Shown here piece after piece: positions 1-64,000 of a DNA stretch of 64,000 nucleotides. A model generated the notes under the pieces. That model was given only the letters and a program-made list of their open reading frames with translations. It was not told where the DNA came from and searched no databases. Location: contig WJIN01000143.1 of the NCBI GenBank assembly GCA_014730295.1, positions 1-64,000 of the forward strand, written 5' to 3'. Numbering within the stretch: position 1 is the first letter of the stretch; each line of letters opens with the position of its first letter. Both the position numbers and the translations under genes were made by a program. Source of the stretch: Promethearchaeota archaeon. Lineage in GTDB: Archaea > Asgardarchaeota > Lokiarchaeia > Sigynarchaeales > SOKP01.

Positions 1-11
1 GGACAATAGAA

Positions 12-950
12 ATGATTTGGGTGAGTTATGCTACGCATGAGAAGAAACCACGAGTATCATTCGCCAATATCGAGCGCTTGAGCAAGATTAAAGCTCAACT
101 TCCCGAATTGCTAGCCTTTAAAAACAGACTTCTTACACTAGATGACACATACAGACTAGAAAATCAAATAGAATCGTTTAGAGATGAACCCGGTATTTCA
201 ATAGAAGAAAAAGCGTTATATGAAGATACTATTGATTCCCTTGAGAATTATATAGATTACCGCTTAAAACAGAGTAGATTAAAGAGAGCTGATAGAAGAG
301 TCATATTCGAGACATCTGATGAGGTAACCGCATACCATGTGATTACCCTTCTTATCCGAGATCTTGGATTTGACCCACTCACATTCCAACCGCTCAATCT
401 GGACATCTTTAAAGGCTATGGAAATATTAAGTATGCTAGACATCATTTCAAAGCGGGACGCTCCTGGTCTATTTTCACGAACGATTTAGTCTTAACAAAT
501 TCACAATCGCATCCGACATGGGAATCATTAACAGCTAAGGAACAAGCGATAATAATGGACGGATTCCATAGACTAATTAAGATGAAAGGATCGGGTACTA
601 ATGGGGCAATCACAGAAGCTGATATCCGAAAAATTTTCGGAGATGAGACTGCGAAGGGACAGAAGATCGTAGATCGCTGGATTGATAACAATGGAAAAGA
701 TTTTAAAGATTTTTTAAACCAATTTAATGAAAGAAGAGAAATGATCCAAAACGGTCAAATCGAAGAATTCATACAGAATAAATATAAGCCAGCTTATAAT
801 CGATTCTTTAAAACTGGCTTGGGCATCATAACAGGAGTCACCGCAACCCCTTTTGAGCTGCCGAATATGCCAGGATTAAACTTCCCAGTCCAATGGCTTA
901 TTAACTTCAAAGATGCCGATTTCTTACTAGAGATAAAAGATTTCTTCTGA
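12..950 (+). CDS. Hypothetical protein, possibly 5'-truncated by the window edge
   Basis: I do not recognise this protein. The first ATG gives 312 residues, but the frame stays open back to base 3, so the true start may lie outside the window. The N-terminal third is charged and helical, with a Lys/Arg-rich stretch near residues 85-97. The C-terminal part has a Gly/Pro-rich hydrophobic patch near residues 275-295 but no convincing membrane segment, signal peptide or Cys cluster. It is followed after 40 bases by a small zinc-ribbon gene on the same strand. A mobile or viral origin of this pair is possible but not shown. Confidence 0.6.
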   Translation: MIWVSYATHEKKPRVSFANIERLSKIKAQLPELLAFKNRLLTLDDTYRLENQIESFRDEPGISIEEKALYEDTIDSLENYIDYRLKQSRLKRADRRVIFETSDEVTAYHVITLLIRDLGFDPLTFQPLNLDIFKGYGNIKYARHHFKAGRSWSIFTNDLVLTNSQSHPTWESLTAKEQAIIMDGFHRLIKMKGSGTNGAITEADIRKIFGDETAKGQKIVDRWIDNNGKDFKDFLNQFNERREMIQNGQIEEFIQNKYKPAYNRFFKTGLGIITGVTATPFELPNMPGLNFPVQWLINFKDADFLLEIKDFF

Positions 951-965
951 GTAATCGGAGAAATA

Positions 966-973
966 TTTATATA
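966..973 (+). promoter_or_regulatory. Candidate TATA box for the zinc-ribbon gene
   Basis: TTTATATA lies 18-25 bases before the ATG at 991 and about 30-37 bases before the ATG at 1003. This spacing suits an archaeal promoter giving a leaderless or very short-leader transcript. The call is by pattern only. Confidence 0.4.
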
Positions 974-990
974 CCCAAAATTCTTTTGGT

Positions 991-1356
991 ATGGTGAGGA
1001 GAATGAAAAAAAAGTATATTCAGAAGCTTCAAAACGAGCATCTGAGGAAAATCCGTACGGGTTTTAGGAGGTTATTAATAAATAAGATCGCAGATATCCG
1101 AATTCAAATCCATAAAGAGCAGCGTAAATTAGATTTAAGTAATGAAAGAGAAGCGAAAAAATATAGAAAACTAGAGAAAGAATGGTGGGAATTGGAACTA
1201 TTAAAACGCAATGGGACGGTAAAATGCCCCGTGTGCAACTCCTCGGACAAGAACATGACGTTTTCACCCACCTTAAAGGCATGGTACTGTAACGAGTGTT
1301 ATCAGCTAAACCACCATTATTATAAAAATACTAAGAATAAACATCTCTGGCCGTAA
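991..1356 (+). CDS. Small zinc-ribbon protein
   Basis: A 121-residue basic protein whose first 75 residues are Lys/Arg/Glu-rich and probably helical or coiled-coil. It ends in a zinc ribbon: CPVC near residue 80 and CNEC about 20 residues later. Such proteins usually bind nucleic acid or a protein partner, but no specific function can be given. Starts at ATG 991, GTG 994 and ATG 1003 are all possible. The TATA-like box at 966-973 would place transcription initiation close to any of them. The gene stands alone with an AT-rich gap of about 140 bases after it. Confidence 0.65.
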   Translation: MVRRMKKKYIQKLQNEHLRKIRTGFRRLLINKIADIRIQIHKEQRKLDLSNEREAKKYRKLEKEWWELELLKRNGTVKCPVCNSSDKNMTFSPTLKAWYCNECYQLNHHYYKNTKNKHLWP

Positions 1357-1510
1357 TAACCTTTTTCTATTATTTATCTCTGAAAATTTTTAGTTTTATG
1401 TTATAATCAGACAAAATAAGATTTATTATAACCAATTATTTATTATTAAAATATATAGATTTTAAATATTTACACTTATTTCTATTATCCATTGAATAGT
1501 GAAATCTGAT

Positions 1511-2671
1511 ATGGCAAAAAATATGAGAGAATGGTCGGGTGTTATATTGGCGGGAGGTTTAGGAACTAGGTTAAGACCTCTCACTTCTGAGGTACCAAAA
1601 CCATTAGTCCCTATAACAAATGTTAATATGGTGGACTATGCTATAGCTCATTTAATATACGCCGATATTAAACACATATTAATCGCGCTTGCGTATATGG
1701 GAGAAACTCTAAAAGAATATATCGAGCAAACATGGACGCCCGAACGATTAGGCGATGTTGAGCTAGAATGTGTTATTCAAGAGAGCAAAGGAACAGCAGA
1801 TGCTGTGCGGTTAATGGCAGATAAGATTGATTCTAAAAATTTTGTAATATCGATGGCTGATATCGTTACCAATCTTCCGATGAGAGATTTTATGGATTTT
1901 CATACCAGTAAAGGGGGAATCGCAACCATTTCGATGAAATCGGTTGAGTCTCACACCTCCCAATACGGAGTGGTTTTATTAGATGAGAACCGTAAGATAT
2001 ATCTTTTTTTAGAAAAACCCGGTCCAATGGAACTTTATGTCAGTAGCATGGCGCAGAGGAATGAATTATACCTACACACCAATGTAATCAACACGGGTAT
2101 CTATTGTTTTAATCGAGATATATTGGATGTGTTAAATTCTACAGATATGATGGATTTTGGTGGAGAGGTGTTTCCTTACTTATTAGAAAACCAATATGAT
2201 CTCTACGGGTTTGTGAAAGATTATTATTGGTTAGATTGTGGGAATCCCCAAACCTATTTATGGGCTAATTGGGATCTTTTGAGAAAATATGCATGGCCTA
2301 TCACTCCCAACGGAAAGGAATATGACGGTATCTTTGTTATGGGTATTATCAATTCTGGAGAGGGCGTAAGAATCGAAAAACCGAGCTGTTTCGGGGAATA
2401 TGTACATTTGGGAGAAAATGTGAAGGTAAAAGAATTAAGTTCAATAGGTAATAATGTCAAGATCGGAAATAATTCCTCCATTGAACGAAGCGTGGCATGG
2501 GATAATGTAGAAATAGGTAATGGCTGTGAAATAACTGAGACGATAATTTGCAACGATTGTACGATAGGAGATAATGTTATGCTCGATAGAGCAATAATCG
2601 CCCCCCATTGTAAAGTTAGTAATGATAAGGATATAATTGATAAAACATTAGATCTGGGAGAGGAAATATAG
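1511..2671 (+). CDS. Sugar-phosphate nucleotidyltransferase (NDP-sugar pyrophosphorylase)
   Basis: This enzyme should transfer NMP from an NTP to a sugar 1-phosphate, making an NDP-sugar for glycans. The N-terminal signature GGLGTRLRPLT followed by PKPLVPI is the nucleotide-binding loop and catalytic Lys region of the family. LDCGNP near residue 240 fits the substrate pocket. The last 90 residues form hexapeptide repeats (IGNNVKIGNN, VEIGNG, CTIGDN) typical of a left-handed beta-helix. Length is usual for archaeal GDP-mannose or glucose-1-phosphate pyrophosphorylases; the sugar cannot be told from sequence. ATG 1511 is preferred over the in-frame GTG at 1499. It lies near two GH13/mutase-type genes, suggesting polysaccharide metabolism. 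Confidence 0.85.
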   Translation: MAKNMREWSGVILAGGLGTRLRPLTSEVPKPLVPITNVNMVDYAIAHLIYADIKHILIALAYMGETLKEYIEQTWTPERLGDVELECVIQESKGTADAVRLMADKIDSKNFVISMADIVTNLPMRDFMDFHTSKGGIATISMKSVESHTSQYGVVLLDENRKIYLFLEKPGPMELYVSSMAQRNELYLHTNVINTGIYCFNRDILDVLNSTDMMDFGGEVFPYLLENQYDLYGFVKDYYWLDCGNPQTYLWANWDLLRKYAWPITPNGKEYDGIFVMGIINSGEGVRIEKPSCFGEYVHLGENVKVKELSSIGNNVKIGNNSSIERSVAWDNVEIGNGCEITETIICNDCTIGDNVMLDRAIIAPHCKVSNDKDIIDKTLDLGEEI

Positions 2672-2702
2672 AATTTAAAAAGGGAAAGAAAAACTAGTTA
2701 AA

Positions 2703-5700
2703 CTATTCAATATACTCTAAAAAAGTATTTACCTGGTAATCCGCTTTTTTCGCCATTTTTTTCCAGTTTCGAATAATAGTAATAATTCCTTCGATATCTT
2801 CTTTTTCTTGGCCATTTTCACTAGCGAGTCGATTCAATATTGTGATAAGAGCAAACCAATCACAAAACATAGAAAACGCTTCGGCACTAAACCACAAGGT
2901 ATCTTGATAACGATTTACATCCAAAAACTTTTGCGCATCAGAATCACTTAACAACTGTTTTAAAATAATTGAGATTTTCTTGTCTTTCAACACCTCTTTG
3001 GTTAAAAGATTTTGTTGCCCTGTAAGTAGTTTAATTAATGTTGTAGCCTGACTAGGATTTTGGTTTTCCTCCGATTTTAGACCTTCCAAAGTAAGTTGGA
3101 TATATTTAGATAACTGCCATTCGTCAATCCAGCTTCTCGATAATAATTCATAATTCTTAGTTGAGGCTATTTTTCCAAGTTGGTGGATAAATATCCAAGA
3201 GAGGAGGATACCCCATTCAAAATTATTTGATGGAATTATGGTTTCTACAAATCCCCTATTCTCGTTATCAAGATGTAAAGTCTTTAGTTCAGAATCGATT
3301 TGTAAGGCAAATTCGAGTTTTTTACGTAGCTTCTCTTTTACAATTGTTATATCGTTCTCTCCAGAAGAATATTTTTTGACTTCGGAGAGAAACTTAGTGA
3401 GTTCAGAAGATAATTCATCCACCTTCAAGGTCTTGTTTTGCGCCTCTATTAGTTCTTCAAATTTTTGTACATTCACCAATTTTTCAAATGGAGAATGTAA
3501 TGGTTGATAGATTACTTGTGTGAAGGTTTGATCTATATTTTGAACTCCATTTCCATCTAATAAGTCGTGCAATTGAGCATAATGGAAATATTCATCATCC
3601 TGTACTGTCCTGAAATCTAAAAATGCGTGTGTTTCATACGCCCTCAATTCAAGATATAATCCTTTTTCATGGATTTCCTTATTTCTTCTGATATATTCTA
3701 GTCCAGAAATATAATCCTTGAAGATACAATAACCGTCTTTCGGAAGATTAAGCCCTTCTGCTAAAGTTTTTTGAACTATTTTACTCCCATCCCCCTCTTT
3801 TACCGCAAATCCAACAGAACTTCTAATAAATCCTTTTGTTTCTGCGTATTTATTATGATACACAATCAGACCACTTTCATCATTGATTCGATTAGAGAAC
3901 GCATACACATCTTCATTCACATAATTGCCCGTATAAAAGTCGTAAAGAAGAAAGTTCTTTACATCGGCGAATAGATAGCGCTTTTTCATAAGTGGAAATA
4001 TTTGATTTTCATGTCGATGGACTAATCCCCAATTAATTGGCTCTTCCCAGTAGGATCGCTTGAATTCCATCCCATATTTTTCTTCAAATCCTTGAATTTG
4101 CCCGTGTCCAAACATCGGCAGTCCCGGCATCGTTACTAAAAGCGTACAGACACCAAAGTATTTATCCCCATCACCAAATTGTTTAATTGCAGTTTCTTCA
4201 TCGGGATTATTCATAAAATTGACAAACCTCTTCAGAATCTTAGGATCGAATTCTAAGGTATTTTTTAAAACTGCCCTAAATTTAGCATTATCCTCGTCAC
4301 TTAACATATTCATAAACGCAGAATTATAGACTCGATGCATTCCTAAGGTTCTTACAAAAAATCCCTCTAATAACCAAAACGCTTCTGCAATAAGAAGAGT
4401 GTCGGGATTCTCCTTATTTATTCTATCTACAACCTCACGCCAAAACTCCTTTGGGATTTTTTTATAAAATTCCTCTTTTGTCATCCCGTGTTCAGCTCTG
4501 GAAGGAATGGCACCTCCAGTCCCCGGTTCTGGAAACCATAATCGCTGAAAATGTTTTCGGGTTAAAGTCATTGCCGCGTCAAATCGAATTATAGGAAAAA
4601 GGCGAGATACATAGAGGATGGTTTGAATTACAGCTTCTCGTACTTCAGGTAATAAATAATTTAACTGGGCAGTATCATTCCACGGATAACTTGTACCATC
4701 ATTCCCATGATATATAAATCTGGAGTCATTATAACGATAATCTACTCGTTTGAAGGTAACCGCTGCATCGCTTCGTGAAAAATATTTATCCTCCAAGAAA
4801 ATCCCAACGTTAGGATCCCCCGAGAGGCTTTCTCCAGAAAAACTATAAGATGGGAAAGGTTTATGATCTAATTGGACAAACCACTCCGGGTGCTCCATCG
4901 TCCATTTTGATACGATTCCGGTATGATTAGGTACCATATCACTCGCTAACCTTATTCCTCTTTTATTTGCTCTGTCTTTCAGATTTTCATATGACTCTTT
5001 CCCGCCCAAATCATGAGCAATAACATAATCATAAATCGAATATGCGCTAGCAGCCGCTTCGGGATTTCCGCACCATTTTTTAATGGTTTCGGACGCTTTT
5101 GAACGTTCCCATACACCAATAAGCCACAATGCATTGAATCCCCATTCTCTTAATTGATCTAATTCTTCATTGGGAATTTCGTGAAGTTTTGTTATTGAAC
5201 GACTATATTTTTTTGAGAGTTGATGGAGCCACACATAGGTATGCTTGGCTATCATAACAACTTTAGGCATCCATTCCTTATCCGGAGTGAATCTTTCCTC
5301 CAAGACTTCGTATTCAATGACTTTAGACTCACCCGGTCCGAGTCCTCTAAACATTTCTTCCTCTCTAATCAGATCAAGAGCGGTTAGGATTTTAAGGCTA
5401 AATTTTCCTAAAAAACCGGACCATTTTTCGTGCATATATTCCAATTGATTTTTTATGGAATGTGGTGCCTCCTTAATTGGACTTTCTAATAAGTCGATTA
5501 CTTTTTGATCCACTTGAGGAAATTTTGGTTTTTGCTCAAAAAAATTGTGAATTTCTTCGCAAATTTCTTTGTAATTGGTTTTTTTTTTAAGCGGATCGTC
5601 ATTAAAAAGTTCCACATAAGGAGAAAAAGCGGGATTCTTATTGGCTAACCATAAGCTAATAAATTGTTCAGGAATTAATTTTTTTCTTTTTAATGTATCT

Positions 5701-6098
5701 TTCTTTTCTTCCAGGTATTCTTCTGGATCCACTTCATTTTTATATACTTTCTCTGGAGGAAATTCTTTAATTAATGTTTTTGATACCTCCTTTAAAGTTT
5801 CTTTTCCCACATTTTCTTTTAAATATTCATAAAGCTCTTCATGAATTGATAAATCTTTATGCTCCTCTTTATATGATTCAATGATATATTCATATATTTC
5901 ATAAATTAAAGCAACCCCATTTAATTGACCAATCTTAACTGCTAATTCTGGATAATTTATTAAATCTCGTTCCTGATTGAGTCTTTGAGAAAGCAATCGT
6001 ATGGGATATACTTCTCCATTAAAATTGAGATTTCCTTCCTCTGTAAATTCAAAATCATCTAATTTATACTTCGTTCGAGCTTTCCGGGAAATTTTCAT
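2703..6098 (-). CDS. Large GH13 alpha-amylase-family protein (1131 aa)
   Basis: A cytoplasmic glycoside hydrolase-like protein with no signal peptide. GH13 motifs are readable: region I DMVPNHTG (about residue 386), region II IRFDAAMT (about 503, nucleophile Asp), region III IAEAFW (about 567, acid/base Glu). Region IV reads MNNPDEET (about 627), so the Asp is present but the usual His of NHD is replaced by Pro. About 250 residues precede the barrel, and about 300 helical residues follow the beta-sandwich region, making it twice the size of simple amylases. This could be a glucan hydrolase or transferase. It is convergent with the nucleotidyltransferase and divergent from the mutase-like gene. 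A second, shorter GH13 gene lies at 34.9 kb and shares the GVWERS motif. Confidence 0.85.
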   Translation of the reverse strand: MKISRKARTKYKLDDFEFTEEGNLNFNGEVYPIRLLSQRLNQERDLINYPELAVKIGQLNGVALIYEIYEYIIESYKEEHKDLSIHEELYEYLKENVGKETLKEVSKTLIKEFPPEKVYKNEVDPEEYLEEKKDTLKRKKLIPEQFISLWLANKNPAFSPYVELFNDDPLKKKTNYKEICEEIHNFFEQKPKFPQVDQKVIDLLESPIKEAPHSIKNQLEYMHEKWSGFLGKFSLKILTALDLIREEEMFRGLGPGESKVIEYEVLEERFTPDKEWMPKVVMIAKHTYVWLHQLSKKYSRSITKLHEIPNEELDQLREWGFNALWLIGVWERSKASETIKKWCGNPEAAASAYSIYDYVIAHDLGGKESYENLKDRANKRGIRLASDMVPNHTGIVSKWTMEHPEWFVQLDHKPFPSYSFSGESLSGDPNVGIFLEDKYFSRSDAAVTFKRVDYRYNDSRFIYHGNDGTSYPWNDTAQLNYLLPEVREAVIQTILYVSRLFPIIRFDAAMTLTRKHFQRLWFPEPGTGGAIPSRAEHGMTKEEFYKKIPKEFWREVVDRINKENPDTLLIAEAFWLLEGFFVRTLGMHRVYNSAFMNMLSDEDNAKFRAVLKNTLEFDPKILKRFVNFMNNPDEETAIKQFGDGDKYFGVCTLLVTMPGLPMFGHGQIQGFEEKYGMEFKRSYWEEPINWGLVHRHENQIFPLMKKRYLFADVKNFLLYDFYTGNYVNEDVYAFSNRINDESGLIVYHNKYAETKGFIRSSVGFAVKEGDGSKIVQKTLAEGLNLPKDGYCIFKDYISGLEYIRRNKEIHEKGLYLELRAYETHAFLDFRTVQDDEYFHYAQLHDLLDGNGVQNIDQTFTQVIYQPLHSPFEKLVNVQKFEELIEAQNKTLKVDELSSELTKFLSEVKKYSSGENDITIVKEKLRKKLEFALQIDSELKTLHLDNENRGFVETIIPSNNFEWGILLSWIFIHQLGKIASTKNYELLSRSWIDEWQLSKYIQLTLEGLKSEENQNPSQATTLIKLLTGQQNLLTKEVLKDKKISIILKQLLSDSDAQKFLDVNRYQDTLWFSAEAFSMFCDWFALITILNRLASENGQEKEDIEGIITIIRNWKKMAKKADYQVNTFLEYIE

Positions 6099-6120
6099 AA
6101 TTATTTCATATTGGCTGAGA

Positions 6121-6143
6121 TTTGTTTTTTGTAATAAAACAAA
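6121..6143 (-). repeat. Inverted repeat in the leader of the GH13 gene
   Basis: TTTGTTTT at 6121-6128 and AAAACAAA at 6136-6143 are perfect 8-base complements with a 7-base spacer. They sit 23 bases before the start codon of the minus-strand GH13 gene. This could be a weak AT-only hairpin or an operator. Confidence 0.3.
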
Positions 6144-6329
6144 ATAATTGAATTTAAGTATTCTCTATAAAATCAATAAATAGACCTTTGCGTCATTCTG
6201 GATGATTCGGTCAATAGCAATAAAACAAGATGAAAAAAATAAATTGTAAATAAGATAAAACTTTATTATACAATATTCAGTAAATTCAATTAATAATTAC
6301 TGTATAATTTTTACTCAGAGATATTTTTT

Positions 6330-7721
6330 ATGACAGAAGTAAGTGAAGTTAATAATTTATCAAAACTCCTAAGAAATGGAAGAATAGTTGGTCGGGCGAA
6401 TTTTGTATTTACTCCCGAACTTGCTGCTGAAATTGGTGTCGTTCATGGATCTATGTTCGAGGAGAATGAATCAATTGTTTTTGGGAGAGATTATCATTCA
6501 GATTCGAGAATGTTGAAACGAGGTTATTCCTCCGGATTTATGTCAACTGGGGCTAACCTCTTGAATTTATCAGATTGTACGGTTCCCTTACTCCAATTTA
6601 CTATTAGAAGATTCGGAGCGAGCGGGGGTATTTATTTTAGTGGAGGACATCTATATTCAGAAGATGTCGGTATACGATTTTTAGATGCACAAGGCATAGA
6701 AATCTCACAGCACGAAATGGACAGAATTATTGAGATGTATAACAATTATCCAAAAAATATTAGAAGAGTAGACCCAAATAGAATTGGGAGATTAACAGCG
6801 ATCCCTCAAACAGAAGATATTTATATTAAATCACTCCAACAATTTGTAGACAAAAAGAAATTAGCAGAAAATGACCTCAAAATTGTGGTAGATTGTTCCT
6901 ATGGTCCAACAGGCAAGATTACCCCTCTTTTATTAAATGAACTTGGAATTGAGACTATTGCGTTAAATACTCATTATCGGCAGAGAGACTATCCCGTGCC
7001 AAATATTAAAACAATTAGAAATACTGCCGATATTGTTAAGGCTTCTAACAGTCATCTCGGTGTCTGTTTTGATATCGATGGCAGCAGAATCTTAGTGGTT
7101 GATGAAAATGGATTGGAATTAAATTTTGAAGACCTTTTAATGCTTTTTGTCACATATAACAAACGAATCCAAAATTCGGAAGGAAGCACTATTGTAACCA
7201 CTCCCGCCATCTCGTCTGTTGTAAAGGACTATATCGAACAAAGTGGATTCCCATTAAAAACAGTTGAAAACTTCCCAGGGGAATTATCACGACAGATACG
7301 TGAAGAGCGCGCATGTTTCGCCGCTTCAGATACCTTGAAATTTTACTTTCCAAATTATGCGCCATTCTCTGATGGGAATTTTATCTTGCTAAAGATTTTG
7401 GAAATTATGACCGAGCAAAATGATCTTTTGAGCTCTTTAACGAGAGGGTTCCCGAAAGGAATAAAAGTTAATAAAACTGTGCCCATTTCTTCCGATATTA
7501 TTGATCAAATCCATAACAAATTAAGAGAAATTACAGAAGAGAAGAATTACAATTTCCATGATATAATTAATGAGCTTAAGATCATTCAAGATGATGTATA
7601 TACCAATATTAAAGTCGCACTTTATCGAGATGCGCTCTTACTCTCCGCCGAATCAGATGATAAGGATAAAGCACGAAAGATGATCTCTGAAATTGAAAAA
7701 ATGGTGGCGGAAATACAGTAA
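6330..7721 (+). CDS. Phosphohexomutase-family protein with degenerate active-site loops
   Basis: The fold and 463-residue length match archaeal phosphomannomutase/phosphoglucomutase, and framework motifs align well (GGIYFSGGH, LGVCFDIDGSRILVVDENG). All four functional loops are altered. The phosphoserine loop TASHNP is FSGGHL at residues 103-108, with Gly where the catalytic Ser should be. The metal loop DGDGDR is DIDGSR at 248-253. The sugar loop GEE(S/N)GG is ASDTLK at 332-337. The C-terminal RPSGTEP phosphate loop is not recognisable. It is therefore probably not a mutase and may be a pseudoenzyme or binding protein. The gene is intact and divergent from the GH13 gene. Confidence 0.8.
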   Translation: MTEVSEVNNLSKLLRNGRIVGRANFVFTPELAAEIGVVHGSMFEENESIVFGRDYHSDSRMLKRGYSSGFMSTGANLLNLSDCTVPLLQFTIRRFGASGGIYFSGGHLYSEDVGIRFLDAQGIEISQHEMDRIIEMYNNYPKNIRRVDPNRIGRLTAIPQTEDIYIKSLQQFVDKKKLAENDLKIVVDCSYGPTGKITPLLLNELGIETIALNTHYRQRDYPVPNIKTIRNTADIVKASNSHLGVCFDIDGSRILVVDENGLELNFEDLLMLFVTYNKRIQNSEGSTIVTTPAISSVVKDYIEQSGFPLKTVENFPGELSRQIREERACFAASDTLKFYFPNYAPFSDGNFILLKILEIMTEQNDLLSSLTRGFPKGIKVNKTVPISSDIIDQIHNKLREITEEKNYNFHDIINELKIIQDDVYTNIKVALYRDALLLSAESDDKDKARKMISEIEKMVAEIQ

Positions 7722-7858
7722 TATCTTATCCTAACATAAAGAATTCTGAAAGATTGAAATGAAAATTTTTTCAAACATTGGCATATTAAAAATATTTAAG
7801 TCTTAATGAGATTATTTAATTATTAAACAATAATTATTAATAAAAAGGATGAGTTAGC

Positions 7859-8527
7859 TTGGCTAATTTAGACATAAACACTACAATTATTCTAGTAACC
7901 TTTTTCATAATCTATGGCATTTTTCTCTTTTTTGATGTATTCCAAAGAAATGAACGTTATCGATATTTAGCCTACATTGTAGCCTTACTGCCAATAAATT
8001 ATATGTGGATTTTAGAATTTGATATCATCCTGGTTTATACTGTTTTATTCGGACTATGGACCCTCTGCATATTGCGTGATATGATACTAGTATATAGAAA
8101 GACAAAGGAGTATGATGATATATTCTTATTTTTCATTCTGGCAGTTGTTATCCAAATTGTGGTGGCATCAGTATTACCGGGTGTATTGCCAAATCTTAAA
8201 TTACTTCCAAATATGGCAGGTATCTGGGATCTTTTTTGGCTTCCAAATATCTACGCTCCAGGAGCTCAAGAAGATTTTGTATTAGTATTTAGGGTTCTAT
8301 TGACAGTATTGATCATTTTTATTATGGGGCCACTTTTACTCGACATCAAAGGAGAAGACATTCCTTTTCCAGTTCTTTTAGTGATTGTAGCGATCTTTAT
8401 CATTCCATTTTTGCTTCTAAGCTATATTTGGCTTGCAGAAGCAGTTGCGGTGTTAACATTCCTATTCTCTGTCGTACTATTTGTCATACTACTTATAATT
8501 ACAAAAAGTGGAAAAGAAATGAAATAA
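7859..8527 (+). CDS. Polytopic membrane protein
   Basis: An unrecognised 222-residue protein with about seven hydrophobic segments, beginning at residue 7 (TTIILVTFFIIYGIFLFF). Loops are short and there is no obvious catalytic motif. The start is TTG at 7859, supported by an AAGGATGAG-like Shine-Dalgarno stretch just upstream and by the lack of an earlier in-frame ATG. It sits alone between the mutase-like gene and radA. No function is assigned. Confidence 0.65.
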   Translation: MANLDINTTIILVTFFIIYGIFLFFDVFQRNERYRYLAYIVALLPINYMWILEFDIILVYTVLFGLWTLCILRDMILVYRKTKEYDDIFLFFILAVVIQIVVASVLPGVLPNLKLLPNMAGIWDLFWLPNIYAPGAQEDFVLVFRVLLTVLIIFIMGPLLLDIKGEDIPFPVLLVIVAIFIIPFLLLSYIWLAEAVAVLTFLFSVVLFVILLIITKSGKEMK

Positions 8528-8639
8528 TCCTATTTCTTTTTTTCTGATTAATTTTTAAATTAACTTAACTATTTTTATATTTGAAACATTATTTACATTA
8601 GAGAGATTCATAATTAGCAAAATTATATAAAATTTTAAA

Positions 8640-9620
8640 ATGCCAGATAATACTGACAGCTCAAATAGCGATTCGAAAAAGAAAGAATTTAAACTTGAAG
8701 ATATTTCGGGAGTGGGAGAAGCCACTAGAAAGAAATTGCGAGATGCGGGGATCCTTACGGTTCGATCTCTTGCCTTATATCCTATTGCTAAACTTATGGA
8801 TGATGCTGGACTCGGGGAGAAGACCTCAATTAAATTAGTAAAAGCAGCCCAAGATCTTGAAAAGATGGGGTTTAAATCCGCAGAGAGGATATGGGAAAAA
8901 CGTCGAGATTTAAAGAGAATCACCACAGGCAGCAATAATCTTGATGAATTACTGGGGGGTGGTATCGAGACGGGATCGGTTACAGAATTATTTGGCGAGT
9001 ATAGAACGGGCAAAACCCAGCTCGCACATCAACTATGTGTGAATGCCCAATTACCCTATGAAGAAGGTGGTGTGGGTGGAGGAGCATTATATATTGATGC
9101 AGAAGGAACATTCAGACCAGAACGAATAATAAATATGGCAGAAGCACTGGATCTGGATTATAATGAAGTGCTCAAAAAGATTGTTGTTGGCAGGGCATAT
9201 AATTCTGATCATCAAATACTATTAGCAAAGGAATCATCGAAAATCATAAGTGAAAAAAATATCAAACTTATTATTGTGGATTCAATAATAAGTCATTTTC
9301 GAAGTGAATATATTGGTCGTGGAACCTTGGCCACACGACAACAAATTTTAAACACTCATATTCATGATCTTCTCAGATTAAGCGAAACCTATGATGAATT
9401 AGCCGTTCTTTTTACAAATCAAGTATCTTCAAAACCAGATGTCTTTTATGGTAATCCCACTACGCATACGGGAGGAAATATCGTAGCTCATGGGTCTACT
9501 ATTCGTATTTATCTCCGTAAGGGAAAGGGAGAGCAGAGAGTGGCTAAAGTGGTCGATGCACCACATCTTCCCGAGGCTGATGCTGTATTTTCCATTACGG
9601 ATGACGGCATTCGGGATTAA
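8640..9620 (+). CDS. radA: DNA repair and recombination protein RadA
   Basis: RadA is the archaeal RecA/Rad51 recombinase, forming ATP-dependent filaments on single-stranded DNA for homologous recombination. An N-terminal helix-hairpin-helix domain ([17 protein letters not shown], about residues 23-40) distinguishes it from RadB. Walker A is GEYRTGKTQ, Walker B is [11 protein letters not shown], and the C-terminal core [20 protein letters not shown] with [12 protein letters not shown] is typical of RadA loop L2 and the ATP cap. The 326-residue length is normal. The ATG is preceded by an A/T-rich stretch without a Shine-Dalgarno sequence, as in leaderless archaeal mRNAs. Confidence 0.95.
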
Positions 9621-9696
9621 TATAGGAATAAATCTTTAAAGGAATCTATATCTCTCTAAAATAGAATAAATACCCGCCTCTCTTGATAAACTAATT

Positions 9697-10416
9697 ATGG
9701 TAAACATTACTGTCTTAGTTGATGATTTAGATGGAGCCGTGGATGATTTCGCCCTTTCTTATGGATTTGCGGCATTAATCGAGTTAAATAATGCAAAGGT
9801 ATTGTTCGACACTGGAACAAAGGCAGACCCATTAGTAAAAAATTTACATCTTAAGGGATATGATGCTCAAGACTTAGATGCGGTAATATTAAGTCATAAT
9901 CATTATGATCATACAAATGGATTACCCTTGCTTCTAAAAAATAATACTGAACTTCCAGTATATGTACATAAAGATTGGGATAAAGAAATACGTTTTAAGG
10001 GGCATCACATACCCATAAAAAATAAAAAAGTGATAAATGCGGGCAGAAATTTAGATGAAATTAGCCCGAATCTATTTCTAACGGATAGTTTTTACTCCTC
10101 TGATTATGGAGGTGTATTTGAACATGCTTGCTATATAAAAACAAATCAGCACCTAATTCTACTATGTGGATGCTGTCATCCTGGACTAAACAAATTCCTG
10201 CAGAACAGAGAGAACCTAAATTTATCCAAAGAATTTCCCCTTACCATATTAGGGGGTCTTCATGGATTTAGCTTTACAGATCAAGAAGCAATGAATTTAT
10301 CCCCGAAAATTAGAAATATCGTTCTATTTCATTGTACTTCTAAGATTAAAACCTTCCAAAAACAATTCAAAGAAAGATGCTCCATTGGAAAAGTTGGGAA
10401 AATTTACGAGTTATAA
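9697..10416 (+). CDS. MBL-fold metallo-hydrolase, dihydropterin-type family
   Basis: A 239-residue metallo-beta-lactamase-fold protein. The metal motif SHNHYDHTNG (HxHxDH) is at about residues 66-75. CGCCHPG near residue 158 and the later GGLHGF and LFHCTS provide the remaining ligands. This arrangement resembles the family containing the methanopterin-pathway enzyme 7,8-dihydropterin-6-methyl-4-(ribofuranosyl)aminobenzene 5'-phosphate synthase. Many members are uncharacterised, so the exact substrate is open. It is cytoplasmic, without a signal peptide. It is the last intact gene before the decayed insertion sequence. Confidence 0.75.
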   Translation: MVNITVLVDDLDGAVDDFALSYGFAALIELNNAKVLFDTGTKADPLVKNLHLKGYDAQDLDAVILSHNHYDHTNGLPLLLKNNTELPVYVHKDWDKEIRFKGHHIPIKNKKVINAGRNLDEISPNLFLTDSFYSSDYGGVFEHACYIKTNQHLILLCGCCHPGLNKFLQNRENLNLSKEFPLTILGGLHGFSFTDQEAMNLSPKIRNIVLFHCTSKIKTFQKQFKERCSIGKVGKIYEL

Positions 10417-10571
10417 GTCAAATTATATATATTGTTTTCCATATCTCTTTTTCTAATTGATTTACCCATAATTAATAAGGCAGTTTTTCTAATATAAGAT
10501 GGTATGATATAGTAATCATTTACCATAACGGGTGAATAACAAATGGAATAAAATGCTAATGATTTAACAGA

Positions 10572-10864
10572 ATAATATCTCAAAATCCACCTTTACCAAA
10601 TAATTATTCAGGAGATTGCTTTGCGTGTAAAAATCCATCGGGGTTAAATCTAAAATTCTGGTATCCTAATGGATTAGTCTTTACCAAATATCGCATTCCC
10701 TCAAAGTATCGTGGATTTCAAGGTCTTGGTTATGGGGGCATAATCGCGACACTGCTTGATGAAGTGTCTGCTTGGACAATATGTGCGAATTTAAAAAGAT
10801 TAGGAGTAACTCAACATTTCTCTTTATACTACCTTAAACCAATTTACCGTTTTTTAGGCAGAAA
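10572..10864 (+). pseudogene. 5' remnant of a PaaI-like hotdog thioesterase
   Basis: There is no long ATG-initiated ORF here, but the frame from about 10575 translates to a clear hotdog thioesterase N-terminal half: GDCFACKNPSGLNLKFW, then YGGIIATLLDEVSAW. The second motif is the helix that follows the HGG turn in PaaI/YbaW-like acyl-CoA thioesterases. The frame has lost its start (TAA and TGA at about 10557-10562) and ends at the IS200-type hairpin. A possible C-terminal remnant lies beyond the transposase at 11386-11517. The gene appears to have been disrupted by the element. Confidence 0.7.
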
Positions 10865-10865
10865 G

Positions 10866-10885
10866 CCACGTCCTTTAGGGCGTGG
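10866..10885 (+). repeat. IS200/IS605-type end hairpin
   Basis: An 8-base-pair stem (CCACGTCC with GGGCGTGG, one T-G pair) closes a TTTA loop. This CACG-TTTA-CGTG hairpin is the familiar subterminal palindrome recognised by Y1 transposases at IS200/IS605 ends. It lies about 70 bases before the transposase start and marks the left boundary of the element. Confidence 0.75.
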
Positions 10886-10957
10886 ATGAATGCATTTAAA
10901 AATCACTAAACTCAAACAGTTTTATCCTTTATATCCTCTCGAATTGATCAAAATATG

Positions 10958-11385
10958 ATGGAATATCGAAAAGATGCTCATAGGGTCTATTCTCTCATGG
11001 TTCACTTAATTTTTGGAGTAAAATCCCGTCAACCCGCGTTTATATTATAGAGGGGATTGGTATTATTGAAGCTCTAAAAACAAAAATTATTGAACTATCA
11101 GAGAACTTTGAGGTAAAAGTGGTGGAAATCGAATGCGGTATGGATCACGTTCATTTATTGATCTCTGCAAAGCCCATGTTAGATATTCCGAAGTATATAA
11201 ATACAATTAAGGGGCATTCTTCTCGTTTCCTAAGAAAAGAATATAAATCGTTCTTACAAAATAAATTATGGGGCGCTCATTTTTGGAGTCCCCGTTATTT
11301 TATTTCTTCTACGGGAAATGTATCTCTTGATGTTCTGAACCAATATATTGAGAATCAACGGAGGAAGATTGCTCTTGAACGTTAA
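10958..11385 (+). pseudogene. tnpA: Frameshifted IS200-type Y1 transposase TnpA
   Basis: The reading frame at 10958 starts MEYRKDAHRVYSLMVHL, the standard IS200 TnpA N-terminus, and hits TAG after about 32 codons. The rest of the protein continues in another frame: FEVKVVEIECGMDHVHLLIS contains the HUH motif (HVH). FWSPRYFISSTG follows, and then YIENQRRK with the catalytic Tyr. A shift of one base around 11040-11050 separates the two parts. An ORF beginning with GTG at 11119 covers only the C-terminal two thirds. TnpA would cut and join single-stranded DNA at the element ends; this copy is probably inactive. Confidence 0.8.
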
Positions 11386-11517
11386 TCGAATAGTACTTGG
11401 ACTTTACCCAATAAAGAGATGCTAGCTAATTTGTTTAGAACTTCTAAAGTGGAAGTGGAGCAAATATTGAGTTATTTTTTTGATCCTATTGAAGAATATC
11501 TTCTTGCTTCCAAATAA
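11386..11517 (+). pseudogene. Possible 3' remnant of the disrupted thioesterase
   Basis: Directly after the transposase stop, in the same frame, 43 sense codons run to TAA. They read STWTLPNKEMLANLF, then VEQILSYFFDPIEEYL. A final strand with a T/S-x-T start followed by an acidic helical tail resembles the C-terminal end of PaaI-like thioesterases. About 30-40 residues of the hotdog core would be missing between this and the 5' remnant. The identification is tentative. Confidence 0.35.
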
Positions 11518-11628
11518 TTTCTGTATAAGAAGCATATCAATTTCAAGTAACGTAAAGGAAAAAATAAAGAGATAATATACTCCGTAGTGGGGTTTATTTG
11601 AAATTTAACTGGAGATTTAAATGCATCG

Positions 11629-12072
11629 CTAATAATCAAGAGTTACATCTACATTTATCCCATCTCGAACGGCTTGAGTGACGATACAATAGTCTTCAAA
11701 CATCTTACGACATCTATCAGCTCGTTTTCTCATCTCAGGGGTATCTATTTTTGGCTTAATAACCACATCTATATTTAACACCCGCCAAAAGCCTTTTTCA
11801 TTTCTCCCAACCGTGACTTCCGCTTTAGCATCGAGATCTTCCACCGTAAACTCTTTCTTTTTTAAGCAGAAGATAAAGCTTGCGCTTAAACAACCCAGAA
11901 TTGCCGTTCCTAACATTCTTGAGGGATTAGGGCCCCACATCTCTACTTCTTTATCATGGGTTTCGTCAATATAGCAATCTTCTACTTTAATCTCACCAAG
12001 TTCACACTTAAAGATCATTTGATCTTCTAATTTTAGACCAACTTGAATTTGTTTTTTCTCTGAATCTGACAT
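11629..12072 (-). CDS. OsmC/Ohr-family protein
   Basis: OsmC-family proteins are thiol peroxidases that reduce organic hydroperoxides in the cytoplasm. The 147-residue length fits. The two conserved Cys regions are visible: LGCLSASFIFC at about residues 60-70 and FEDYCIVTQAV near residue 127. NPSRMLGTAILGC is the helix carrying the first active-site Cys. An extra Cys after the first one is present. The gene is monocistronic, reading toward the decayed insertion sequence. Reductive defence against peroxides fits a cell meeting some oxygen. Confidence 0.85.
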   Translation of the reverse strand: MSDSEKKQIQVGLKLEDQMIFKCELGEIKVEDCYIDETHDKEVEMWGPNPSRMLGTAILGCLSASFIFCLKKKEFTVEDLDAKAEVTVGRNEKGFWRVLNIDVVIKPKIDTPEMRKRADRCRKMFEDYCIVTQAVRDGINVDVTLDY

Positions 12073-12231
12073 TTTGATTTCTTTATATTGATTTTTAATA
12101 ATAATGGCAAATAAGAATTTTTTAATATTTAGATAATAAAAAATTAATCTTGGCTTTATTCCATAATATATATATGGAACAGTATTTATTATGGCTTTTA
12201 TTAGAATTTAAATGCTGGTGATTAAAAGAGG

Positions 12232-12822
12232 CTAACTTTCTTCAATATTTTTGAGCTTATAATGTCGCACCAAATGAAAAAATAAGAAAGGAAAATAGAA
12301 AAAGAGAACATAGTAATATTCCCAGGTGAATAGTGAAATGATAAGGAGCATAGCAAAAAAAAGAACTATCTCACTGAATAAGAGAATTTTACTTTTGTAA
12401 TACTTAAAATCGAAGAACGAAGATTTCACCTTGTATTGGGATAAATATTTATCTAAATTTTCTTCCTCATCTTTAGAGATTAGAAATCTTAAGCCAATTG
12501 TTTTTTTTGGAAAATAAAAAAGATTCGTACCCCAATCAAAAGTATCGATGATAACATGAAGTAAGTAGGCAAATCCCGCGATAATTAACCCTAACCAATT
12601 GAAAATAATTCCAAAGATGACAATAATTATACTGGGAATAAGTGAATGGGTTATGAGATTTCTATGATTTCTATCACGGGCATATTGAGAGAAAAACACA
12701 TCAAAATCGCATATAAAAGAGGCAATAATAATCAAGCTATATTCAAGAGCAATAAGGTTTAAATAATAAGTAGAAATTGAAGCAATGATAACACCTAAAG
12801 CATAATGTGAATTGATGTGCAA
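12232..12822 (-). CDS. Membrane-bound YdjM/DUF457-like metal-dependent hydrolase
   Basis: A 196-residue membrane protein of the family annotated as LexA-binding, inner-membrane-associated putative hydrolase. Conserved polar residues sit at membrane edges: INSHYALG at the N-terminus, DFDVFF, RNLITHS and HVIIDTFDWGT, which together supply the His/Asp set of the family. Four or five transmembrane segments are evident. Biochemical activity of this family is poorly defined. It starts one base after the end of the upstream kinase gene on the same strand, so the two are probably co-transcribed. Confidence 0.75.
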   Translation of the reverse strand: MHINSHYALGVIIASISTYYLNLIALEYSLIIIASFICDFDVFFSQYARDRNHRNLITHSLIPSIIIVIFGIIFNWLGLIIAGFAYLLHVIIDTFDWGTNLFYFPKKTIGLRFLISKDEEENLDKYLSQYKVKSSFFDFKYYKSKILLFSEIVLFFAMLLIISLFTWEYYYVLFFYFPFLFFHLVRHYKLKNIEES

Positions 12823-12823
12823 T

Positions 12824-13789
12824 TTAATTCGACCTCTTGATTATATTACCTTCATTTATTCTTTCTTGAACTTTCGATAAAGATTGAAACCCCTTCACTC
12901 CTTTCTTTTCTACGTCAAATGATGCAGCTGAAGAGGCATAATATGCTGCATCTTTAATTGCACTCCATGATTTATCTGATTTAAGGAATTCATATAATAA
13001 TATGGCTAAATAGACATCTCCAGCACCGGTTTCATCTATTACGTGGCGGGGTTGAAAAGCTGGAATAGTTACTATATTTTTATCCTTTTTAGCAATGAGA
13101 GATCCTTTTTCTCCCAGAGTCATAATTGAGACACAATCGAATTGTTTGAAATATTCCATAATCTCGCCCCAGTTTTGCATTCCAGAGATAATTTTCATCT
13201 CTTCTTCAGAACCTTTAATAATAAGATGATTTCCTAACAATTCTATAATTCTTATCAATTCATTAATCAAGTTTTCGTCTCTTGTGAGTTGTATTTTCCC
13301 TCTTCGGTTTATTTTTCTTATAAATCCCTGCACATCAATACCATAATAAATATTGGGCAATTTTTCTTTAATGTTTTTCACAAAATTATACGGGATTTCA
13401 TTACATATCGGCACAAAGCATACCGCTTCTGGAGGATCCTCAAAAAAAGAACTGGGGATATCATCAAATTTTAGATCAGGACATCTCGATTTCAGTTTTA
13501 ATTTTCTTGAGTGATTGATATATTTCAAGACAAATCTCGTGGGTTTATCTTCGACCAATTTTAGACCGTTGAGGTCGATATCATTCTTTTTTAGCGGTGA
13601 AAAAATAAAATCTCTATATAATGATTCGTTAAAAGTGGAAATAATGCCGATTTCGACATCTTGATTGTACTCTCTTAGAGAAAGGGAACAATATGAGACC
13701 GACCCCCCAAGAGAAGGATCGGTTTTTTTTCCTAATTTGAAGACCGTGTCAATTGCTATGTGTCCAATAAAGACTATCTTTGGGGTCAA
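12824..13789 (-). CDS. PfkB-family carbohydrate/nucleoside kinase
   Basis: This ATP-dependent kinase should phosphorylate a sugar or nucleoside. The N-terminus has FIGHIAIDTV and LGGSVSYCSLSL (substrate-binding glycines). The C-terminal PfkB signature 2 is DETGAGDVYLAILLYEFL, containing the catalytic Asp and anion hole, with DE instead of DT. Length, 321 residues, is usual. The start is TTG at 13789, supported by AGGTGAG nine bases upstream and by the family N-terminus beginning directly with KIVFIG. It heads a two-gene operon with the membrane hydrolase. The substrate cannot be predicted. Confidence 0.85.
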   Translation of the reverse strand: MTPKIVFIGHIAIDTVFKLGKKTDPSLGGSVSYCSLSLREYNQDVEIGIISTFNESLYRDFIFSPLKKNDIDLNGLKLVEDKPTRFVLKYINHSRKLKLKSRCPDLKFDDIPSSFFEDPPEAVCFVPICNEIPYNFVKNIKEKLPNIYYGIDVQGFIRKINRRGKIQLTRDENLINELIRIIELLGNHLIIKGSEEEMKIISGMQNWGEIMEYFKQFDCVSIMTLGEKGSLIAKKDKNIVTIPAFQPRHVIDETGAGDVYLAILLYEFLKSDKSWSAIKDAAYYASSAASFDVEKKGVKGFQSLSKVQERINEGNIIKRSN

Positions 13790-13797
13790 AAAAATAA

Positions 13798-13805
13798 ACT
13801 CACCT
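13798..13805 (-). promoter_or_regulatory. Shine-Dalgarno site deciding the TTG start of the PfkB gene
   Basis: Read on the minus strand, TAGGTGAG ends about nine bases before the TTG at 13789. It is the only good ribosome-binding match near any possible start of this gene. Confidence 0.5.
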
Positions 13806-13905
13806 ATTTTTCTAAATGAATCATTTCAAATAAATTTAAAAAAGGAAATATTATAATTTAAGTCCACACAATCCAAAAATTTAAAATTGTATAACCAAGA
13901 ATTAT

Positions 13906-14964
13906 CTATGAATTTCTTAATTGATCTATAATTGAATCTTTTTCTTTCAATTCTAATTTTAACTTATTAATTTTTTTCTGCAAATCTTCGACTAAGTCTG
14001 AGACGGGACCTGACGAAGAAGGGGATTGAACTTGCTGATTTAATTTTTTCCGCAAATTAGTAATAGTTTGATCTTTTTTTTGAATTTCTTGGTTTAGTTC
14101 ATTTACCTTTTGCTGTAAGTTTTGAGTTTGAGAATTTATTATGTTTTGATTATTTAGTTGACTCTGAAATTGGTTGATTTCTTGTCTAAGTCGTTCATTT
14201 TCTTCCCTTAGAGCAATTATTTCTTCTGAGTCTTCAATAGGGGCGCTCCCTCCTTGTCCTGACCTACTCTTGAGATTTTCGTTTTCATTTTTAAGTCTAT
14301 CTGCTAGATTTTTGTATTTATTTAATTCAGATTGCAGATCTTGACATAGAATCTCAAGTGTTGGAGAAGCTGTTCCAGGAGATCCCTCTGGAATAGTCTT
14401 CCCTCCACCAGCTTCTAAATCTACTATTTTGGATTCTAAATTTTGTTTTTCCTCTTGAAGGGTACTCACATTAGACTCGATTAAGTTTATTTTATCAATC
14501 AGTTTCTGAATGTGAGATTTTTTCTTCGATAATTCAGATTGGAGATCCTCAATTAATGTGGCATTTATATCAGGTGCTTGTTGGGGAGCCGCTTCTAATT
14601 CATTTATTTGAAGTTGTAGCTTATTTATCTGATTATCTTTATTATTTAATTGATCACCTTTAAGAGAAAGCTGACGGTTTAAATTCTCTATCTGAGTTTC
14701 CAGATTTTCTATCCGGGCGTCATATTTTTCTGCTAGCTCATTCTTTTCTCGTTTTAGCTTTTCTTTTTCGTCTGCGGATTTTTTAATGAAATCTTCGGAT
14801 TTCTGTATTAATTCTACGTTCTTTTCGATTTTTTTTCTTAAAACTTCATTTTCTTTTTCAAGTTTATCTAATTTATCTAAGGTTTCTCCAATTGCGGAAG
14901 GATTTTCCATTTCCTCCGAAACTTTCCTCCTAAATTGTGAAAGAAAATCTTCTTCTTCTGACAT
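13906..14964 (-). CDS. Long coiled-coil protein
   Basis: This 352-residue protein is almost entirely heptad-like coiled coil, interrupted by short Gly/Pro/Ser linkers (GGGKTIPEGSPG, SGQGGSAP, PSSSGPVSD). The repeated motif VEDLQKKINKLK-like / IEDLQSELSKKK / CQDLQSELNKYK suggests internal repeats of one segment. There is no ATPase head, membrane segment or signal peptide, so it is not an SMC or Rad50. A structural or scaffold role is the only inference. The gene stands alone with AT-rich gaps on both sides. Confidence 0.65.
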   Translation of the reverse strand: MSEEEDFLSQFRRKVSEEMENPSAIGETLDKLDKLEKENEVLRKKIEKNVELIQKSEDFIKKSADEKEKLKREKNELAEKYDARIENLETQIENLNRQLSLKGDQLNNKDNQINKLQLQINELEAAPQQAPDINATLIEDLQSELSKKKSHIQKLIDKINLIESNVSTLQEEKQNLESKIVDLEAGGGKTIPEGSPGTASPTLEILCQDLQSELNKYKNLADRLKNENENLKSRSGQGGSAPIEDSEEIIALREENERLRQEINQFQSQLNNQNIINSQTQNLQQKVNELNQEIQKKDQTITNLRKKLNQQVQSPSSSGPVSDLVEDLQKKINKLKLELKEKDSIIDQLRNS

Positions 14965-15216
14965 TTGTATTTATCTTATAAGGTAATTGGTAATAAAATA
15001 ATCATAAATCATTTGATCAGTTCTCAAAGTGATTTACTAGATAATTTTAATATTTTTAGTTTTATCGTAATTATAATTATGGTTTTTTACATAAAAAAGT
15101 TTTAAGGATTTTCAATTCGATCTTGGTTTTACTAAAAAGCTCTTTTAACTTTAGTATGTATAATAAAGTTCTAAATTGAAAATTAAATATAAATTAAAAA
15201 AACCTTCAATAATTGA

Positions 15217-16122
15217 TTATTCTTTTAGAACGATGCCCGAGAAGTATCCTACTGAATAATCACACGGACCCGATCCACCCATCTTCTCATAACTCGTATA
15301 ATATGCAAGGCTTTTACTGCGAGTAGCCCCTAATTTTTTGCATGTGAGCATTAAAGTAGTTATGGTTTGCGGTCCGCATACGCTTGTTTTTTGAGCATTT
15401 TCTAATGTTTTCCTAACATCAAATTCAACAAACGCGTCAATTACTGCTTGGTCTCGCTGTTTCATCTCTTCGAGGTCTTGGTGAGGATTGGAAGGATTGT
15501 GAGGCTGTTTATGGGTCATGTCTGAAGAGGCAATTATAACAATATCTTTATCCATTTGTTTTATAGATGAGGCTAAGTCTGTTGCAATTTTATCAAGTCT
15601 ATTAAAGTCTTTAGTAGTTAATTTGATAGGGATCATTTTCACTTCCTTCTCTTTAGCACAATATTTTATAAAAGGTAATTGGACTTCTATGTTATGTTCT
15701 CTTCCAAAAGGAAATCCTATAAATGCTGAATCATCAGCGATAATTGTGTCACTATTTGAAAGAATAAGATCTGCCATTTCTGAATCGATTTCTAATTCCC
15801 CGATGGGTGTATCCCACACACCCTTATTCATTAAAGCAATCTTATTATAGCCTACATGGTCTGTTCCTAGGATAATAACGGTATCGGGAATCTTCTCTTC
15901 AAATATATTAAGATATGTCCAAGCTGCGGCGGGAGCTGAATAGTCATATCCTGCATGTGGAGCTGTCCCTCCGATAATGGTTCGTTTCTCTTCACTTTTC
16001 AAATCGGGCAATCTTCCCGGACCAAAAGTTTCATTCTTAAACGCATCTTCAATCTTCCGAATAAGACTTGACTTATTTCCAGGATAAAATTGTCCTGCAA
16101 CAGCAGTCCTTCTTCTTGACAT
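15217..16122 (-). CDS. MEMO1-family protein (AmmeMemoRadiSam system protein B)
   Basis: A 301-residue protein of the MEMO family, found in most archaea and in eukaryotes. Diagnostic segments are AGQFYPG near the N-terminus, PHAGYDYSAPAAAWTY, ILGTDHVGYNK, EHNIEVQLPFI, ASSDMTHK and SVCGPQTITTLM. The His of PHAGY, the His of GTDH and the Cys of SVCGP correspond to the metal-binding residues of human MEMO1. In prokaryotes the gene often accompanies a radical-SAM and an AMMECR1 gene; neither is adjacent here. The reaction is unknown. The gene is divergent from endA across about 135 bases. Confidence 0.9.
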   Translation of the reverse strand: MSRRRTAVAGQFYPGNKSSLIRKIEDAFKNETFGPGRLPDLKSEEKRTIIGGTAPHAGYDYSAPAAAWTYLNIFEEKIPDTVIILGTDHVGYNKIALMNKGVWDTPIGELEIDSEMADLILSNSDTIIADDSAFIGFPFGREHNIEVQLPFIKYCAKEKEVKMIPIKLTTKDFNRLDKIATDLASSIKQMDKDIVIIASSDMTHKQPHNPSNPHQDLEEMKQRDQAVIDAFVEFDVRKTLENAQKTSVCGPQTITTLMLTCKKLGATRSKSLAYYTSYEKMGGSGPCDYSVGYFSGIVLKE

Positions 16123-16257
16123 TTTTGATCATTTATTAAGATTCATTGTATACTATTTCAATTAAAGATATAAGCATTTAAATAGATAACACTTCATTTT
16201 TCTAAGAAATCTACTTTAGGAATAATAATAATAAATTATCAAACCTTATTACATCTA

Positions 16258-16860
16258 ATGAGTGAGCATGAAGCAGAGGAAATTTCTCTTGACGAGATTG
16301 AAGAGGAGGATATTCCTGAGAAGATCCCCACAAAATTGATTAATTCCAGAGTTATCGTATTCAATCCGCTGTATGCGTCTTATTTGTATGTGAAAGAAAA
16401 GTTTTTTGGAGCTCCCTTAGGTATTAGCAAACCCCGCTTAGAATATTTTTCCAAACCTTCCGAGTTATCACTTCTAGAAGCATATTATCTCCTTAAAGCG
16501 GGGCGAATTAGCATATATGACGTAGAGAATGAAAAAGAACTCAATACTGACGATTTCTACAAAAGAGCATGTGAGATTCATAAAAAATTTGAAGAAAAGT
16601 TCATTATTTACGAAGATCTCAGGGAAAAAGGATATATACCCCGTCCTGGATTGAAATTTGGCGCGGATTTTGTTGTCTACAAAAAGGGACCTGGATTAGA
16701 ACATTCTCCTTTCATAGTTCATGCCCTCCCTCACGATTCAAACATTAGTGCTATTGAAATAGTGCGCGCAGGTAGATTAGCCACCTCAGTGAGAAAAAAA
16801 TTTGTAATTGCTAACCCGGATAAAAAGAGCTATTACTTTTTCGAATGGTTTAAACCCTAA
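16258..16860 (+). CDS. endA: tRNA-splicing endonuclease
   Basis: EndA cuts introns from pre-tRNA (and pre-rRNA) at bulge-helix-bulge sites. The catalytic triad is readable: Tyr141 at the end of GLKFGADFVVY, His149 in LEHSPFIVH, and Lys180 in RLATSVRKK. Length of 200 residues fits the homotetrameric alpha4 type, with an acidic N-terminal extension of about 25 residues. The ATG at 16258 follows an AT-rich leader without a clear Shine-Dalgarno site. This is one of the clearest archaeal markers in the window. Confidence 0.93.
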   Translation: MSEHEAEEISLDEIEEEDIPEKIPTKLINSRVIVFNPLYASYLYVKEKFFGAPLGISKPRLEYFSKPSELSLLEAYYLLKAGRISIYDVENEKELNTDDFYKRACEIHKKFEEKFIIYEDLREKGYIPRPGLKFGADFVVYKKGPGLEHSPFIVHALPHDSNISAIEIVRAGRLATSVRKKFVIANPDKKSYYFFEWFKP

Positions 16861-16953
16861 AAGAGAGAATTTGCTTGGTCTTTAGAATTAATGGGTAGAA
16901 AATAAGAGAACCAAAAAGGAAGATTTTCTGTTTCTGATAGGAGGGAAGAAAGA

Positions 16954-17592
16954 TTAAGAATATCTTAATACCCTTAATAAATCACCGATATCGTGAATAC
17001 GATCTGCCAATTCTTCCAAGATCTTAATGCTGTCCCGTATTCGTAAAAGTAATCGAATATCAATCTCTTTATTGTTGTATAAATAATCGAGAAATTCCCG
17101 GAACACTAAATCAATATCATTTTCAAGTTCATGGATAGTTGTGGTGTTCTGAAATACCTCTTGGGGATTATCACGAAGATTCTTAATGGCGAGCTTCAGT
17201 ACATTTGTCATCTCTAAGATAGAGTTAATCATTTTATGGTAAGAGTTGGTCATATCTTCATTAAATTCTTCAAGAGCGTCGATTTTCGAAAGAATGTCAA
17301 CAAATTCCAACGCAGCATTAATTACATTATCCATACGTAAGATAAGGGTCATATAATCTCCTAAACCTTGAGCGCTAGCTTCGGAAAACTCCTTAATTAA
17401 TCTAATTTTAATATTGTCGGCATCCTCTTCGAGCAATTGCAATTTACTCATTCGTTTTTTCAAGCTTTTTTTACTCGCCTTTTTTCCTTCTTGCCAATCG
17501 GTATAATATACGCCCATATCGCTAACAACTTGGTACAAGATTCGTGAATGCTCTATTAACAAGCTGGTGATTTCATCTATAGTACTTGCCAT
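16954..17592 (-). CDS. DUF47 (PhoU-like) helical protein
   Basis: An all-helical, 212-residue protein of the DUF47 family, related to PhoU. Conserved acidic positions include EEDADNIKIRL and IHELENDIDLVFREFLDYLYN, with IKILEELADRIHDIGDLLRVL at the C-terminus. These acidic clusters bind metal in PhoU-like folds. DUF47 genes usually sit beside a Pit phosphate transporter and modulate uptake. Here the neighbour, divergently transcribed across about 120 bases, is a VIT1-like metal transporter instead, so a link to metal transport is conceivable. Confidence 0.85.
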   Translation of the reverse strand: MASTIDEITSLLIEHSRILYQVVSDMGVYYTDWQEGKKASKKSLKKRMSKLQLLEEDADNIKIRLIKEFSEASAQGLGDYMTLILRMDNVINAALEFVDILSKIDALEEFNEDMTNSYHKMINSILEMTNVLKLAIKNLRDNPQEVFQNTTTIHELENDIDLVFREFLDYLYNNKEIDIRLLLRIRDSIKILEELADRIHDIGDLLRVLRYS

Positions 17593-17714
17593 TTTCTTCT
17601 CAACTATTATAATGTTGTATTTAGTATAATAAAATCAAAAGAACTAAATAAAAATATGTTTTTAAAGATTTTTGCATTATGTTATATGCTTTAAATTAAA
17701 ACACCTCAAATTGG

Positions 17715-18464
17715 GTGGGTTTAGTACCCTCGATGATGGAAAAATACAAAACCTATTTGAAAATAACGAATGTAGGCGCAATAGCTCGGCGATATTTTGT
17801 TAATAATTTTTATGATGGAATGCTAACCATTCTTGGCAGTTTACTGGGCTTTCTTACGTATATTCTCACCGGAACTCCTACCGTAGAGAGCCATATCATA
17901 ATTCTCGCCGGAATCGGCACCTCGATCAGTATGTTTATCTCGGGATTTTCAGGATCCTATCTCTCAGAAAAAGCCGAACGGAGAAAAATTCAAAATGAAA
18001 TCGAGCGCGCGATGGGACGGTTTAGGGAAGAAGAAGGCAGAAGAATTGAACAACAAGTAGATGTGAAGGAAATTGAGAAAGCTATGCTTCGAGAAATTCC
18101 CAATAATAATCCCCCCACGTTAAGAAAGAAAATTTTACAAAAAAAAAGGGAAAAAGTAAAAACATTGTATGAAAAGGCGGAAAGTTTCGCAAATAAAATT
18201 GTCTCTACTGTGAATGGGGGCGCTCCGTTTTTAGGCGGTTTAGTTCCTTTGTTTCCGTTCTTTTTTGTTCCTCAAGCTGGGTTGATAACCTTTATCATTT
18301 CATTTACCATAATTATCGTGTTTATCATCTTATTGGGAGTTTTTTTGGGAGTGATCTCAAAAGGATCAATCATCAAGAATGTCATTCAAATGATCGCAGC
18401 TTTTATTATTACTTTTCTTGTCACGATGCCTATCCTCTTATTCACTCCAAGCGGGGGACCATAA
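17715..18464 (+). CDS. VIT1/CCC1-family membrane transporter
   Basis: A membrane protein of the iron/manganese transporter family. An N-terminal pair of transmembrane segments (DGMLTILGSLLGFLTYILTG and HIIILAGIGTSISMFISGFSG) is followed by SGSYLSEKAERRKIQNEIER. A cytoplasmic acidic helical domain runs over about residues 85-150, and three further membrane helices end the protein. The order TM1-2, metal-binding loop, TM3-5 matches VIT1. GTG 17715 and ATG 17733 are both possible starts. VIT1 transporters remove cytosolic Fe2+ or Mn2+ in eukaryotes; direction here is unknown. Confidence 0.75.
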   Translation: MGLVPSMMEKYKTYLKITNVGAIARRYFVNNFYDGMLTILGSLLGFLTYILTGTPTVESHIIILAGIGTSISMFISGFSGSYLSEKAERRKIQNEIERAMGRFREEEGRRIEQQVDVKEIEKAMLREIPNNNPPTLRKKILQKKREKVKTLYEKAESFANKIVSTVNGGAPFLGGLVPLFPFFFVPQAGLITFIISFTIIIVFIILLGVFLGVISKGSIIKNVIQMIAAFIITFLVTMPILLFTPSGGP

Positions 18465-18701
18465 CAAAAGTTCCATTCCATAGGAATAATAAATGGGATT
18501 ATGGCGTCTAAATTGTGGTTTTTGAGTAAAAATTTTTCCCAAAAATTTCTCTATTTAAATTCTGTATCTATTATTCTTTTAGCCTTTTCAATTACACAGA
18601 AAGATTTTCTCACAATTGTGGAAACTATTAAAAATGCTGTTTTTTATATATTTACTAACATTTCAAATTGAATGTTAAATAATAATAGAGTTGAATAAAA
18701 A

Positions 18702-19496
18702 TTGAAAGTAATTGAAATCGAAGGAATTGGGCCGGAATATGAAAAGGACTTGAATAAGGCGGGTATTGAAGATGTAGAGCAATTGGCTGGTCTTGATTGG
18801 GAAGGGCTTGAAGATTTAGCCGAAAAGTCAGGAATTTCGTTAAAGCTATTAGATAAATGGGCAGAGCACGCAGATTTAATTAGTCTCTTAGGAATTGGTC
18901 CAGAATATGCGGAAGCTTTAAATAAAGTGGGGATTGATTCGGTAAAAGAACTAGCATATCGCAGTCCTGAAAATACACTCAAAAAGATCGAAGAATTAGA
19001 TAAAGACCAACCGGATGTGATACGAAAGATCCCTACGGTTGATCAAATTTCTGATTGGATCGATCAAGCAAAGGAAAAGTACGGAGTTATCGACGAAAAG
19101 AAAGGTTCGGGTACTAAGCTCATAAAGATCGAAGGAATTGGCCCAGAATACGCGAAAGATCTTAAAGCAGCAGGATACGAAGATTGTGAACAATTATTGC
19201 CACTCTCGAAAGATGAACTTAAAGAATTGGCTGACAAGACGGATATATCAGAGAAATTATTGGACAAATGGCAAGAGCACGCCGATCTTATGAGGATTAA
19301 GGGCGTTGGACCTGAATATGCAGACGCGTTAAACAAAATTGGAATAGATTCTGTGAAAGAATTGGCTCAAAGAAACCCTGAAAATACTCTTAAAAAGATC
19401 GAGGAATTAGATAAGGATGAGCCAAATGTATTGCGCAAACTACCCGTATTGGATGAAATTAAGGATTGGATTAAGCAAGCAGAAGATATTAAGTAA
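18702..19496 (+). CDS. Helix-hairpin-helix repeat protein (tandem paralogue 1)
   Basis: A 264-residue soluble protein built from two copies of a unit of about 135 residues. Each unit has two HhH-like motifs (IEGIGPEYEKDLNKAGI; LGIGPEYAEALNKVGI) followed by a helix pair ending in DWIDQAKE. Unit 2 repeats the pattern (IEGIGPEYAKDL; IKGVGPEYADAL; DWIKQAE). This resembles DUF4332-type HhH proteins. The TTG start is supported by the paralogue, which begins with the same MKVIEIEG from an ATG. HhH motifs usually bind DNA backbones, so DNA binding is inferred. No enzymatic domain is present. Confidence 0.75.
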   Translation: MKVIEIEGIGPEYEKDLNKAGIEDVEQLAGLDWEGLEDLAEKSGISLKLLDKWAEHADLISLLGIGPEYAEALNKVGIDSVKELAYRSPENTLKKIEELDKDQPDVIRKIPTVDQISDWIDQAKEKYGVIDEKKGSGTKLIKIEGIGPEYAKDLKAAGYEDCEQLLPLSKDELKELADKTDISEKLLDKWQEHADLMRIKGVGPEYADALNKIGIDSVKELAQRNPENTLKKIEELDKDEPNVLRKLPVLDEIKDWIKQAEDIK

Positions 19497-19745
19497 ATGT
19501 AAGAGTTTTCTATTTCCTAATTTTTTTCTTTTTATTTGAAATAAGACTTTCAATATGGATAATTGATTTTTTGTTTTTTAATAAAATAAAGTGTGTATTT
19601 CTCATAGAACAAATTAAATAATCAATGATTTGCTATGAATTCATAAGAAACTTTTGAAATTTAGACTAAATATTTATAATAAATCTTTGTTCTTATTAAA
19701 CTGAGTTTTTGAAATTTAATGTACACAACATTGAGGTATAATTAG

Positions 19746-20540
19746 ATGAAAGTTATAGAGATTGAGGGAGTAGGAGAGAAGTACGCAAAAGTCTTAGAAA
19801 AGAATGGCGTTGATGAAGTGGAAGATTTTGTAACATTGAGCTATGAGGAGTTAGAAGAGCTAGCTGATAAGACAGATTTATCTTTAAAACTCTTAGACAA
19901 ATGGCAGGAGCACGCAGACTTGATGGTTTTGCTTAAAGGCGTTGGGCCAGAGTATGCTGACGCTCTAAACAAGATCGGAATTGACAGCGTCAGAGAATTT
20001 GCGTATCGAAATCCCGAAAATACCCTTAAAAAACTAGAACAATTAGATAAAGAAGAACCGGACGTCTTGCGCCAATTACCAACCTTAGATGATTTGAAAG
20101 ATTGGATTAATCAAGCGAAAGAGAAATATGATGTAGATAAAAAAACAAAAGGTCCTGGAACAAAGCTAATAAAAATCGAAGGAATTGGGGATGAATATGC
20201 GAAAGATTTGAAAAAAGCCGGTATCGAGACGTGTGAGCAATTAGTTCCGTTATCTAAAAACGATCTTAAGGAATTAGCGGATAAAACGGGTATTTCTCCA
20301 AAACTCCTTGATAAGTGGCAAGAGCACGCCGATCTTATGAGAATTAAAGGTGTGGGTTCTGAATATGCCGACCTTCTTAATCAGATTGGAATTGATTCAG
20401 TAAAAGAACTTGCGCAACGAAATCCAGAAAACACCTTAAAAAAAGTGGAAGAGTTTGACAAGGAAAAACCAGATGTCGTACGACGATTACCCGTTTTAGA
20501 TGAGATTAAAGATTGGATTGCTCAAGCAAAAGATTTATAA
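19746..20540 (+). CDS. Helix-hairpin-helix repeat protein (tandem paralogue 2)
   Basis: The second copy also has 264 residues and the same two-unit, four-HhH layout (IEGVGEKYAKVL; LKGVGPEYADAL; IEGIGDEYAKDL; IKGVGSEYADLL). It starts with a normal ATG. Several stretches, such as LLDKWQEHADLM and RNPENTLKK, are nearly identical to the neighbour, showing a recent gene duplication after an older internal one. The two genes are separated by 249 bases with no coding sequence, so each may have its own promoter. Confidence 0.75.
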   Translation: MKVIEIEGVGEKYAKVLEKNGVDEVEDFVTLSYEELEELADKTDLSLKLLDKWQEHADLMVLLKGVGPEYADALNKIGIDSVREFAYRNPENTLKKLEQLDKEEPDVLRQLPTLDDLKDWINQAKEKYDVDKKTKGPGTKLIKIEGIGDEYAKDLKKAGIETCEQLVPLSKNDLKELADKTGISPKLLDKWQEHADLMRIKGVGSEYADLLNQIGIDSVKELAQRNPENTLKKVEEFDKEKPDVVRRLPVLDEIKDWIAQAKDL

Positions 20541-20710
20541 ATGAATTTTAAAGCAGTTTTACCCTATTCTTTTTTATTTTTCTTTATATTATTCCAGATC
20601 TAGATGGATGAATTTTGATCTGAATTGGTTTATTTTTCTAACTCAAAACCTTTTAGACAAAAAATTATTAATTCTAATTTCATTTTCCGATATAGTTAGA
20701 AGCTAGTAAA

Positions 20711-20716
20711 AAGGAG
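20711..20716 (+). promoter_or_regulatory. Shine-Dalgarno site of the activase gene
   Basis: AAGGAG ends 10 bases before the ATG at 20727. It fixes that start over later in-frame Met codons. Confidence 0.5.
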
Positions 20717-20726
20717 AATCAAGAAA

Positions 20727-21509
20727 ATGAAACATATGTGTGGCGTTGATATCGGGTCATTGGCCACCAAAATAGTATTGCTTGACGATAATAGGCAGAT
20801 GGTTGACTGGCGTTTAAATAGGTCAACATATGACTTCAAACGGGTAGGGCGTAATCTATTTCAAGATATCTTAGAAAAAAACGAATTATCTCGCTCTGAT
20901 GTATTTGTCATGTCAACGGGATATGGAAGAAATACAATAGATTTTGCTGATGATAGAATTACAGAAATTACAGCTCATGCACGTGGTGCTCAATTCTTTT
21001 ACCCCGAAGCACATTCTGTCATCGATATAGGCGGGCAAGATAGTAAAGCTATTGTTATGTCCTCAAAAACAGGAAATGTCATTGATTTTCAGATGAACGA
21101 TAAATGCGCTGCGGGAACGGGCAGATTTTTAGAAGTAATGGCCAACGCATTAGAGATACCTTTAGATAATATGGGGGCTATAGCATTAAAATCAAATAAA
21201 CCAGCCTCAATTAGCTCAACTTGTACCGTATTTGCAGAAAGCGAAGTGATCAGTTTATTTGCGCAAGGAACCTCAAAAGAGAATATAGCCGCAGGGATTC
21301 ACAAGTCAATTGCAAAGAGAGTAGCAGGAATGGCAAAACGCATTGGAGTAGAACCTCTCTTAGTATTCTGTGGAGGTGTTGCGAAAAATATCGCAGTCAA
21401 AAAATACCTTGAAGAAGAATTGGGTTTTGAGATCGTACGACCTGAATATCCACAACTTACGGGTGCTCTTGGAGCAGCGCTATTGGCTATGGATAAAAAC
21501 ACAAATTAA
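20727..21509 (+). CDS. 2-hydroxyacyl-CoA dehydratase activase (HgdC/BadF-BcrA family)
   Basis: This ASKHA-fold ATPase carries a [4Fe-4S] cluster at a dimer interface and injects one high-energy electron into a 2-hydroxyacyl-CoA dehydratase or benzoyl-CoA reductase. Seen here: phosphate loop GVDIGSLATKIVLLD, DIGGQDSKAIV, the cluster Cys in NDKCAAGTGRFLEVMA and the second Cys in SSTCTVFAESEVISL, and a C-terminal FCGGVAKNIAVK. The 260-residue length is typical. Its likely partner subunits are encoded about 3.9 kb downstream at 25384-27865, with a P-type ATPase and a winged-helix gene between. Such enzymes are very oxygen-sensitive. Confidence 0.9.
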   Translation: MKHMCGVDIGSLATKIVLLDDNRQMVDWRLNRSTYDFKRVGRNLFQDILEKNELSRSDVFVMSTGYGRNTIDFADDRITEITAHARGAQFFYPEAHSVIDIGGQDSKAIVMSSKTGNVIDFQMNDKCAAGTGRFLEVMANALEIPLDNMGAIALKSNKPASISSTCTVFAESEVISLFAQGTSKENIAAGIHKSIAKRVAGMAKRIGVEPLLVFCGGVAKNIAVKKYLEEELGFEIVRPEYPQLTGALGAALLAMDKNTN

Positions 21510-21521
21510 CGCTTGCGTTAC
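21508..21521 (+). terminator. Short palindrome and T-runs after the activase gene
   Basis: TAACGC-TT-GCGTTA forms a 6-base-pair stem with a two-base loop overlapping the stop codon. It is followed by T-runs at about 21533-21538 and 21546-21552. T-rich tracts terminate archaeal transcription; the small stem may be incidental. Confidence 0.35.
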
Positions 21522-21832
21522 TTGCTAACCATTTTTTCATTGAAATTTTTTTAGAATTTCTTACTAAAAATTTTTTCTTAAATTTTAGAAATAATGCTCA
21601 TCTGCTAGAAGTTAGGATTAAGCATTCCAATAATAATTGACTTGGTAATAGTTGACTTTAGTTAAAAATTTAAGATGTAAGGTTTTTTAATGGCAAAAAA
21701 TTAGAATCCCTATCTATCCCATCTATAGTCGCTACCTCTCTTTCCGTTTATTTTGTTTATAAAATAGGTGAGAAAAGTGATCTAGATGAATAAACCATAT
21801 TCAATAATTATAGAAATAGCAAACAGAATATC
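21510..21832. other. Gene-free gap before the P-type ATPase
   Basis: No coding frame, RNA gene or long repeat is evident. The first 50 bases are T-rich and probably terminate the activase transcript; the remainder would hold the promoter of the ATPase gene. Confidence 0.5.
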
Positions 21833-24562
21833 ATGAATGAAGAAAATAAGAATAATCCTCTGGAACAACTCGAGTCTCCATGGCAAGTTTCCCATAAAAC
21901 AGTTATTGAACAACTCGATGTGGATCCAAATAATGGGTTGAATTCAAGTGAGATCGAACCAAGAAGAGAGAAGTTTGGGTCTAACAAGATGAAAAAGAAA
22001 GAGAGAAAAAGTACCTTAGAAATATTGATAAACCAAATAAAAAGCATCATTATAATACTACTTATCGCCGCCACGGTGATATCCTTGATTTTTGGTGAGA
22101 TTATCGAGGCAATCGCGATTTCTGCTGTAATAATCATTAATACTTTAATTGGTTTTTTCACAGAATTAAAGGCAGCCAGATCGATGGAAGCTTTATATGA
22201 ATTGACACAAATTAAAAGTAAGGTTCTACGAGAAGGAGAAGTGAAGAAGATTTCTGCCGATGAGTTGGTAGTGGGAGACATTATTATTCTAGATGCTGGA
22301 GATCTTGTGGCCGCAGATTCACGAATCATTGAATCTTCAAAGCTTCAAGCGAATGAGTCATCTCTGACCGGGGAATCAATTCCAGTTAATAAACAGAGTA
22401 AAAAAATTGAAGATGAAGAAGTTCCATTAGCGGAAAGGTATAATATGCTATATAAAGGAACCGCCATCACTAGGGGATCTGCTGAAGCAATCGTGGTCGC
22501 AGTAGGAGAGGATACGGAATTGGGGCGAATCACCTCTCTCGTTGAAGAAGCGGGTGAGGGAGAAACTCCTCTCACAGAAAGATTACAAAAACTGGGAAGG
22601 AATCTCTTTTGGGTCACATTGGTAGTTGCGGTAGTTGTTGGAATAAGTGGGTTAATACGAAATCCGGAGGACTTATTTTTAATGATTGAGTCCGCTTTAG
22701 CCTTAGCAGTTGCAACCGTTCCAGAGGGCCTTCCCGTTGTCGCTACAATCTCTTTAGCACGCGGAATGTGGAGGATGGCAGATAAGAATGCACTTATAAA
22801 CCGTCTATCTGCAGTCGAAACCTTGGGATCCACAAATATCATTTGTACCGATAAGACGGGGACGCTCACTGAAAATAGGATGACCGCCATAAAAGTATAT
22901 GCAAATAAGGAGATCATTGAAATTACCGGGAAAGGATTTGAAATTAATGGTAAATTTATAATCGATAATGAAGAAATTAACCCAGAACAACTAACTACTC
23001 TTTCTAGATTAATTAAAGTCTGTTTACTATGCAATAATGCAAATTTTAAAGAAGGGGAGGGAGATTCTGATGATGAATTTGTTGGAGAGCCCTTAGAAGT
23101 TGCATTAGTTATAATGGGATTGAAATCGGGCTTTAAACGTAAACAGCTTTTAGAGCAGTATCCGGAAGTAAGAGAAGAATCTTTTGATCCAAGTATTAAC
23201 AAAATGGCAACAATTAACGAATTTGATGGCAAATATTTAGTTTCAGTGAAAGGCGCACCAGAAGATGTCTTAGAGGTATGTACATCATACTGGACTGAAA
23301 ATGGAATAAAATCACTCAATCAAGAAATTAAAAATGATATTTTACAAAATAATAAAAGTTTTGCTGAAAAAGGGTTACGAATAATCGCAGCAGCTACTAA
23401 AGAAGCTGAGACTCAAGATATCGAGCCATATTCAGATTTAGAATTCTTAGGACTTGTTGCCCTCTTAGATCCCGCCCGGAAAGAAGTCAAACCCGCAATT
23501 GAAATTTGTAAAACTGCGGGCATAAATATCATTATGATTACAGGAGATCAAGCACCTACTGCACAATATATCGGAGAGGAACTCGGGCTTATTTCTCACG
23601 ATGGCTCTAATGTTAAGGAGGGTAAGGTGATCAAGGCGTATGATGAATTGTCAAGAGAGGACATTGAAGAAATTGAGAAAGGTACGATTTTTGCGAGAGT
23701 TGAACCCGAACAGAAATTGAATCTGATTGATATTTTTCAAAAGGAAGGTAATATCGTCGCCATGACAGGAGATGGAGTGAATGATGCCCCTGCACTTCGC
23801 AAGGCAAATATTGGTGTTGCTATGGGACAGAGGGGGACGCAAGTAGCTCAAGAGGCTGCAGATATGATTTTGGAAGATGATAATTTCGAAACGATTACCA
23901 CCGCAGTAGAGGAGGGTCGAATTATCACGGATAATATTAAGAATTTTGTAATATATTTGCTCTCGTGTAATATCAGCGAAATTTTACTGGTATTTTTTGC
24001 ATCTTTATTGGGAATGCCGTTGCCTATTCTACCATTACAAATATTATTTTTGAACGTCGTCACGGATATTTTTCCCGCTTTTGCCCTTACCGCAGGAGAA
24101 GGTACACCGGGAATTATGAAGCAAGCTCCTCGGGATCCCGATAAACCGATAATCACAAAAAATCATTGGGTTACCATTGCTATTTACGGCTTTGGGCTTA
24201 CCATGACAGTTTTAGGAACATTTGCGATTGCCCTTTATGTATTAGGGGTTGATGAAGCTCGCGCGGTAACGATTTCATTCTTGACTCTGGCTTTCGTCCA
24301 ACTGTGGCATGTGCTTAATATGCGAAATTTTGGGTCTAGTTTTTTCAAGAATGAAATTACAAATAATAGCTATATTTGGGGGGCAATTGTTTTAAGTGCT
24401 GTAATAATCTTATTAGCGACATATCTTCCGGGACTTTCTTTTGTCTTACAAACTGTGGATCCTCAAATTGATGGATGGATATTGATTTTAGGAATGAGTT
24501 TAATTCCTTTAATTCTAGGTCAAATTTGGAAGTCCCTTAGTAAAGAAATTTCTCTTCTTTAG
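21833..24562 (+). CDS. P-type Ca2+-transporting ATPase (P2A-like)
   Basis: A 909-residue membrane pump. Signatures in order: actuator-domain TGES near residue 182, M4 PEGLP near residue 301, phosphorylation motif DKTGTLT with Asp about residue 340, GDGVNDAP near residue 650, and a C-terminal set of six membrane helices. M5 SCNISEI and M6 NVVTDIFP keep the Asn/Glu and Asn/Thr/Asp ligands of SERCA/PMR1-type calcium pumps, so Ca2+ (or Mn2+) export is the likely role. It lies between the activase gene and the dehydratase operon and shows no link to them beyond orientation. Confidence 0.9.
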   Translation: MNEENKNNPLEQLESPWQVSHKTVIEQLDVDPNNGLNSSEIEPRREKFGSNKMKKKERKSTLEILINQIKSIIIILLIAATVISLIFGEIIEAIAISAVIIINTLIGFFTELKAARSMEALYELTQIKSKVLREGEVKKISADELVVGDIIILDAGDLVAADSRIIESSKLQANESSLTGESIPVNKQSKKIEDEEVPLAERYNMLYKGTAITRGSAEAIVVAVGEDTELGRITSLVEEAGEGETPLTERLQKLGRNLFWVTLVVAVVVGISGLIRNPEDLFLMIESALALAVATVPEGLPVVATISLARGMWRMADKNALINRLSAVETLGSTNIICTDKTGTLTENRMTAIKVYANKEIIEITGKGFEINGKFIIDNEEINPEQLTTLSRLIKVCLLCNNANFKEGEGDSDDEFVGEPLEVALVIMGLKSGFKRKQLLEQYPEVREESFDPSINKMATINEFDGKYLVSVKGAPEDVLEVCTSYWTENGIKSLNQEIKNDILQNNKSFAEKGLRIIAAATKEAETQDIEPYSDLEFLGLVALLDPARKEVKPAIEICKTAGINIIMITGDQAPTAQYIGEELGLISHDGSNVKEGKVIKAYDELSREDIEEIEKGTIFARVEPEQKLNLIDIFQKEGNIVAMTGDGVNDAPALRKANIGVAMGQRGTQVAQEAADMILEDDNFETITTAVEEGRIITDNIKNFVIYLLSCNISEILLVFFASLLGMPLPILPLQILFLNVVTDIFPAFALTAGEGTPGIMKQAPRDPDKPIITKNHWVTIAIYGFGLTMTVLGTFAIALYVLGVDEARAVTISFLTLAFVQLWHVLNMRNFGSSFFKNEITNNSYIWGAIVLSAVIILLATYLPGLSFVLQTVDPQIDGWILILGMSLIPLILGQIWKSLSKEISLL

Positions 24563-24640
24563 GATTTCTCTAATAAATCTAAATGTTTTCCAGAAATTAT
24601 AAAGAAATCTTAAATTATAGCGTTGAATATTGTTATTTAT

Positions 24641-24946
24641 ATGCCTTCTGATGAAGAATTAACCCTAGCTGTTTTCATTTTGAGAGCCTTTGGGAAGGGT
24701 TTGGGAAAGGCAAACGCCAAAAAAATAGAAAGCTATCTGCGAACTCATTTTGGTCGTTATGAAATCAGTCCTAAAATATTTAAAGTATGTCAAGATTTGG
24801 CTAAAGAGGACCTTCTTAATGAAACTAAAGTTACAGGTTCTGATGGAAAGCCTGATTATCTCTATAACATAACCGTTGCCGGCTATAGTACGATAGAAGC
24901 TTTAGAGAGAGATGTTCTGGAGAGAAAAAAGAGAAGATTATCATAG
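24641..24946 (+). CDS. Small winged-helix-like protein
   Basis: About 101 residues with a helix-rich start (LTLAVFILRAFGKGLGKANAKKIESYL), a central segment FKVCQDLAKEDLLNETKVTGSDGKPDYLYNITVAGY, and a basic tail. The 'x-G-KPDYLYNIT-x-x-G' end resembles a beta-wing of archaeal winged-helix regulators. ATG 24641 is preferred over TTG 24623. It sits between the ATPase and a gap rich in inverted repeats, which could contain its operators. Function is not proven. Confidence 0.55.
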   Translation: MPSDEELTLAVFILRAFGKGLGKANAKKIESYLRTHFGRYEISPKIFKVCQDLAKEDLLNETKVTGSDGKPDYLYNITVAGYSTIEALERDVLERKKRRLS

Positions 24947-25031
24947 CTTAAGCGGGAATAATTCCTAAAAACTACAAAAATGCATTTAACGAATTTTAAA
25001 ACACATTTTTAATATCATATACGGAAGGTAA

Positions 25032-25077
25032 CTCTATTAAGGTTAAGGAAATAGAGTCCATATTGGTTAACCTTTTT
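25032..25077. repeat. Interleaved inverted repeats with T-run
   Basis: CTCTATT (25032-25038) complements AATAGAG (25050-25056). AAGGTTAA (25039-25046) complements TTAACCTT (25067-25074), which runs into TTT. The pairs interleave, so both helices cannot form as simple hairpins at once. GGTTAACC at 25065-25072 is itself a perfect palindrome. This could be a terminator for the winged-helix gene or an operator cluster. Confidence 0.45.
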
Positions 25078-25201
25078 AGATGGAATTTACTCCATTCTTA
25101 AATCTGGCCTTTTAATCTTTTTAATAGAACAATCATAAATTTAATTTGACTCTATATAGACACATTACCTAAATTTACCCAAAGATTGTATCTTCGAGAA
25201 G

Positions 25202-25212
25202 GTTTAAAAATA
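25202..25212 (+). promoter_or_regulatory. Candidate TATA box of the dehydratase operon
   Basis: GTTTAAAAATA would place the transcription start near 25230, giving a leader of about 150 bases before the ATG at 25384. That is long for an archaeon. Confidence 0.4.
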
Positions 25213-25230
25213 TTAACAACATAAGTTTAG

Positions 25231-25313
25231 ATCCCGTCATATTTCGGGAGCTTTCCTAACTTTCATATTATTGAATGTATAGGAAAATGAAAGCAAATCC
25301 GACGACTTTTTGA
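25231..25313 (+). promoter_or_regulatory. Putative structured 5' leader
   Basis: TCCCG/CGGGA (25232-25236 with 25245-25249) form one small hairpin. TTTCCTA (25252-25258) pairs with TAGGAAA (25280-25286), and CTTTCAT (25260-25266) pairs with ATGAAAG (25287-25293). The two 7-base pairings are mutually exclusive or pseudoknotted. GACGACTTTTT follows at 25301-25311. The arrangement is reminiscent of a switch, but matches no riboswitch class I recognise. Confidence 0.4.
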
Positions 25314-25383
25314 GTAAAGAGTAAATTTTATCAACAATATACTCTTGTAATTAATAATATTAATTTAGCTAAAGAGTTTAATT

Positions 25384-26520
25384 ATGCAATCCTTGGATCT
25401 TTTATCGGAATTCACTTCATTTATTGAAGAGAAGAAAGCGCAAGGTAAGAAGATAATTGCGTTTCTCTCCCATGACAACGTACCAGAAGAGCTTATTGAT
25501 GCTGCAGGTTTTGTTCCATTACGCATGATTTTTGCTGGGGATGATTCGTTGATGAACTCGAGCCATAATTTTTTACCCCCTTCAACATGTAGCTTTGCCC
25601 AAAGTTGTATTGGATTCTTTTCTCTGAAACCGAACATGTATAGATTCTTGGATTATGTAGATTATATTTTATTATCTAATCATTGCGTATCTGATATAGT
25701 AGTTTCAGAAATTATTTCTCAAAACTTTAATGTTAAAAGGTTGGATTTTTATGTCTCCTATACTCGAAATAATAATGCCTTAAAGTATTATAAAATCGAG
25801 TTAGAACAATTTCGAAATGCACTTGAACAAATTTTAGGAGAAAAAATTCCCGATGAAAAAATCCGTGAAAGTATTATAAAGTACAACGAATTTAAAAAAA
25901 CACTCGCAAAAGTACAGGATTTGCAAATCAAGGGATCGGAAAAATTAAAAATATATCAAAAAGCCCTGCTATTTGGACCACAAATTCAATCTGAACTGGA
26001 AGAATTTATTGCTCAAAACAAAGACAAAAACGATTATATGAGTAATAATGCGAAAAATGTAATTCTTACGGGTTGTTCCATCTTCATTGGGGATTATCTG
26101 ATGGATTTAATAGAAGAAAGCGGTGGAAATATTGTCTTTTTTGACAGTTGGGTGGGGTATAATTATTATACTCAAACGTTTTCCCAAGAAATTTTAAATA
26201 AAATTAAGGATCCTATTGATCTTTTGGTCAAACGATTTGAAAATAATGTTTATGGTGATCATACTGTTCCGAATTCTCTGGATGAGAGGATTGCGCTGAT
26301 TGAGAATTATGTAAATCAATTCCAAAAAGAGCACGGAATAAAATTGGGTGTAATTAATCATGTAATTAAGTTTTGCGACCATTTCGCCTTATTTCAATCT
26401 TTATTTAAGGATAAATTGCAAGATATAGGTATTCAAGTGTTAAATTTGGAAAGAGATTACTCACGATCGATAAGAGGTCAGCTTTCTACGAGAATTGAAG
26501 CATTTATGGAGATGTTATGA
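25384..26520 (+). CDS. 2-hydroxyacyl-CoA dehydratase / BcrC-HgdB-family subunit 1
   Basis: One of two subunits of a radical dehydratase or benzoyl-CoA-reductase-like enzyme, receiving electrons from the activase at 20.7 kb. The family opening ELIDAAGFVPLRM is present at about residues 36-48, followed by Cys69 and Cys75 in STCSFAQSCIGFF. TGCSIFIGDYL and FCDHFALFQ supply later Cys ligands, and the ending GQLSTRIEAFMEML is the conserved C-terminus. Length of 378 residues is normal. It precedes the second subunit by four bases. The substrate, a 2-hydroxyacyl-CoA or aromatic acyl-CoA, cannot be fixed. Confidence 0.85.
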   Translation: MQSLDLLSEFTSFIEEKKAQGKKIIAFLSHDNVPEELIDAAGFVPLRMIFAGDDSLMNSSHNFLPPSTCSFAQSCIGFFSLKPNMYRFLDYVDYILLSNHCVSDIVVSEIISQNFNVKRLDFYVSYTRNNNALKYYKIELEQFRNALEQILGEKIPDEKIRESIIKYNEFKKTLAKVQDLQIKGSEKLKIYQKALLFGPQIQSELEEFIAQNKDKNDYMSNNAKNVILTGCSIFIGDYLMDLIEESGGNIVFFDSWVGYNYYTQTFSQEILNKIKDPIDLLVKRFENNVYGDHTVPNSLDERIALIENYVNQFQKEHGIKLGVINHVIKFCDHFALFQSLFKDKLQDIGIQVLNLERDYSRSIRGQLSTRIEAFMEML

Positions 26521-26524
26521 AAAA

Positions 26525-27865
26525 ATGAGTATATTTACGGATGATATTGTAAGTTTTAAGTCGGTCTTAAGGTTGGCTTATAATTTCTTAGCGGGACGAG
26601 AATATCTTAAGAAGAAGAAATTTAAAGACAGAAAAAAACTCATTTCTGTCGCACTTCCCTTTTCAGATTTGATATATTCAGCCGGTGCTGTGCCAGTATT
26701 CCCGATACGGATGGAGAAATTTAAGGTGAATGCCTATTTAAACGCTCTTAATTCAGCAAAAAGTCTAATCGGATGGGATCTCACTACAAGATTACTTAGT
26801 TTTGTAAGACAATTTGATGTTCTAAAAATCTTAGATACAGTTATGGATGATGTAATCCACACGATAAACGAAAAATACAATGAATTGTATGAACTGGGAA
26901 TAGACAACGGTATTCCAAGTGATTTTTGCTATGGACTTACCGGATTAACTGGAATGTTCATTTCAAAAGGAAAAAATGTTGATGCGAATATCAATTTTAC
27001 CATACGTTGTTCGGCGTGGAACAAGTATTCTGAATCTCTAAAGAATTACGTTCCCAGGCAAATTTGGGTGGATGTTCCTCCGAGAGAATATGGAAATGCC
27101 ATTGAGTTGCTCACCGATAATATAAGTAAGGCCATAGCCGATTTAGAAAATGTGACGGGAAATCTAGTTACCGATAATAGTCTAAAAAAGCAATTTAGGA
27201 TTAGTAATCAAATTAAGAGATTCTATAAGACGGTTTTATTTGAATGTAGTGCCTCTGATTTCTATCCGTGCAATCCGGCTACTTTTGCTGAGATTCTCGC
27301 ATTGTTGGGATTAAGCTTCCAAGATTACAATTCCAATGCTCAACGATATTTAGAAAATTTTAGCTATCTAGTGAAAGAAATGAGAGAGCGAATTGAAAAA
27401 GGAATTGGAATGGATGTTTCTGATATGCCTCGTGTTATGATAACACCCGTATTTGGAGGGTGGGAGCCAGAAACACATGAGATTCTTTATAATCTGGGAG
27501 CTAGAACGATTTACGCTGACTGGGAATTACTTAAAATGCTAGAGGAGATACCAGTTGGAAGGAATTCGAATCCTGTAGAAGATTATGCTCGTTTTGTAAT
27601 GAATGCTACAATGCGAGGGATAGGATGCGACCAAGAGGCATTAACGGACAGTTATATTGAAACCGCTAAGGATTTAAATGTAGACGGCTTAGTCTTCAAC
27701 CAAGTGTTCGGCTGCCATAGCATTTCAAATTGTTATTCACAATTACGTCGCAAAATAAGAAATAAGCTCGAGATTCCAACTACTGTTATTAATTTTAACA
27801 AAATTGGGGAAAACGTGGAACAAGTAAGAACTCGCCTCGGGGCGTTTATGGAAATGTTTAGATAA
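26525..27865 (+). CDS. 2-hydroxyacyl-CoA dehydratase-family subunit 2
   Basis: The paired subunit of the preceding gene. ATG 26525, four bases after that gene's stop, is preferred over an upstream TTG at 26495 that would overlap it. Family features: SDLIYSAGAVPVFPIRM, a Cys in FTIRCSAWNKY, GIGCDQEAL, FNQVFGCHSISNCYSQLRRK, and the ending TRLGAFMEMF. These Cys would ligate the subunit's Fe-S cluster. At 446 residues it is a full-length member. Together with the activase, it indicates amino-acid or aromatic acid fermentation. Confidence 0.85.
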   Translation: MSIFTDDIVSFKSVLRLAYNFLAGREYLKKKKFKDRKKLISVALPFSDLIYSAGAVPVFPIRMEKFKVNAYLNALNSAKSLIGWDLTTRLLSFVRQFDVLKILDTVMDDVIHTINEKYNELYELGIDNGIPSDFCYGLTGLTGMFISKGKNVDANINFTIRCSAWNKYSESLKNYVPRQIWVDVPPREYGNAIELLTDNISKAIADLENVTGNLVTDNSLKKQFRISNQIKRFYKTVLFECSASDFYPCNPATFAEILALLGLSFQDYNSNAQRYLENFSYLVKEMRERIEKGIGMDVSDMPRVMITPVFGGWEPETHEILYNLGARTIYADWELLKMLEEIPVGRNSNPVEDYARFVMNATMRGIGCDQEALTDSYIETAKDLNVDGLVFNQVFGCHSISNCYSQLRRKIRNKLEIPTTVINFNKIGENVEQVRTRLGAFMEMFR

Positions 27866-28004
27866 TTTTATTTTCGAAAGCTAAAGAACTTATTTTTGCT
27901 ATATTCTTTCTCATCGTTTTTAAAAGAGCTCTTTTTAAAATATTCCACACAATTTAATATAGTATTAATTATTTGTAAATCCAAATACCATTTTATAAGA
28001 ACTA

Positions 28005-29072
28005 ATGATGAGGGCATACCCGTTTGCAATAGTATACTTAGTTCCATTTTCCGTGATAATCGGTTATCTATTTGGAAAATTTTTTGGTGGGTTTTTTGGT
28101 GGATTTTTAACATTTTTGACACCTATAGTTGTGTTTATTGTAGTTCCGCTTCTCGATGAGGTATTTGGATATACCTATAAAAATCCAGACGAGAAAAAGG
28201 AAAAGGAACTTGAGCAGAAAAAATCATTCCGAGTACTAACTTGGTTCGCTATGCCAATAACTATAGGGCTAGTTATATGGGGGTCGTATATCGTGTCTCT
28301 CGGGAATCTTTCCATTATTGAATTTATCGGGCTCACGATTTCCATAGGAATTTCCAGTGGAGTATTGGGGATTAATACGGCACATGAAATGCAGCATCGG
28401 GTAAATAATAAACTTGAACCGTTTCTCGCGAGATTGACCTTACTGCCATCTTTATATATTCACTGGGGATTAGAACACGTAACAGGTCATCATCGTTGGG
28501 TTGCAACACCCGAAGACCCCGCAACTGCTAAACTTAATCAATCGTATTATAGTTTCTGGGCTCAAACAGTATTTGGCAGTTTCAAATCTGCGTGGAAATT
28601 CGAAAAATCGAAACTCGCCCGTCAAAACAAGCGCTTAATTCTTATTCGAAACAGGGTGCTACATTATGTTTTTTATGAAATTTTATTTATACTATTTATA
28701 ACACTTATCTTTGGATTTTTTGCCCTCTTGTTCTTTGTACTACAAAGTCTTATAGCTATATCCCTATTAGAAATAATCAATTATATTGAACACTATGGTT
28801 TGCTAAGAAAAAAAGACTCCGAAGGGAACTATGAAAGAGTGAAGCCCCATCATTCGTGGAATTCGAGCAAACGATTGACCAATTGGTTTTTATTCAATCT
28901 CCAAAGACATTCAGACCATCATTATAAACCAGGAAGGCGATATCAACTTCTAAGACATTTTGATGAAGCACGACAACTACCGACTGGATATGCAGGAATG
29001 GTCTTAATTGCATTGATTCCACCGTTGTTCAAACGCATTATAAATCCACGGATTCCAACTAAAGATAATTGA
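28005..29072 (+). CDS. alkB: AlkB-type integral membrane di-iron monooxygenase
   Basis: All four His boxes of membrane alkane hydroxylases are present and spaced as expected: HEMQH (127-131), EHVTGHH (157-163), NYIEHYGL (259-266) and LQRHSDHH (299-306). Six hydrophobic segments flank them, and the N-terminal PLLDEVFG is a further AlkB hallmark. The NYIEHYGL box separates it from ordinary fatty-acid desaturases. AlkB hydroxylates terminal methyl groups of alkanes or fatty acids using O2, with electrons from rubredoxin; no rubredoxin gene is in view. At 355 residues it is slightly short. Finding it beside an anaerobic dehydratase is odd. Confidence 0.9.
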   Translation: MMRAYPFAIVYLVPFSVIIGYLFGKFFGGFFGGFLTFLTPIVVFIVVPLLDEVFGYTYKNPDEKKEKELEQKKSFRVLTWFAMPITIGLVIWGSYIVSLGNLSIIEFIGLTISIGISSGVLGINTAHEMQHRVNNKLEPFLARLTLLPSLYIHWGLEHVTGHHRWVATPEDPATAKLNQSYYSFWAQTVFGSFKSAWKFEKSKLARQNKRLILIRNRVLHYVFYEILFILFITLIFGFFALLFFVLQSLIAISLLEIINYIEHYGLLRKKDSEGNYERVKPHHSWNSSKRLTNWFLFNLQRHSDHHYKPGRRYQLLRHFDEARQLPTGYAGMVLIALIPPLFKRIINPRIPTKDN

Positions 29073-29162
29073 AGGGAAAATAAATCATTCATAAATTATA
29101 AACATCATATTTTTAGCATCAAACTAAACATAATTCAATAACTCATATTGGTGAAGCAAGAA

Positions 29163-30227
29163 ATGACAGAAAATGATTGGTTGTTATATGGGGCGTATGG
29201 CTATACCGGGAAGCTAATTATCGATGAAGCTCTTAGGAAGGGATACACTCCCGTACTTGCTGGCAGAAATCCAAGAAAACTTATACCATTGGCAGAAGAA
29301 AAGCAATTAGACTATAGGATTTTTGATTTATTAGACCAAGCAGTAATAAATGACAATCTGAACGAGTTTGAAAGCGTTTTTAATGCTGCGGGGCCATTTG
29401 AAAAGACTAGTTTACCGATAGTGAAAGGATGTTTAGAAACGAGGACGAATTATCTTGATATCACAGGAGAAATAGGTGTTTTCGAACAAAATTTTGCCTT
29501 TAATAAATCCGCAAAAGAAAAAGAAATCGCTATTATTTCTGGTGTTGGCTTTGATGTAGTACCGAGCGATTGTTTAGCTAAATATGTGAGTGAAAAAATG
29601 CCGAATGCAACGCATTTAGAATTAGGAATTGCAGGACTGAGTGGCTTTAGTAGGGGAACTCTTAAGACTTTTTTAAAGAATATTCCATATGGGACAATTA
29701 TCAGACAAGATGGAAAACTAGTAGCTTTACCGTTAGGTAAAAATCCGAAAAAAATTCAATTTATGGATAAAAAACGCTTTTGTTATCCAATCTCGTGGGG
29801 CGATATCTCCACCGCATATAGATCGACGGATATAGAAAATATTCGCGTGTATATGGCACTTCCTCAATATTTTAAATATTTTACTGGATCTTTGGAACCA
29901 CTATTAAAAAAAGTATTTCAACTAGATTCGGTACAAAAACTCTTAAGTAATTGGATCGAGAAAAATGTAGAAGGTCCTACTGAAGAAACTCTCCAGACAG
30001 CTCATTCATATTTATGGGCTAAAGCATATAACGAAGAAGGGAAAATGTTTGAAGCATGGCTTAAAACAATAGAACCATATCGACTTACCGCAATCTCTGC
30101 TATAAAATGTATAGAGAAACTAAATTCACATCAAACAAAAATAAAAGGAGCATTAACCCCTTCACAGGCATTTGGAAAGGATTTTATCTTGGAATTTCCC
30201 GATACCAAAATAGTAGATTTTTTATAA
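29163..30227 (+). CDS. Saccharopine dehydrogenase-like / trans-acting enoyl reductase family protein
   Basis: An NAD(P)-binding oxidoreductase of about 354 residues. The N-terminal Rossmann motif is LLYGAYGYTGKLI, then LAGRNPRKL. Further family motifs are VFNAAGPFEKTSLPIVKGC, YLDITGEIGVFE and GVGFDVVPSDCLA. The order fits the uncharacterised saccharopine-dehydrogenase-like family that includes lipid trans-acting enoyl reductases rather than true lysine enzymes. ATG 29163 matches the family start; TTG 29148 and GTG 29151 are less likely. It follows alkB by about 90 bases on the same strand, so both may act on hydrocarbon or lipid chains. Confidence 0.8.
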   Translation: MTENDWLLYGAYGYTGKLIIDEALRKGYTPVLAGRNPRKLIPLAEEKQLDYRIFDLLDQAVINDNLNEFESVFNAAGPFEKTSLPIVKGCLETRTNYLDITGEIGVFEQNFAFNKSAKEKEIAIISGVGFDVVPSDCLAKYVSEKMPNATHLELGIAGLSGFSRGTLKTFLKNIPYGTIIRQDGKLVALPLGKNPKKIQFMDKKRFCYPISWGDISTAYRSTDIENIRVYMALPQYFKYFTGSLEPLLKKVFQLDSVQKLLSNWIEKNVEGPTEETLQTAHSYLWAKAYNEEGKMFEAWLKTIEPYRLTAISAIKCIEKLNSHQTKIKGALTPSQAFGKDFILEFPDTKIVDFL

Positions 30228-30244
30228 TACTTATAACCATAGGA

Positions 30245-31111
30245 CTAATTAAGAGCTGTGTAAATCATTTTTCTTTTCTCAAATCCCACGATTGAATCAT
30301 ATCCGATTTTCTTTATTAAAGAAAGAACGCTCTCAAAACCATACCCCACATCTTTAGGATTATGCGCATCGGAGCTCAAAACAATTGGAATATCATACTC
30401 ATATAATTTCTCAACGACTTTTTTACATGGATATAATTTTTTATAGCAATTCCTTAAACCTTGTGTGTTGATTTCCACCGCAACACCTTTTTCTTTAATA
30501 TAGGGTATTAGATTACCTATCTCTTTCAAAATGAAATCATTTAAAGGTGAGTTTTCCGATCCATTTTTGATGTAATCTAAATGTCCGATTATATCCAGAT
30601 CGAAGTTTTCTGAAAAGAGCATTTGTTTTATATTTTCAAAATATTGGGAGTAAATACATTTTGCACCATATTTCTTAATTAAATGCTTTAGATCTCCATT
30701 TTTAAGACTCCAATAAATATTATCTATTTTTACGGTATGGACACTCCCAATAAGATAATCAATGCTCCCATTCAATTGTTTGATTCTAGGAAAATATTTG
30801 TGTTCTTTTCCAGCTAAATAGCCCACCTCAAAACCTATTCTCACATTTATAATTTTTTTATGCTTATTCTTTAATTTTTCCGCTTCTGCTAAGTAGGAGT
30901 TTACTTCCTCACTTTTCATGGCAAATTGTTCTAACCGGAGTGTATTGTCGGATTTTGAATAATCTATAGGAAAATGATCGCTTAATCCTATTGTTCCTAT
31001 AGATTTTCTATGTGCGTTACAAATATATTCAGCTAAATTTCCTGTGGCGTGATTACATCGGTAATTATGTGTGTGAAAATCACCCACTTTTTTCAATATC
31101 GAACTCATCAT
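30245..31111 (-). CDS. PHP-domain histidinol-phosphatase-like protein
   Basis: PHP metal-dependent phosphoesterases hydrolyse phosphate monoesters; the HisJ/HisK branch makes histidinol. The metal ligands are visible: DFHTHNYRCNHA at the N-terminus, GLSDHFP, GFEVGYL, GSVHTV, DIIGHLDYIK and SSDAHNP. Length of 288 residues is typical. No other histidine genes are in the window, so the physiological substrate could differ. It is convergent with the reductase gene, ending 17 bases from it. Confidence 0.8.
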   Translation of the reverse strand: MMSSILKKVGDFHTHNYRCNHATGNLAEYICNAHRKSIGTIGLSDHFPIDYSKSDNTLRLEQFAMKSEEVNSYLAEAEKLKNKHKKIINVRIGFEVGYLAGKEHKYFPRIKQLNGSIDYLIGSVHTVKIDNIYWSLKNGDLKHLIKKYGAKCIYSQYFENIKQMLFSENFDLDIIGHLDYIKNGSENSPLNDFILKEIGNLIPYIKEKGVAVEINTQGLRNCYKKLYPCKKVVEKLYEYDIPIVLSSDAHNPKDVGYGFESVLSLIKKIGYDSIVGFEKRKMIYTALN

Positions 31112-31290
31112 GTAAAATATAGGTAAATAGAGATTTATTTTTAATCTCCATAATCTATATAGTGGAAATGAGAAGAAAATTGATTCAATACTCTATAAAA
31201 AATGCATTTCTTTTCAGACAAAAATACTATATACTATGATATGAGAAATTGTAAGAGTTAGGTCAAGTATGATAAAAAAGGTTGTTAATT

Positions 31291-31884
31291 TTACTTAAAG
31301 AAATCGCTTGGTTTAAGCAAATGAGGTTCTTCTTCCTCTTCTTGCTCTTTTTTAGCTTTCTCGTGTGGATCTACCCATTCAGATTCTTGCTGCTGACCTC
31401 CTGAGGCTTGGGCTTGTGATGATGAGGCTGGTTTTTTTAACCCAGGGGCATTCAGGTCCGGAGAGATCTCCTCGGGTTGTTGTCCCACAGACACTTCTTG
31501 TGAGGATGCTGCTGCAGCTCTGGGCATCACACCCCCTCCGCTTAATACTTGTAATTCACTCATAATTTTTTCTAAATTCATAGTCGATAAGGAACGATTC
31601 ATAGTGTCCATGATTTCCCTCAAAGATTTCGAGGTTTCTCTTAGTCCTTGAGGATTTATTCCCGTTAATAAAGAATCTAAATTAGTATTAATATCCTCAT
31701 TCAATTTTTTTAAAGAATCAAGGACTGTTTGCCAATGCTTATTCATTTGGCTCTCAATAGCTTTTACCATTTTAATGGTCTCATTCATAAAATTAACATG
31801 AGCTTCGTACCGTTCTTCATCTTTAGCTCGCAGTTCGGAAATCAGCATAATTAATTTTCTTAAAGACTCTTTTTCTTCACTCAT
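31291..31884 (-). CDS. Coiled-coil protein with low-complexity tail
   Basis: An unrecognised 197-residue protein. Residues 1-115 are helical and heptad-like, including LREIMDTMNRSLSTMNLEKIM. The rest is a disordered Ala/Ser/Gln/Glu-rich linker with an acidic run (KEQEEEEEPH), ending in LLKPSDFF, which looks like a short conserved docking motif. No signal peptide, membrane helix or enzyme motif is present. It may be an adaptor for a larger complex. Confidence 0.6.
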   Translation of the reverse strand: MSEEKESLRKLIMLISELRAKDEERYEAHVNFMNETIKMVKAIESQMNKHWQTVLDSLKKLNEDINTNLDSLLTGINPQGLRETSKSLREIMDTMNRSLSTMNLEKIMSELQVLSGGGVMPRAAAASSQEVSVGQQPEEISPDLNAPGLKKPASSSQAQASGGQQQESEWVDPHEKAKKEQEEEEEPHLLKPSDFFK

Positions 31885-32111
31885 TTGGTAATCAACTTTT
31901 TCTGCAATTATTTTTCTATTTTATAGTAACAATTAATATTAATATATCTTGGTCTTTTATTATTCCTATTTAGATGGATAAAAGGATGTGTATAGAATGA
32001 TTTCAAATTTACCAAGAATTCATTATCCAGTTTTTGATATTCAATAATGAATTTGATATGTTTATTCAGCAGAATAAAATACCTTTCATTATAAAATAAG
32101 AACCCAAACTG

Positions 32112-32128
32112 TGATTTAAATTAAATCA
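32112..32128. repeat. 17-base palindrome upstream of the CBS gene
   Basis: TGATTTAA, one central A, then TTAAATCA: a perfect 8+1+8 inverted repeat about 100 bases before the CBS gene. The symmetry suits a dimeric regulator. Confidence 0.45.
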
Positions 32129-32156
32129 AACACTTTTATAAATCACTTGATAAAAA

Positions 32157-32178
32157 AGTAAAAATATCAATTTTTACT
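32157..32178. repeat. 9-base-pair hairpin upstream of the CBS gene
   Basis: AGTAAAAAT and ATTTTTACT flank an ATCA loop: a perfect 9-base-pair stem ending 49 bases before the ATG at 32228. It could be an operator or an RNA hairpin in the leader. Confidence 0.4.
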
Positions 32179-32227
32179 ACTAACAATAATTTATATTAAA
32201 AAAAATATCAATTAAATTTGATAAAAA

Positions 32228-33238
32228 ATGGGCTTTTCTAATAAAGAATTTTTTGTAAAAGATCTGGTTATAGATGATGAATATGGAATAATCTCATCAG
32301 ATGCTACAATCCATGAAGCCGCAAAAAAAATGAAGGAAATAGGGATTCCAGATCTCGTTGTTATTGATAAGAACAGCGAAAAAGTTATCGGTGTGGTTGG
32401 AGATTTTGATATCGTTCAGAATGTCGTGGCGGAGGGAAAAGATCCAAATAGTCTAAAGGTGGTAGATGCGATGTATGTTATTACACCAGTCACCTTAGAA
32501 ACCTCTGTTGAAGAGGCATTCGAGAGGATGCGAGAACTCCAAGTGAATGTAGTGCCGGTAGTCGAAGACGGAAAAATATTAGGTGTATGTACAATCCAAG
32601 ACTGTTGGAGCTATATTCCCGATCAAATCGTAGATGAAGTTGGTCTTATTCCTATTAAGAATACTAAAGTAGTGGAATTCTGGTTTGCGAGTGTCGCCTC
32701 AATTCTTGCATTTGTATTGGGAGTAATTCTTCCTATGGCGGGTATCTTTGGGTTTTTCCAAGCTGATGAATCTGAACTCCTAAGTCTATTCAATATAGCT
32801 GATATTCGTGGTGGAATGGTCTCTTTTTATTTATTTGAGGCGAGGGGTAATAATTTTCTAATCGCTTTAGCAGATATCGTAGCTAATAACGGTGGGATCT
32901 GGATATTGGTGATAATTTTTAGTTTTCTTATTCTAATTTTTGGAATCTTAGGGATGTTCTCAATAATCTATAATTCTTTTATTGATATTCGGTACGTTCA
33001 GACGGGCAAATTAATTCGATATGTTATTCCCACAGTCTTTGTGTTTGCACTAATTTTTGAGTGGATATTTTATTCGATTGCACTTGCCGTGTCCGTGCCT
33101 TCTATTAATTATACTGTAGATGTAATTGGACTTATAATGTCGATTTTGTCAATGAGCTTGATGCTATTGGCTATATTCCGTGATTACCTATTTCGCGCTA
33201 GCGAAGTCCCAAAACAAGGATTGCTCGAGGAGGTATAA
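32228..33238 (+). CDS. CBS-pair membrane protein
   Basis: The first 130 residues are two CBS domains (motifs DATIHEAAKKMKEIGIPDLVVID, then VEEAFERMRELQVNVVPVVEDGKILGVCT), which usually sense adenine nucleotides. Four hydrophobic segments follow (FWFASVASILAFVLGVI, WILVIIFSFLILIFGILG, VIPTVFVFALIFEWIFY, IGLIMSILSMSLMLLAIF). The membrane part matches no transporter I recognise. It ends two bases before a Gly/Arg-rich zinc-ribbon membrane protein, with that gene's Shine-Dalgarno site inside its own last codons, so the two are translationally coupled. Confidence 0.75.
   Translation: MGFSNKEFFVKDLVIDDEYGIISSDATIHEAAKKMKEIGIPDLVVIDKNSEKVIGVVGDFDIVQNVVAEGKDPNSLKVVDAMYVITPVTLETSVEEAFERMRELQVNVVPVVEDGKILGVCTIQDCWSYIPDQIVDEVGLIPIKNTKVVEFWFASVASILAFVLGVILPMAGIFGFFQADESELLSLFNIADIRGGMVSFYLFEARGNNFLIALADIVANNGGIWILVIIFSFLILIFGILGMFSIIYNSFIDIRYVQTGKLIRYVIPTVFVFALIFEWIFYSIALAVSVPSINYTVDVIGLIMSILSMSLMLLAIFRDYLFRASEVPKQGLLEEV
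33227..33234 (+). promoter_or_regulatory. Strong Shine-Dalgarno site
   Basis: GAGGAGGT ends six bases before the ATG at 33241 and overlaps the last codons of the CBS gene. It is one of the strongest ribosome-binding sites in the window. Confidence 0.6.
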
Positions 33239-33240
33239 AA

Positions 33241-34743
33241 ATGCCACGAGGAGGGGGGATTAGAAGAACACGAATAGGCGGGATGAGTGGTGGATTTAGA
33301 GGGGGAGGTTTCCGAGGAGGGCCAGCTACATTTAGGTCAAGCACAATCCGGAGTTCAGGAAGACCGTTTGGGAGAACGGGCGCCCCAAGAACTGTTTCTC
33401 GTAGCCCCTCAGGACCTTATCGTCATACCTATTATAGACCGAGACGAAGATATTATGGCTATTGGCGCTACCCCTGGTACCGACGATTTTGGTATTCGCC
33501 TTTTTGGTCAGGGTATCATTATAGGGCGTGGTACTATTCTCCAGCATATGTAGGCGGAGGAATTGCCATATTTATCATTATGATGCTGATTATTTTACCG
33601 ATAGCGGGAGTAGCCTTCCTTTTTCCTTTCGATAACGCAGATTCTTCCGGAAGGGTGAATTATCGATCCACCGAGACAATTTATTATAATGAATATTGGT
33701 ATGAATATGAATATATTGAAGCGGGAAATAGTATCACCTATTCTATGCAATCTTCTCCAAGTGTGGTAAGTTTTGCCATCTGGGATCAACCTTTTGAAAA
33801 TTTGCCTACGGGGACCAGAATGGGGAATATGAATGAAACGATCTTAGATATCCCAAATAATGGATATGAATATTGGACCACCTTTCTGAAACCCGGATCA
33901 TCCCTCGAGTATGCGTTTAATTCCAGTGAGAACGTAGATTTTTTCATCGCAGATGCGTATGATTTATATTTATGGAATCAATATGATTACTCCAACTTTT
34001 ATGAGGAGGAAAATGATATAAATCAGAGCTCAGGGAGTTTTAGCATCACTGAAGCACAAGATTATTATTTAGTGTGGTATAACGAGGATTTATCATCTGT
34101 TGATGTGACCTATGATATTAACTACACCGCGGTGGATGTGATCGATCTCAGCCAAGCTGATATTTTTAATCAATCTATTACATCAATTAGTCAATCGACA
34201 TTTGATGTCCCAAATACTGGAAATTGGTATTTCTTCATATATTTTGATCCGATGGACTCTCCTGAAGAATCTACTGAGATCACGTTTGATGTTACTTATG
34301 ATACCGGAATCACCGCACGAGAAAAATGGATTTCAATTCAACCAATATTAATCGTAATCATAGTTATCATTGGTATTGTGATCATCGCAGCATTTCTCGC
34401 CAGAAGAAGCCAGAAAAAAGCAAAAGAAAAGAAAATGGGACTCAAAACCACAACTACGACTGCTCAAAAAAAAAGTGATGAAGAACCAAAAGCTATCTCT
34501 CCATATAAAGCAGAATCTACGTCCAAAAATGAATGTTTACGATGCGGGGCAGTATTAAAATCGAATGCAAAGTTCTGTCACGTTTGTGGTGGGAAAATAG
34601 AAGGTAGAAAAGTGGCAAGCACATCAGTTTTGACTCCAGTAGATTCCAAAAATTGTACATTTTGTGGGAACTCCATCAAACCTGATCAAAAATTCTGTAC
34701 CTACTGTGGAACTGAGATAAATCAACCCAATAACTCGAAATAA
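33241..34743 (+). CDS. RGG/Tyr-rich membrane protein with two C-terminal zinc ribbons
   Basis: This unusual 500-residue protein has five zones. Residues 1-70 are Gly/Arg/Ser-rich with RGGGFRGG-type boxes, and 70-100 are Tyr/Trp/Arg-rich (YRRFWYSPFW). A membrane helix (IAIFIIMMLIILPIAGVAFLF) follows at about 105-125. About 230 predicted beta-rich, Asn/Tyr/Asp-rich residues come next, probably outside the cell. A second helix near 375 (ILIVIIVIIGIVIIAAFLA) leads back inside to two zinc ribbons (CLRCG..CHVCG and CTFCG..CTYCG). The topology puts RGG and zinc ends both in the cytoplasm. No family function is known to me. Confidence 0.75.
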   Translation: MPRGGGIRRTRIGGMSGGFRGGGFRGGPATFRSSTIRSSGRPFGRTGAPRTVSRSPSGPYRHTYYRPRRRYYGYWRYPWYRRFWYSPFWSGYHYRAWYYSPAYVGGGIAIFIIMMLIILPIAGVAFLFPFDNADSSGRVNYRSTETIYYNEYWYEYEYIEAGNSITYSMQSSPSVVSFAIWDQPFENLPTGTRMGNMNETILDIPNNGYEYWTTFLKPGSSLEYAFNSSENVDFFIADAYDLYLWNQYDYSNFYEEENDINQSSGSFSITEAQDYYLVWYNEDLSSVDVTYDINYTAVDVIDLSQADIFNQSITSISQSTFDVPNTGNWYFFIYFDPMDSPEESTEITFDVTYDTGITAREKWISIQPILIVIIVIIGIVIIAAFLARRSQKKAKEKKMGLKTTTTTAQKKSDEEPKAISPYKAESTSKNECLRCGAVLKSNAKFCHVCGGKIEGRKVASTSVLTPVDSKNCTFCGNSIKPDQKFCTYCGTEINQPNNSK

Positions 34744-34904
34744 TTGTAAAATTTCTTTTTTTTGTTAATATTCATTCTTTTTTATTTACATATTCGCTTG
34801 ATATAGATTTTGTTTTCATAAGCAAATATTTTTAAATTTAACACTAATAATAGATGTTATAGTATATTATTTTGAGAAATATACGAATTAGAGGGAACAT
34901 ATAA

Positions 34905-36389
34905 ATGAATAATGAAGAGACTAATTGGAATAATCATCCTAATTTATTTGAAATTAATACGTGGCCTTGGCTCACAGAATTATCAGAACATTACGATAGA
35001 AAAATAATTGTTGATAATATTCCAGAAGAGATAATTGAAGGATATCTTCAATATTTCGATGTTGTGTGGTTAATGGGTGTATGGGAAAGGAGTCCAGCGA
35101 GTAAACGTATTGCTCAAGAGGAGCCCGACCTTCAAAAAGGATATCAAGAAGCTTTAGATCATGTAAAGGAGGAAGATATACTTGGATCTCCTTATGCGGT
35201 CTATTATTATCATATTGATAAGGATTTGGGAGGAAAGGAATCGTTATTAAAGTTTCGAGAACAATTACAAGCCAGAAACATTAATCTCATATTAGATTAT
35301 GTACCTAATCATGTAGCGCGCGACCATATGTGGACTTTAGAAAAATCAGACATTTTCATCGAGGGAACATTCGATGATATGAACTCACAACCCGATAGTT
35401 ATTTCTCATCCTATGGAAGGGTTTTAGCGCATGGGAAAGATCCTTATTTCCTCCCTTGGACTGATACCGTCCAAATAAATGCATTCTCTTCCGAAGCGAG
35501 AACGAAAGCGATTAATACCTTAAATTCTATCGCAGAAATATGTGATGGAGTACGTTGTGACATGGCTATGTTGGTTACGAACAAGATATTTAAAAAAACT
35601 TGGGGAGATAAAGTTGGAGATCCCCCAAAAAAAGAATTTTGGGAACAAGTAATTCCGCGTGTTCAAAAAAACCATCCTAATTTTAAATTTATTGGAGAGG
35701 TGTATTGGGATATGGAATACGATTTAATGCAACAAGGGTTTGATTATTGCTATGATAAGCGACTCTATGATAGGATTATGGCGAAGAACACAGAAGAAAT
35801 CAAAGCTCACTTGAATGCCGATTATAATTATCAAAAAAAATTGGTCCGATTTTTGGAAAATCATGATGAATCCAGAGTAGCTAAAGCATTGGGGATCAAC
35901 AGTTCCAAAGCCGCAGCTATGATCATTTTGACTTTGCCGGGGATAGGATTAATTTACGAGGGACAGATGAAAGGGTATACACGTAAGATCCCCGTCCAAC
36001 TAAGAAGGAGAGGAGAAGAAGAACCCGACTCCGATTTGCTCACATTTTACAGAAACTTATTATCTCTAATTCAACAAAAACAGATAAAAACTAAATATTG
36101 GGAAAAATGTAATTCAAAAGAGCAGGACGGTAGCTCGGGACAAAATATAATCTCACATCATTGGTGGGATGATCAAAACCATTATCTTATTGCGGTGAAT
36201 TTTGATGATTCAGCCACAAAAAGCCACATTTCTATACCTTCTCTCAATTATAATACGGATCGATTATCTTTCTATAATTTGTTTAATGAAGACAAACTAG
36301 TGTATCAAGCGTCTGAGATAAAGGAGAACGGATTGAACGTTGCGTTGGAAGCTTGGAAAGGCATTATTTATGAAGTAAATACTGCTTGA
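34905..36389 (+). CDS. GH13 alpha-amylase-family enzyme
   Basis: A 494-residue cytoplasmic glucan-active enzyme with a complete GH13 active site: region I DYVPNHVA (about residue 131), region II VRCDMAML (Asp nucleophile about 218), region III GEVYWDME (Glu about 265), region IV ENHDES (about 318). GVWERSPASK is shared with the large GH13 protein at 2.7-6.1 kb. Typical tasks would be hydrolysis or transfer on alpha-1,4-glucans. No signal peptide or carbohydrate-binding module is seen. GAGGGAAC upstream acts as ribosome-binding site. It is followed after nine bases by the QueG-like gene. Confidence 0.85.
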   Translation: MNNEETNWNNHPNLFEINTWPWLTELSEHYDRKIIVDNIPEEIIEGYLQYFDVVWLMGVWERSPASKRIAQEEPDLQKGYQEALDHVKEEDILGSPYAVYYYHIDKDLGGKESLLKFREQLQARNINLILDYVPNHVARDHMWTLEKSDIFIEGTFDDMNSQPDSYFSSYGRVLAHGKDPYFLPWTDTVQINAFSSEARTKAINTLNSIAEICDGVRCDMAMLVTNKIFKKTWGDKVGDPPKKEFWEQVIPRVQKNHPNFKFIGEVYWDMEYDLMQQGFDYCYDKRLYDRIMAKNTEEIKAHLNADYNYQKKLVRFLENHDESRVAKALGINSSKAAAMIILTLPGIGLIYEGQMKGYTRKIPVQLRRRGEEEPDSDLLTFYRNLLSLIQQKQIKTKYWEKCNSKEQDGSSGQNIISHHWWDDQNHYLIAVNFDDSATKSHISIPSLNYNTDRLSFYNLFNEDKLVYQASEIKENGLNVALEAWKGIIYEVNTA

Positions 36390-36398
36390 TATGAAATA

Positions 36399-37148
36399 AT
36401 GATAATAGAGAAGAATGTGGAAATCGCGGAAATTTTTCATAATTATTTAGAAGAAATCAATTATGAGGGACTCTTTGGTGTCGGAAATTTCTCTGCAGTC
36501 TACAATAGTGTAATTGATGAGCAAAAACAATATTTAGAAAGTATATGTGGTGATGAATTCAGGACCTATATAGATTTTGGTTCAATTATTTCACTTGGTA
36601 TTGCATATCATCCAGAAACGATAGAATGCATCAACGTTAAAGAGAAAAGTGGATTCAATAAGGAATTATGGAATCAATATGGGTATGAATATTCTCATCT
36701 AAACAAAATGCTAAAAGAGATTAGCGAAAAAATAGCTAAATTATATAATGGAATAGCAATTCCTCCCACAACCGAAACTTCTTCCAAAAAGATTAGAAAT
36801 GTGAAGGATTATTTCCCAAAAACTTTATCTCATCGTGTTGTCGCTGAAATTGCAGGTCTCGGCTGGAGAGGTAAAAATGAACTTTTAGTCACTTACGACT
36901 ATGGACCAGCTATCCGTTTTGTATCAATATTAGTTAACCTAAAGCTTATTGAAGGAAAAAGAATAAATTCTAAATGTGCAGAATGTAATGCGTGTTTAGA
37001 AATCTGTCCAATCCTTAGAGAAAAATCAAATCTTGAGGATTATAGAGAAAATTGTAGATTATACCTTAATTCCTTAGGATTGATTCATGATGTATGCGGT
37101 AAATGTATAAAAGCTTGTTATAATGAAATTAATTCAAGAAAGGGATAA
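36399..37148 (+). CDS. QueG-like 2x[4Fe-4S] protein
   Basis: A 249-residue member of the epoxyqueuosine reductase / reductive-dehalogenase-like family. The core AGLGWRGKNELLVTYDYG followed by a RFVSILVNL strand is characteristic. Two ferredoxin-type clusters follow: CAECNACLEICP near residue 192 and CGKCIKAC near residue 235. It is much shorter than bacterial QueG (about 380 residues), lacking the C-terminal HEAT-repeat tRNA-binding part, so tRNA modification is not assured. The role is probably an Fe-S, perhaps cobamide-dependent, reduction. Confidence 0.75.
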   Translation: MIIEKNVEIAEIFHNYLEEINYEGLFGVGNFSAVYNSVIDEQKQYLESICGDEFRTYIDFGSIISLGIAYHPETIECINVKEKSGFNKELWNQYGYEYSHLNKMLKEISEKIAKLYNGIAIPPTTETSSKKIRNVKDYFPKTLSHRVVAEIAGLGWRGKNELLVTYDYGPAIRFVSILVNLKLIEGKRINSKCAECNACLEICPILREKSNLEDYRENCRLYLNSLGLIHDVCGKCIKACYNEINSRKG

Positions 37149-37151
37149 ATC

Positions 37152-38999
37152 TTAGTGGACGGTTACCGTTTTAGCTAGATTGAGTGGTTTATCGGGGTCG
37201 AGATTATGATCTAAAGCAGCATAATACGCAAGCAATTGGAGTGCAGGTATGAAAGTAATAGGACTGAAATATTGATAATATTTTGTGGACGGTTGAGGGA
37301 TCCGAATTGTGATATCACTCATATCAGAAATGGTTTCGTCATTATCGACCACCACAGAAATAATATGACCTCCTCTCGCCTTAAATTCCATTACATTTCC
37401 CACCAGTCTTTCGTAAGAATTATCTGGAGGGGCGATGAAAATGATCGGAAATCCTTCTCTCACTAATGAGATTGGTCCATGTTTTGCGTGAGCAGCTGAA
37501 TATCCCTCAATAAATCTGCATGCGACTTCCTTTAGCTTCAATCCACCCTCTTTAGCAGTGGCAATAGAGATTCCGCGTGCGAGAAAAAAATAATTGGCAT
37601 TCTTTTCGAGATTTTGCACAATTTCTTTTATAGAATCGAGATTATGTTGTAAAAATGTTTCTATTATTTCAGGGATGGATTTTAACGCATCATAATATTT
37701 ATCGAGTTCTGTAGGAGGTATTTTTTTTTTTAATTGTGCGATTTTCAAGGCGATTAAAGCAAGCGACAGAACTTGAGTAACATACGTCTTAGTGGCTGCA
37801 ACACCTATTTCTGGACCAGCACGGGTAATGATAGAATGATCCGAATATCGTGTAATCGATGAACCTATTATATTTGTAATAGCTAAGATAGTTATATCCT
37901 TTTGCACTTCTTTGGCCCATCTAATAGCTTCTATCGTATCTACCGTCTCGCCAGATTGGGAAATCGCAATAATTACTGTATTTTTCTCTAAAGCACCTGT
38001 TAATTTATTTTGAAACTCACTACATTCAATTTCTTGAATATATTTTCCAAGAAATCGTGTTATTATATATTTACCTGCTAGAGAAGCATAAAATGAAGTT
38101 CCCGCCGCAGTTATATATATGTGATCTGCCTTAATTAATTCTCGCGCAAATAATTCGATTTCTTCATCTGATGTTTTTAAAGTTTTTCTGAGCGCATCGG
38201 GTTCTTCAAAAATTTCTTTTAACATAAAATGTTCATAGCCGTTCTTTTCAGCAGCGTCAATGTCCCAGTTAATATGCTTCGGTTGCTTATCAATCTTTTT
38301 TAAGGAATTCTCAATATCGAAAAATTCAATTTCCCCAGCTTTTAAGATTGCCATTTCATCATCTTCCAAAATAAAGCAATTACGAGTATATTGAAGCAAC
38401 GCGGGAATATCTGACGCGCAATAACTAGTTTTTCCTTCGTCCATACCGACGATTAATGGAGATTCTTTTCTCGCAACGATTATAGAATTGGGTTCTTTCG
38501 CATAACAGACAGATAAAGCATATGCACCTTCACATTTCTTGAGAGCTTCGACAACTGCCTCTTTGAAATTATATCCTTCCCTCAATTTTTCTTCAATTAG
38601 ATGAGGGATAATCTCAGTATCCGTTTCCGATTTGAAGGTATGCCCTTTAGATATTAATTCTTTTTTCAATTTGATAAAATTTTCAATAATTCCGTTATGT
38701 ACTACGGCAATTTCGCCACTACAGTCAGTATGAGGGTGTGAATTGTCTTTTGTTGGAGGTCCGTGAGTGGCCCACCGGGTATGAGCTAGTGCGATACTCC
38801 CATTTAGCGTATCAAAATGTAATTTTTTATGTATCTCATCGATTTTTCCCGAATCTTTGAGAATTTGTAAATCCGTATTTTCGATGGATACCATTCCGCA
38901 TGAATCATACCCTCGATATTCAAGCTTACGAATGGCATCTAAAGCAATGCTCCCAATATTAATATCTTGGTTGGTAATTATTCCGAAGATTCCACACAC
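37152..38999 (-). CDS. glmS: Glutamine-fructose-6-phosphate aminotransferase (isomerizing)
   Basis: GlmS makes glucosamine 6-phosphate from fructose 6-phosphate and glutamine, the first step to UDP-GlcNAc. The N-terminal nucleophile motif CGIFGI starts at residue 2, so the GTG at 38999 must be the start. HTRWATHG, HNGIIENF and SETDTE complete the glutaminase site. Two SIS domains follow (TSFYASLAGKYI, SQSGETVDTIEAI; GLKLKEVACRFIEGY) and the C-terminus NLAKTVTVH is conserved. Length of 615 residues is normal. It is convergent with the QueG-like gene, ending three bases from it. Confidence 0.95.
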   Translation of the reverse strand: MCGIFGIITNQDINIGSIALDAIRKLEYRGYDSCGMVSIENTDLQILKDSGKIDEIHKKLHFDTLNGSIALAHTRWATHGPPTKDNSHPHTDCSGEIAVVHNGIIENFIKLKKELISKGHTFKSETDTEIIPHLIEEKLREGYNFKEAVVEALKKCEGAYALSVCYAKEPNSIIVARKESPLIVGMDEGKTSYCASDIPALLQYTRNCFILEDDEMAILKAGEIEFFDIENSLKKIDKQPKHINWDIDAAEKNGYEHFMLKEIFEEPDALRKTLKTSDEEIELFARELIKADHIYITAAGTSFYASLAGKYIITRFLGKYIQEIECSEFQNKLTGALEKNTVIIAISQSGETVDTIEAIRWAKEVQKDITILAITNIIGSSITRYSDHSIITRAGPEIGVAATKTYVTQVLSLALIALKIAQLKKKIPPTELDKYYDALKSIPEIIETFLQHNLDSIKEIVQNLEKNANYFFLARGISIATAKEGGLKLKEVACRFIEGYSAAHAKHGPISLVREGFPIIFIAPPDNSYERLVGNVMEFKARGGHIISVVVDNDETISDMSDITIRIPQPSTKYYQYFSPITFIPALQLLAYYAALDHNLDPDKPLNLAKTVTVH

Positions 39000-39328
39000 G
39001 ATATAATCAATTCATTTCTTGTCTATAATCGAATTTAATCAAACTAAAAATTAAAAATTTTGTTTTTAAAGTTTTCCCATAGTATCTAAATATGATCTTT
39101 TTTTGAAAATAACAAATCAAATCAGAGATCATTTGCTTACATTTTATAAAAAGTAAAAATTTATGAGATGCTTAATTTGTTATCTTAATAATTTGCTTGG
39201 TTGGATACTAACCAATCGTTTTAGTATTAACCATGTATTCAGAATTGTTAATAAGTATTGTTTATTATAATGCTTCAGTTTGCAATAAAATTTAAAAAAA
39301 AGAGATTTGTCTTGAATTTGTGGTTTAA
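39000..39328. other. Divergent gene-free gap
   Basis: No coding frame or RNA gene is seen between glmS and the helical protein gene. It contains the TTGGTT/AACCAA inverted repeat at 39197-39215 and a partial copy (TTAACCA) about 12 bases further on. Confidence 0.5.
39197..39215. repeat. GGTT-AACC inverted repeat between glmS and its divergent neighbour
   Basis: TTGGTT (39197-39202) and AACCAA (39210-39215) are separated by seven bases. A further AACCA half-site follows at 39229-39233. The half-sites resemble the GGTTAA/TTAACC elements at 25039-25074, hinting at a shared regulator. Confidence 0.35.
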
Positions 39329-40801
39329 ATGATTTTCCAAGGTCTTTATAATATATTAGATTTATATCTTAATGATAGTGAAACGTTTTATGAAAAGGTT
39401 GATAGTTTCTTCAAAAAAAGTATAGAAAATATTCCGATTAATAAAAATAACTTACAAGAAACGATAAATGCGATTCTTGATGAGTTAACACTTCAATTTA
39501 CTGAATTAGGTTTTTCTAAAATACAAATAGAAAATAAATTTGCTGATCCTTTTTTAAATGTCGAAGACAATGAATTAGAAGGTATATATTCATCCTTAGA
39601 ACTATATAGGGAGAAGATCGCGCCGATGGTATATGAGATCATATTAGAAAAAATAGTTGATTATCTCGTTGATTCAGGAGTAGCTCAATTAATGCTTAAA
39701 TTAAAGGCGAATGATTTATTACCTCTTGAATTCATAATGGAGCTTAAGAAACTTAAGGAAATGCTCGAGAGTAATCCCGAAAAAATGGAAAATTTGCGAA
39801 AATACATCAATATTAAAGGTAAAATTATCGAAACTTTCCGAGAAAATAAATGCGAAATCGAACGATTGGAAGATATAAGAGATCCCCGAGATAAGCTTCA
39901 ATTAGTGTATATGATCTACAGAATAATCAATTTTTTCCATCTCGAGCGATTATTTGATTTTAGTCATATGATCATGTATCTGGAAAACAATATGGATGAA
40001 TGGCTTACCTCTGTGCCATTGATCACCCTAAAAAACCCAGATATCTATTTCTGTGGGCTTTATTTAGCAAGTCATTTAGGAGCGAAATTTGATAAGGAAG
40101 AAGTAAGGAGATTTTTATTAGAATTATACAATGAATTTATTGATGAATTTGATGCTCCGATTATAGAAGCGACAGACCAAATTTATTATTTTTATAAAGC
40201 TATCAGGTTAATCGATGTAGACCTTTATGAAAAGGAAATAGAAAATCTGATGAATGCTGATTCTTCATTTTTTGAAAGAGAATATTTGATGGAATTGGAA
40301 ACCTCCCAACTCGTAGTTATTTTAAAAATGTATAAATTGTTGGGGTTTTACGAGAAGATTGATAAAGCTAAAATCAATGCTATCCTAAATGAGATTAGGA
40401 GAAGGATAACTCCCGAAGGAATTGTGCAATATCGTGATGGAATAATATCGTCTGAGGCAACATATTATGTCTTATTCAATGCTTACATGCGAGATGAATT
40501 AGACTATCTAAAAAAGTTTAAAATTTTGGATAGTGTTGTTGAGAGAGTATATAGGAATTTAGAGATTATAGATTTTTGTAGAAATACCAATTTCGATTTG
40601 GTAAGCGAAATCTTCTACTCTTGTGAAAGTTTAAAGCTTTTTAATTGTATAGAAACGAAAGAAATGATATATCATTTAGCAAGATATCTGTTTCCTCAAA
40701 CAATCTTAGAAAATGGAATCTTTTCCAAGGAAATAGACAGAAAAACTGCAAAATTCCGACATTTGAAAGTTAATAAGCTAACAGGTCAAACCATTTATTA
40801 A
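39329..40801 (+). CDS. All-helical hypothetical protein, possible alpha-alpha toroid
   Basis: A 490-residue, highly charged helical protein without signal peptide or membrane helix. The C-terminal half has repeated helix pairs, with a segment ITPEGIVQYRDGIISSEATYYVLFNAYM that recalls prenyltransferase/squalene-oxidase-type repeats. Catalytic metal-binding residues of those enzymes are not evident. The first half has no recognisable motif. The ATG at 39329 follows an A-rich leader. Function is unknown. Confidence 0.6.
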   Translation: MIFQGLYNILDLYLNDSETFYEKVDSFFKKSIENIPINKNNLQETINAILDELTLQFTELGFSKIQIENKFADPFLNVEDNELEGIYSSLELYREKIAPMVYEIILEKIVDYLVDSGVAQLMLKLKANDLLPLEFIMELKKLKEMLESNPEKMENLRKYINIKGKIIETFRENKCEIERLEDIRDPRDKLQLVYMIYRIINFFHLERLFDFSHMIMYLENNMDEWLTSVPLITLKNPDIYFCGLYLASHLGAKFDKEEVRRFLLELYNEFIDEFDAPIIEATDQIYYFYKAIRLIDVDLYEKEIENLMNADSSFFEREYLMELETSQLVVILKMYKLLGFYEKIDKAKINAILNEIRRRITPEGIVQYRDGIISSEATYYVLFNAYMRDELDYLKKFKILDSVVERVYRNLEIIDFCRNTNFDLVSEIFYSCESLKLFNCIETKEMIYHLARYLFPQTILENGIFSKEIDRKTAKFRHLKVNKLTGQTIY

Positions 40802-40887
40802 TTTTACCCGTCCTCTTTATTTTTGACTCTCTAGATTCAATAAACCAAATCTTAATTTATTTATAAAAATTTAATTAAGTAATTTAA

Positions 40888-42387
40888 TTGAAAGATAGAG
40901 TGATAGATTTGAACTTTGAAGATTTTGAACTAATATATAAAGAGGATAGGACGGAGATCAAAAATAAAGATAAAATTTTGGATGAATTGAAGCAAGTAAT
41001 CGGAGATAAAAATGTATCGAGTCACAAATCAGATATTTTAGCGTATACAAGAGATAGTTCGTTGATTTCATTAAACTGGACAATTCAAGGTAAGATTGCA
41101 GGGTTGCCGGAGATTATTACATGGCCAGAGGATTCTGATCACATTAGTGAGATTTTAAAAATTGCAAATAGGGAAAAGATCCCTGTTGTCCCTTTCGCTG
41201 AGGGTTCTGGGGTGGTTGGAGGAGCAATCCCCGTAAAAGGGGGGATTATTATTGATTTGAAACGATTAAATAAAATAATCGAGATCAATGACCAAAACCT
41301 CACCGTTACCGTTCAAACGGGAACGAATGGAATGAATTTAGAGCGATATCTCAATTCAAAAGGTTATACGGGGGGACATATCCCGCAATCACTGTATACT
41401 TCTTCCGTGGGAGGTTGGATTGCTCATAGAGCAGCAGGACAATTTTCAACGAAGTATGGAAAAATTGAAGATATTATCTTAGGGATGGAAATTGTGTTGC
41501 CAACAGGAGAAATGGTAAAATTCGATCCAATAGCAAGAGCAGCGACTGGACCTCAACTTGATAAATACTTCATCGGGAGTGAAGGGACGTTAGGAATCGT
41601 TACTCAAGCAACGCTTAAAATTTGGCCTTCCCCCGAAAAACGGACGCTTATATCTTATGCCTTTCCGACAATAGAAGATGCGTTAGATGCTGTTCGATTA
41701 ACCTTACGGCAGCAAGTTAACCCCGCAGTTGTACGAATATATGATGCTGACGAGACTGCGAGACATTTTGAACATATTGAAAAAGCTACAGATAGGGTTA
41801 TGACGGTGTTTGTATGTGAAGGGATTACAGAATTAGTGGATTTAGAAGAAAAGATAACACGCGAAAAATGTGAAGAAAAATCTGGTATTGATTGTGGAGA
41901 AGAACCAGTCAAGCACTGGTTTGAAACCCGATTTAAAGTGACAGAAACCTCTATGTTTCCACCCTATAAAATCGTAGCGGATACAATTGAAGTCTCGATA
42001 ATGTGGGATAAGGCGGCTGATTTATATCATTCGGTAATAGAATCTACAAGTCAAGTAGAGGGTAATCTTTTAATCACTGCTCATGTATCTCACTTTTATC
42101 CAAATGGTGCTGGATTCTATTTTACCTTTGGAGGAGTACCGGGTAAAGGAAAAACGGAATTTGATTTCTATAAAGAATGCTGGAATGCAACAATTAAAGC
42201 CGTTTTGGATGTTGGTGGCAGCATTGCACATCATCATGGGATCGGCGTGAACCGCTCTCACTGGATGGAAAGAGAATGGGGTAATGGATATACTGTTATG
42301 AAAGAGTTCAAAAAAGTATTAGATCCTAATAATATCCTTAATCCAGGTAAAATCTACACACCAACATGGAGAGGAGGAGAGGAATAA
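40888..42387 (+). CDS. FAD-linked oxidase of the GlcD / alkyl-DHAP synthase superfamily
   Basis: A 499-residue flavoprotein. The PCMH-type FAD site reads PVVPFAEGSGVVGGAIP, then GHIPQSLYTSSVGGWIAHRAAGQFSTKYGKIED and GSEGTLGIVTQATLKI. The C-terminal motif GSIAHHHGIGVNRSHWM contains the HHH triplet that in alkyldihydroxyacetonephosphate synthase is needed for catalysis; FAD oxidases of the lactate/glycolate type usually have a different pattern. It is followed by a CCG-type Fe-S protein three bases later, as in 2-hydroxyacid or glycerol-3-phosphate dehydrogenases. Start is TTG 40888; GTG 40900 is an alternative. The substrate is unknown. Confidence 0.8.
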   Translation: MKDRVIDLNFEDFELIYKEDRTEIKNKDKILDELKQVIGDKNVSSHKSDILAYTRDSSLISLNWTIQGKIAGLPEIITWPEDSDHISEILKIANREKIPVVPFAEGSGVVGGAIPVKGGIIIDLKRLNKIIEINDQNLTVTVQTGTNGMNLERYLNSKGYTGGHIPQSLYTSSVGGWIAHRAAGQFSTKYGKIEDIILGMEIVLPTGEMVKFDPIARAATGPQLDKYFIGSEGTLGIVTQATLKIWPSPEKRTLISYAFPTIEDALDAVRLTLRQQVNPAVVRIYDADETARHFEHIEKATDRVMTVFVCEGITELVDLEEKITREKCEEKSGIDCGEEPVKHWFETRFKVTETSMFPPYKIVADTIEVSIMWDKAADLYHSVIESTSQVEGNLLITAHVSHFYPNGAGFYFTFGGVPGKGKTEFDFYKECWNATIKAVLDVGGSIAHHHGIGVNRSHWMEREWGNGYTVMKEFKKVLDPNNILNPGKIYTPTWRGGEE

Positions 42388-42389
42388 AA

Positions 42390-43745
42390 ATGGGAATATT
42401 TGATACCTTGAAAAAATATAAATGGATGCTCCCGCTCATTCAAGATGCGGACCGAAACGTTAGACGCAAATTATTGAAAAACGTTCGAAAGAAAAAAGAT
42501 AATTTTTATCCAGAAGGAGAATTTCATGCGGATATTAAAAATTTGATAAATTGTATGTTATGTCCAAATATGTGCAGATTCGATTGTGGCACACTAAAAG
42601 CCGCTGAAAAGGAAACAATCGGACCTGCCTACAAGTCGCGAATTGGATATTATTTGACTACGGGTAAAATAGACCCCAATAATCCAGAGAATAAGGAATT
42701 TGTGGATTTGATGTATAAATGTACCAACGAGGAGAATTGTAAAATTTGGTGTCCCTTTGACTTCTCTGTGGTGTCTTTACTAGAAACGGTTCGCGATGAT
42801 CTGAATGAGAAAGGATTAATGCCTGACTATTGTAAAAAGCAAATCGACAAACTACACAATACCGGAACCATCGAAGAAGAGAATATCTTTAAAACGTATG
42901 AAGAAAAAGGAATAGAAAACATCGAAACGGAAGGGGATGATGATGTTTTCTACTATGTTGGCTGCGAGATGATGAAGTTTCCCGAAGTAGTTAAAGCGAA
43001 TATAGAATTCCTTAAAAAAGCGGGAGTGAAGTTCTCTACTAACTTTGACCAGAAAGTCTGTTGCGGAGCACCAGCCTTGAATATTAGAGATAAGGACACG
43101 GTTGAAATGCTCGCCGATAAAAACGTGGAACTAATAGAGAAAACGGGGGCTGATATTGTCGTTTCGGATTGCCCGGGATGTGTGAATACATTAAAAAATA
43201 GATATCAAAAATTCGGTGTAGGCATTGAGATGGAAAAGCCAAGAGGAGAAGAAGAGGATGATTCTGAGGAGGAATCGTTAGAAACGATTACAAAAAGTTA
43301 TTTTGAAGATGGACCAAAAATTATTCACATCGTAGAGTATATTAAAGATATGGTGGAAGAAGGGGAATTAAAATTTAAAGAACTCCCAGAACAATATCGT
43401 ACGGTCACAATCCATGATCCATGTCTCCTTGCTCGTAATTTAAGTGATATTACTTCAATAAGAACTATTTTGGAGCACATTCCAAACTTAGAAATTGTGG
43501 AACCCGTATATAATAAAGATTTTGGACATTGTTGCGGTTGGAGTGGAACAGTTCACTGGGCGGATACAGAAATATCAATAAAAGAGGCTCAGAACAGAAT
43601 TGATGAATTAAAGGAAACTGGTGCTCGGGTTATAATCACTACTTGTCCAACATGTGAATTGGGTTTAGCCTATGGGATATCTGAAGAAGATAAAGATAGC
43701 ATACAGATCATTGACCTCTCGGAATTAATTAGTAAAGCAATCTAA
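42390..43745 (+). CDS. CCG-domain Fe-S oxidoreductase (HdrD/GlpC-like)
   Basis: Electron-transfer partner of the preceding flavoprotein. The N-terminal part carries two [4Fe-4S] motifs: CMLCPNMCRFDCG and CTNEENCKIWCP. Two CCG domains follow, VCCGAPALN...DCPGC and HDPCLL...GHCCGWSG...CPTCELG, as in HdrD, GlpC and LutA. The start is ATG 42390 with GGAGAGGA six bases upstream, not ATG 42366, which lies within the preceding gene. The pair would oxidise a hydroxyacid or polyol phosphate and pass electrons to a quinone or thiol carrier. Confidence 0.85.
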   Translation: MGIFDTLKKYKWMLPLIQDADRNVRRKLLKNVRKKKDNFYPEGEFHADIKNLINCMLCPNMCRFDCGTLKAAEKETIGPAYKSRIGYYLTTGKIDPNNPENKEFVDLMYKCTNEENCKIWCPFDFSVVSLLETVRDDLNEKGLMPDYCKKQIDKLHNTGTIEEENIFKTYEEKGIENIETEGDDDVFYYVGCEMMKFPEVVKANIEFLKKAGVKFSTNFDQKVCCGAPALNIRDKDTVEMLADKNVELIEKTGADIVVSDCPGCVNTLKNRYQKFGVGIEMEKPRGEEEDDSEEESLETITKSYFEDGPKIIHIVEYIKDMVEEGELKFKELPEQYRTVTIHDPCLLARNLSDITSIRTILEHIPNLEIVEPVYNKDFGHCCGWSGTVHWADTEISIKEAQNRIDELKETGARVIITTCPTCELGLAYGISEEDKDSIQIIDLSELISKAI

Positions 43746-43821
43746 TATTTTAATCGTTTTTTATACTATTTTTTTATTTTAATGAAGCAACCCAATGGTT
43801 TAGCATATTAAAAAGATTAAT

Positions 43822-45315
43822 TTATGTATCTTGTAATCCAAGTCTTTGAAATTGCTCATCGGGGGCGTCATTATCCTTCATTAATTGGATTAGAAGCTCT
43901 ATCATTTTAGTTTCTATTTTTTCATTAGCGATGGGATTTTCTTGGTGAGGATCTCTCTTTAAATCAAATAAATAGTTTTTTCCACCATATGAGGCACCCG
44001 CAGGATTAAAGGCCTTGATTTTCAGTGTCTTACATTGCTTTGTAAATGAAAAGGGTTTTTGGAGTTTCATCCCCTTAAGTTCATTAGGAGTGAACATATT
44101 GCGCATATGAGTTGGCATTAGAGTATAGTTAAAGAGAGGACGATTTCTTCTGCGCGCAGCCCCTCTCATATAAATATATCTTCCGTCAGTGACATTTACA
44201 AATGATCCATGCTGTCCGAATAGAGCAGCGTCTCTTATTTTCAAATCAGACGCTATGGTTCCCTTCAGAGAGATCCCTTGCATATGTTTTGGAATCTCGA
44301 TATTAAAAAAGTCTAATATCGTTGGTGCTAAATCTATTGTTTGAACAAGTGATTCTATTCGTTCATTTTTCTTTTTCGCCCTAGGATCCCAAATAAAAAG
44401 GGGAATATGGACCAGTTCATTATAGTCAGGCATTAAAACCTTCCCCCAAAATCCTTTCTCACCCAATAAGAAACCGTGGTCTGTATTTACGATGAGCATT
44501 GTATCATCCCACATAGCTTTTTCATCCATAAAATCTAAAATCTTTCCCAAGTAATGATCGCACATGCTAATTAATGCCGCATATTGGAAACGTATATGGT
44601 CCTTCTGTTCGGGAGAGGAGTCGTCTATTGAATAATCTGGCCAATCGAAATGAGGCCCATTATATTCATCTGAATAGAGCTCTCGATATTTTTCCGGTAC
44701 ATAAAAAGGTTCATGAGGATCGAACGTTTCGATATGTAAAAACCAATTATCCGCCTCATAGTTAGTTTGTAAGAATTCCATTCCCTTTTGAAATGTCTTG
44801 GCTTGAGGAAATTCTTCTTCTTTGCTCATATATTTTCTATTTACCCAATCTTGACGCCAAGTATCACCCATCCGTTCAATAGTATGTGTTTCTCGTGCAA
44901 TTTTAACGTGTTCAGGAATTATTGGATCATTTACTTCTCCTTTCCAAAAGTCTCCCTCTTGCCCTCTCGACAACTCCCAACTATTATAGCGATTATGATA
45001 CGTGGCACCTCCATCTTCCCAATAATGATAATGATCACTAATAAGGTGAGAATAGACACCATTTTCTCTAAGAATTTGAGGCATCGAATCATCAAACGGT
45101 TCTAACGGCCCCCAACTCCGATGAAGGAAGTTATATCTTCCAGAATGAATTTCTCTCCGAGCTGGCATACATGGTATACTTCCCGCATAACAATTATTAA
45201 AGATTACGCTCTTCTTTCCAAGGCGTTCAAAATTCGGCGCATGCACCCAAGAGTTTCCGTACGGAGGTAAAAACCTTCTATTAAGCGTGTCGAACATAAT
45301 CATGATTACTTTCAT
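43822..45315 (-). CDS. Sulfatase with CxPxR formylglycine motif
   Basis: A 497-residue alkaline-phosphatase-superfamily sulfatase. N-terminal metal residues MFDTLNRRFLPPYG are followed by the activation motif CMPARREIHSGR with Cys49, which must be converted to formylglycine. LHIETFDPHEPF, NTDHGFLLGEKGFWGK and the C-terminal ARRR region complete the active site. No signal peptide is seen, so it appears cytoplasmic. No maturase gene (anSME or FGE) is in the window. It is convergent with the Fe-S gene. The ATG at 45315 is clear. Confidence 0.88.
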   Translation of the reverse strand: MKVIMIMFDTLNRRFLPPYGNSWVHAPNFERLGKKSVIFNNCYAGSIPCMPARREIHSGRYNFLHRSWGPLEPFDDSMPQILRENGVYSHLISDHYHYWEDGGATYHNRYNSWELSRGQEGDFWKGEVNDPIIPEHVKIARETHTIERMGDTWRQDWVNRKYMSKEEEFPQAKTFQKGMEFLQTNYEADNWFLHIETFDPHEPFYVPEKYRELYSDEYNGPHFDWPDYSIDDSSPEQKDHIRFQYAALISMCDHYLGKILDFMDEKAMWDDTMLIVNTDHGFLLGEKGFWGKVLMPDYNELVHIPLFIWDPRAKKKNERIESLVQTIDLAPTILDFFNIEIPKHMQGISLKGTIASDLKIRDAALFGQHGSFVNVTDGRYIYMRGAARRRNRPLFNYTLMPTHMRNMFTPNELKGMKLQKPFSFTKQCKTLKIKAFNPAGASYGGKNYLFDLKRDPHQENPIANEKIETKMIELLIQLMKDNDAPDEQFQRLGLQDT

Positions 45316-45550
45316 TTTTCACACCAATGAGCTTTTTTAAGATTATTTGATAGATTTAACTATTTACATATAGAATAAATTGTGATCCTATATCAATCTC
45401 AACTTACATTACTATCAGATCTCAAGTTAGAAAGAATAATAGACTACAAAATTTTGATATGCTGGTATTTCATTCTGAAGATAAGTTTTATTATTATATA
45501 TGACTTAATTGAAATATCATACAGATTTAGAATTAATTTGTATAAGGCTG

Positions 45551-47107
45551 ATGAAAATGGAACAAAACGTAATACTAGTATTAGATATAGGAACGACCAA
45601 TATCAAAGCCCTTTTATTTGATAAGCAAGGAGAAATAGTCGGAGAGGCAAGACGTCGACCCGAATATATTATGAATGAGAAAGGGCAAGTTGAGCAAGAT
45701 CCAAATCAAATTTGGCAATATAGTAAGGAAGCCATTGAAGAAGTTATTGAAAAAAAGAACTTAAGTGCATCTGAAATTCAATGCATGGGTATCACCACGC
45801 AGAGAGCTTCTTTTTGTATGTGGGATAAACGTGATGGAAGATTATATTCAAATATCATCACATGGCAAGATAAACGCGCTGCAGAATATGCTGATAAAAT
45901 GACAAACAGTTTCTTTTTCAAATTTCTACGCGGATTTGCCAAGGTTGCGCATGCACTGACGAAAAGTACAAAAATGCTTACAGCATCGATGCTCCAATTT
46001 AACTCGGACTATGCCTCTATTCGTACATCTTATTTTCTTAAACATAATCCAAAAGTAAATGAACTCATCCAAGATCCAAAGACATCTATCGCTTGGGGTA
46101 CAATAGATACGTGGGTTTTATGGAATTTGACAGAAGGGAGAGTACACGCAACTGACTATTCGAATTGCTCTTCTACTGGAATGTTGGATCCCTTTACTCT
46201 AGATTGGAATTCTATTGTTGTAGATAAATTAGAAATTCCCATACACATTCTTCCTGATATAAAGGATACAAATGGAGATTTTGGAGTTACTAAACTTTTC
46301 GGGAACGGAGAAATTCCTATTCGTAGTGTTATTGCAGATCAACAAGCCTCTCTATTTGGACAATGTTGTTTTGATTATGGTGATATGAAAGTAACGAATG
46401 GAACAGGTTCCTTTGTAGATTTAAACACGGGAGATGAGCCATTCGCGTCTAAAAGAAAATTGTATCCTTTAGTGGCATGGAGGCTTGATGGGGAGATTAG
46501 ATACATTTTAGAGGGCTTATCTCATAATACAGGGAATATTATCGATTGGATACAAGAGGAGCTTGAGCTTTATAGCGATCCTGCTAAAACTGAGGAGATG
46601 GCTAAGAGTGTGGAATCAACTGGCGGAGTTTTCTTTTTACCAACATTTTCTAGTGGAATCTCCTTTCCATACTGGGATCCAACCGCGCGGGGAAACATTT
46701 TTGGCATTAGTATGCAAACGAAAAAAGAACATATCGTGCGAGCCGTTCTCAACGGGATATGCTTTCGAATAAAAGATTTTGTTGAAGGGATTATTGCTGA
46801 TACGGGAATCCATGTGGATAAAATAAAAGCGGATGGCGGAGTATCTCAAAACACCTATATACTTCAGTTTCTCGCAGATATTCTGGGAATGGAAGTCGAA
46901 CATTCAAAAAATCCAGAAACTACTGCCTTAGGTGCTGCATTTATCGCAGGATTAAAAACCGGATTCTGGGACTCTAGAGATCAATTAAAAGAAATCAGAA
47001 AAGTCGATAAAATATATAAACCGAAAATGAGTGAGGAGCGCCGAAATAAATTATATAACGCTTGGAAAGATATTATCAGAAGATCTCTCAATTATAATAA
47101 TTTCTAA
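45551..47107 (+). CDS. FGGY-family carbohydrate kinase (glycerol kinase-like)
   Basis: An ASKHA-fold sugar/polyol kinase. Phosphate-1 motif LVLDIGTTNIKALLFD; MGITTQRASFCMWD; ITWQDKR; DQQASLFGQCCFD; TNGTGSFVDLNTG; and the adenosine motif GGVSQNTYILQFLADILG. The layout follows GlpK most closely, but QRASFC replaces the QRET of glycerol kinases, so another polyol is possible. ATG 45551 is chosen over TTG 45509, giving 518 residues and the usual N-terminus. It is divergent from the sulfatase gene, close to the FAD/Fe-S pair, which might oxidise a related phosphate. Confidence 0.85.
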   Translation: MKMEQNVILVLDIGTTNIKALLFDKQGEIVGEARRRPEYIMNEKGQVEQDPNQIWQYSKEAIEEVIEKKNLSASEIQCMGITTQRASFCMWDKRDGRLYSNIITWQDKRAAEYADKMTNSFFFKFLRGFAKVAHALTKSTKMLTASMLQFNSDYASIRTSYFLKHNPKVNELIQDPKTSIAWGTIDTWVLWNLTEGRVHATDYSNCSSTGMLDPFTLDWNSIVVDKLEIPIHILPDIKDTNGDFGVTKLFGNGEIPIRSVIADQQASLFGQCCFDYGDMKVTNGTGSFVDLNTGDEPFASKRKLYPLVAWRLDGEIRYILEGLSHNTGNIIDWIQEELELYSDPAKTEEMAKSVESTGGVFFLPTFSSGISFPYWDPTARGNIFGISMQTKKEHIVRAVLNGICFRIKDFVEGIIADTGIHVDKIKADGGVSQNTYILQFLADILGMEVEHSKNPETTALGAAFIAGLKTGFWDSRDQLKEIRKVDKIYKPKMSEERRNKLYNAWKDIIRRSLNYNNF

Positions 47108-47219
47108 TCAATCTTATTTCTTTTTCATTTTTATTATTTCGATTAAATAAGCTAATATTTTCCGAATTTTTTGATATACGATTTCTAATTCTAAAGAATT
47201 TCCTAATATTAAGTATAAA

Positions 47220-47230
47220 GATATAAATAT
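47220..47230 (+). promoter_or_regulatory. Candidate TATA box of the trp leader
   Basis: GATATAAATAT is the best TATA match in the gap. It would set the transcription start near 47250, about 25-30 bases before the leader ATG at 47280. A second TATA-like run at about 47471-47480 would instead start transcription after the leader. Confidence 0.4.
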
Positions 47231-47279
47231 GAAGAATTCTTAAAACCTCTATCAACTTCAAAATCAATTTTGATATATT

Positions 47280-47354
47280 ATGAAAATTAATCATTTAATA
47301 GCTGTTTCTTTTAAGGGCAAAATTTGGTTTTGGGCTTGGCGTTGGCATGCATAA
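47280..47354 (+). CDS. Putative trp leader peptide
   Basis: ATG at 47280 opens 24 sense codons ending in TAA at 47352-47354. After an ordinary basic N-terminal part (MKINHLIAVSFKGKI), the peptide reads W-F-W-A-W-R-W-H-A, with four Trp codons in seven positions. The operon directly downstream has only one Trp codon in about 2200, so this density is exceptional. The size, Trp cluster and position match bacterial trp leader peptides, whose translation stalls when charged tRNA-Trp is scarce. There is no clear Shine-Dalgarno site. It is an inferred regulatory ORF; expression is not shown by sequence. Confidence 0.65.
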   Translation: MKINHLIAVSFKGKIWFWAWRWHA

Positions 47355-47370
47355 AATTTGCATCGGCCAA
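47336..47370 (+). promoter_or_regulatory. trp leader hairpin 1:2 (covers Trp codons)
   Basis: TTGGC (47336-47340) pairs with GCCAA (47366-47370), and ATGC (47347-47350) pairs with GCAT (47360-47363) around a nine-base loop. An alternative outer pairing uses TTGG at 47342-47345 with CCAA at 47367-47370. The 5' arm contains the last two Trp codons and the 3' arm follows the leader stop. A ribosome stalled at the Trp codons would block this stem and free the 3' arm. Confidence 0.5.
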
Positions 47371-47428
47371 TTGAAATTTCTTTAATCTTTTCTCGTTTAT
47401 CAATTTTCTTGCTGTAATAAAAGAAGAG

Positions 47429-47487
47429 ATATTAAAATGCAGTAGAAGAGAGCATCGGGGGAAGATACTTAATATTATATTTTTTTT
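47429..47487 (+). terminator. Putative trp attenuator terminator (3:4) with T8 run
   Basis: ATATTAA (47429-47435) pairs with TTAATAT (47469-47475), with an inner ATGC (47437-47440)/GCAT (47452-47455) pairing. Eight T residues follow at 47480-47487, 26 bases before the first gene. TTGCAT at 47358-47363 can pair with ATGCAG at 47437-47442, giving a 2:3 antiterminator that excludes the inner 3:4 pairs. The stem is AT-rich with a large internal loop, so stability is uncertain; T-runs alone terminate archaeal RNA polymerase. Confidence 0.45.
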
Positions 47488-47513
47488 AAGAAAATCAAAA
47501 TTTTAAATTTAAA

Positions 47514-47792
47514 ATGAGAAATGTGATAAAAAATTTGAAAAAATTAGAAGATGTTAATGAAGACACAAATTTGAATAGTTTTAACCAGGCAAAATTCAAA
47601 AAAGATTCAGAAAATGTTCAAATAATCTACAAAAAAATTATAACCCTCATAAATAATACTTATAGTTATATGCTAGGTCCCGAAAAGAATAGAACCGCTA
47701 CCTTCATTTCGCAAAATTATGAAAACATTTATGAGATCCTGAAAATGTGTAAAAAAAATCACAATTCTACAGATTTGGGAGGACAATTATGA
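47514..47792 (+). CDS. Small protein encoded first in the trp operon
   Basis: A 92-residue, Lys/Asn-rich, mostly helical protein I do not recognise. It shows no membrane segment, metal motif or similarity to Trp enzymes, and no Trp residue. Its stop overlaps the trpD start by four bases (ATGA), and the trpD Shine-Dalgarno site GGGAGG lies in its last codons, so the two are translationally coupled. It could be an operon-specific regulator, a subunit, or merely a coupling cistron. Confidence 0.6.
   Translation: MRNVIKNLKKLEDVNEDTNLNSFNQAKFKKDSENVQIIYKKIITLINNTYSYMLGPEKNRTATFISQNYENIYEILKMCKKNHNSTDLGGQL
47777..47782 (+). promoter_or_regulatory. Shine-Dalgarno site of trpD
   Basis: GGGAGG ends six bases before the ATG at 47789, inside the end of the small upstream gene. 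Confidence 0.55.
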
Positions 47793-48844
47793 TGGAACAA
47801 ATTGTTTATGCGATAAAAAAAGTAAGTAAAAGATATAATCTCACGATTGAAGAATCAATGAATATCATGAAAGATATCATGAATGGAAAAGTAAAATCCT
47901 CTCAATTAGGTGCATTTTTAGTAGCAATGGCTATGAAAGGTGAGACTGTTGATGAGTTGATTGGTTTTGCCAGAATTATGCGAAAGTACGCCAAAAATAT
48001 AAATCCTTCTGTAAAAAATGTTTTAGTAGATACATGTGGGACAGGGGGAGATAAGATAAAAACTTTTAATATTAGTACTATCACGGCATTTGTTATAGCA
48101 GGAGCAGGGATTTATGTGGCAAAACACGGAAATAGAGCGGTAACAAGTAAATGTGGGAGTGCAGATTTATTAGAAGGTTTAGGAGTAAACATAAATCTTA
48201 GTCCTGAAAGAGTAAAGGAATGTATTGAAAACGTTGGAATTGGATTTATGTTCGCGCCCTTATTTCATCCTGCTATGAAACATGCTATGCCAATAAGACA
48301 AGAACTCAAAATAAGAACCGTTTTTAATATTCTCGGTCCCCTTACTAATCCCGCGGGAGCAAAGTGTCATGTTCTGGGAGTGTTCGATAAATCCTTGCTA
48401 TCCTTGATGGCTAAAGCATTAGGTGAGGGGTTAGGAGGTAAGCACGTATTTACGGTTCATAATTCTTCTGGAATTGATGAGTTGGCACCTGTGGGTATAA
48501 ACTATCTTTCGGAATATCATGACAATTCTTTAGAAAATTATGCAATAACGAACGAAGATTTTGGGATCCCCTCATGTGTTATAGAAGACTTACACGTACC
48601 TTCAAGAGAAGATCATTTTAAAATCGCTGTAAATATATTAAAAAACAGATTAGTTGGGGCAAAACACAATACGATTCTAATGAATAGTGCTTTGGCATTG
48701 AAATCTTCAGGATTGGTAAATGATTTTGTTGAAGGTATTGAAATAGCTTCTCAATCTATTGAAACTGGACGGGCGTATGAGAAATTAGAGCAGCTTATTG
48801 AATTCTCTGAGGGAAATATTGCCAGATTAAAACAATATAACTAA
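47789..48844 (+). CDS. trpD: Anthranilate phosphoribosyltransferase
   Basis: TrpD joins anthranilate to PRPP, the second step of Trp synthesis. The PRPP-binding motif DTCGTGGDKIKTFNIST (about residues 85-101) and KHGNRAVTSKCGSADLLEGLG are both intact, as is FNILGPLTNPA. Length of 351 residues is usual. It contains no Trp. It is the first recognisable enzyme of the operon and is followed after eight bases by trpC. Confidence 0.95.
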   Translation: MMEQIVYAIKKVSKRYNLTIEESMNIMKDIMNGKVKSSQLGAFLVAMAMKGETVDELIGFARIMRKYAKNINPSVKNVLVDTCGTGGDKIKTFNISTITAFVIAGAGIYVAKHGNRAVTSKCGSADLLEGLGVNINLSPERVKECIENVGIGFMFAPLFHPAMKHAMPIRQELKIRTVFNILGPLTNPAGAKCHVLGVFDKSLLSLMAKALGEGLGGKHVFTVHNSSGIDELAPVGINYLSEYHDNSLENYAITNEDFGIPSCVIEDLHVPSREDHFKIAVNILKNRLVGAKHNTILMNSALALKSSGLVNDFVEGIEIASQSIETGRAYEKLEQLIEFSEGNIARLKQYN

Positions 48845-48858
48845 CTTAGGAGATGAAT

Positions 48859-49653
48859 ATGAGCCAAATTATTCAAAAATTAATAGAAAATAGAATAAAA
48901 TCACTCAGAGAACAAAAAGAGAATTTAGATAAAATTTCTCACTTAAACGTTTTCCCAAATAGAAAAAAGTTGAGTGAGAATATTGAAAATAAGAATAAGG
49001 TTTCTATAATAGCGGAAATTAAGCCCGCTTCTCCAACCTTGGGACTTATTAGGAAAACTTTCAATATTTCAAATATTGCTAAGAAAATGGAAAAAGGAGG
49101 TGCTATCGGTTTAAGTATAATTACAGAACCAACCTATTTTAATGGTTCATTTGAAAATCTGATAGAAGCTATGAATACGAGCATCTTACCTTGTCTGATG
49201 AAAGATTTTATCATTGATGAGATTCAAATGGAGATTGCGAAGTATGTAGGTGTTAAAAATATTCTATTGATTAATTATCTCATTAATATTGAAAAAATGT
49301 TTGAATTATCTTTAAAATACGGTTTAGAACCTTTGGTTGAAATTCATAAAAAAGAAGAATTGAGCGATATAGAACATTTATTTGAGGTTGGATTCAAACC
49401 AAAATTGATTGGGGTAAATAACAGAAATCTTAAGACACTAAATACAGATCTAACGACTTCTACGCAATTGATTCCAGAAGTTAGGAATAAATTTGGCGAA
49501 AAAGTGAAAATCATTAGCGAAAGTGGTATAAATACTTATAAAGATATTCAGTTTTTGCAAGGAACCGATGTGGATGCGTTTTTGATTGGGTCATCTATAA
49601 TGAAATCTGAGGATATAGTCAAGAAAATCAGAGATTTGAGAGGGAAAAAATAA
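48859..49653 (+). CDS. trpC: Indole-3-glycerol phosphate synthase
   Basis: TrpC closes the indole ring in the fourth step of the pathway. The (beta/alpha)8 barrel motifs are IIAEIKPASPT with the catalytic Lys, LSIITEPTYFNGS, CLMKDFIIDEIQ, LVEIHKKEEL, IGVNNRNLKTL and SESGI. Two ATGs compete: 48853 touches the AGGAG ribosome site, while 48859 lies six bases after it and is chosen. There is no Trp residue. The stop overlaps the trpF start by one base. Confidence 0.95.
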   Translation: MSQIIQKLIENRIKSLREQKENLDKISHLNVFPNRKKLSENIENKNKVSIIAEIKPASPTLGLIRKTFNISNIAKKMEKGGAIGLSIITEPTYFNGSFENLIEAMNTSILPCLMKDFIIDEIQMEIAKYVGVKNILLINYLINIEKMFELSLKYGLEPLVEIHKKEELSDIEHLFEVGFKPKLIGVNNRNLKTLNTDLTTSTQLIPEVRNKFGEKVKIISESGINTYKDIQFLQGTDVDAFLIGSSIMKSEDIVKKIRDLRGKK

Positions 49654-50306
49654 TGGAGTATATTAAAATCTGTGGGATTCAAAAAGTGGAAGATTTAGAA
49701 ATATGCATAAAATATGGAGCAACTGCAATAGGTTTTGTTTATAATGTATCTAATTCTCCACGGAATCTCTCTAAGAAGAGAGTTAAAGAATTAATAAAGG
49801 AGACTAATAAAAGAATAAATACTGTATGTGTGATTAAGGTTAAAAGTCTCAAAGAAATTACTGAAACATATCGAGAAATCGATACAGATTTCATACAGGT
49901 CCATTCAAATTTGGACTTTTCTGAATTAATCCTCCTTCCAAAAGAATTGAAAAGGAAACTAATAATTTCTAAAAAATTAAATCCTTCTCTAAATAAAAAT
50001 TTACAACACTATACAAATGAGTTTTTTGCATTTCTTATTGATTCTAGTGAGGGATCTGGAAAAGAACTTAATATATCCAGAGTCAGGTCTTTTCTAATAG
50101 GTTTGGAAGGTACGAGAATTATTCTCGCTGGAGGAATATGCAAAAAAAATATCAGAAGAATTATATCAAAATTAAATCCCTATGGAATAGATCTCAGTAG
50201 CTCATTGGAAATAAAAAAGGGGATTAAAAGTAAAAAGAAAATTGAAACATTTTTAAAATACATAAAAAAAATTAATAAAAATAAAATTGTGAAATATGAA
50301 ATATAA
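49653..50306 (+). CDS. trpF: Phosphoribosylanthranilate isomerase
   Basis: TrpF performs the Amadori rearrangement of phosphoribosylanthranilate. Catalytic Cys is in [13 protein letters not shown] (residue 7-8 region), [18 protein letters not shown] binds phosphate, and [14 protein letters not shown] and [20 protein letters not shown] end the barrel. In the last motif the usual VDVSSGVE is changed to IDLSSSLE. At 217 residues it is full length, without Trp. It overlaps trpB by 11 bases. Confidence 0.9.
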
Positions 50307-51495
50307 AGATACTTATCCCGATGAAAGGGGCAGATTCGGAGACTTTGGGGGCATATTTGCTCCAGAAATTCTAATGCCAGCTTTGAAAGAGCTTGAAAAT
50401 GCATATAGGAAATATGTATATGAGGAAGAATTTCAAAACGAATTGAAAGGAATATTAGAAACATATAGTGGGCGACCAACTCCACTCTATTTTGCTAAAA
50501 AATTAAGCGATAATTTAGGTTGTAAAGTCTATCTTAAACGAGAAGATCTAAATCATGGAGGTGCCCATAAAATTAATAATGTTATTGGACAAACTTTACT
50601 TGCTAAAAAAATGGGGAAAAATAAACTCATAGCGGAAACTGGAGCAGGGCAGCATGGGTTTGCAACAGCTATTGCAGGAGCATATTTCGATATGCCAACA
50701 AAAATCTTTATGGGTGAGATTGATATAAAACGTCAATCATATAATGTTTATCGTATGCAATTACTTGGTGCAGAAGTAATTCCTGTAAAAACAGGTTCAA
50801 AAACATTAAAAGATGCTATAAATGATGGATTGAGATATTGGATTGCAAATATAGAAGATACTCATTATGTGATGGGAAGCGTAGTAGGACCTCATCCCTA
50901 CCCTGTTTTAGTACGGGAATTTCAGAGGATAATAGGAAAAGAAATTAAAGAACAAATCAACATTGCTGAAGGAAAATTACCAACCGCAATTATTGCTTGT
51001 GTGGGTGGTGGAAGTAATGCGATAGGGTCGTTTTATGAATTTATTGATGATGATGTTGATTTATACGGCGTAGAGGCGGCTGGGAAAGGAAAAGAAACAG
51101 GAAAACATTCAATTGCTTTGGGGTTGGGACGTAAAGGAGTATTACATGGTGCACTTCAATATCTTCTACAGGATGAATATGGAAATATATTAGAAACTCA
51201 TTCTATTAGTGCTGGATTAGATTATCCTGGAGTTGGTCCTGAACATTGCCATCTAAAAGAAAAGCATCGACTTATGATTGGGGAAGCAACAGATCTGGAA
51301 GCACTAGCAGCTTTTAAAAAATTATCATTATTAGAAGGAATAATCCCAGCTCTTGAATCATCTCATGCTTTGGCTTACCTAGAAAAAATTAAAGAGAAAT
51401 TTAGCAACGAAGATATTGTAATTGTAAATTTATCTGGAAGTGGAAGTAAAGATTTAGGAATTGTAAAAAAACACTTGGAGTTTAAGATAAAATGA
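50296..51495 (+). CDS. trpB: Tryptophan synthase beta chain
   Basis: TrpB condenses indole with serine using PLP. The PLP Lys is residue 92 in [10 protein letters not shown], and the phosphate loop is [21 protein letters not shown] at the N-terminus identifies the TrpB1 type that works with TrpA. Trp182 (codon 50839-50841) in [13 protein letters not shown] is the only Trp in all eight genes of the operon. Length of 399 residues is standard. Confidence 0.95.
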
Positions 51496-52334
51496 AGCAG
51501 AAAAACAGAATACACAATCTTTTTAAAGATAATAAAGAAAAGGATAAAAAATATTTTATGCCATTTTTAGTTGCTGGAGATCCTAGTACTAGTAAATTTA
51601 TTGAACTTATACTCGCACTAGAACCTTATGCTGATATTCTGGAAATAGGAATTCCTTTTTCAGATCCAATAGCAGACGGGGAAACTGTACAAGAAGCAAA
51701 TCTTAGAGCTTTCAAAGCAGGAATTAATACAGACAAAGCAATTGCAGCAATTAAACGGATCAGGAAAAATACAAATAAACCTATTGTTGTACTAACTTAT
51801 TATAACATACTTATCCAGGGATCAAATACAATTGAACACGCACTTGATATTACTTTTGGTAAGATGAAAGCAGTGGGTATTGATGGTATTGTAATAGCTG
51901 ATCTTCCTGTTGAAGAGGCTGATTTAGCCCTTAAGATGGCGAAAAAGTATGATATTTCAATTATTTTTATAATTGCCCCCTCTACAACTGAAGAAAGGCT
52001 TAATAAAATCTTGACCGTCGCGGATGGTTTTCTTTATTTAATATCAGTTATGGGGATAACCGGAGCAAGGAAAAGTATAGAGGAAATTACAAAAAATACT
52101 ATTAAAAAAGTTAAGAGAAAAATAAGAGATAACTTTCCAATTTTTTTAGGATTTGGAATCTCAACCCCTAATCATTCTCAAACTATAATTAAACTCGGGG
52201 CAGATGGCGTTATAATTGGTTCTGCTATAATAGAAATAATAAAGAAAAATCTTGATAATTTTTATCTAATGAAAAAACAACTTATAAATTTCGTGTCCTC
52301 AATTAAAGATTCAATAACCTCGAAAAGTGAGTGA
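51492..52334 (+). CDS. trpA: Tryptophan synthase alpha chain
   Basis: TrpA cleaves indole-3-glycerol phosphate and channels indole to TrpB. The catalytic Glu is in [16 protein letters not shown] (about residues 46-61), the second acid in [15 protein letters not shown], and the phosphate site in GFGIST and GVIIGSAI. The start overlaps the trpB stop (ATGA). The protein has 280 residues and no Trp. Confidence 0.95.
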
Positions 52335-52337
52335 TAA

Positions 52338-53834
52338 ATGGATTTTGATATTCATATTGAAAAAGTTGGAATTTTAAATGATATATTTGGTTTTTATAAA
52401 TATCTGATCAGTGAGAAAGGTTTGGAGAATCATGCGTTGTTGGAATCTTCTGCTAGAAATACTAATGAAACTCTCTTTAGCTTCATTGCATTAGAACCAG
52501 ATTTCATGCTTGAGATTAGAGATGATAACTTCAAAATTTATAATATAACCAGCGCAAGAGGAGAAGTAATTAAGGAATACTTAGAATCTAAAGATCCTAC
52601 AGATAAAAGTTTACAAAATCCCTTACCCTTCAAAGATAATGTCGAATATAAAATGAATGCTATAGATACGCTTAGTCATCTTACTCCTTATTCAGAGGTT
52701 CCATTTTCTGAAATATTTCCCAGAAATATATTCTATGGTGGTATGTTAGGATATATTGGATATGATGTGGTCGCACCTCATGTGGGGTATAAGCCAAATA
52801 GCGAATTCCCCGATATTCTTATGGGTCTTTTTACTAAAGTATTGGTTTATTCACATAATTCTAATACATTATTTATGATTGATAATAGTATTAGTGATTA
52901 TACTAAAAATAAAGATATTAGTTATCAGCTAACTCTATTCAACCGAAAAGAAAAAGGATCAAATAAAGAGATTACTTCAACAGACTTTGATGAAATTGAT
53001 GAATCTGATTTTAGATCTAATACGTCTCAATCAGCACACGCTCGAATGGTAGAGATTACAAAGAACCATATATTTTCGGGGGATATCATTCAAGCTGTAA
53101 TCTCCAGGAGATTATATACTAAAAGTGAAGTAGATCCAATGTCCATTTATGAGGTATTAAGGTGCCAAAATCCTTCTCAGTATATGTATAATATAAACTT
53201 TGATGATGTGAAAATTATTGGAAGCAGCCCAGAAGCGCTTATATCCAAAAATAAAGATATTTTGTCTACAGTCCCGATTGCCGGTACTATAAGAAGGGGG
53301 GAAACAAAAGAGGAGGATATTAAATTAGAAAAAGATTTATTAAATGATCCAAAAGAAAGGGCTGAACATATTATGTTGGTAGATTTAGCAAGAAATGATT
53401 TAGCTAAAGTTTCTTTCCCCGGTTCAGTTAACACATATGAATTGATGTCTATTCAAAAATATCAAAAAGTTCAGCATATTGTAAGTAAAATTCGAAGTAA
53501 AACCCCTTTAGATGGATATCAGGTATTAAAAAGTGTTTTTCCCGCTGGCACTCTTTCTGGGGCGCCAAAAAAACGTGCGATGGAAATTATCCAAGAACTA
53601 GAAACAGAATCGAGAGGTCCTTATGGAGGAGGTGTGGGATATTTTTCATTTAATGGAGATATGACATTTGCTATTGCTATTAGAACGCTATTTGGTAATA
53701 ATAATACTTATTTTGCTCAAGCAGGAGGTGGAATAGTTGCAGACAGCCAATCAGAATCCGAATTCAATGAAACATATAATAAGCTTTATAGTATTTTGAA
53801 ATCTATTAAAATTGCGGAGGCATTTTCCCAATGA
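52338..53834 (+). CDS. trpE: Anthranilate synthase component I
   Basis: TrpE makes anthranilate from chorismate with ammonia supplied by TrpG. Chorismate-family motifs are IPIAGTIRRG, DPKERAEHIMLVDLARNDL, FPAGTLSGAPKKRAMEIIQELE and GPYGGGVGYFSFNGDM. A feedback-type N-terminal LLESSARN fits the LLES motif where Trp binds. No Trp residue occurs in 498 residues. The gene is placed near the end of the operon, whereas bacterial operons usually start with trpE. Confidence 0.95.
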   Translation: MDFDIHIEKVGILNDIFGFYKYLISEKGLENHALLESSARNTNETLFSFIALEPDFMLEIRDDNFKIYNITSARGEVIKEYLESKDPTDKSLQNPLPFKDNVEYKMNAIDTLSHLTPYSEVPFSEIFPRNIFYGGMLGYIGYDVVAPHVGYKPNSEFPDILMGLFTKVLVYSHNSNTLFMIDNSISDYTKNKDISYQLTLFNRKEKGSNKEITSTDFDEIDESDFRSNTSQSAHARMVEITKNHIFSGDIIQAVISRRLYTKSEVDPMSIYEVLRCQNPSQYMYNINFDDVKIIGSSPEALISKNKDILSTVPIAGTIRRGETKEEDIKLEKDLLNDPKERAEHIMLVDLARNDLAKVSFPGSVNTYELMSIQKYQKVQHIVSKIRSKTPLDGYQVLKSVFPAGTLSGAPKKRAMEIIQELETESRGPYGGGVGYFSFNGDMTFAIAIRTLFGNNNTYFAQAGGGIVADSQSESEFNETYNKLYSILKSIKIAEAFSQ

Positions 53835-54448
53835 ATATTCTATTTATTAATAATTATGATAGTTTTATCTACAACTTAGTTGATTATATCTCCCAATTGA
53901 AACCGAAAGCCACTATAATTATAGAAAATAATAATATTGATTTAGATAAAATCGAAAAGATGGATATTAGTGTCATATTAATATCACCAGGACCAGGTCA
54001 TCCAAAATATGATACTGGAAATATAATCCCCATAATTAAAGAAACTTATTCAAGGATCCCAATTTTAGGTATATGTCTAGGTCATCAAGCAATTGTAGAA
54101 GCTTTTGGAGAATTAGAAAATCCAGATAAAAAGATTGAATATGTTGGAAAAGCTAAAGTTGGTCCTAAACATGGAAAAATTTCTAAAATCTTCCATGACC
54201 AAGAAAGAATCTTAATAGGTTTACCGAATCCCTTATTGGGTGTCCGATATCATTCCCTTGCAGCTAAATCAGATATTTTGCCGAGAGATTTAATAATTAC
54301 CGCAACTGCTGATGATGGAACTATAATGGGGATACGACATAAAAATTATTTTGTTGAGGGTATCCAATTTCATCCAGAATCTATTATGATGAAACCTCAT
54401 GGTAAAATAATTTTATCCAATTTCTTAAATCTCTGCTTTAAAACATAA
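53831..54448 (+). CDS. trpG: Anthranilate synthase component II (glutamine amidotransferase)
   Basis: TrpG releases ammonia from glutamine for TrpE. The nucleophile Cys82 is in GICLGHQAIVEAFG, and the His/Glu pair is in GIQFHPESIM. PGPGHPKYDTGN is the oxyanion-loop region. The start overlaps the trpE stop (ATGA) and GGAGG precedes it. At 205 residues it is a stand-alone domain. It is the last gene of the trp operon and contains no Trp. Confidence 0.95.
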   Translation: MNILFINNYDSFIYNLVDYISQLKPKATIIIENNNIDLDKIEKMDISVILISPGPGHPKYDTGNIIPIIKETYSRIPILGICLGHQAIVEAFGELENPDKKIEYVGKAKVGPKHGKISKIFHDQERILIGLPNPLLGVRYHSLAAKSDILPRDLIITATADDGTIMGIRHKNYFVEGIQFHPESIMMKPHGKIILSNFLNLCFKT

Positions 54449-54633
54449 TTTCTCCTTCTTTAAATAAGAATAATCACATTCTTTTAACCTTTATTTGGTT
54501 TTATTATGCGATCCTATAATTTCATTAATTTCTTTAATAGTAAACTGAAAATTTCTTAAAAAAACAAAAAATATTTTTTGTATCTAATATTGCAAAAAAT
54601 ATAAGATAATTCACGTGTCGCACTCTAAAAACG

Positions 54634-55467
54634 ATGCCTTATTTCCAAAACGAAGAGGGTTATAAGCTATATTACGAGGAATTTAACCCTCATTCGAGAC
54701 ATTGTACGGTGATATTACTCCACGGATTTGCATCTTCTGTTTCTTTTTTTAAAGAACAAATAAAAGTGTTAAAAGAATATTATCGCGTTATCTGTTTCGA
54801 TGCATTAGGGCACGGGCGCAGCGACCATCCAAAAGAACTAAATCTCTCAGTAAATATTCGGAATCAAATTATTCGAGATCTCGAAGGCTTGTTGGATTAT
54901 CTCAATATTGAAGGCCCTTACGGAATAGTAGGGCATTCCTTAGTCGGAGGGATGATAGCGCAACTCATATGTAAGAAACATTTGGAGGATGTGAAATTCC
55001 TTATCTTGCTCAACTCAGGATACATTAATACGGATAATGTTATTCGGAATATTTTCTATAATCTTTTGCCGTATATGGTGCGGATGAATTTTTTAGATGT
55101 CGTTAATAATTCTATTGGAAATATTTTGGATAAAACTACTCCATATATAGTACAAGCATTATCAAATTCTCTCTATAACGTGAAGATGTCAAGAGAAAAG
55201 CTATTAATGTATATAGAAGAGCAAATCTTTGGAATGATTAATGAGATAAAAGAATATGATCCTTCCTATATTAAATGTCCCACATTGATTATAGGCGGAC
55301 GACTAGACAATTTCGCGCCAGAACAAATGTCAGAAAGTTTGGCAAAGAAGATCCCGAATTCTCGTTTGGAAATAATAGATATGGCAGGTCATTTTGGTCC
55401 AGCTCAACGAAAAGAAACCTATAACGAGATTATTTGTGATTTTATTAGATCCATAAGAGAAAATTAA
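54634..55467 (+). CDS. Alpha/beta-hydrolase
   Basis: A 277-residue cytoplasmic alpha/beta-hydrolase. Oxyanion motif LLHGFASS is at about residues 29-36, the nucleophile elbow is GHSLVG near residue 107, the acid is probably Asp in GGRLDNFAP, and the His is in MAGHFGPAQR. The sequence fits esterase or acyl hydrolase groups, and no substrate is predictable. It stands about 185 bases after trpG and 34 bases before the MazG-like gene. Confidence 0.8.
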   Translation: MPYFQNEEGYKLYYEEFNPHSRHCTVILLHGFASSVSFFKEQIKVLKEYYRVICFDALGHGRSDHPKELNLSVNIRNQIIRDLEGLLDYLNIEGPYGIVGHSLVGGMIAQLICKKHLEDVKFLILLNSGYINTDNVIRNIFYNLLPYMVRMNFLDVVNNSIGNILDKTTPYIVQALSNSLYNVKMSREKLLMYIEEQIFGMINEIKEYDPSYIKCPTLIIGGRLDNFAPEQMSESLAKKIPNSRLEIIDMAGHFGPAQRKETYNEIICDFIRSIREN

Positions 55468-55501
55468 ATTTATTTTGGATTGTATTGTTTAATAGATCAT
55501 T

Positions 55502-55876
55502 ATGGATCCAGACACAAAGATCAATGATTCTGACACTCAAGTTTCCTTTTTTAAAACTACTGTGAAAAGATTTGTTGAAAAAAGAGGCTGGAAAAAATAT
55601 CATACTCCAAAAAATCTGATTCAAGCGATGGATATTGAATTGGCTGAACTATCAGAACTCTTTCTTTTTGTTGATTATGATATGAAAGATATCTTGAATA
55701 ATGAAGAACTATATAAGAATATCAAAGAGGAAGTAGCAGACATATTCATATATCTAATAAGCTTCGTAAATACATTAAATATCGACTTGTCTGAATCATT
55801 TGTGGAAAAGATGGAGAAAAATCGAAAGAAATATGATATAAAGGAATTTAATGATGGGCGATATTATAAAAAGTAG
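55502..55876 (+). CDS. MazG-like nucleotide pyrophosphohydrolase
   Basis: A 124-residue member of the all-alpha NTP pyrophosphatase superfamily, close to the dCTPase/RS21-C6 type. The signature is complete: FVEKRGWKKYHTPKNLIQAMDIELAELSELF, then KEEVADIFIYL, then EKMEKNRKKY. The E-x-x-E and E-x-x-D acids bind Mg2+. Such enzymes remove aberrant or excess (d)NTPs. It probably shares a transcript with the hydrolase upstream. Confidence 0.85.
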   Translation: MDPDTKINDSDTQVSFFKTTVKRFVEKRGWKKYHTPKNLIQAMDIELAELSELFLFVDYDMKDILNNEELYKNIKEEVADIFIYLISFVNTLNIDLSESFVEKMEKNRKKYDIKEFNDGRYYKK

Positions 55877-55973
55877 GGAAGTTCCTAACCACAATCACAT
55901 AGATATTAAATAATTATTCAGTTAATACTCTATTATTAATAGATTTTTAATTCTTACTGCAATTATTCTAAGT

Positions 55974-56951
55974 ATGGTTGTGGATAATATTGAAGATTTG
56001 ATTAGAAAACAGTTTGAGTATACCCTAAATAAAACAGATATATCCGAATTAGGGAAATTATACCGAGGGAAAGTTCGAGATAATTATATCTCGGATGATA
56101 AGCGAATTATTATCGCCTCTGATCGACTTTCTGCCTTTGATCGCGTCATTACCACAATTCCTTTCAAAGGTCAAATGTTGAACCAAGTATCTTCATTTTG
56201 GTTCGAAAAGACAAAAGATATTATAAAAAATCACCTCATCGAAGTTCCCGACCCAAACGTGTCTATCGTTCACCAATGTGAAACCATTCCAGTTGAAATA
56301 ATCGTGAGAGCATATTTAACCGGAACTGCGTGGAGAAATTACCAAAAAGGAAAGCCAACCTCGGGTATTATGCCTCCAAAAGGAATGAAAAAAAATGAAA
56401 AGTTAGAAGAAATTCTAGTGACACCATCAACAAAGGCCGAATCTGGCCATGATATCTACTTACCCGCGGACGAGATTATTGAAAAAGGTATGGTCGAAAG
56501 AGAAATATATAACCAAATGGAGGAAGCTGCGATTAAACTATTCAGATTTGGACAAGAATACTGTAAAAAGAATGGATTGATCCTAGTAGACACTAAATAT
56601 GAATTCGGTATAAAAAACGGGGAGCTTATGGTAATTGACGAGATTCATACTCAAGACTCCTCACGATTTTGGATTGAAAATACATATGAACAAAGATTCC
56701 AAAAAGATGAAGAACCTGATATTTTAGATAAGGAAATCTTTCGAGGTTGGTTAATGGAGACATATCCGGATATTTTCCCAAATATTAAACCTGAACAAGA
56801 TATTCCTCCAATCTCTGACGAGATAAAGATTGAATTAGCTAAAAGGTATATGAGAAGTTATGAGCGTATTACAGGACAAGAATTTTCTCCTGAGGTAGGA
56901 AATGTAGAAGAGAGAATAAAAACGAATCTTAAAAAACGGGATTATCTCTAA
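55974..56951 (+). CDS. purC: Phosphoribosylaminoimidazole-succinocarboxamide synthase
   Basis: PurC joins CAIR and aspartate in purine synthesis. Motifs: YRGKVRDNY, ASDRLSAFDRVI, PVEIIVRAYLTGTAWRNYQKG, TKAESGHD and LVDTKYEFG with IDEIHTQDSSRFW. The 325-residue length and RYMRSYERITGQ ending match the longer form seen in many archaea and fungi rather than the short 240-residue bacterial enzyme. It opens the purine gene cluster. The ATG at 55974 follows a T-rich leader without a clear Shine-Dalgarno site. Confidence 0.93.
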   Translation: MVVDNIEDLIRKQFEYTLNKTDISELGKLYRGKVRDNYISDDKRIIIASDRLSAFDRVITTIPFKGQMLNQVSSFWFEKTKDIIKNHLIEVPDPNVSIVHQCETIPVEIIVRAYLTGTAWRNYQKGKPTSGIMPPKGMKKNEKLEEILVTPSTKAESGHDIYLPADEIIEKGMVEREIYNQMEEAAIKLFRFGQEYCKKNGLILVDTKYEFGIKNGELMVIDEIHTQDSSRFWIENTYEQRFQKDEEPDILDKEIFRGWLMETYPDIFPNIKPEQDIPPISDEIKIELAKRYMRSYERITGQEFSPEVGNVEERIKTNLKKRDYL

Positions 56952-57002
56952 TCAACGAAAAAGCAAAAATTATATTAGTTACCAAATTGTAATTTTTTAA
57001 TA

Positions 57003-57221
57003 ATGATAATTGAAACTATTCTCCTAGCAATCGCAATTCTTTCGACAACTGTGGGATTTTTCTATCTAATAATCAATTTTCGAAAAATCAATGCACAAAA
57101 AGTTGAAGAGACGGAAGAGGATGAATTACCTCACGATATTTCACGGGCATTTGGATTTGTGCTTCTTGCATTTCTCTTTCTTACACTATTAAGCATTTTT
57201 ATCGCCCTTAGATATATCTAA
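57003..57221 (+). CDS. Small two-helix membrane protein
   Basis: A 72-residue protein with two membrane segments (IETILLAIAILSTTVGFFYLII and AFGFVLLAFLFLTLLSIFIAL) joined by an acidic loop (EETEEDELPHD). It lies between purC and purS on the same strand but has no evident link to purines. Function unknown. Confidence 0.55.
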   Translation: MIIETILLAIAILSTTVGFFYLIINFRKINAQKVEETEEDELPHDISRAFGFVLLAFLFLTLLSIFIALRYI

Positions 57222-57371
57222 ACAAATTCAATACTCAAAAATAGTATTATTTTTAAGTATTATTGTTTTCAAGAATTAAGAAAACTCAATTTCGGCTGTA
57301 TTTATCCGTAAGAATTATTTTTAAGTTAATAGGAATTATTTTAAATATAAACGCCTTTTTTTTCATAAAAA

Positions 57372-57653
57372 ATGGGATTAGAAGAATTAAAAGATTTTGT
57401 AGTAGAAGTAGTTTTAACTAATAAGCAAAAAGCTCGTGACCCTACTGGGGAAACAATCCAAAGAGATCTCTTAGCCAAAAAGGGATATTCTATGATATCG
57501 AATGTGAGGAGTGGGCAGTATCTAAAAATAACACTTGAAGCAAGAGATAGAAATAAAGCGGAGGAAATAGTGGTTCAGATGTGTAATGAATTACGGATTT
57601 TCAATCCTGTCACCCAAGATCTTCATATACTAAATGTAATTGAACAAAGTTAA
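57372..57653 (+). CDS. purS: Phosphoribosylformylglycinamidine synthase subunit PurS
   Basis: PurS links PurQ and PurL so that ammonia passes between them. The small fold is clear: VEVVLTNKQKARDPTGETIQRDLLAKKGY and the ending MCNELRIFNPVTQDLHILNV. Length is 93 residues. It is followed six bases later by purQ and then purL, the usual archaeal and Gram-positive arrangement. Confidence 0.93.
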   Translation: MGLEELKDFVVEVVLTNKQKARDPTGETIQRDLLAKKGYSMISNVRSGQYLKITLEARDRNKAEEIVVQMCNELRIFNPVTQDLHILNVIEQS

Positions 57654-57659
57654 ATTAAA

Positions 57660-58370
57660 ATGAGTATTAAAGTAGCTGTTATTCAATTTCCAGGCTCCAA
57701 TTGTGACTTAGATACGCTCCATGTTTTAAATGATGTTATAAATGTAGAAGCGGAGCTCATATGGCATAACGAATTTGTCGGCTCTAAATTTGATGCGGCT
57801 GTTCTTCCAGGAGGATTTTCCTTTGGAGATTATTTACGCTCGGGAATAATAGCCGCCCATAGCCCCGCGATTGATGAGGCTAAAAAGATGCTTAAGAATA
57901 ACAAACCGATCCTCGGGATTTGCAATGGTTTTCAAATACTCACTGAAGCTCAAATGCTCCCAGGGGCCCTACTAAAAAATGATTCGCTGAAATTTATCTG
58001 TAAATGGGTAAATATTAGAGTCGAAAACACTCACACAGCCTTTACAAATCAAATGAAGGAAGGACAAGTCTTAGATATCCCAATCGCTCACGGAGAGGGA
58101 CGATATTTTACAGATAAGCTTAGGGAACTAAAAGAAAATGAACAAATTATTTTTCGATATTCAGATCTACAAGGAAGCGTGGGAGATGGTTCAAATCCAA
58201 ATGGTTCGTTAGATAATATCGCGGGTGTATGCGATCTGGAGAGAAGATGTCTTGGACTAATGCCGCATCCAGAACGTGCTTCGGAAGGGATTATTAGTCC
58301 AAAGAATACCACCCATGGCAAATTATTTTTTCAATCTATGATACAATTCATAAAATCGGGGGAGATATAG
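57660..58370 (+). CDS. purQ: Phosphoribosylformylglycinamidine synthase subunit PurQ
   Basis: Class I glutamine amidotransferase supplying ammonia to Pur[17 protein letters not shown], nucleophile Cys in [19 protein letters not shown] and [11 protein letters not shown] (catalytic His and Glu) are all intact. At 236 residues the length is normal. Its stop is directly followed by the purL ATG. Confidence 0.95.
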
Positions 58371-60617
58371 ATGACAAAGGTTAACATGGGAGAAGATGAA
58401 TTGGAAGTGGACTTAACTGAAGATGAGATCAAATATATTAATGAGAATCTAGAGCATCAGCCTTCTATCACGGAATTAGGAATGTTTGATGTTATGTGGT
58501 CGGAACATTGCTCCTATAAATCTTCACGACCAAAGCTAAAACTTTTTGAAGATGCCGAAAAAAATTATGACTATGTGTTAGCGGGACCCGGACAAGATGC
58601 GGGAGTTATAGATATCGGAGATGGATATTGTTTAGCATTTCGAATTGAATCGCACAATCACCCCTCTGCAATAGAACCTTACCACGGAGCGGCAACTGGA
58701 ATCGGAGGGATTATAAGAGATATTTTATGTATGGGAGTTCGTCCCATCGCATTATTAGATCCATTACGGTTTGGTCCCCTCAAAGATGACCCACATTCGC
58801 AGTGGTTGTTTAAATATGTGGTAAAAGGTATTGCGGATTATGGAAATTGTACTGGTATTCCCACAATTGGGGGAGAAGTCGAGTTTGATAAAAGTTTTAG
58901 GAATAATTGTTTAGTTAATGTTGCGTGTATCGGATTGGGTACTATAAAGGATTTTGAACATGCTCCAAGCAGAGCATATAATCCTGGAGATTATATCGTA
59001 CTTATGGGAGGATCAACGGGAAGAGATGGCATCCATGGAGTTACTTTCGCATCTCGGACATTAACCGAACAATCGGAAGAAGATAGACCAGCAGTACAGA
59101 TTGGTGATCCCTTCACTAAGAAACTTATCATCGAAGCCACCTTAGAAGCAATTAATACGGGGTATGTGAGAGGATTAAAAGATCTTGGAGGAGGAGGATT
59201 ATCTTGTGCCTTAAGCGAACTGACAGGAGATGGTGGAACTGGTGCGAATGTGGATATGAAAAAAATATTTACCAGAGAACCGGGAATGAATTCATTCGAA
59301 ATTATGCTTTCTGAATCACAAGAGAGAATGGCATTCATTGTGAAACCAGACGGTCTAGATGAGATTTTGAGAATTTTTAGAAAATATGAAATGGCACATG
59401 CCGTCATTGGAAGGACAGACGATTCTAAAGTGCTTAAAGTATATGATGATGAGAATTTAGTGGTTAGCCTTCCAGCAACTGCATTATCAGAATCTCCTAT
59501 GAAAGAACGTGAGGAAAAGCGACCTGATTACCTAGATGATCTTATTGCTCAACAAACACCGCAAACCGATCTTTCTCATAAAGAAATTCTTTACACACTC
59601 ATAGCCTCGGAAAATATCTGCAATAAAGAATGGATTTATCGCCAGTATGACCATGAGGTTGGTATTCGTTCGGTCGTGAAATGCGGACGCGGTGATTCGG
59701 GAGTATTAAGAATAATGGATGAGGATAAATTCATCGCAACGAGCGTTGGATCAAATTCTAAGCATTGTTATCTCGACCCATATAACGGCGCTAAAGGAAA
59801 TCTAGTGGAAGTTTGTGGCAATGTTATCTCGAACGGAGCGAAACCCATGGCAATGGTTAATTGTTGTAATTTTGGAAATCCTGAAAAACCCGAATCCTAT
59901 TGGTATTTTTCCAAGTCGGTTGAAGGAATGGCAGATTTCTGCAAGGCACTTAGAATTCCGGTTGTCGGAGGAAATGTCTCGTTTTATAATGAAGATGAAG
60001 TGACCAAGACCGCAATTAAACCCACCCCTCAAATCATGATCGTTGGATTGATTGAAGGCGTGGAAAACATCATCACGATGCCCTTCAAGAAACCCGGGAA
60101 TGCGATTGTATTAATTGGGGAAACAGGCGCAGAACTCGGGGGTTCTGAATACCATTCCGTTATCCATAAAATAGAAGGGGGGAATCCGCCGAAAGTCGAT
60201 GAGAAGCGAGTTAAAAATACATGGGAACTATTTGATTTACTCTATGAAAGGAAGATGGTTAAAGCTAATCACGACATTAATAAAGGTGGATTTATAGTTA
60301 CTATTGCTGAGATGTGTTTTGAAACTCAATATGGTGCTACCTTGCATCTCGATATCTTAACCAAAGAAAATTTGAATGAACACGAATTACTATACAGTGA
60401 GAGTGTAGGAAGATTCATCATCGAGGTAGATCCAAATAATTTGGACAAACTTCAATCTTTAGCTAATAATTTAGAGGTTCCAATGTCTCTCTTGGGACAC
60501 ATTACAACAGAACCGAAAATAAAAATCGCGGGTTTATCATCCGGAGAAATCATACTCGACATTAAAGAAATGAAAGAAAAATACGATTCGACTATCCCAA
60601 ATTTAATGGAAATTTAA
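58371..60617 (+). CDS. purL: Phosphoribosylformylglycinamidine synthase subunit PurL
   Basis: PurL converts FGAR to FGAM with ATP. This is the small, 748-residue form that needs PurS and PurQ. VMWSEHCSYKSSRPKL carries the catalytic His, IESHNHPSAIEPYHGAATGIGG binds metal, and DLGGGGLSCALSEL and KANHDINKGGFIVTIAEM mark the two repeated halves. GGGGGAGAT about four bases upstream of the ATG is a strong ribosome site. It overlaps nothing and is followed by purF after 22 bases. Confidence 0.95.
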   Translation: MTKVNMGEDELEVDLTEDEIKYINENLEHQPSITELGMFDVMWSEHCSYKSSRPKLKLFEDAEKNYDYVLAGPGQDAGVIDIGDGYCLAFRIESHNHPSAIEPYHGAATGIGGIIRDILCMGVRPIALLDPLRFGPLKDDPHSQWLFKYVVKGIADYGNCTGIPTIGGEVEFDKSFRNNCLVNVACIGLGTIKDFEHAPSRAYNPGDYIVLMGGSTGRDGIHGVTFASRTLTEQSEEDRPAVQIGDPFTKKLIIEATLEAINTGYVRGLKDLGGGGLSCALSELTGDGGTGANVDMKKIFTREPGMNSFEIMLSESQERMAFIVKPDGLDEILRIFRKYEMAHAVIGRTDDSKVLKVYDDENLVVSLPATALSESPMKEREEKRPDYLDDLIAQQTPQTDLSHKEILYTLIASENICNKEWIYRQYDHEVGIRSVVKCGRGDSGVLRIMDEDKFIATSVGSNSKHCYLDPYNGAKGNLVEVCGNVISNGAKPMAMVNCCNFGNPEKPESYWYFSKSVEGMADFCKALRIPVVGGNVSFYNEDEVTKTAIKPTPQIMIVGLIEGVENIITMPFKKPGNAIVLIGETGAELGGSEYHSVIHKIEGGNPPKVDEKRVKNTWELFDLLYERKMVKANHDINKGGFIVTIAEMCFETQYGATLHLDILTKENLNEHELLYSESVGRFIIEVDPNNLDKLQSLANNLEVPMSLLGHITTEPKIKIAGLSSGEIILDIKEMKEKYDSTIPNLMEI

Positions 60618-60639
60618 TATTAAACACATATCGTTTAAT

Positions 60640-62073
60640 ATGTCGAATAAAATCAAAGGAATAAATGAACATTGTGGTATTTTTGCCATAAGTTGCAACG
60701 ATTTTAGTTATTCTGTTCCAAGTTTAATATATAGCGGACTTATGGCACTCCAACATCGAGGGCAAATTTTTGCGGGGCTTTCCGTGAGTAATTGCTCGGG
60801 AACTCTCACTACATATAAAGATAGAGGTATGGTCTCAAAAGTTCTTACTCCATCTGTGCTTAAAACTATTTATGGCAATGTGGGTATTGGGCATGTGTGC
60901 TATGGGGAAGGAGATTTTTTAAAGATTGAAGAAGCTCAACCGTATCATTATCAATCTGATGAATTAGAATTTTCTATCTCGATGAATGGGAAGCTGACAA
61001 ATTATGAACAAATAAAAAGTCAATTAGAAAATATGGGACGTATTATCACCGGAGATAGGGATATTGAGTTAGTCGCAATGCTCATCTCCTCCTTGTTTTC
61101 CTTTAACGGGAACTTTTTAGATACTTTAAAAAAAACCTTTTCAATTATAGAAGGAGGATATTCCGTATCCATCTTGGCAAAATCAGGCGAATTATACATT
61201 CTTAGAGATAGTAGTGGGATAAAGCCTCTGTGCTATGGGGAAATTTCGAGAGATGGGAAGACATTTCATATTTTTGCCTCAGAGAGTAGTGCCTTAGATG
61301 TGATTGGGGCCAAATTAGTAAGAGACGTGAGACCAGGGGAGATAATAAAGATAGATCCCGTAAAGGGGATGAAAACTGGTATGTTTGCTGATTCTAAGGG
61401 TGGTTCATTATGTGTGTTTGAGTACATCTATTTTGCTCGACCAGATTCTATTATAGAAAATAAATCTGTATTTGATATAAGATATAATCTCGGCAGAGCA
61501 TTAGCCAAAAAAGATCCAATCAATTCGAAGGATGCCATAGTCGTGCCAGTTCCAGACTCAGGTAGAAGCGCTGCGATGGGCTATGCTTGGGAATCGGGAA
61601 TATCTTATCAAGAAGGTTTGATTAAGAACCGATATGTATGGCAATTGAAAGTTGACGATATTAAAGAAAAATTAAACCCCATTAGTCCCATTGTGAAAGG
61701 TAAAAATATAATCCTCGTGGATGATTCCATTATTTCCGGGCAAACGATGAAAAGGATCATAAGCATGCTTAAGAATGCTGGAGCAAAGCAGATTCACGTG
61801 AGAATTAGTGCCCCGGTCGTCACTGAGAGTTGTCAATTTAACCAGAATCTTTCCAATAAAGATTTATTGATTGGTTATAGATCAATAGCGGAAGGTCATA
61901 CAGAAATCATCGAAAATATCAGAGACTACATCAATGCTGATTCATTAAACTTTCTCAGTGTGAATGAGCTAGTCAAAGTTATTGATGTAAAGGATACTAG
62001 TCTATGTCTTAGGTGTTTTCAGCCAGTAATTAAGGGCCATAAAGAAAGACTTGTACCTACACTTCACCAATAA
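60640..62073 (+). CDS. purF: Amidophosphoribosyltransferase PurF (divergent glutaminase site)
   Basis: PurF starts purine synthesis, making phosphoribosylamine from PRPP and glutamine. Cys12 in HCGIFAI is the nucleophile after an 11-residue propeptide. The PRPP loop ILVDDSIISGQTMK and PVPDSGRSAAMGYAWESGI with LIKNRYVWQL are clear. Differences from typical PurF: GIGHVCYG has Cys87 where the glutamine-binding Arg is expected, MNGKL replaces HNGNL, and the PxxxPCFYG motif reads ESCQFNQ. Length of 477 residues is normal. The ammonia-using half seems intact; glutaminase activity is less certain. Confidence 0.9.
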   Translation: MSNKIKGINEHCGIFAISCNDFSYSVPSLIYSGLMALQHRGQIFAGLSVSNCSGTLTTYKDRGMVSKVLTPSVLKTIYGNVGIGHVCYGEGDFLKIEEAQPYHYQSDELEFSISMNGKLTNYEQIKSQLENMGRIITGDRDIELVAMLISSLFSFNGNFLDTLKKTFSIIEGGYSVSILAKSGELYILRDSSGIKPLCYGEISRDGKTFHIFASESSALDVIGAKLVRDVRPGEIIKIDPVKGMKTGMFADSKGGSLCVFEYIYFARPDSIIENKSVFDIRYNLGRALAKKDPINSKDAIVVPVPDSGRSAAMGYAWESGISYQEGLIKNRYVWQLKVDDIKEKLNPISPIVKGKNIILVDDSIISGQTMKRIISMLKNAGAKQIHVRISAPVVTESCQFNQNLSNKDLLIGYRSIAEGHTEIIENIRDYINADSLNFLSVNELVKVIDVKDTSLCLRCFQPVIKGHKERLVPTLHQ

Positions 62074-62193
62074 GAAGGATATAAACAATTTATAGGAACA
62101 AAAGTTAAATATTCAGCAATATTTCATAATGTAGGATTTTGGATATTAATTAATAATAATTGAGAAAAATTAAAACAGAGGAAATTAGGAAAT

Positions 62194-62409
62194 TTGCGCG
62201 CCCGAGCATGTATTAAGTGTAGAGAATATGTCTTGATTCGCCCAGATGACCCCGGAAATATGACATTGATTAGCAAATTTGAGAAAAATCATCGCGGTCA
62301 TACTCTTATTACATTAAATTTCGAAGAAATCAAAGGAACCTATAAAAAATACCAAACCGAAGAGGAAAAGAAGGCTTCAGAAGAGGAAGGCGAAAAAGAG
62401 GAATCATAA
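62194..62409 (+). CDS. Small archaeal protein with paired Cys
   Basis: A 71-residue protein starting at TTG 62194, with AGGA a few bases before. The N-terminus ARACIKCREYVLIRPDDPGN has a CxxC pair, followed by FEKNHRGHTLITL and an acidic Lys/Glu tail. I recall similar short proteins across archaea, without known function. Only two Cys are seen, plus two His, so a zinc site would need other ligands or dimerisation. Confidence 0.65.
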   Translation: MRARACIKCREYVLIRPDDPGNMTLISKFEKNHRGHTLITLNFEEIKGTYKKYQTEEEKKASEEEGEKEES

Positions 62410-62613
62410 TATAAAATTTGTATATTATCCTTCATCATCTTATATTTTTATGCTCTCTCATTCTTATATTCCCTTTTTTTGAAACAAAAATTCTATTCTC
62501 CTTCAAATAAAACTAATAGTTAAAAAGAAGTTCTCTTACTAGGTAGACAAATAAGAAAGGTTTCTGATCTATTTTTCAGGAAAATAGGATTTTCAAAAGT
62601 TCATATAAATAGT

Positions 62614-64000
62614 ATGTTTATATTTGCCCTCTTATCATTATTATCCGCCTTGATATTGTTTTTTCTGGGTGTGTATGTATTCGCGAAGGACTCCAAAAAT
62701 CTGTTAAATATTCTATTTCTATTATTCTGTCTTTCATTTACCTTAATTGGAATTGCTGAGTATGGGATGCGTCAAGCCGCTAATTTTGAGATTGCCTATT
62801 TTTGGTCAAAGTTTTCGGTACTCTTGATAATCCCGATTTCATTTCTTTTTCATTTTAGCGTAGTCTTTTCAGAGCGGATAAACCCGCTGAACAAAATATT
62901 ACTATTCATTCTTTATGGTGCGATGATATTGTTTAGTATAATAATTCTTACTACAGAGATACTAGATAAACCTCCGACCTTACAATACTGGGGATGGACT
63001 TATGGTCCTGCTCAATTCTCCCCCATATTGATATTATATTATCTTTGGCAACAGAGTTTAGTCATTCTCACATTTTCAATGTTCATCTTGAACTACTTTT
63101 ATGCAAAAGATAAAATAAAAAAGAAGCAAGCGAAATTTATTCTCAATGGTTTTCTTATAGCATTGATAATTTTTTTAATTTTTGATTATTTTAGGCTTTT
63201 TCCAAACTTTCCAGAAATGGGGGTTATCGGTTTTACCATCAGTTCAGCTTTCATTACTTTTGCTATAAGAAAATACCATCTCTTTAATTTAAATCTCTAT
63301 ACCGCGTCAGATAACATTATAAAAAGTTTAACAGATTCATTAATTTTAACAGATCTTAAAGGACGGATTGTAGCGGTTAATCAGGCAACTCTTCAGTTGC
63401 TAAATTATAATCAAGATTTTCTTTTAAAACACGAAATAGAAAATATTATATCGGAAGATAGCAGAGATTGGGACATATTTAAGAAACAGTTGCCTCAACA
63501 CGGAAGGAGTTACTCAGATATTAAAGATATAGAGGTAAATTACTTAACTAAACATAATATTTCCATTCCGATGTCGCTTTCAATCTCAATAATTAGTGAT
63601 CCAGTTTATAATCAAGCCAAGGGGATAATCTTTATTGGACGCGACATTTCTAAGAGGAAAGAAGTGGAACACAATTACAAATCATTATTGAATAGACAAA
63701 GGAAATATATCGACGAGATTTTGAAAAATTCTAAGTTTAAAACCAAATTTATCTCGACCATGTCTCATGAACTTCGGACACCCCTCAATAGCATTATTGG
63801 GTTTTCAGATCTGCTATTAGATCGTTCATATGGTGATCTTAATAAACCCCAACTTGAATTCTTGAAGGACATTAAGTCATCCTCAGAGCATTTACTTAAT
63901 CTTATTAATGACTTGCTAGATATATCAAAGATCGAAGGAGGAAATTTAGAATTAAATCCTAAAGAGATCTTTTTAGCAGATTTAATGAACCACATAACAA
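62614..64000 (+). CDS. 7TM-PAS sensor histidine kinase, 3' end beyond the window
   Basis: From ATG 62614 the frame is open to the last base, giving at least 462 residues. Residues 1-230 form seven membrane helices of the histidine-kinase N-terminal 7TM type. A PAS domain follows (SLILTDLKGRIVAVNQATLQLL to GIIFIGRDISKRKEVE). The HisKA dimerisation helix contains the H-box STMSHELRTPLNSIIGFSDLL, with the phosphoacceptor His. DLLDISKIEGG follows. The ATPase domain lies outside the window. Such kinases are of bacterial type but common in some archaea. Confidence 0.85.
   Translation, partial: MFIFALLSLLSALILFFLGVYVFAKDSKNLLNILFLLFCLSFTLIGIAEYGMRQAANFEIAYFWSKFSVLLIIPISFLFHFSVVFSERINPLNKILLFILYGAMILFSIIILTTEILDKPPTLQYWGWTYGPAQFSPILILYYLWQQSLVILTFSMFILNYFYAKDKIKKKQAKFILNGFLIALIIFLIFDYFRLFPNFPEMGVIGFTISSAFITFAIRKYHLFNLNLYTASDNIIKSLTDSLILTDLKGRIVAVNQATLQLLNYNQDFLLKHEIENIISEDSRDWDIFKKQLPQHGRSYSDIKDIEVNYLTKHNISIPMSLSISIISDPVYNQAKGIIFIGRDISKRKEVEHNYKSLLNRQRKYIDEILKNSKFKTKFISTMSHELRTPLNSIIGFSDLLLDRSYGDLNKPQLEFLKDIKSSSEHLLNLINDLLDISKIEGGNLELNPKEIFLADLMNHIT

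Follow-up and report, generated by a model that had tools for sequence, protein, structure and literature searches.

Does an Asgard archaeon control its tryptophan synthesis genes through a ribosome translating a short leader peptide? Attenuation by leader peptides is known from textbooks as a bacterial mechanism dependent on close coupling of translation to transcription, and the Asgards are the archaeal group thought to be closest to eukaryotes. The window, a 64,000-nucleotide stretch of DNA, carries a short ORF dense in Trp codons directly upstream of a trp operon. Its TrpD is nearest to proteins named, where they are named, as Lokiarchaeota, Promethearchaeia or Promethearchaeota archaeon, and by this measure the window is Lokiarchaeota-like.

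The leader ORF, its operon and its predicted promoter

The ORF runs from ATG to TAA on the plus strand (47280-47354) and comprises 24 codons, four of them Trp, encoding the peptide MKINHLIAVSFKGKIWFWAWRWHA. This is exactly the frame described by the original prediction, and two further statements made there were confirmed by recounting. The prediction gave one Trp codon in the next eight genes (about 2200 codons); orf92, trpD, trpC, trpF, trpB, trpA, trpE, and trpG, at 47514-54448, contain one Trp in a total of 2308 codons. It placed the ORF on the same strand about 160 bases ahead of the operon; the gap from the leader stop codon to orf92 is 159 nt. The Trp cluster ends two codons ahead of the stop. 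The preceding gene, encoding a carbohydrate kinase, ends at 47107. Each of the seven trp genes matches a fitting Pfam family, and orf92 has none. The features are as follows.

47222..47229, plus strand: predicted TATA box with the sequence TATAAATA, located 58 nt upstream of the leader start codon
47280..47354, plus strand: Trp-rich leader ORF, 24 codons, MKINHLIAVSFKGKIWFWAWRWHA
47325..47345, plus strand: putative regulatory Trp codon cluster W-F-W-A-W-R-W, with TGG at 47325, 47331, 47337, and 47343
47341..47371, plus strand: hairpin H1, predicted by folding
47385..47466, plus strand: hairpin H2, a weak prediction from a single-sequence fold only
47480..47487, plus strand: run of eight T after H2, candidate termination point
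47514..47792, plus strand: orf92, small protein without a Pfam family, first gene of the operon (ORF call)
47789..48844, plus strand: trpD (ORF and Pfam)
48853..49653, plus strand: trpC (ORF and Pfam)
49653..50306, plus strand: trpF (ORF and Pfam)
50296..51495, plus strand: trpB (Pfam PALP; named from operon context)
51492..52334, plus strand: trpA (ORF and Pfam)
52338..53834, plus strand: trpE (ORF and Pfam)
53831..54448, plus strand: trpG (Pfam GATase; named from operon context)

At the Trp frequency of the window (1.0%), the probability of finding at least four Trp in 24 codons is ∼9e-5. Among 9755 ORFs of 8 to 60 codons surveyed across 404 kb, a set made up of 340 kb from loki stretches and the window itself with both strands included, three have at least four Trp within 10 codons, the window leader being one. 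When the 600 nt preceding trpD were shuffled 300 times with dinucleotide composition kept, the Trp clustering of this leader was never equalled.

The predicted TATA box is similarly placed across the leaders compared. In 18 of 21 leaders the best match to TATAAATA falls between -54 and -63 relative to the ATG, and 16 of the 18 matches are perfect; for L122 and L123 the distance was counted from an internal ATG. When a perfect match was sought anywhere in the 90 nt upstream, it was found in 18/21 leaders, against 290 of 4200 mononucleotide shuffles of the same regions. The original prediction would have been refuted if transcription began after 47354; at the sequence level, the perfect element stands upstream in those 18 leaders versus 1/21 in the 150 nt past the stop codon. 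Because the TATA box is well placed upstream of the ORF, the leader most likely lies within the transcript, which in the window is predicted to begin near 47250, ∼30 nt before the ATG.

Conservation and recurrence of the Trp-rich ORF

A search of 227 genomes of the phylum gave a trpD match at E<=1e-60 in 40, and the region upstream of trpD was read in 24 of these: 14 that we call loki-type, with TrpD 62-69% identical to that of the window, and 10 from other Asgards. The 24 do not include L130, where trpD lies too close to the contig end; L131, L135, L136, L138-L140, L143, and L144, where trpE and trpG stand ahead of trpD; or G280, G570, G394, G263, G433, G346, and G142, of which G280, G570, and G433 were read only upstream of trpE.

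The original prediction had proposed searching related genomes for conservation, and it was found there: all 14 loki-type loci have a short Trp-rich ORF upstream of trpD on the same strand, and such ORFs occur again before split trp units. In the loki-type loci the ORF lies 152-514 nt from trpD, or ∼165-205 nt from orf92 where that gene is seen, and carries two to six Trp codons near its end. Among the 15 leaders including that of the window, 11 have at least three Trp in 10 codons, a clustering matched in 0-2 of 300 dinucleotide-shuffled sequences; the remaining four have only two Trp codons, equalled by 8-35 of 300 shuffles. On the antisense strand of the 15 loci the Trp cluster never exceeds two.

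The peptides are otherwise highly divergent (for example, MIDNKRLLGWQMPWRY, MATENNCFWSWQWPWRWQ, and MNTTYNNLVCKTTWFWAWRWHA). In eight close pairs, amino acid-changing codon differences outnumber silent ones by 49 to three, which argues that the leader peptide itself is unprotected and its Trp codons mostly protected. The leader is conserved as a kind of ORF rather than as a sequence, and the part that is kept is the Trp cluster ahead of the stop.

The first gene of the operon was observed elsewhere. The orf92 product is Trp-free and has a GPEK..TA-FI motif, and several loki-type operons have the gene in the interval separating the leader from trpD; tblastn gave matches in five of the 14 loki loci (L092, L119, L121, L124, and L125), and an ORF in L122 was judged similar by eye.

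We considered whether the TGG repeats could be an RNA or DNA site for a TRAP-like or TrpY-like regulator, the open frame being incidental. In its favor, the triplets are mostly spaced by 6 nt, and the amino acids between and before the Trp residues are unconserved. Against this, an in-frame ATG is reached before any stop on reading back from the first clustered Trp codon in 21/21 leaders, compared with 3/42 in the other frames, and the last TGG lies one or two codons ahead of the stop in 20/21 (eight codons in the exception, L122). Other codons have replaced the inner TGGs of L117 and L129, giving W-F-C-I-C-C-W, and the frame is intact. The sequence TGTACA, the TrpY box (TRP box), is absent from 47000-47513 of the window and from up to 150 nt upstream of all 21 leaders (62 nt only for L126). 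A protein-binding site is therefore improbable, even given that the archaeal trp operons of known control use the DNA-binding proteins TrpY and Tar, according to PMC6737238.

A second Trp-rich leader was found in 6 of 11 loki-type trpE loci, directly before trpE in five and before trpA-trpE in one. These second leaders occur only where the operon is split, and they end in T-W-x-W-x-W-R/H-W-H-A/V. The other five trpE loci are preceded by trpA in the same orientation, and outside trpA they have no second leader. Five of the trpE leaders were compared with shuffles, none of 300 being as high. In L146 a short ORF with three Trp near trpE is located inside trpA; short Trp-containing ORFs were also found inside other genes.

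A search of 14 whole genomes with the pattern TGGNNNTGGCRYTGGCA returned 11 matches, and its reversed version none. Nine of the matches are among the leaders used in its design, one overlaps a long ORF in a different reading frame, and one is a new leader before trpB2, with the peptide MAFVKTTFWDFSWPWPWRWQEC. G504 has another trpB2 leader, making two of the seven complete trpB2 loci with a leader and five with none. The generic pattern TGGNNNTGGNNNTGG was set aside as too unspecific, with at least several hundred matches.

A likely His counterpart was observed in L207 and L208 (G506 and G504), where an ORF ending NSYLHHWLHHE or NSMVHHWLHH lies ∼85 nt before hisIE-hisG-hisD, a second his operon. 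Two hairpins follow this ORF, one with a change that by eye seems compensatory. The His leader was absent from the 12 other hisG loci (2/14 positive); looser His clusters upstream of hisG in L210, L216, and L220 were left out of this count.

Outside the loki-type loci, a Trp-rich ORF was found in nine of the ten other trpD-first Asgard loci, defined by having neither trpE nor trpG before trpD in the fetched flank; L137 has no leader upstream of trpD. Six of them (L132, L133, L134, L141, L142, and L187) have three or four clustered Trp codons, a level attained by 0-11 of 300 shuffles. The leaders of L145, L188, and L189 have only two, which does not stand out from shuffled sequence (76, 42, and 26 of 300 shuffles as high, respectively), and resemble one another in the form MAxxxRTxxWxW. 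At nine trpE loci of other Asgards (L167-L175) no tight Trp cluster was found except in L174, a trpE-first operon with a TTG-started ORF, LWVWGGVVWVLCGFCGSSL, that has three Trp codons and lies 238-298 nt before the trpE match; this ORF may have arisen by chance or be a leader unrelated to the others.

At 42 non-Asgard archaeal loci, a set in which at least three repeat one site under two ids and many flanks are short, two ORFs passed the filter. These, in L093 (three Trp) and L107 (four Trp, with no gene after it), both start with TTG and were judged unconvincing. The same filter passed nine ORFs at 67 bacterial loci; by eye, L013, L015, L029, and L059, from bacterial MAGs, have ordinary-looking trpL ORFs upstream of trp genes.

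AT-rich genomes contain many short ORFs, from which a cluster of Trp codons could arise by chance. That explanation is refuted by the conservation in 14/14 loci, the shuffles, the survey of 9755 ORFs, the recurrence before split units, the pattern search, and the in-frame ATG counts, and we regard its probability as negligible.

Predicted leader RNA structure and the proposed output of control

With high confidence, we read the Trp-rich ORF as a leader peptide for ribosome-sensed control of Trp synthesis, whether the output is transcription or translation. The ribosome-sensed reading offered by the original prediction is thus supported at the sequence level by conservation and by the TATA box upstream of the ORF, and the leader probably works like a trp attenuator. 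Transcription would begin ∼30 nt ahead of the ORF, and ribosomes would translate the leader. Under a shortage of charged tRNA-Trp, the ribosome would stall on the clustered Trp codons and block the formation of H1, and the trp genes would remain on. With plentiful tryptophan, the ribosome would finish and depart, H1 would form, and expression would be cut, most likely by transcription ending between the leader and the first gene, which is the version we favor. This last step, termination versus control of the translation of the first gene, is the least certain part of the scheme.

In the window the 5' arm of the predicted H1 is formed by the last Trp codon and the His-Ala codons, its loop holds the stop codon, and its 3' arm lies just past the ORF. 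When the folding energy was compared with shuffles of the downstream part, the window gave p=0.11 and 10/30 leaders gave p<=0.05; the combined p was ∼1.4e-6 over 21 representatives, which were chosen by us and are partly related. Covariation gave no support for H1. An initial test of H1 was dropped, as 29/30 leaders were positive against 21.6/30 expected from the control.

For H2 two sequence types were distinguished, and the sequence in the window is unlike the H2 of its relatives. Type A comprises eight trpD leaders and one trpB2 leader; its alignment has 14 doubly changed pair cells versus 7.8±2.4 in shuffles, of which 5/500 were as high. A model of type-A H2, run over 14 genomes with 150 first-pass candidates scored per genome, gave 12 matches, all before trpD operons or trpB2. 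Nine are training rows, one is new and strong (trpB2 of G504, E 3.8e-8), and two are weak and lack a Trp leader. The weak pair, in L222 and L228 (E 0.003-0.004), lies ∼40 nt before trpB2 with no Trp-rich leader; these matches may be remnants, or H2 may have been put to use independently there.

The T-runs do not decide how expression would be cut. Runs of at least six T occur in 15/21 leaders, which are related to one another, versus 48/100 ordinary upstream regions (p=0.058), so that they are not clearly above background; in several type-B leaders H2 is followed by a T-run. No 2:3 antiterminator was found in any of the 21 leaders, using single-sequence folds in which the ribosome was placed at the final Trp codon. 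The modelled stalled ribosome lowered downstream pairing by at most two pairs in any of the 21. In the stalled state, the segment after the stop codon gained downstream pairing in the window (from 0.8 to 6.7 pairs), L117, L129, and L092, and H2 was not displaced.

The main rival to the termination version is control of the first gene's translation, in which the position of the ribosome on the leader would set whether H2 blocks initiation. We count this as a variant of the leader-peptide reading and consider it a genuine if lesser possibility. For the type-A leaders and trpB2, the H2 matches stop 13-49 nt short of the first start codon in 10/12 cases by our own reading of the coordinates. The covariation in H2 and the lack of a clear enrichment of T-runs also fit this version, and in L123 and L124 the 3' strand of H2 can, by eye, pair instead with the segment that follows. 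The placement is less suitable elsewhere, however: in those type-B leaders for which the distance was taken manually, the end of the modelled H2 falls ∼45-80 nt upstream of the gene, so that the start is uncovered, and before trpD in G491 and G504 H2 is >100 nt away.

Origin of the leader and comparison with known systems

The original prediction had offered a second possibility, acquisition of the whole module from bacteria, and for trpD this found no support. In a FastTree tree of TrpD, the 27 Asgard rows (26 trpD-first plus L131, which is trpE-first) grouped outside all 67 bacterial rows with a support of 94, just below the 95 mark, and on this tree a bacterial acquisition of trpD is not supported. 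In the TrpE tree the 22 Asgard rows form one clade (100), with two Halanaerobiaceae rows as sister at a support of only 54, which would suit a takeover of operon and attenuator together. So would a 2010 paper, PMC2965389, in which leader peptides are reported solely from bacterial phyla. The TATA boxes in front of the leaders are archaeal, and the window has no match to any Rfam family at gathering score, the trp leader and T-box included. A wholesale takeover is therefore quite improbable. A scan of five relatives gave two Rfam matches in all, to PK-IAV and sR14, both far below gathering score and taken as chance.

On balance we lean toward a standing Asgard system: the ancestral Asgard trp operon would have been trpD-first and already equipped with a Trp leader, and such a leader would today precede every separate trp transcription unit (trpD, trpE, trpA-trpE, and, in two genomes, trpB2), while two loki-type genomes would control a his operon with a His version (H-H-W-L-H-H). 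Such a system would be the first attenuation by runs of amino acid codons in Archaea, probably with an archaeal-specific readout. If true, translation-transcription coupling can control genes in Asgard archaea, and the leader offers a sequence-defined test of that coupling. The original prediction knew of no established trp leader-peptide attenuation in Archaea. Consistent with that remark, the open-access titles and abstract openings searched (subscription papers and preprints being outside this scope) showed, among the matches listed, no case of leader-peptide attenuation of archaeal amino acid genes. Archaeal leader-peptide control is apparently undescribed so far, a claim of novelty that we make provisionally.

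The closest likeness is to the bacterial trpL attenuators, of which the trpL leader peptide of the E. coli trp operon is the familiar case. Like these, the Asgard leader is a short ORF with Trp codons clustered near its end, upstream of trp genes on the same strand; in the E. coli layout, the stop codon also lies in the loop of a hairpin with Trp codons on its 5' arm, as in the predicted H1. The Asgard leaders differ in their archaeal host, TATA promoter, and trpD-first gene order, in the absence of an antiterminator from the folds above and of a clear enrichment of T-runs, and in an H2 for which the window gives no Rfam match at gathering score. Other bacterial trp genes are controlled at the RNA level by the T-box, which has no match in the window, and by TRAP, whose site consists of NAG triplets, whereas the Asgard repeats are TGG in an open frame.

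Leader-peptide attenuators have also been described for trp in Corynebacterium and Streptomyces, and for the cys operons of Mycobacterium as leader peptides without clear terminators, in PMC1262725. As described there, the Mycobacterium cys leaders share with the Asgard leaders regulatory codons near the stop, conservation in relatives, and no evident terminator; the Asgard leaders differ in using Trp rather than Cys, in belonging to Archaea, and in having a conserved downstream hairpin. Within Archaea, control of trp was little known, TrpY excepted, before the description of Tar, according to PMC6737238. TrpY and Tar resemble the Asgard leader in controlling archaeal trp operons, and they do so, by that account, as DNA-binding proteins at the promoter, whereas the Asgard sensor would be the ribosome; if true, the control of archaeal trp genes does not lie solely with DNA-binding proteins.
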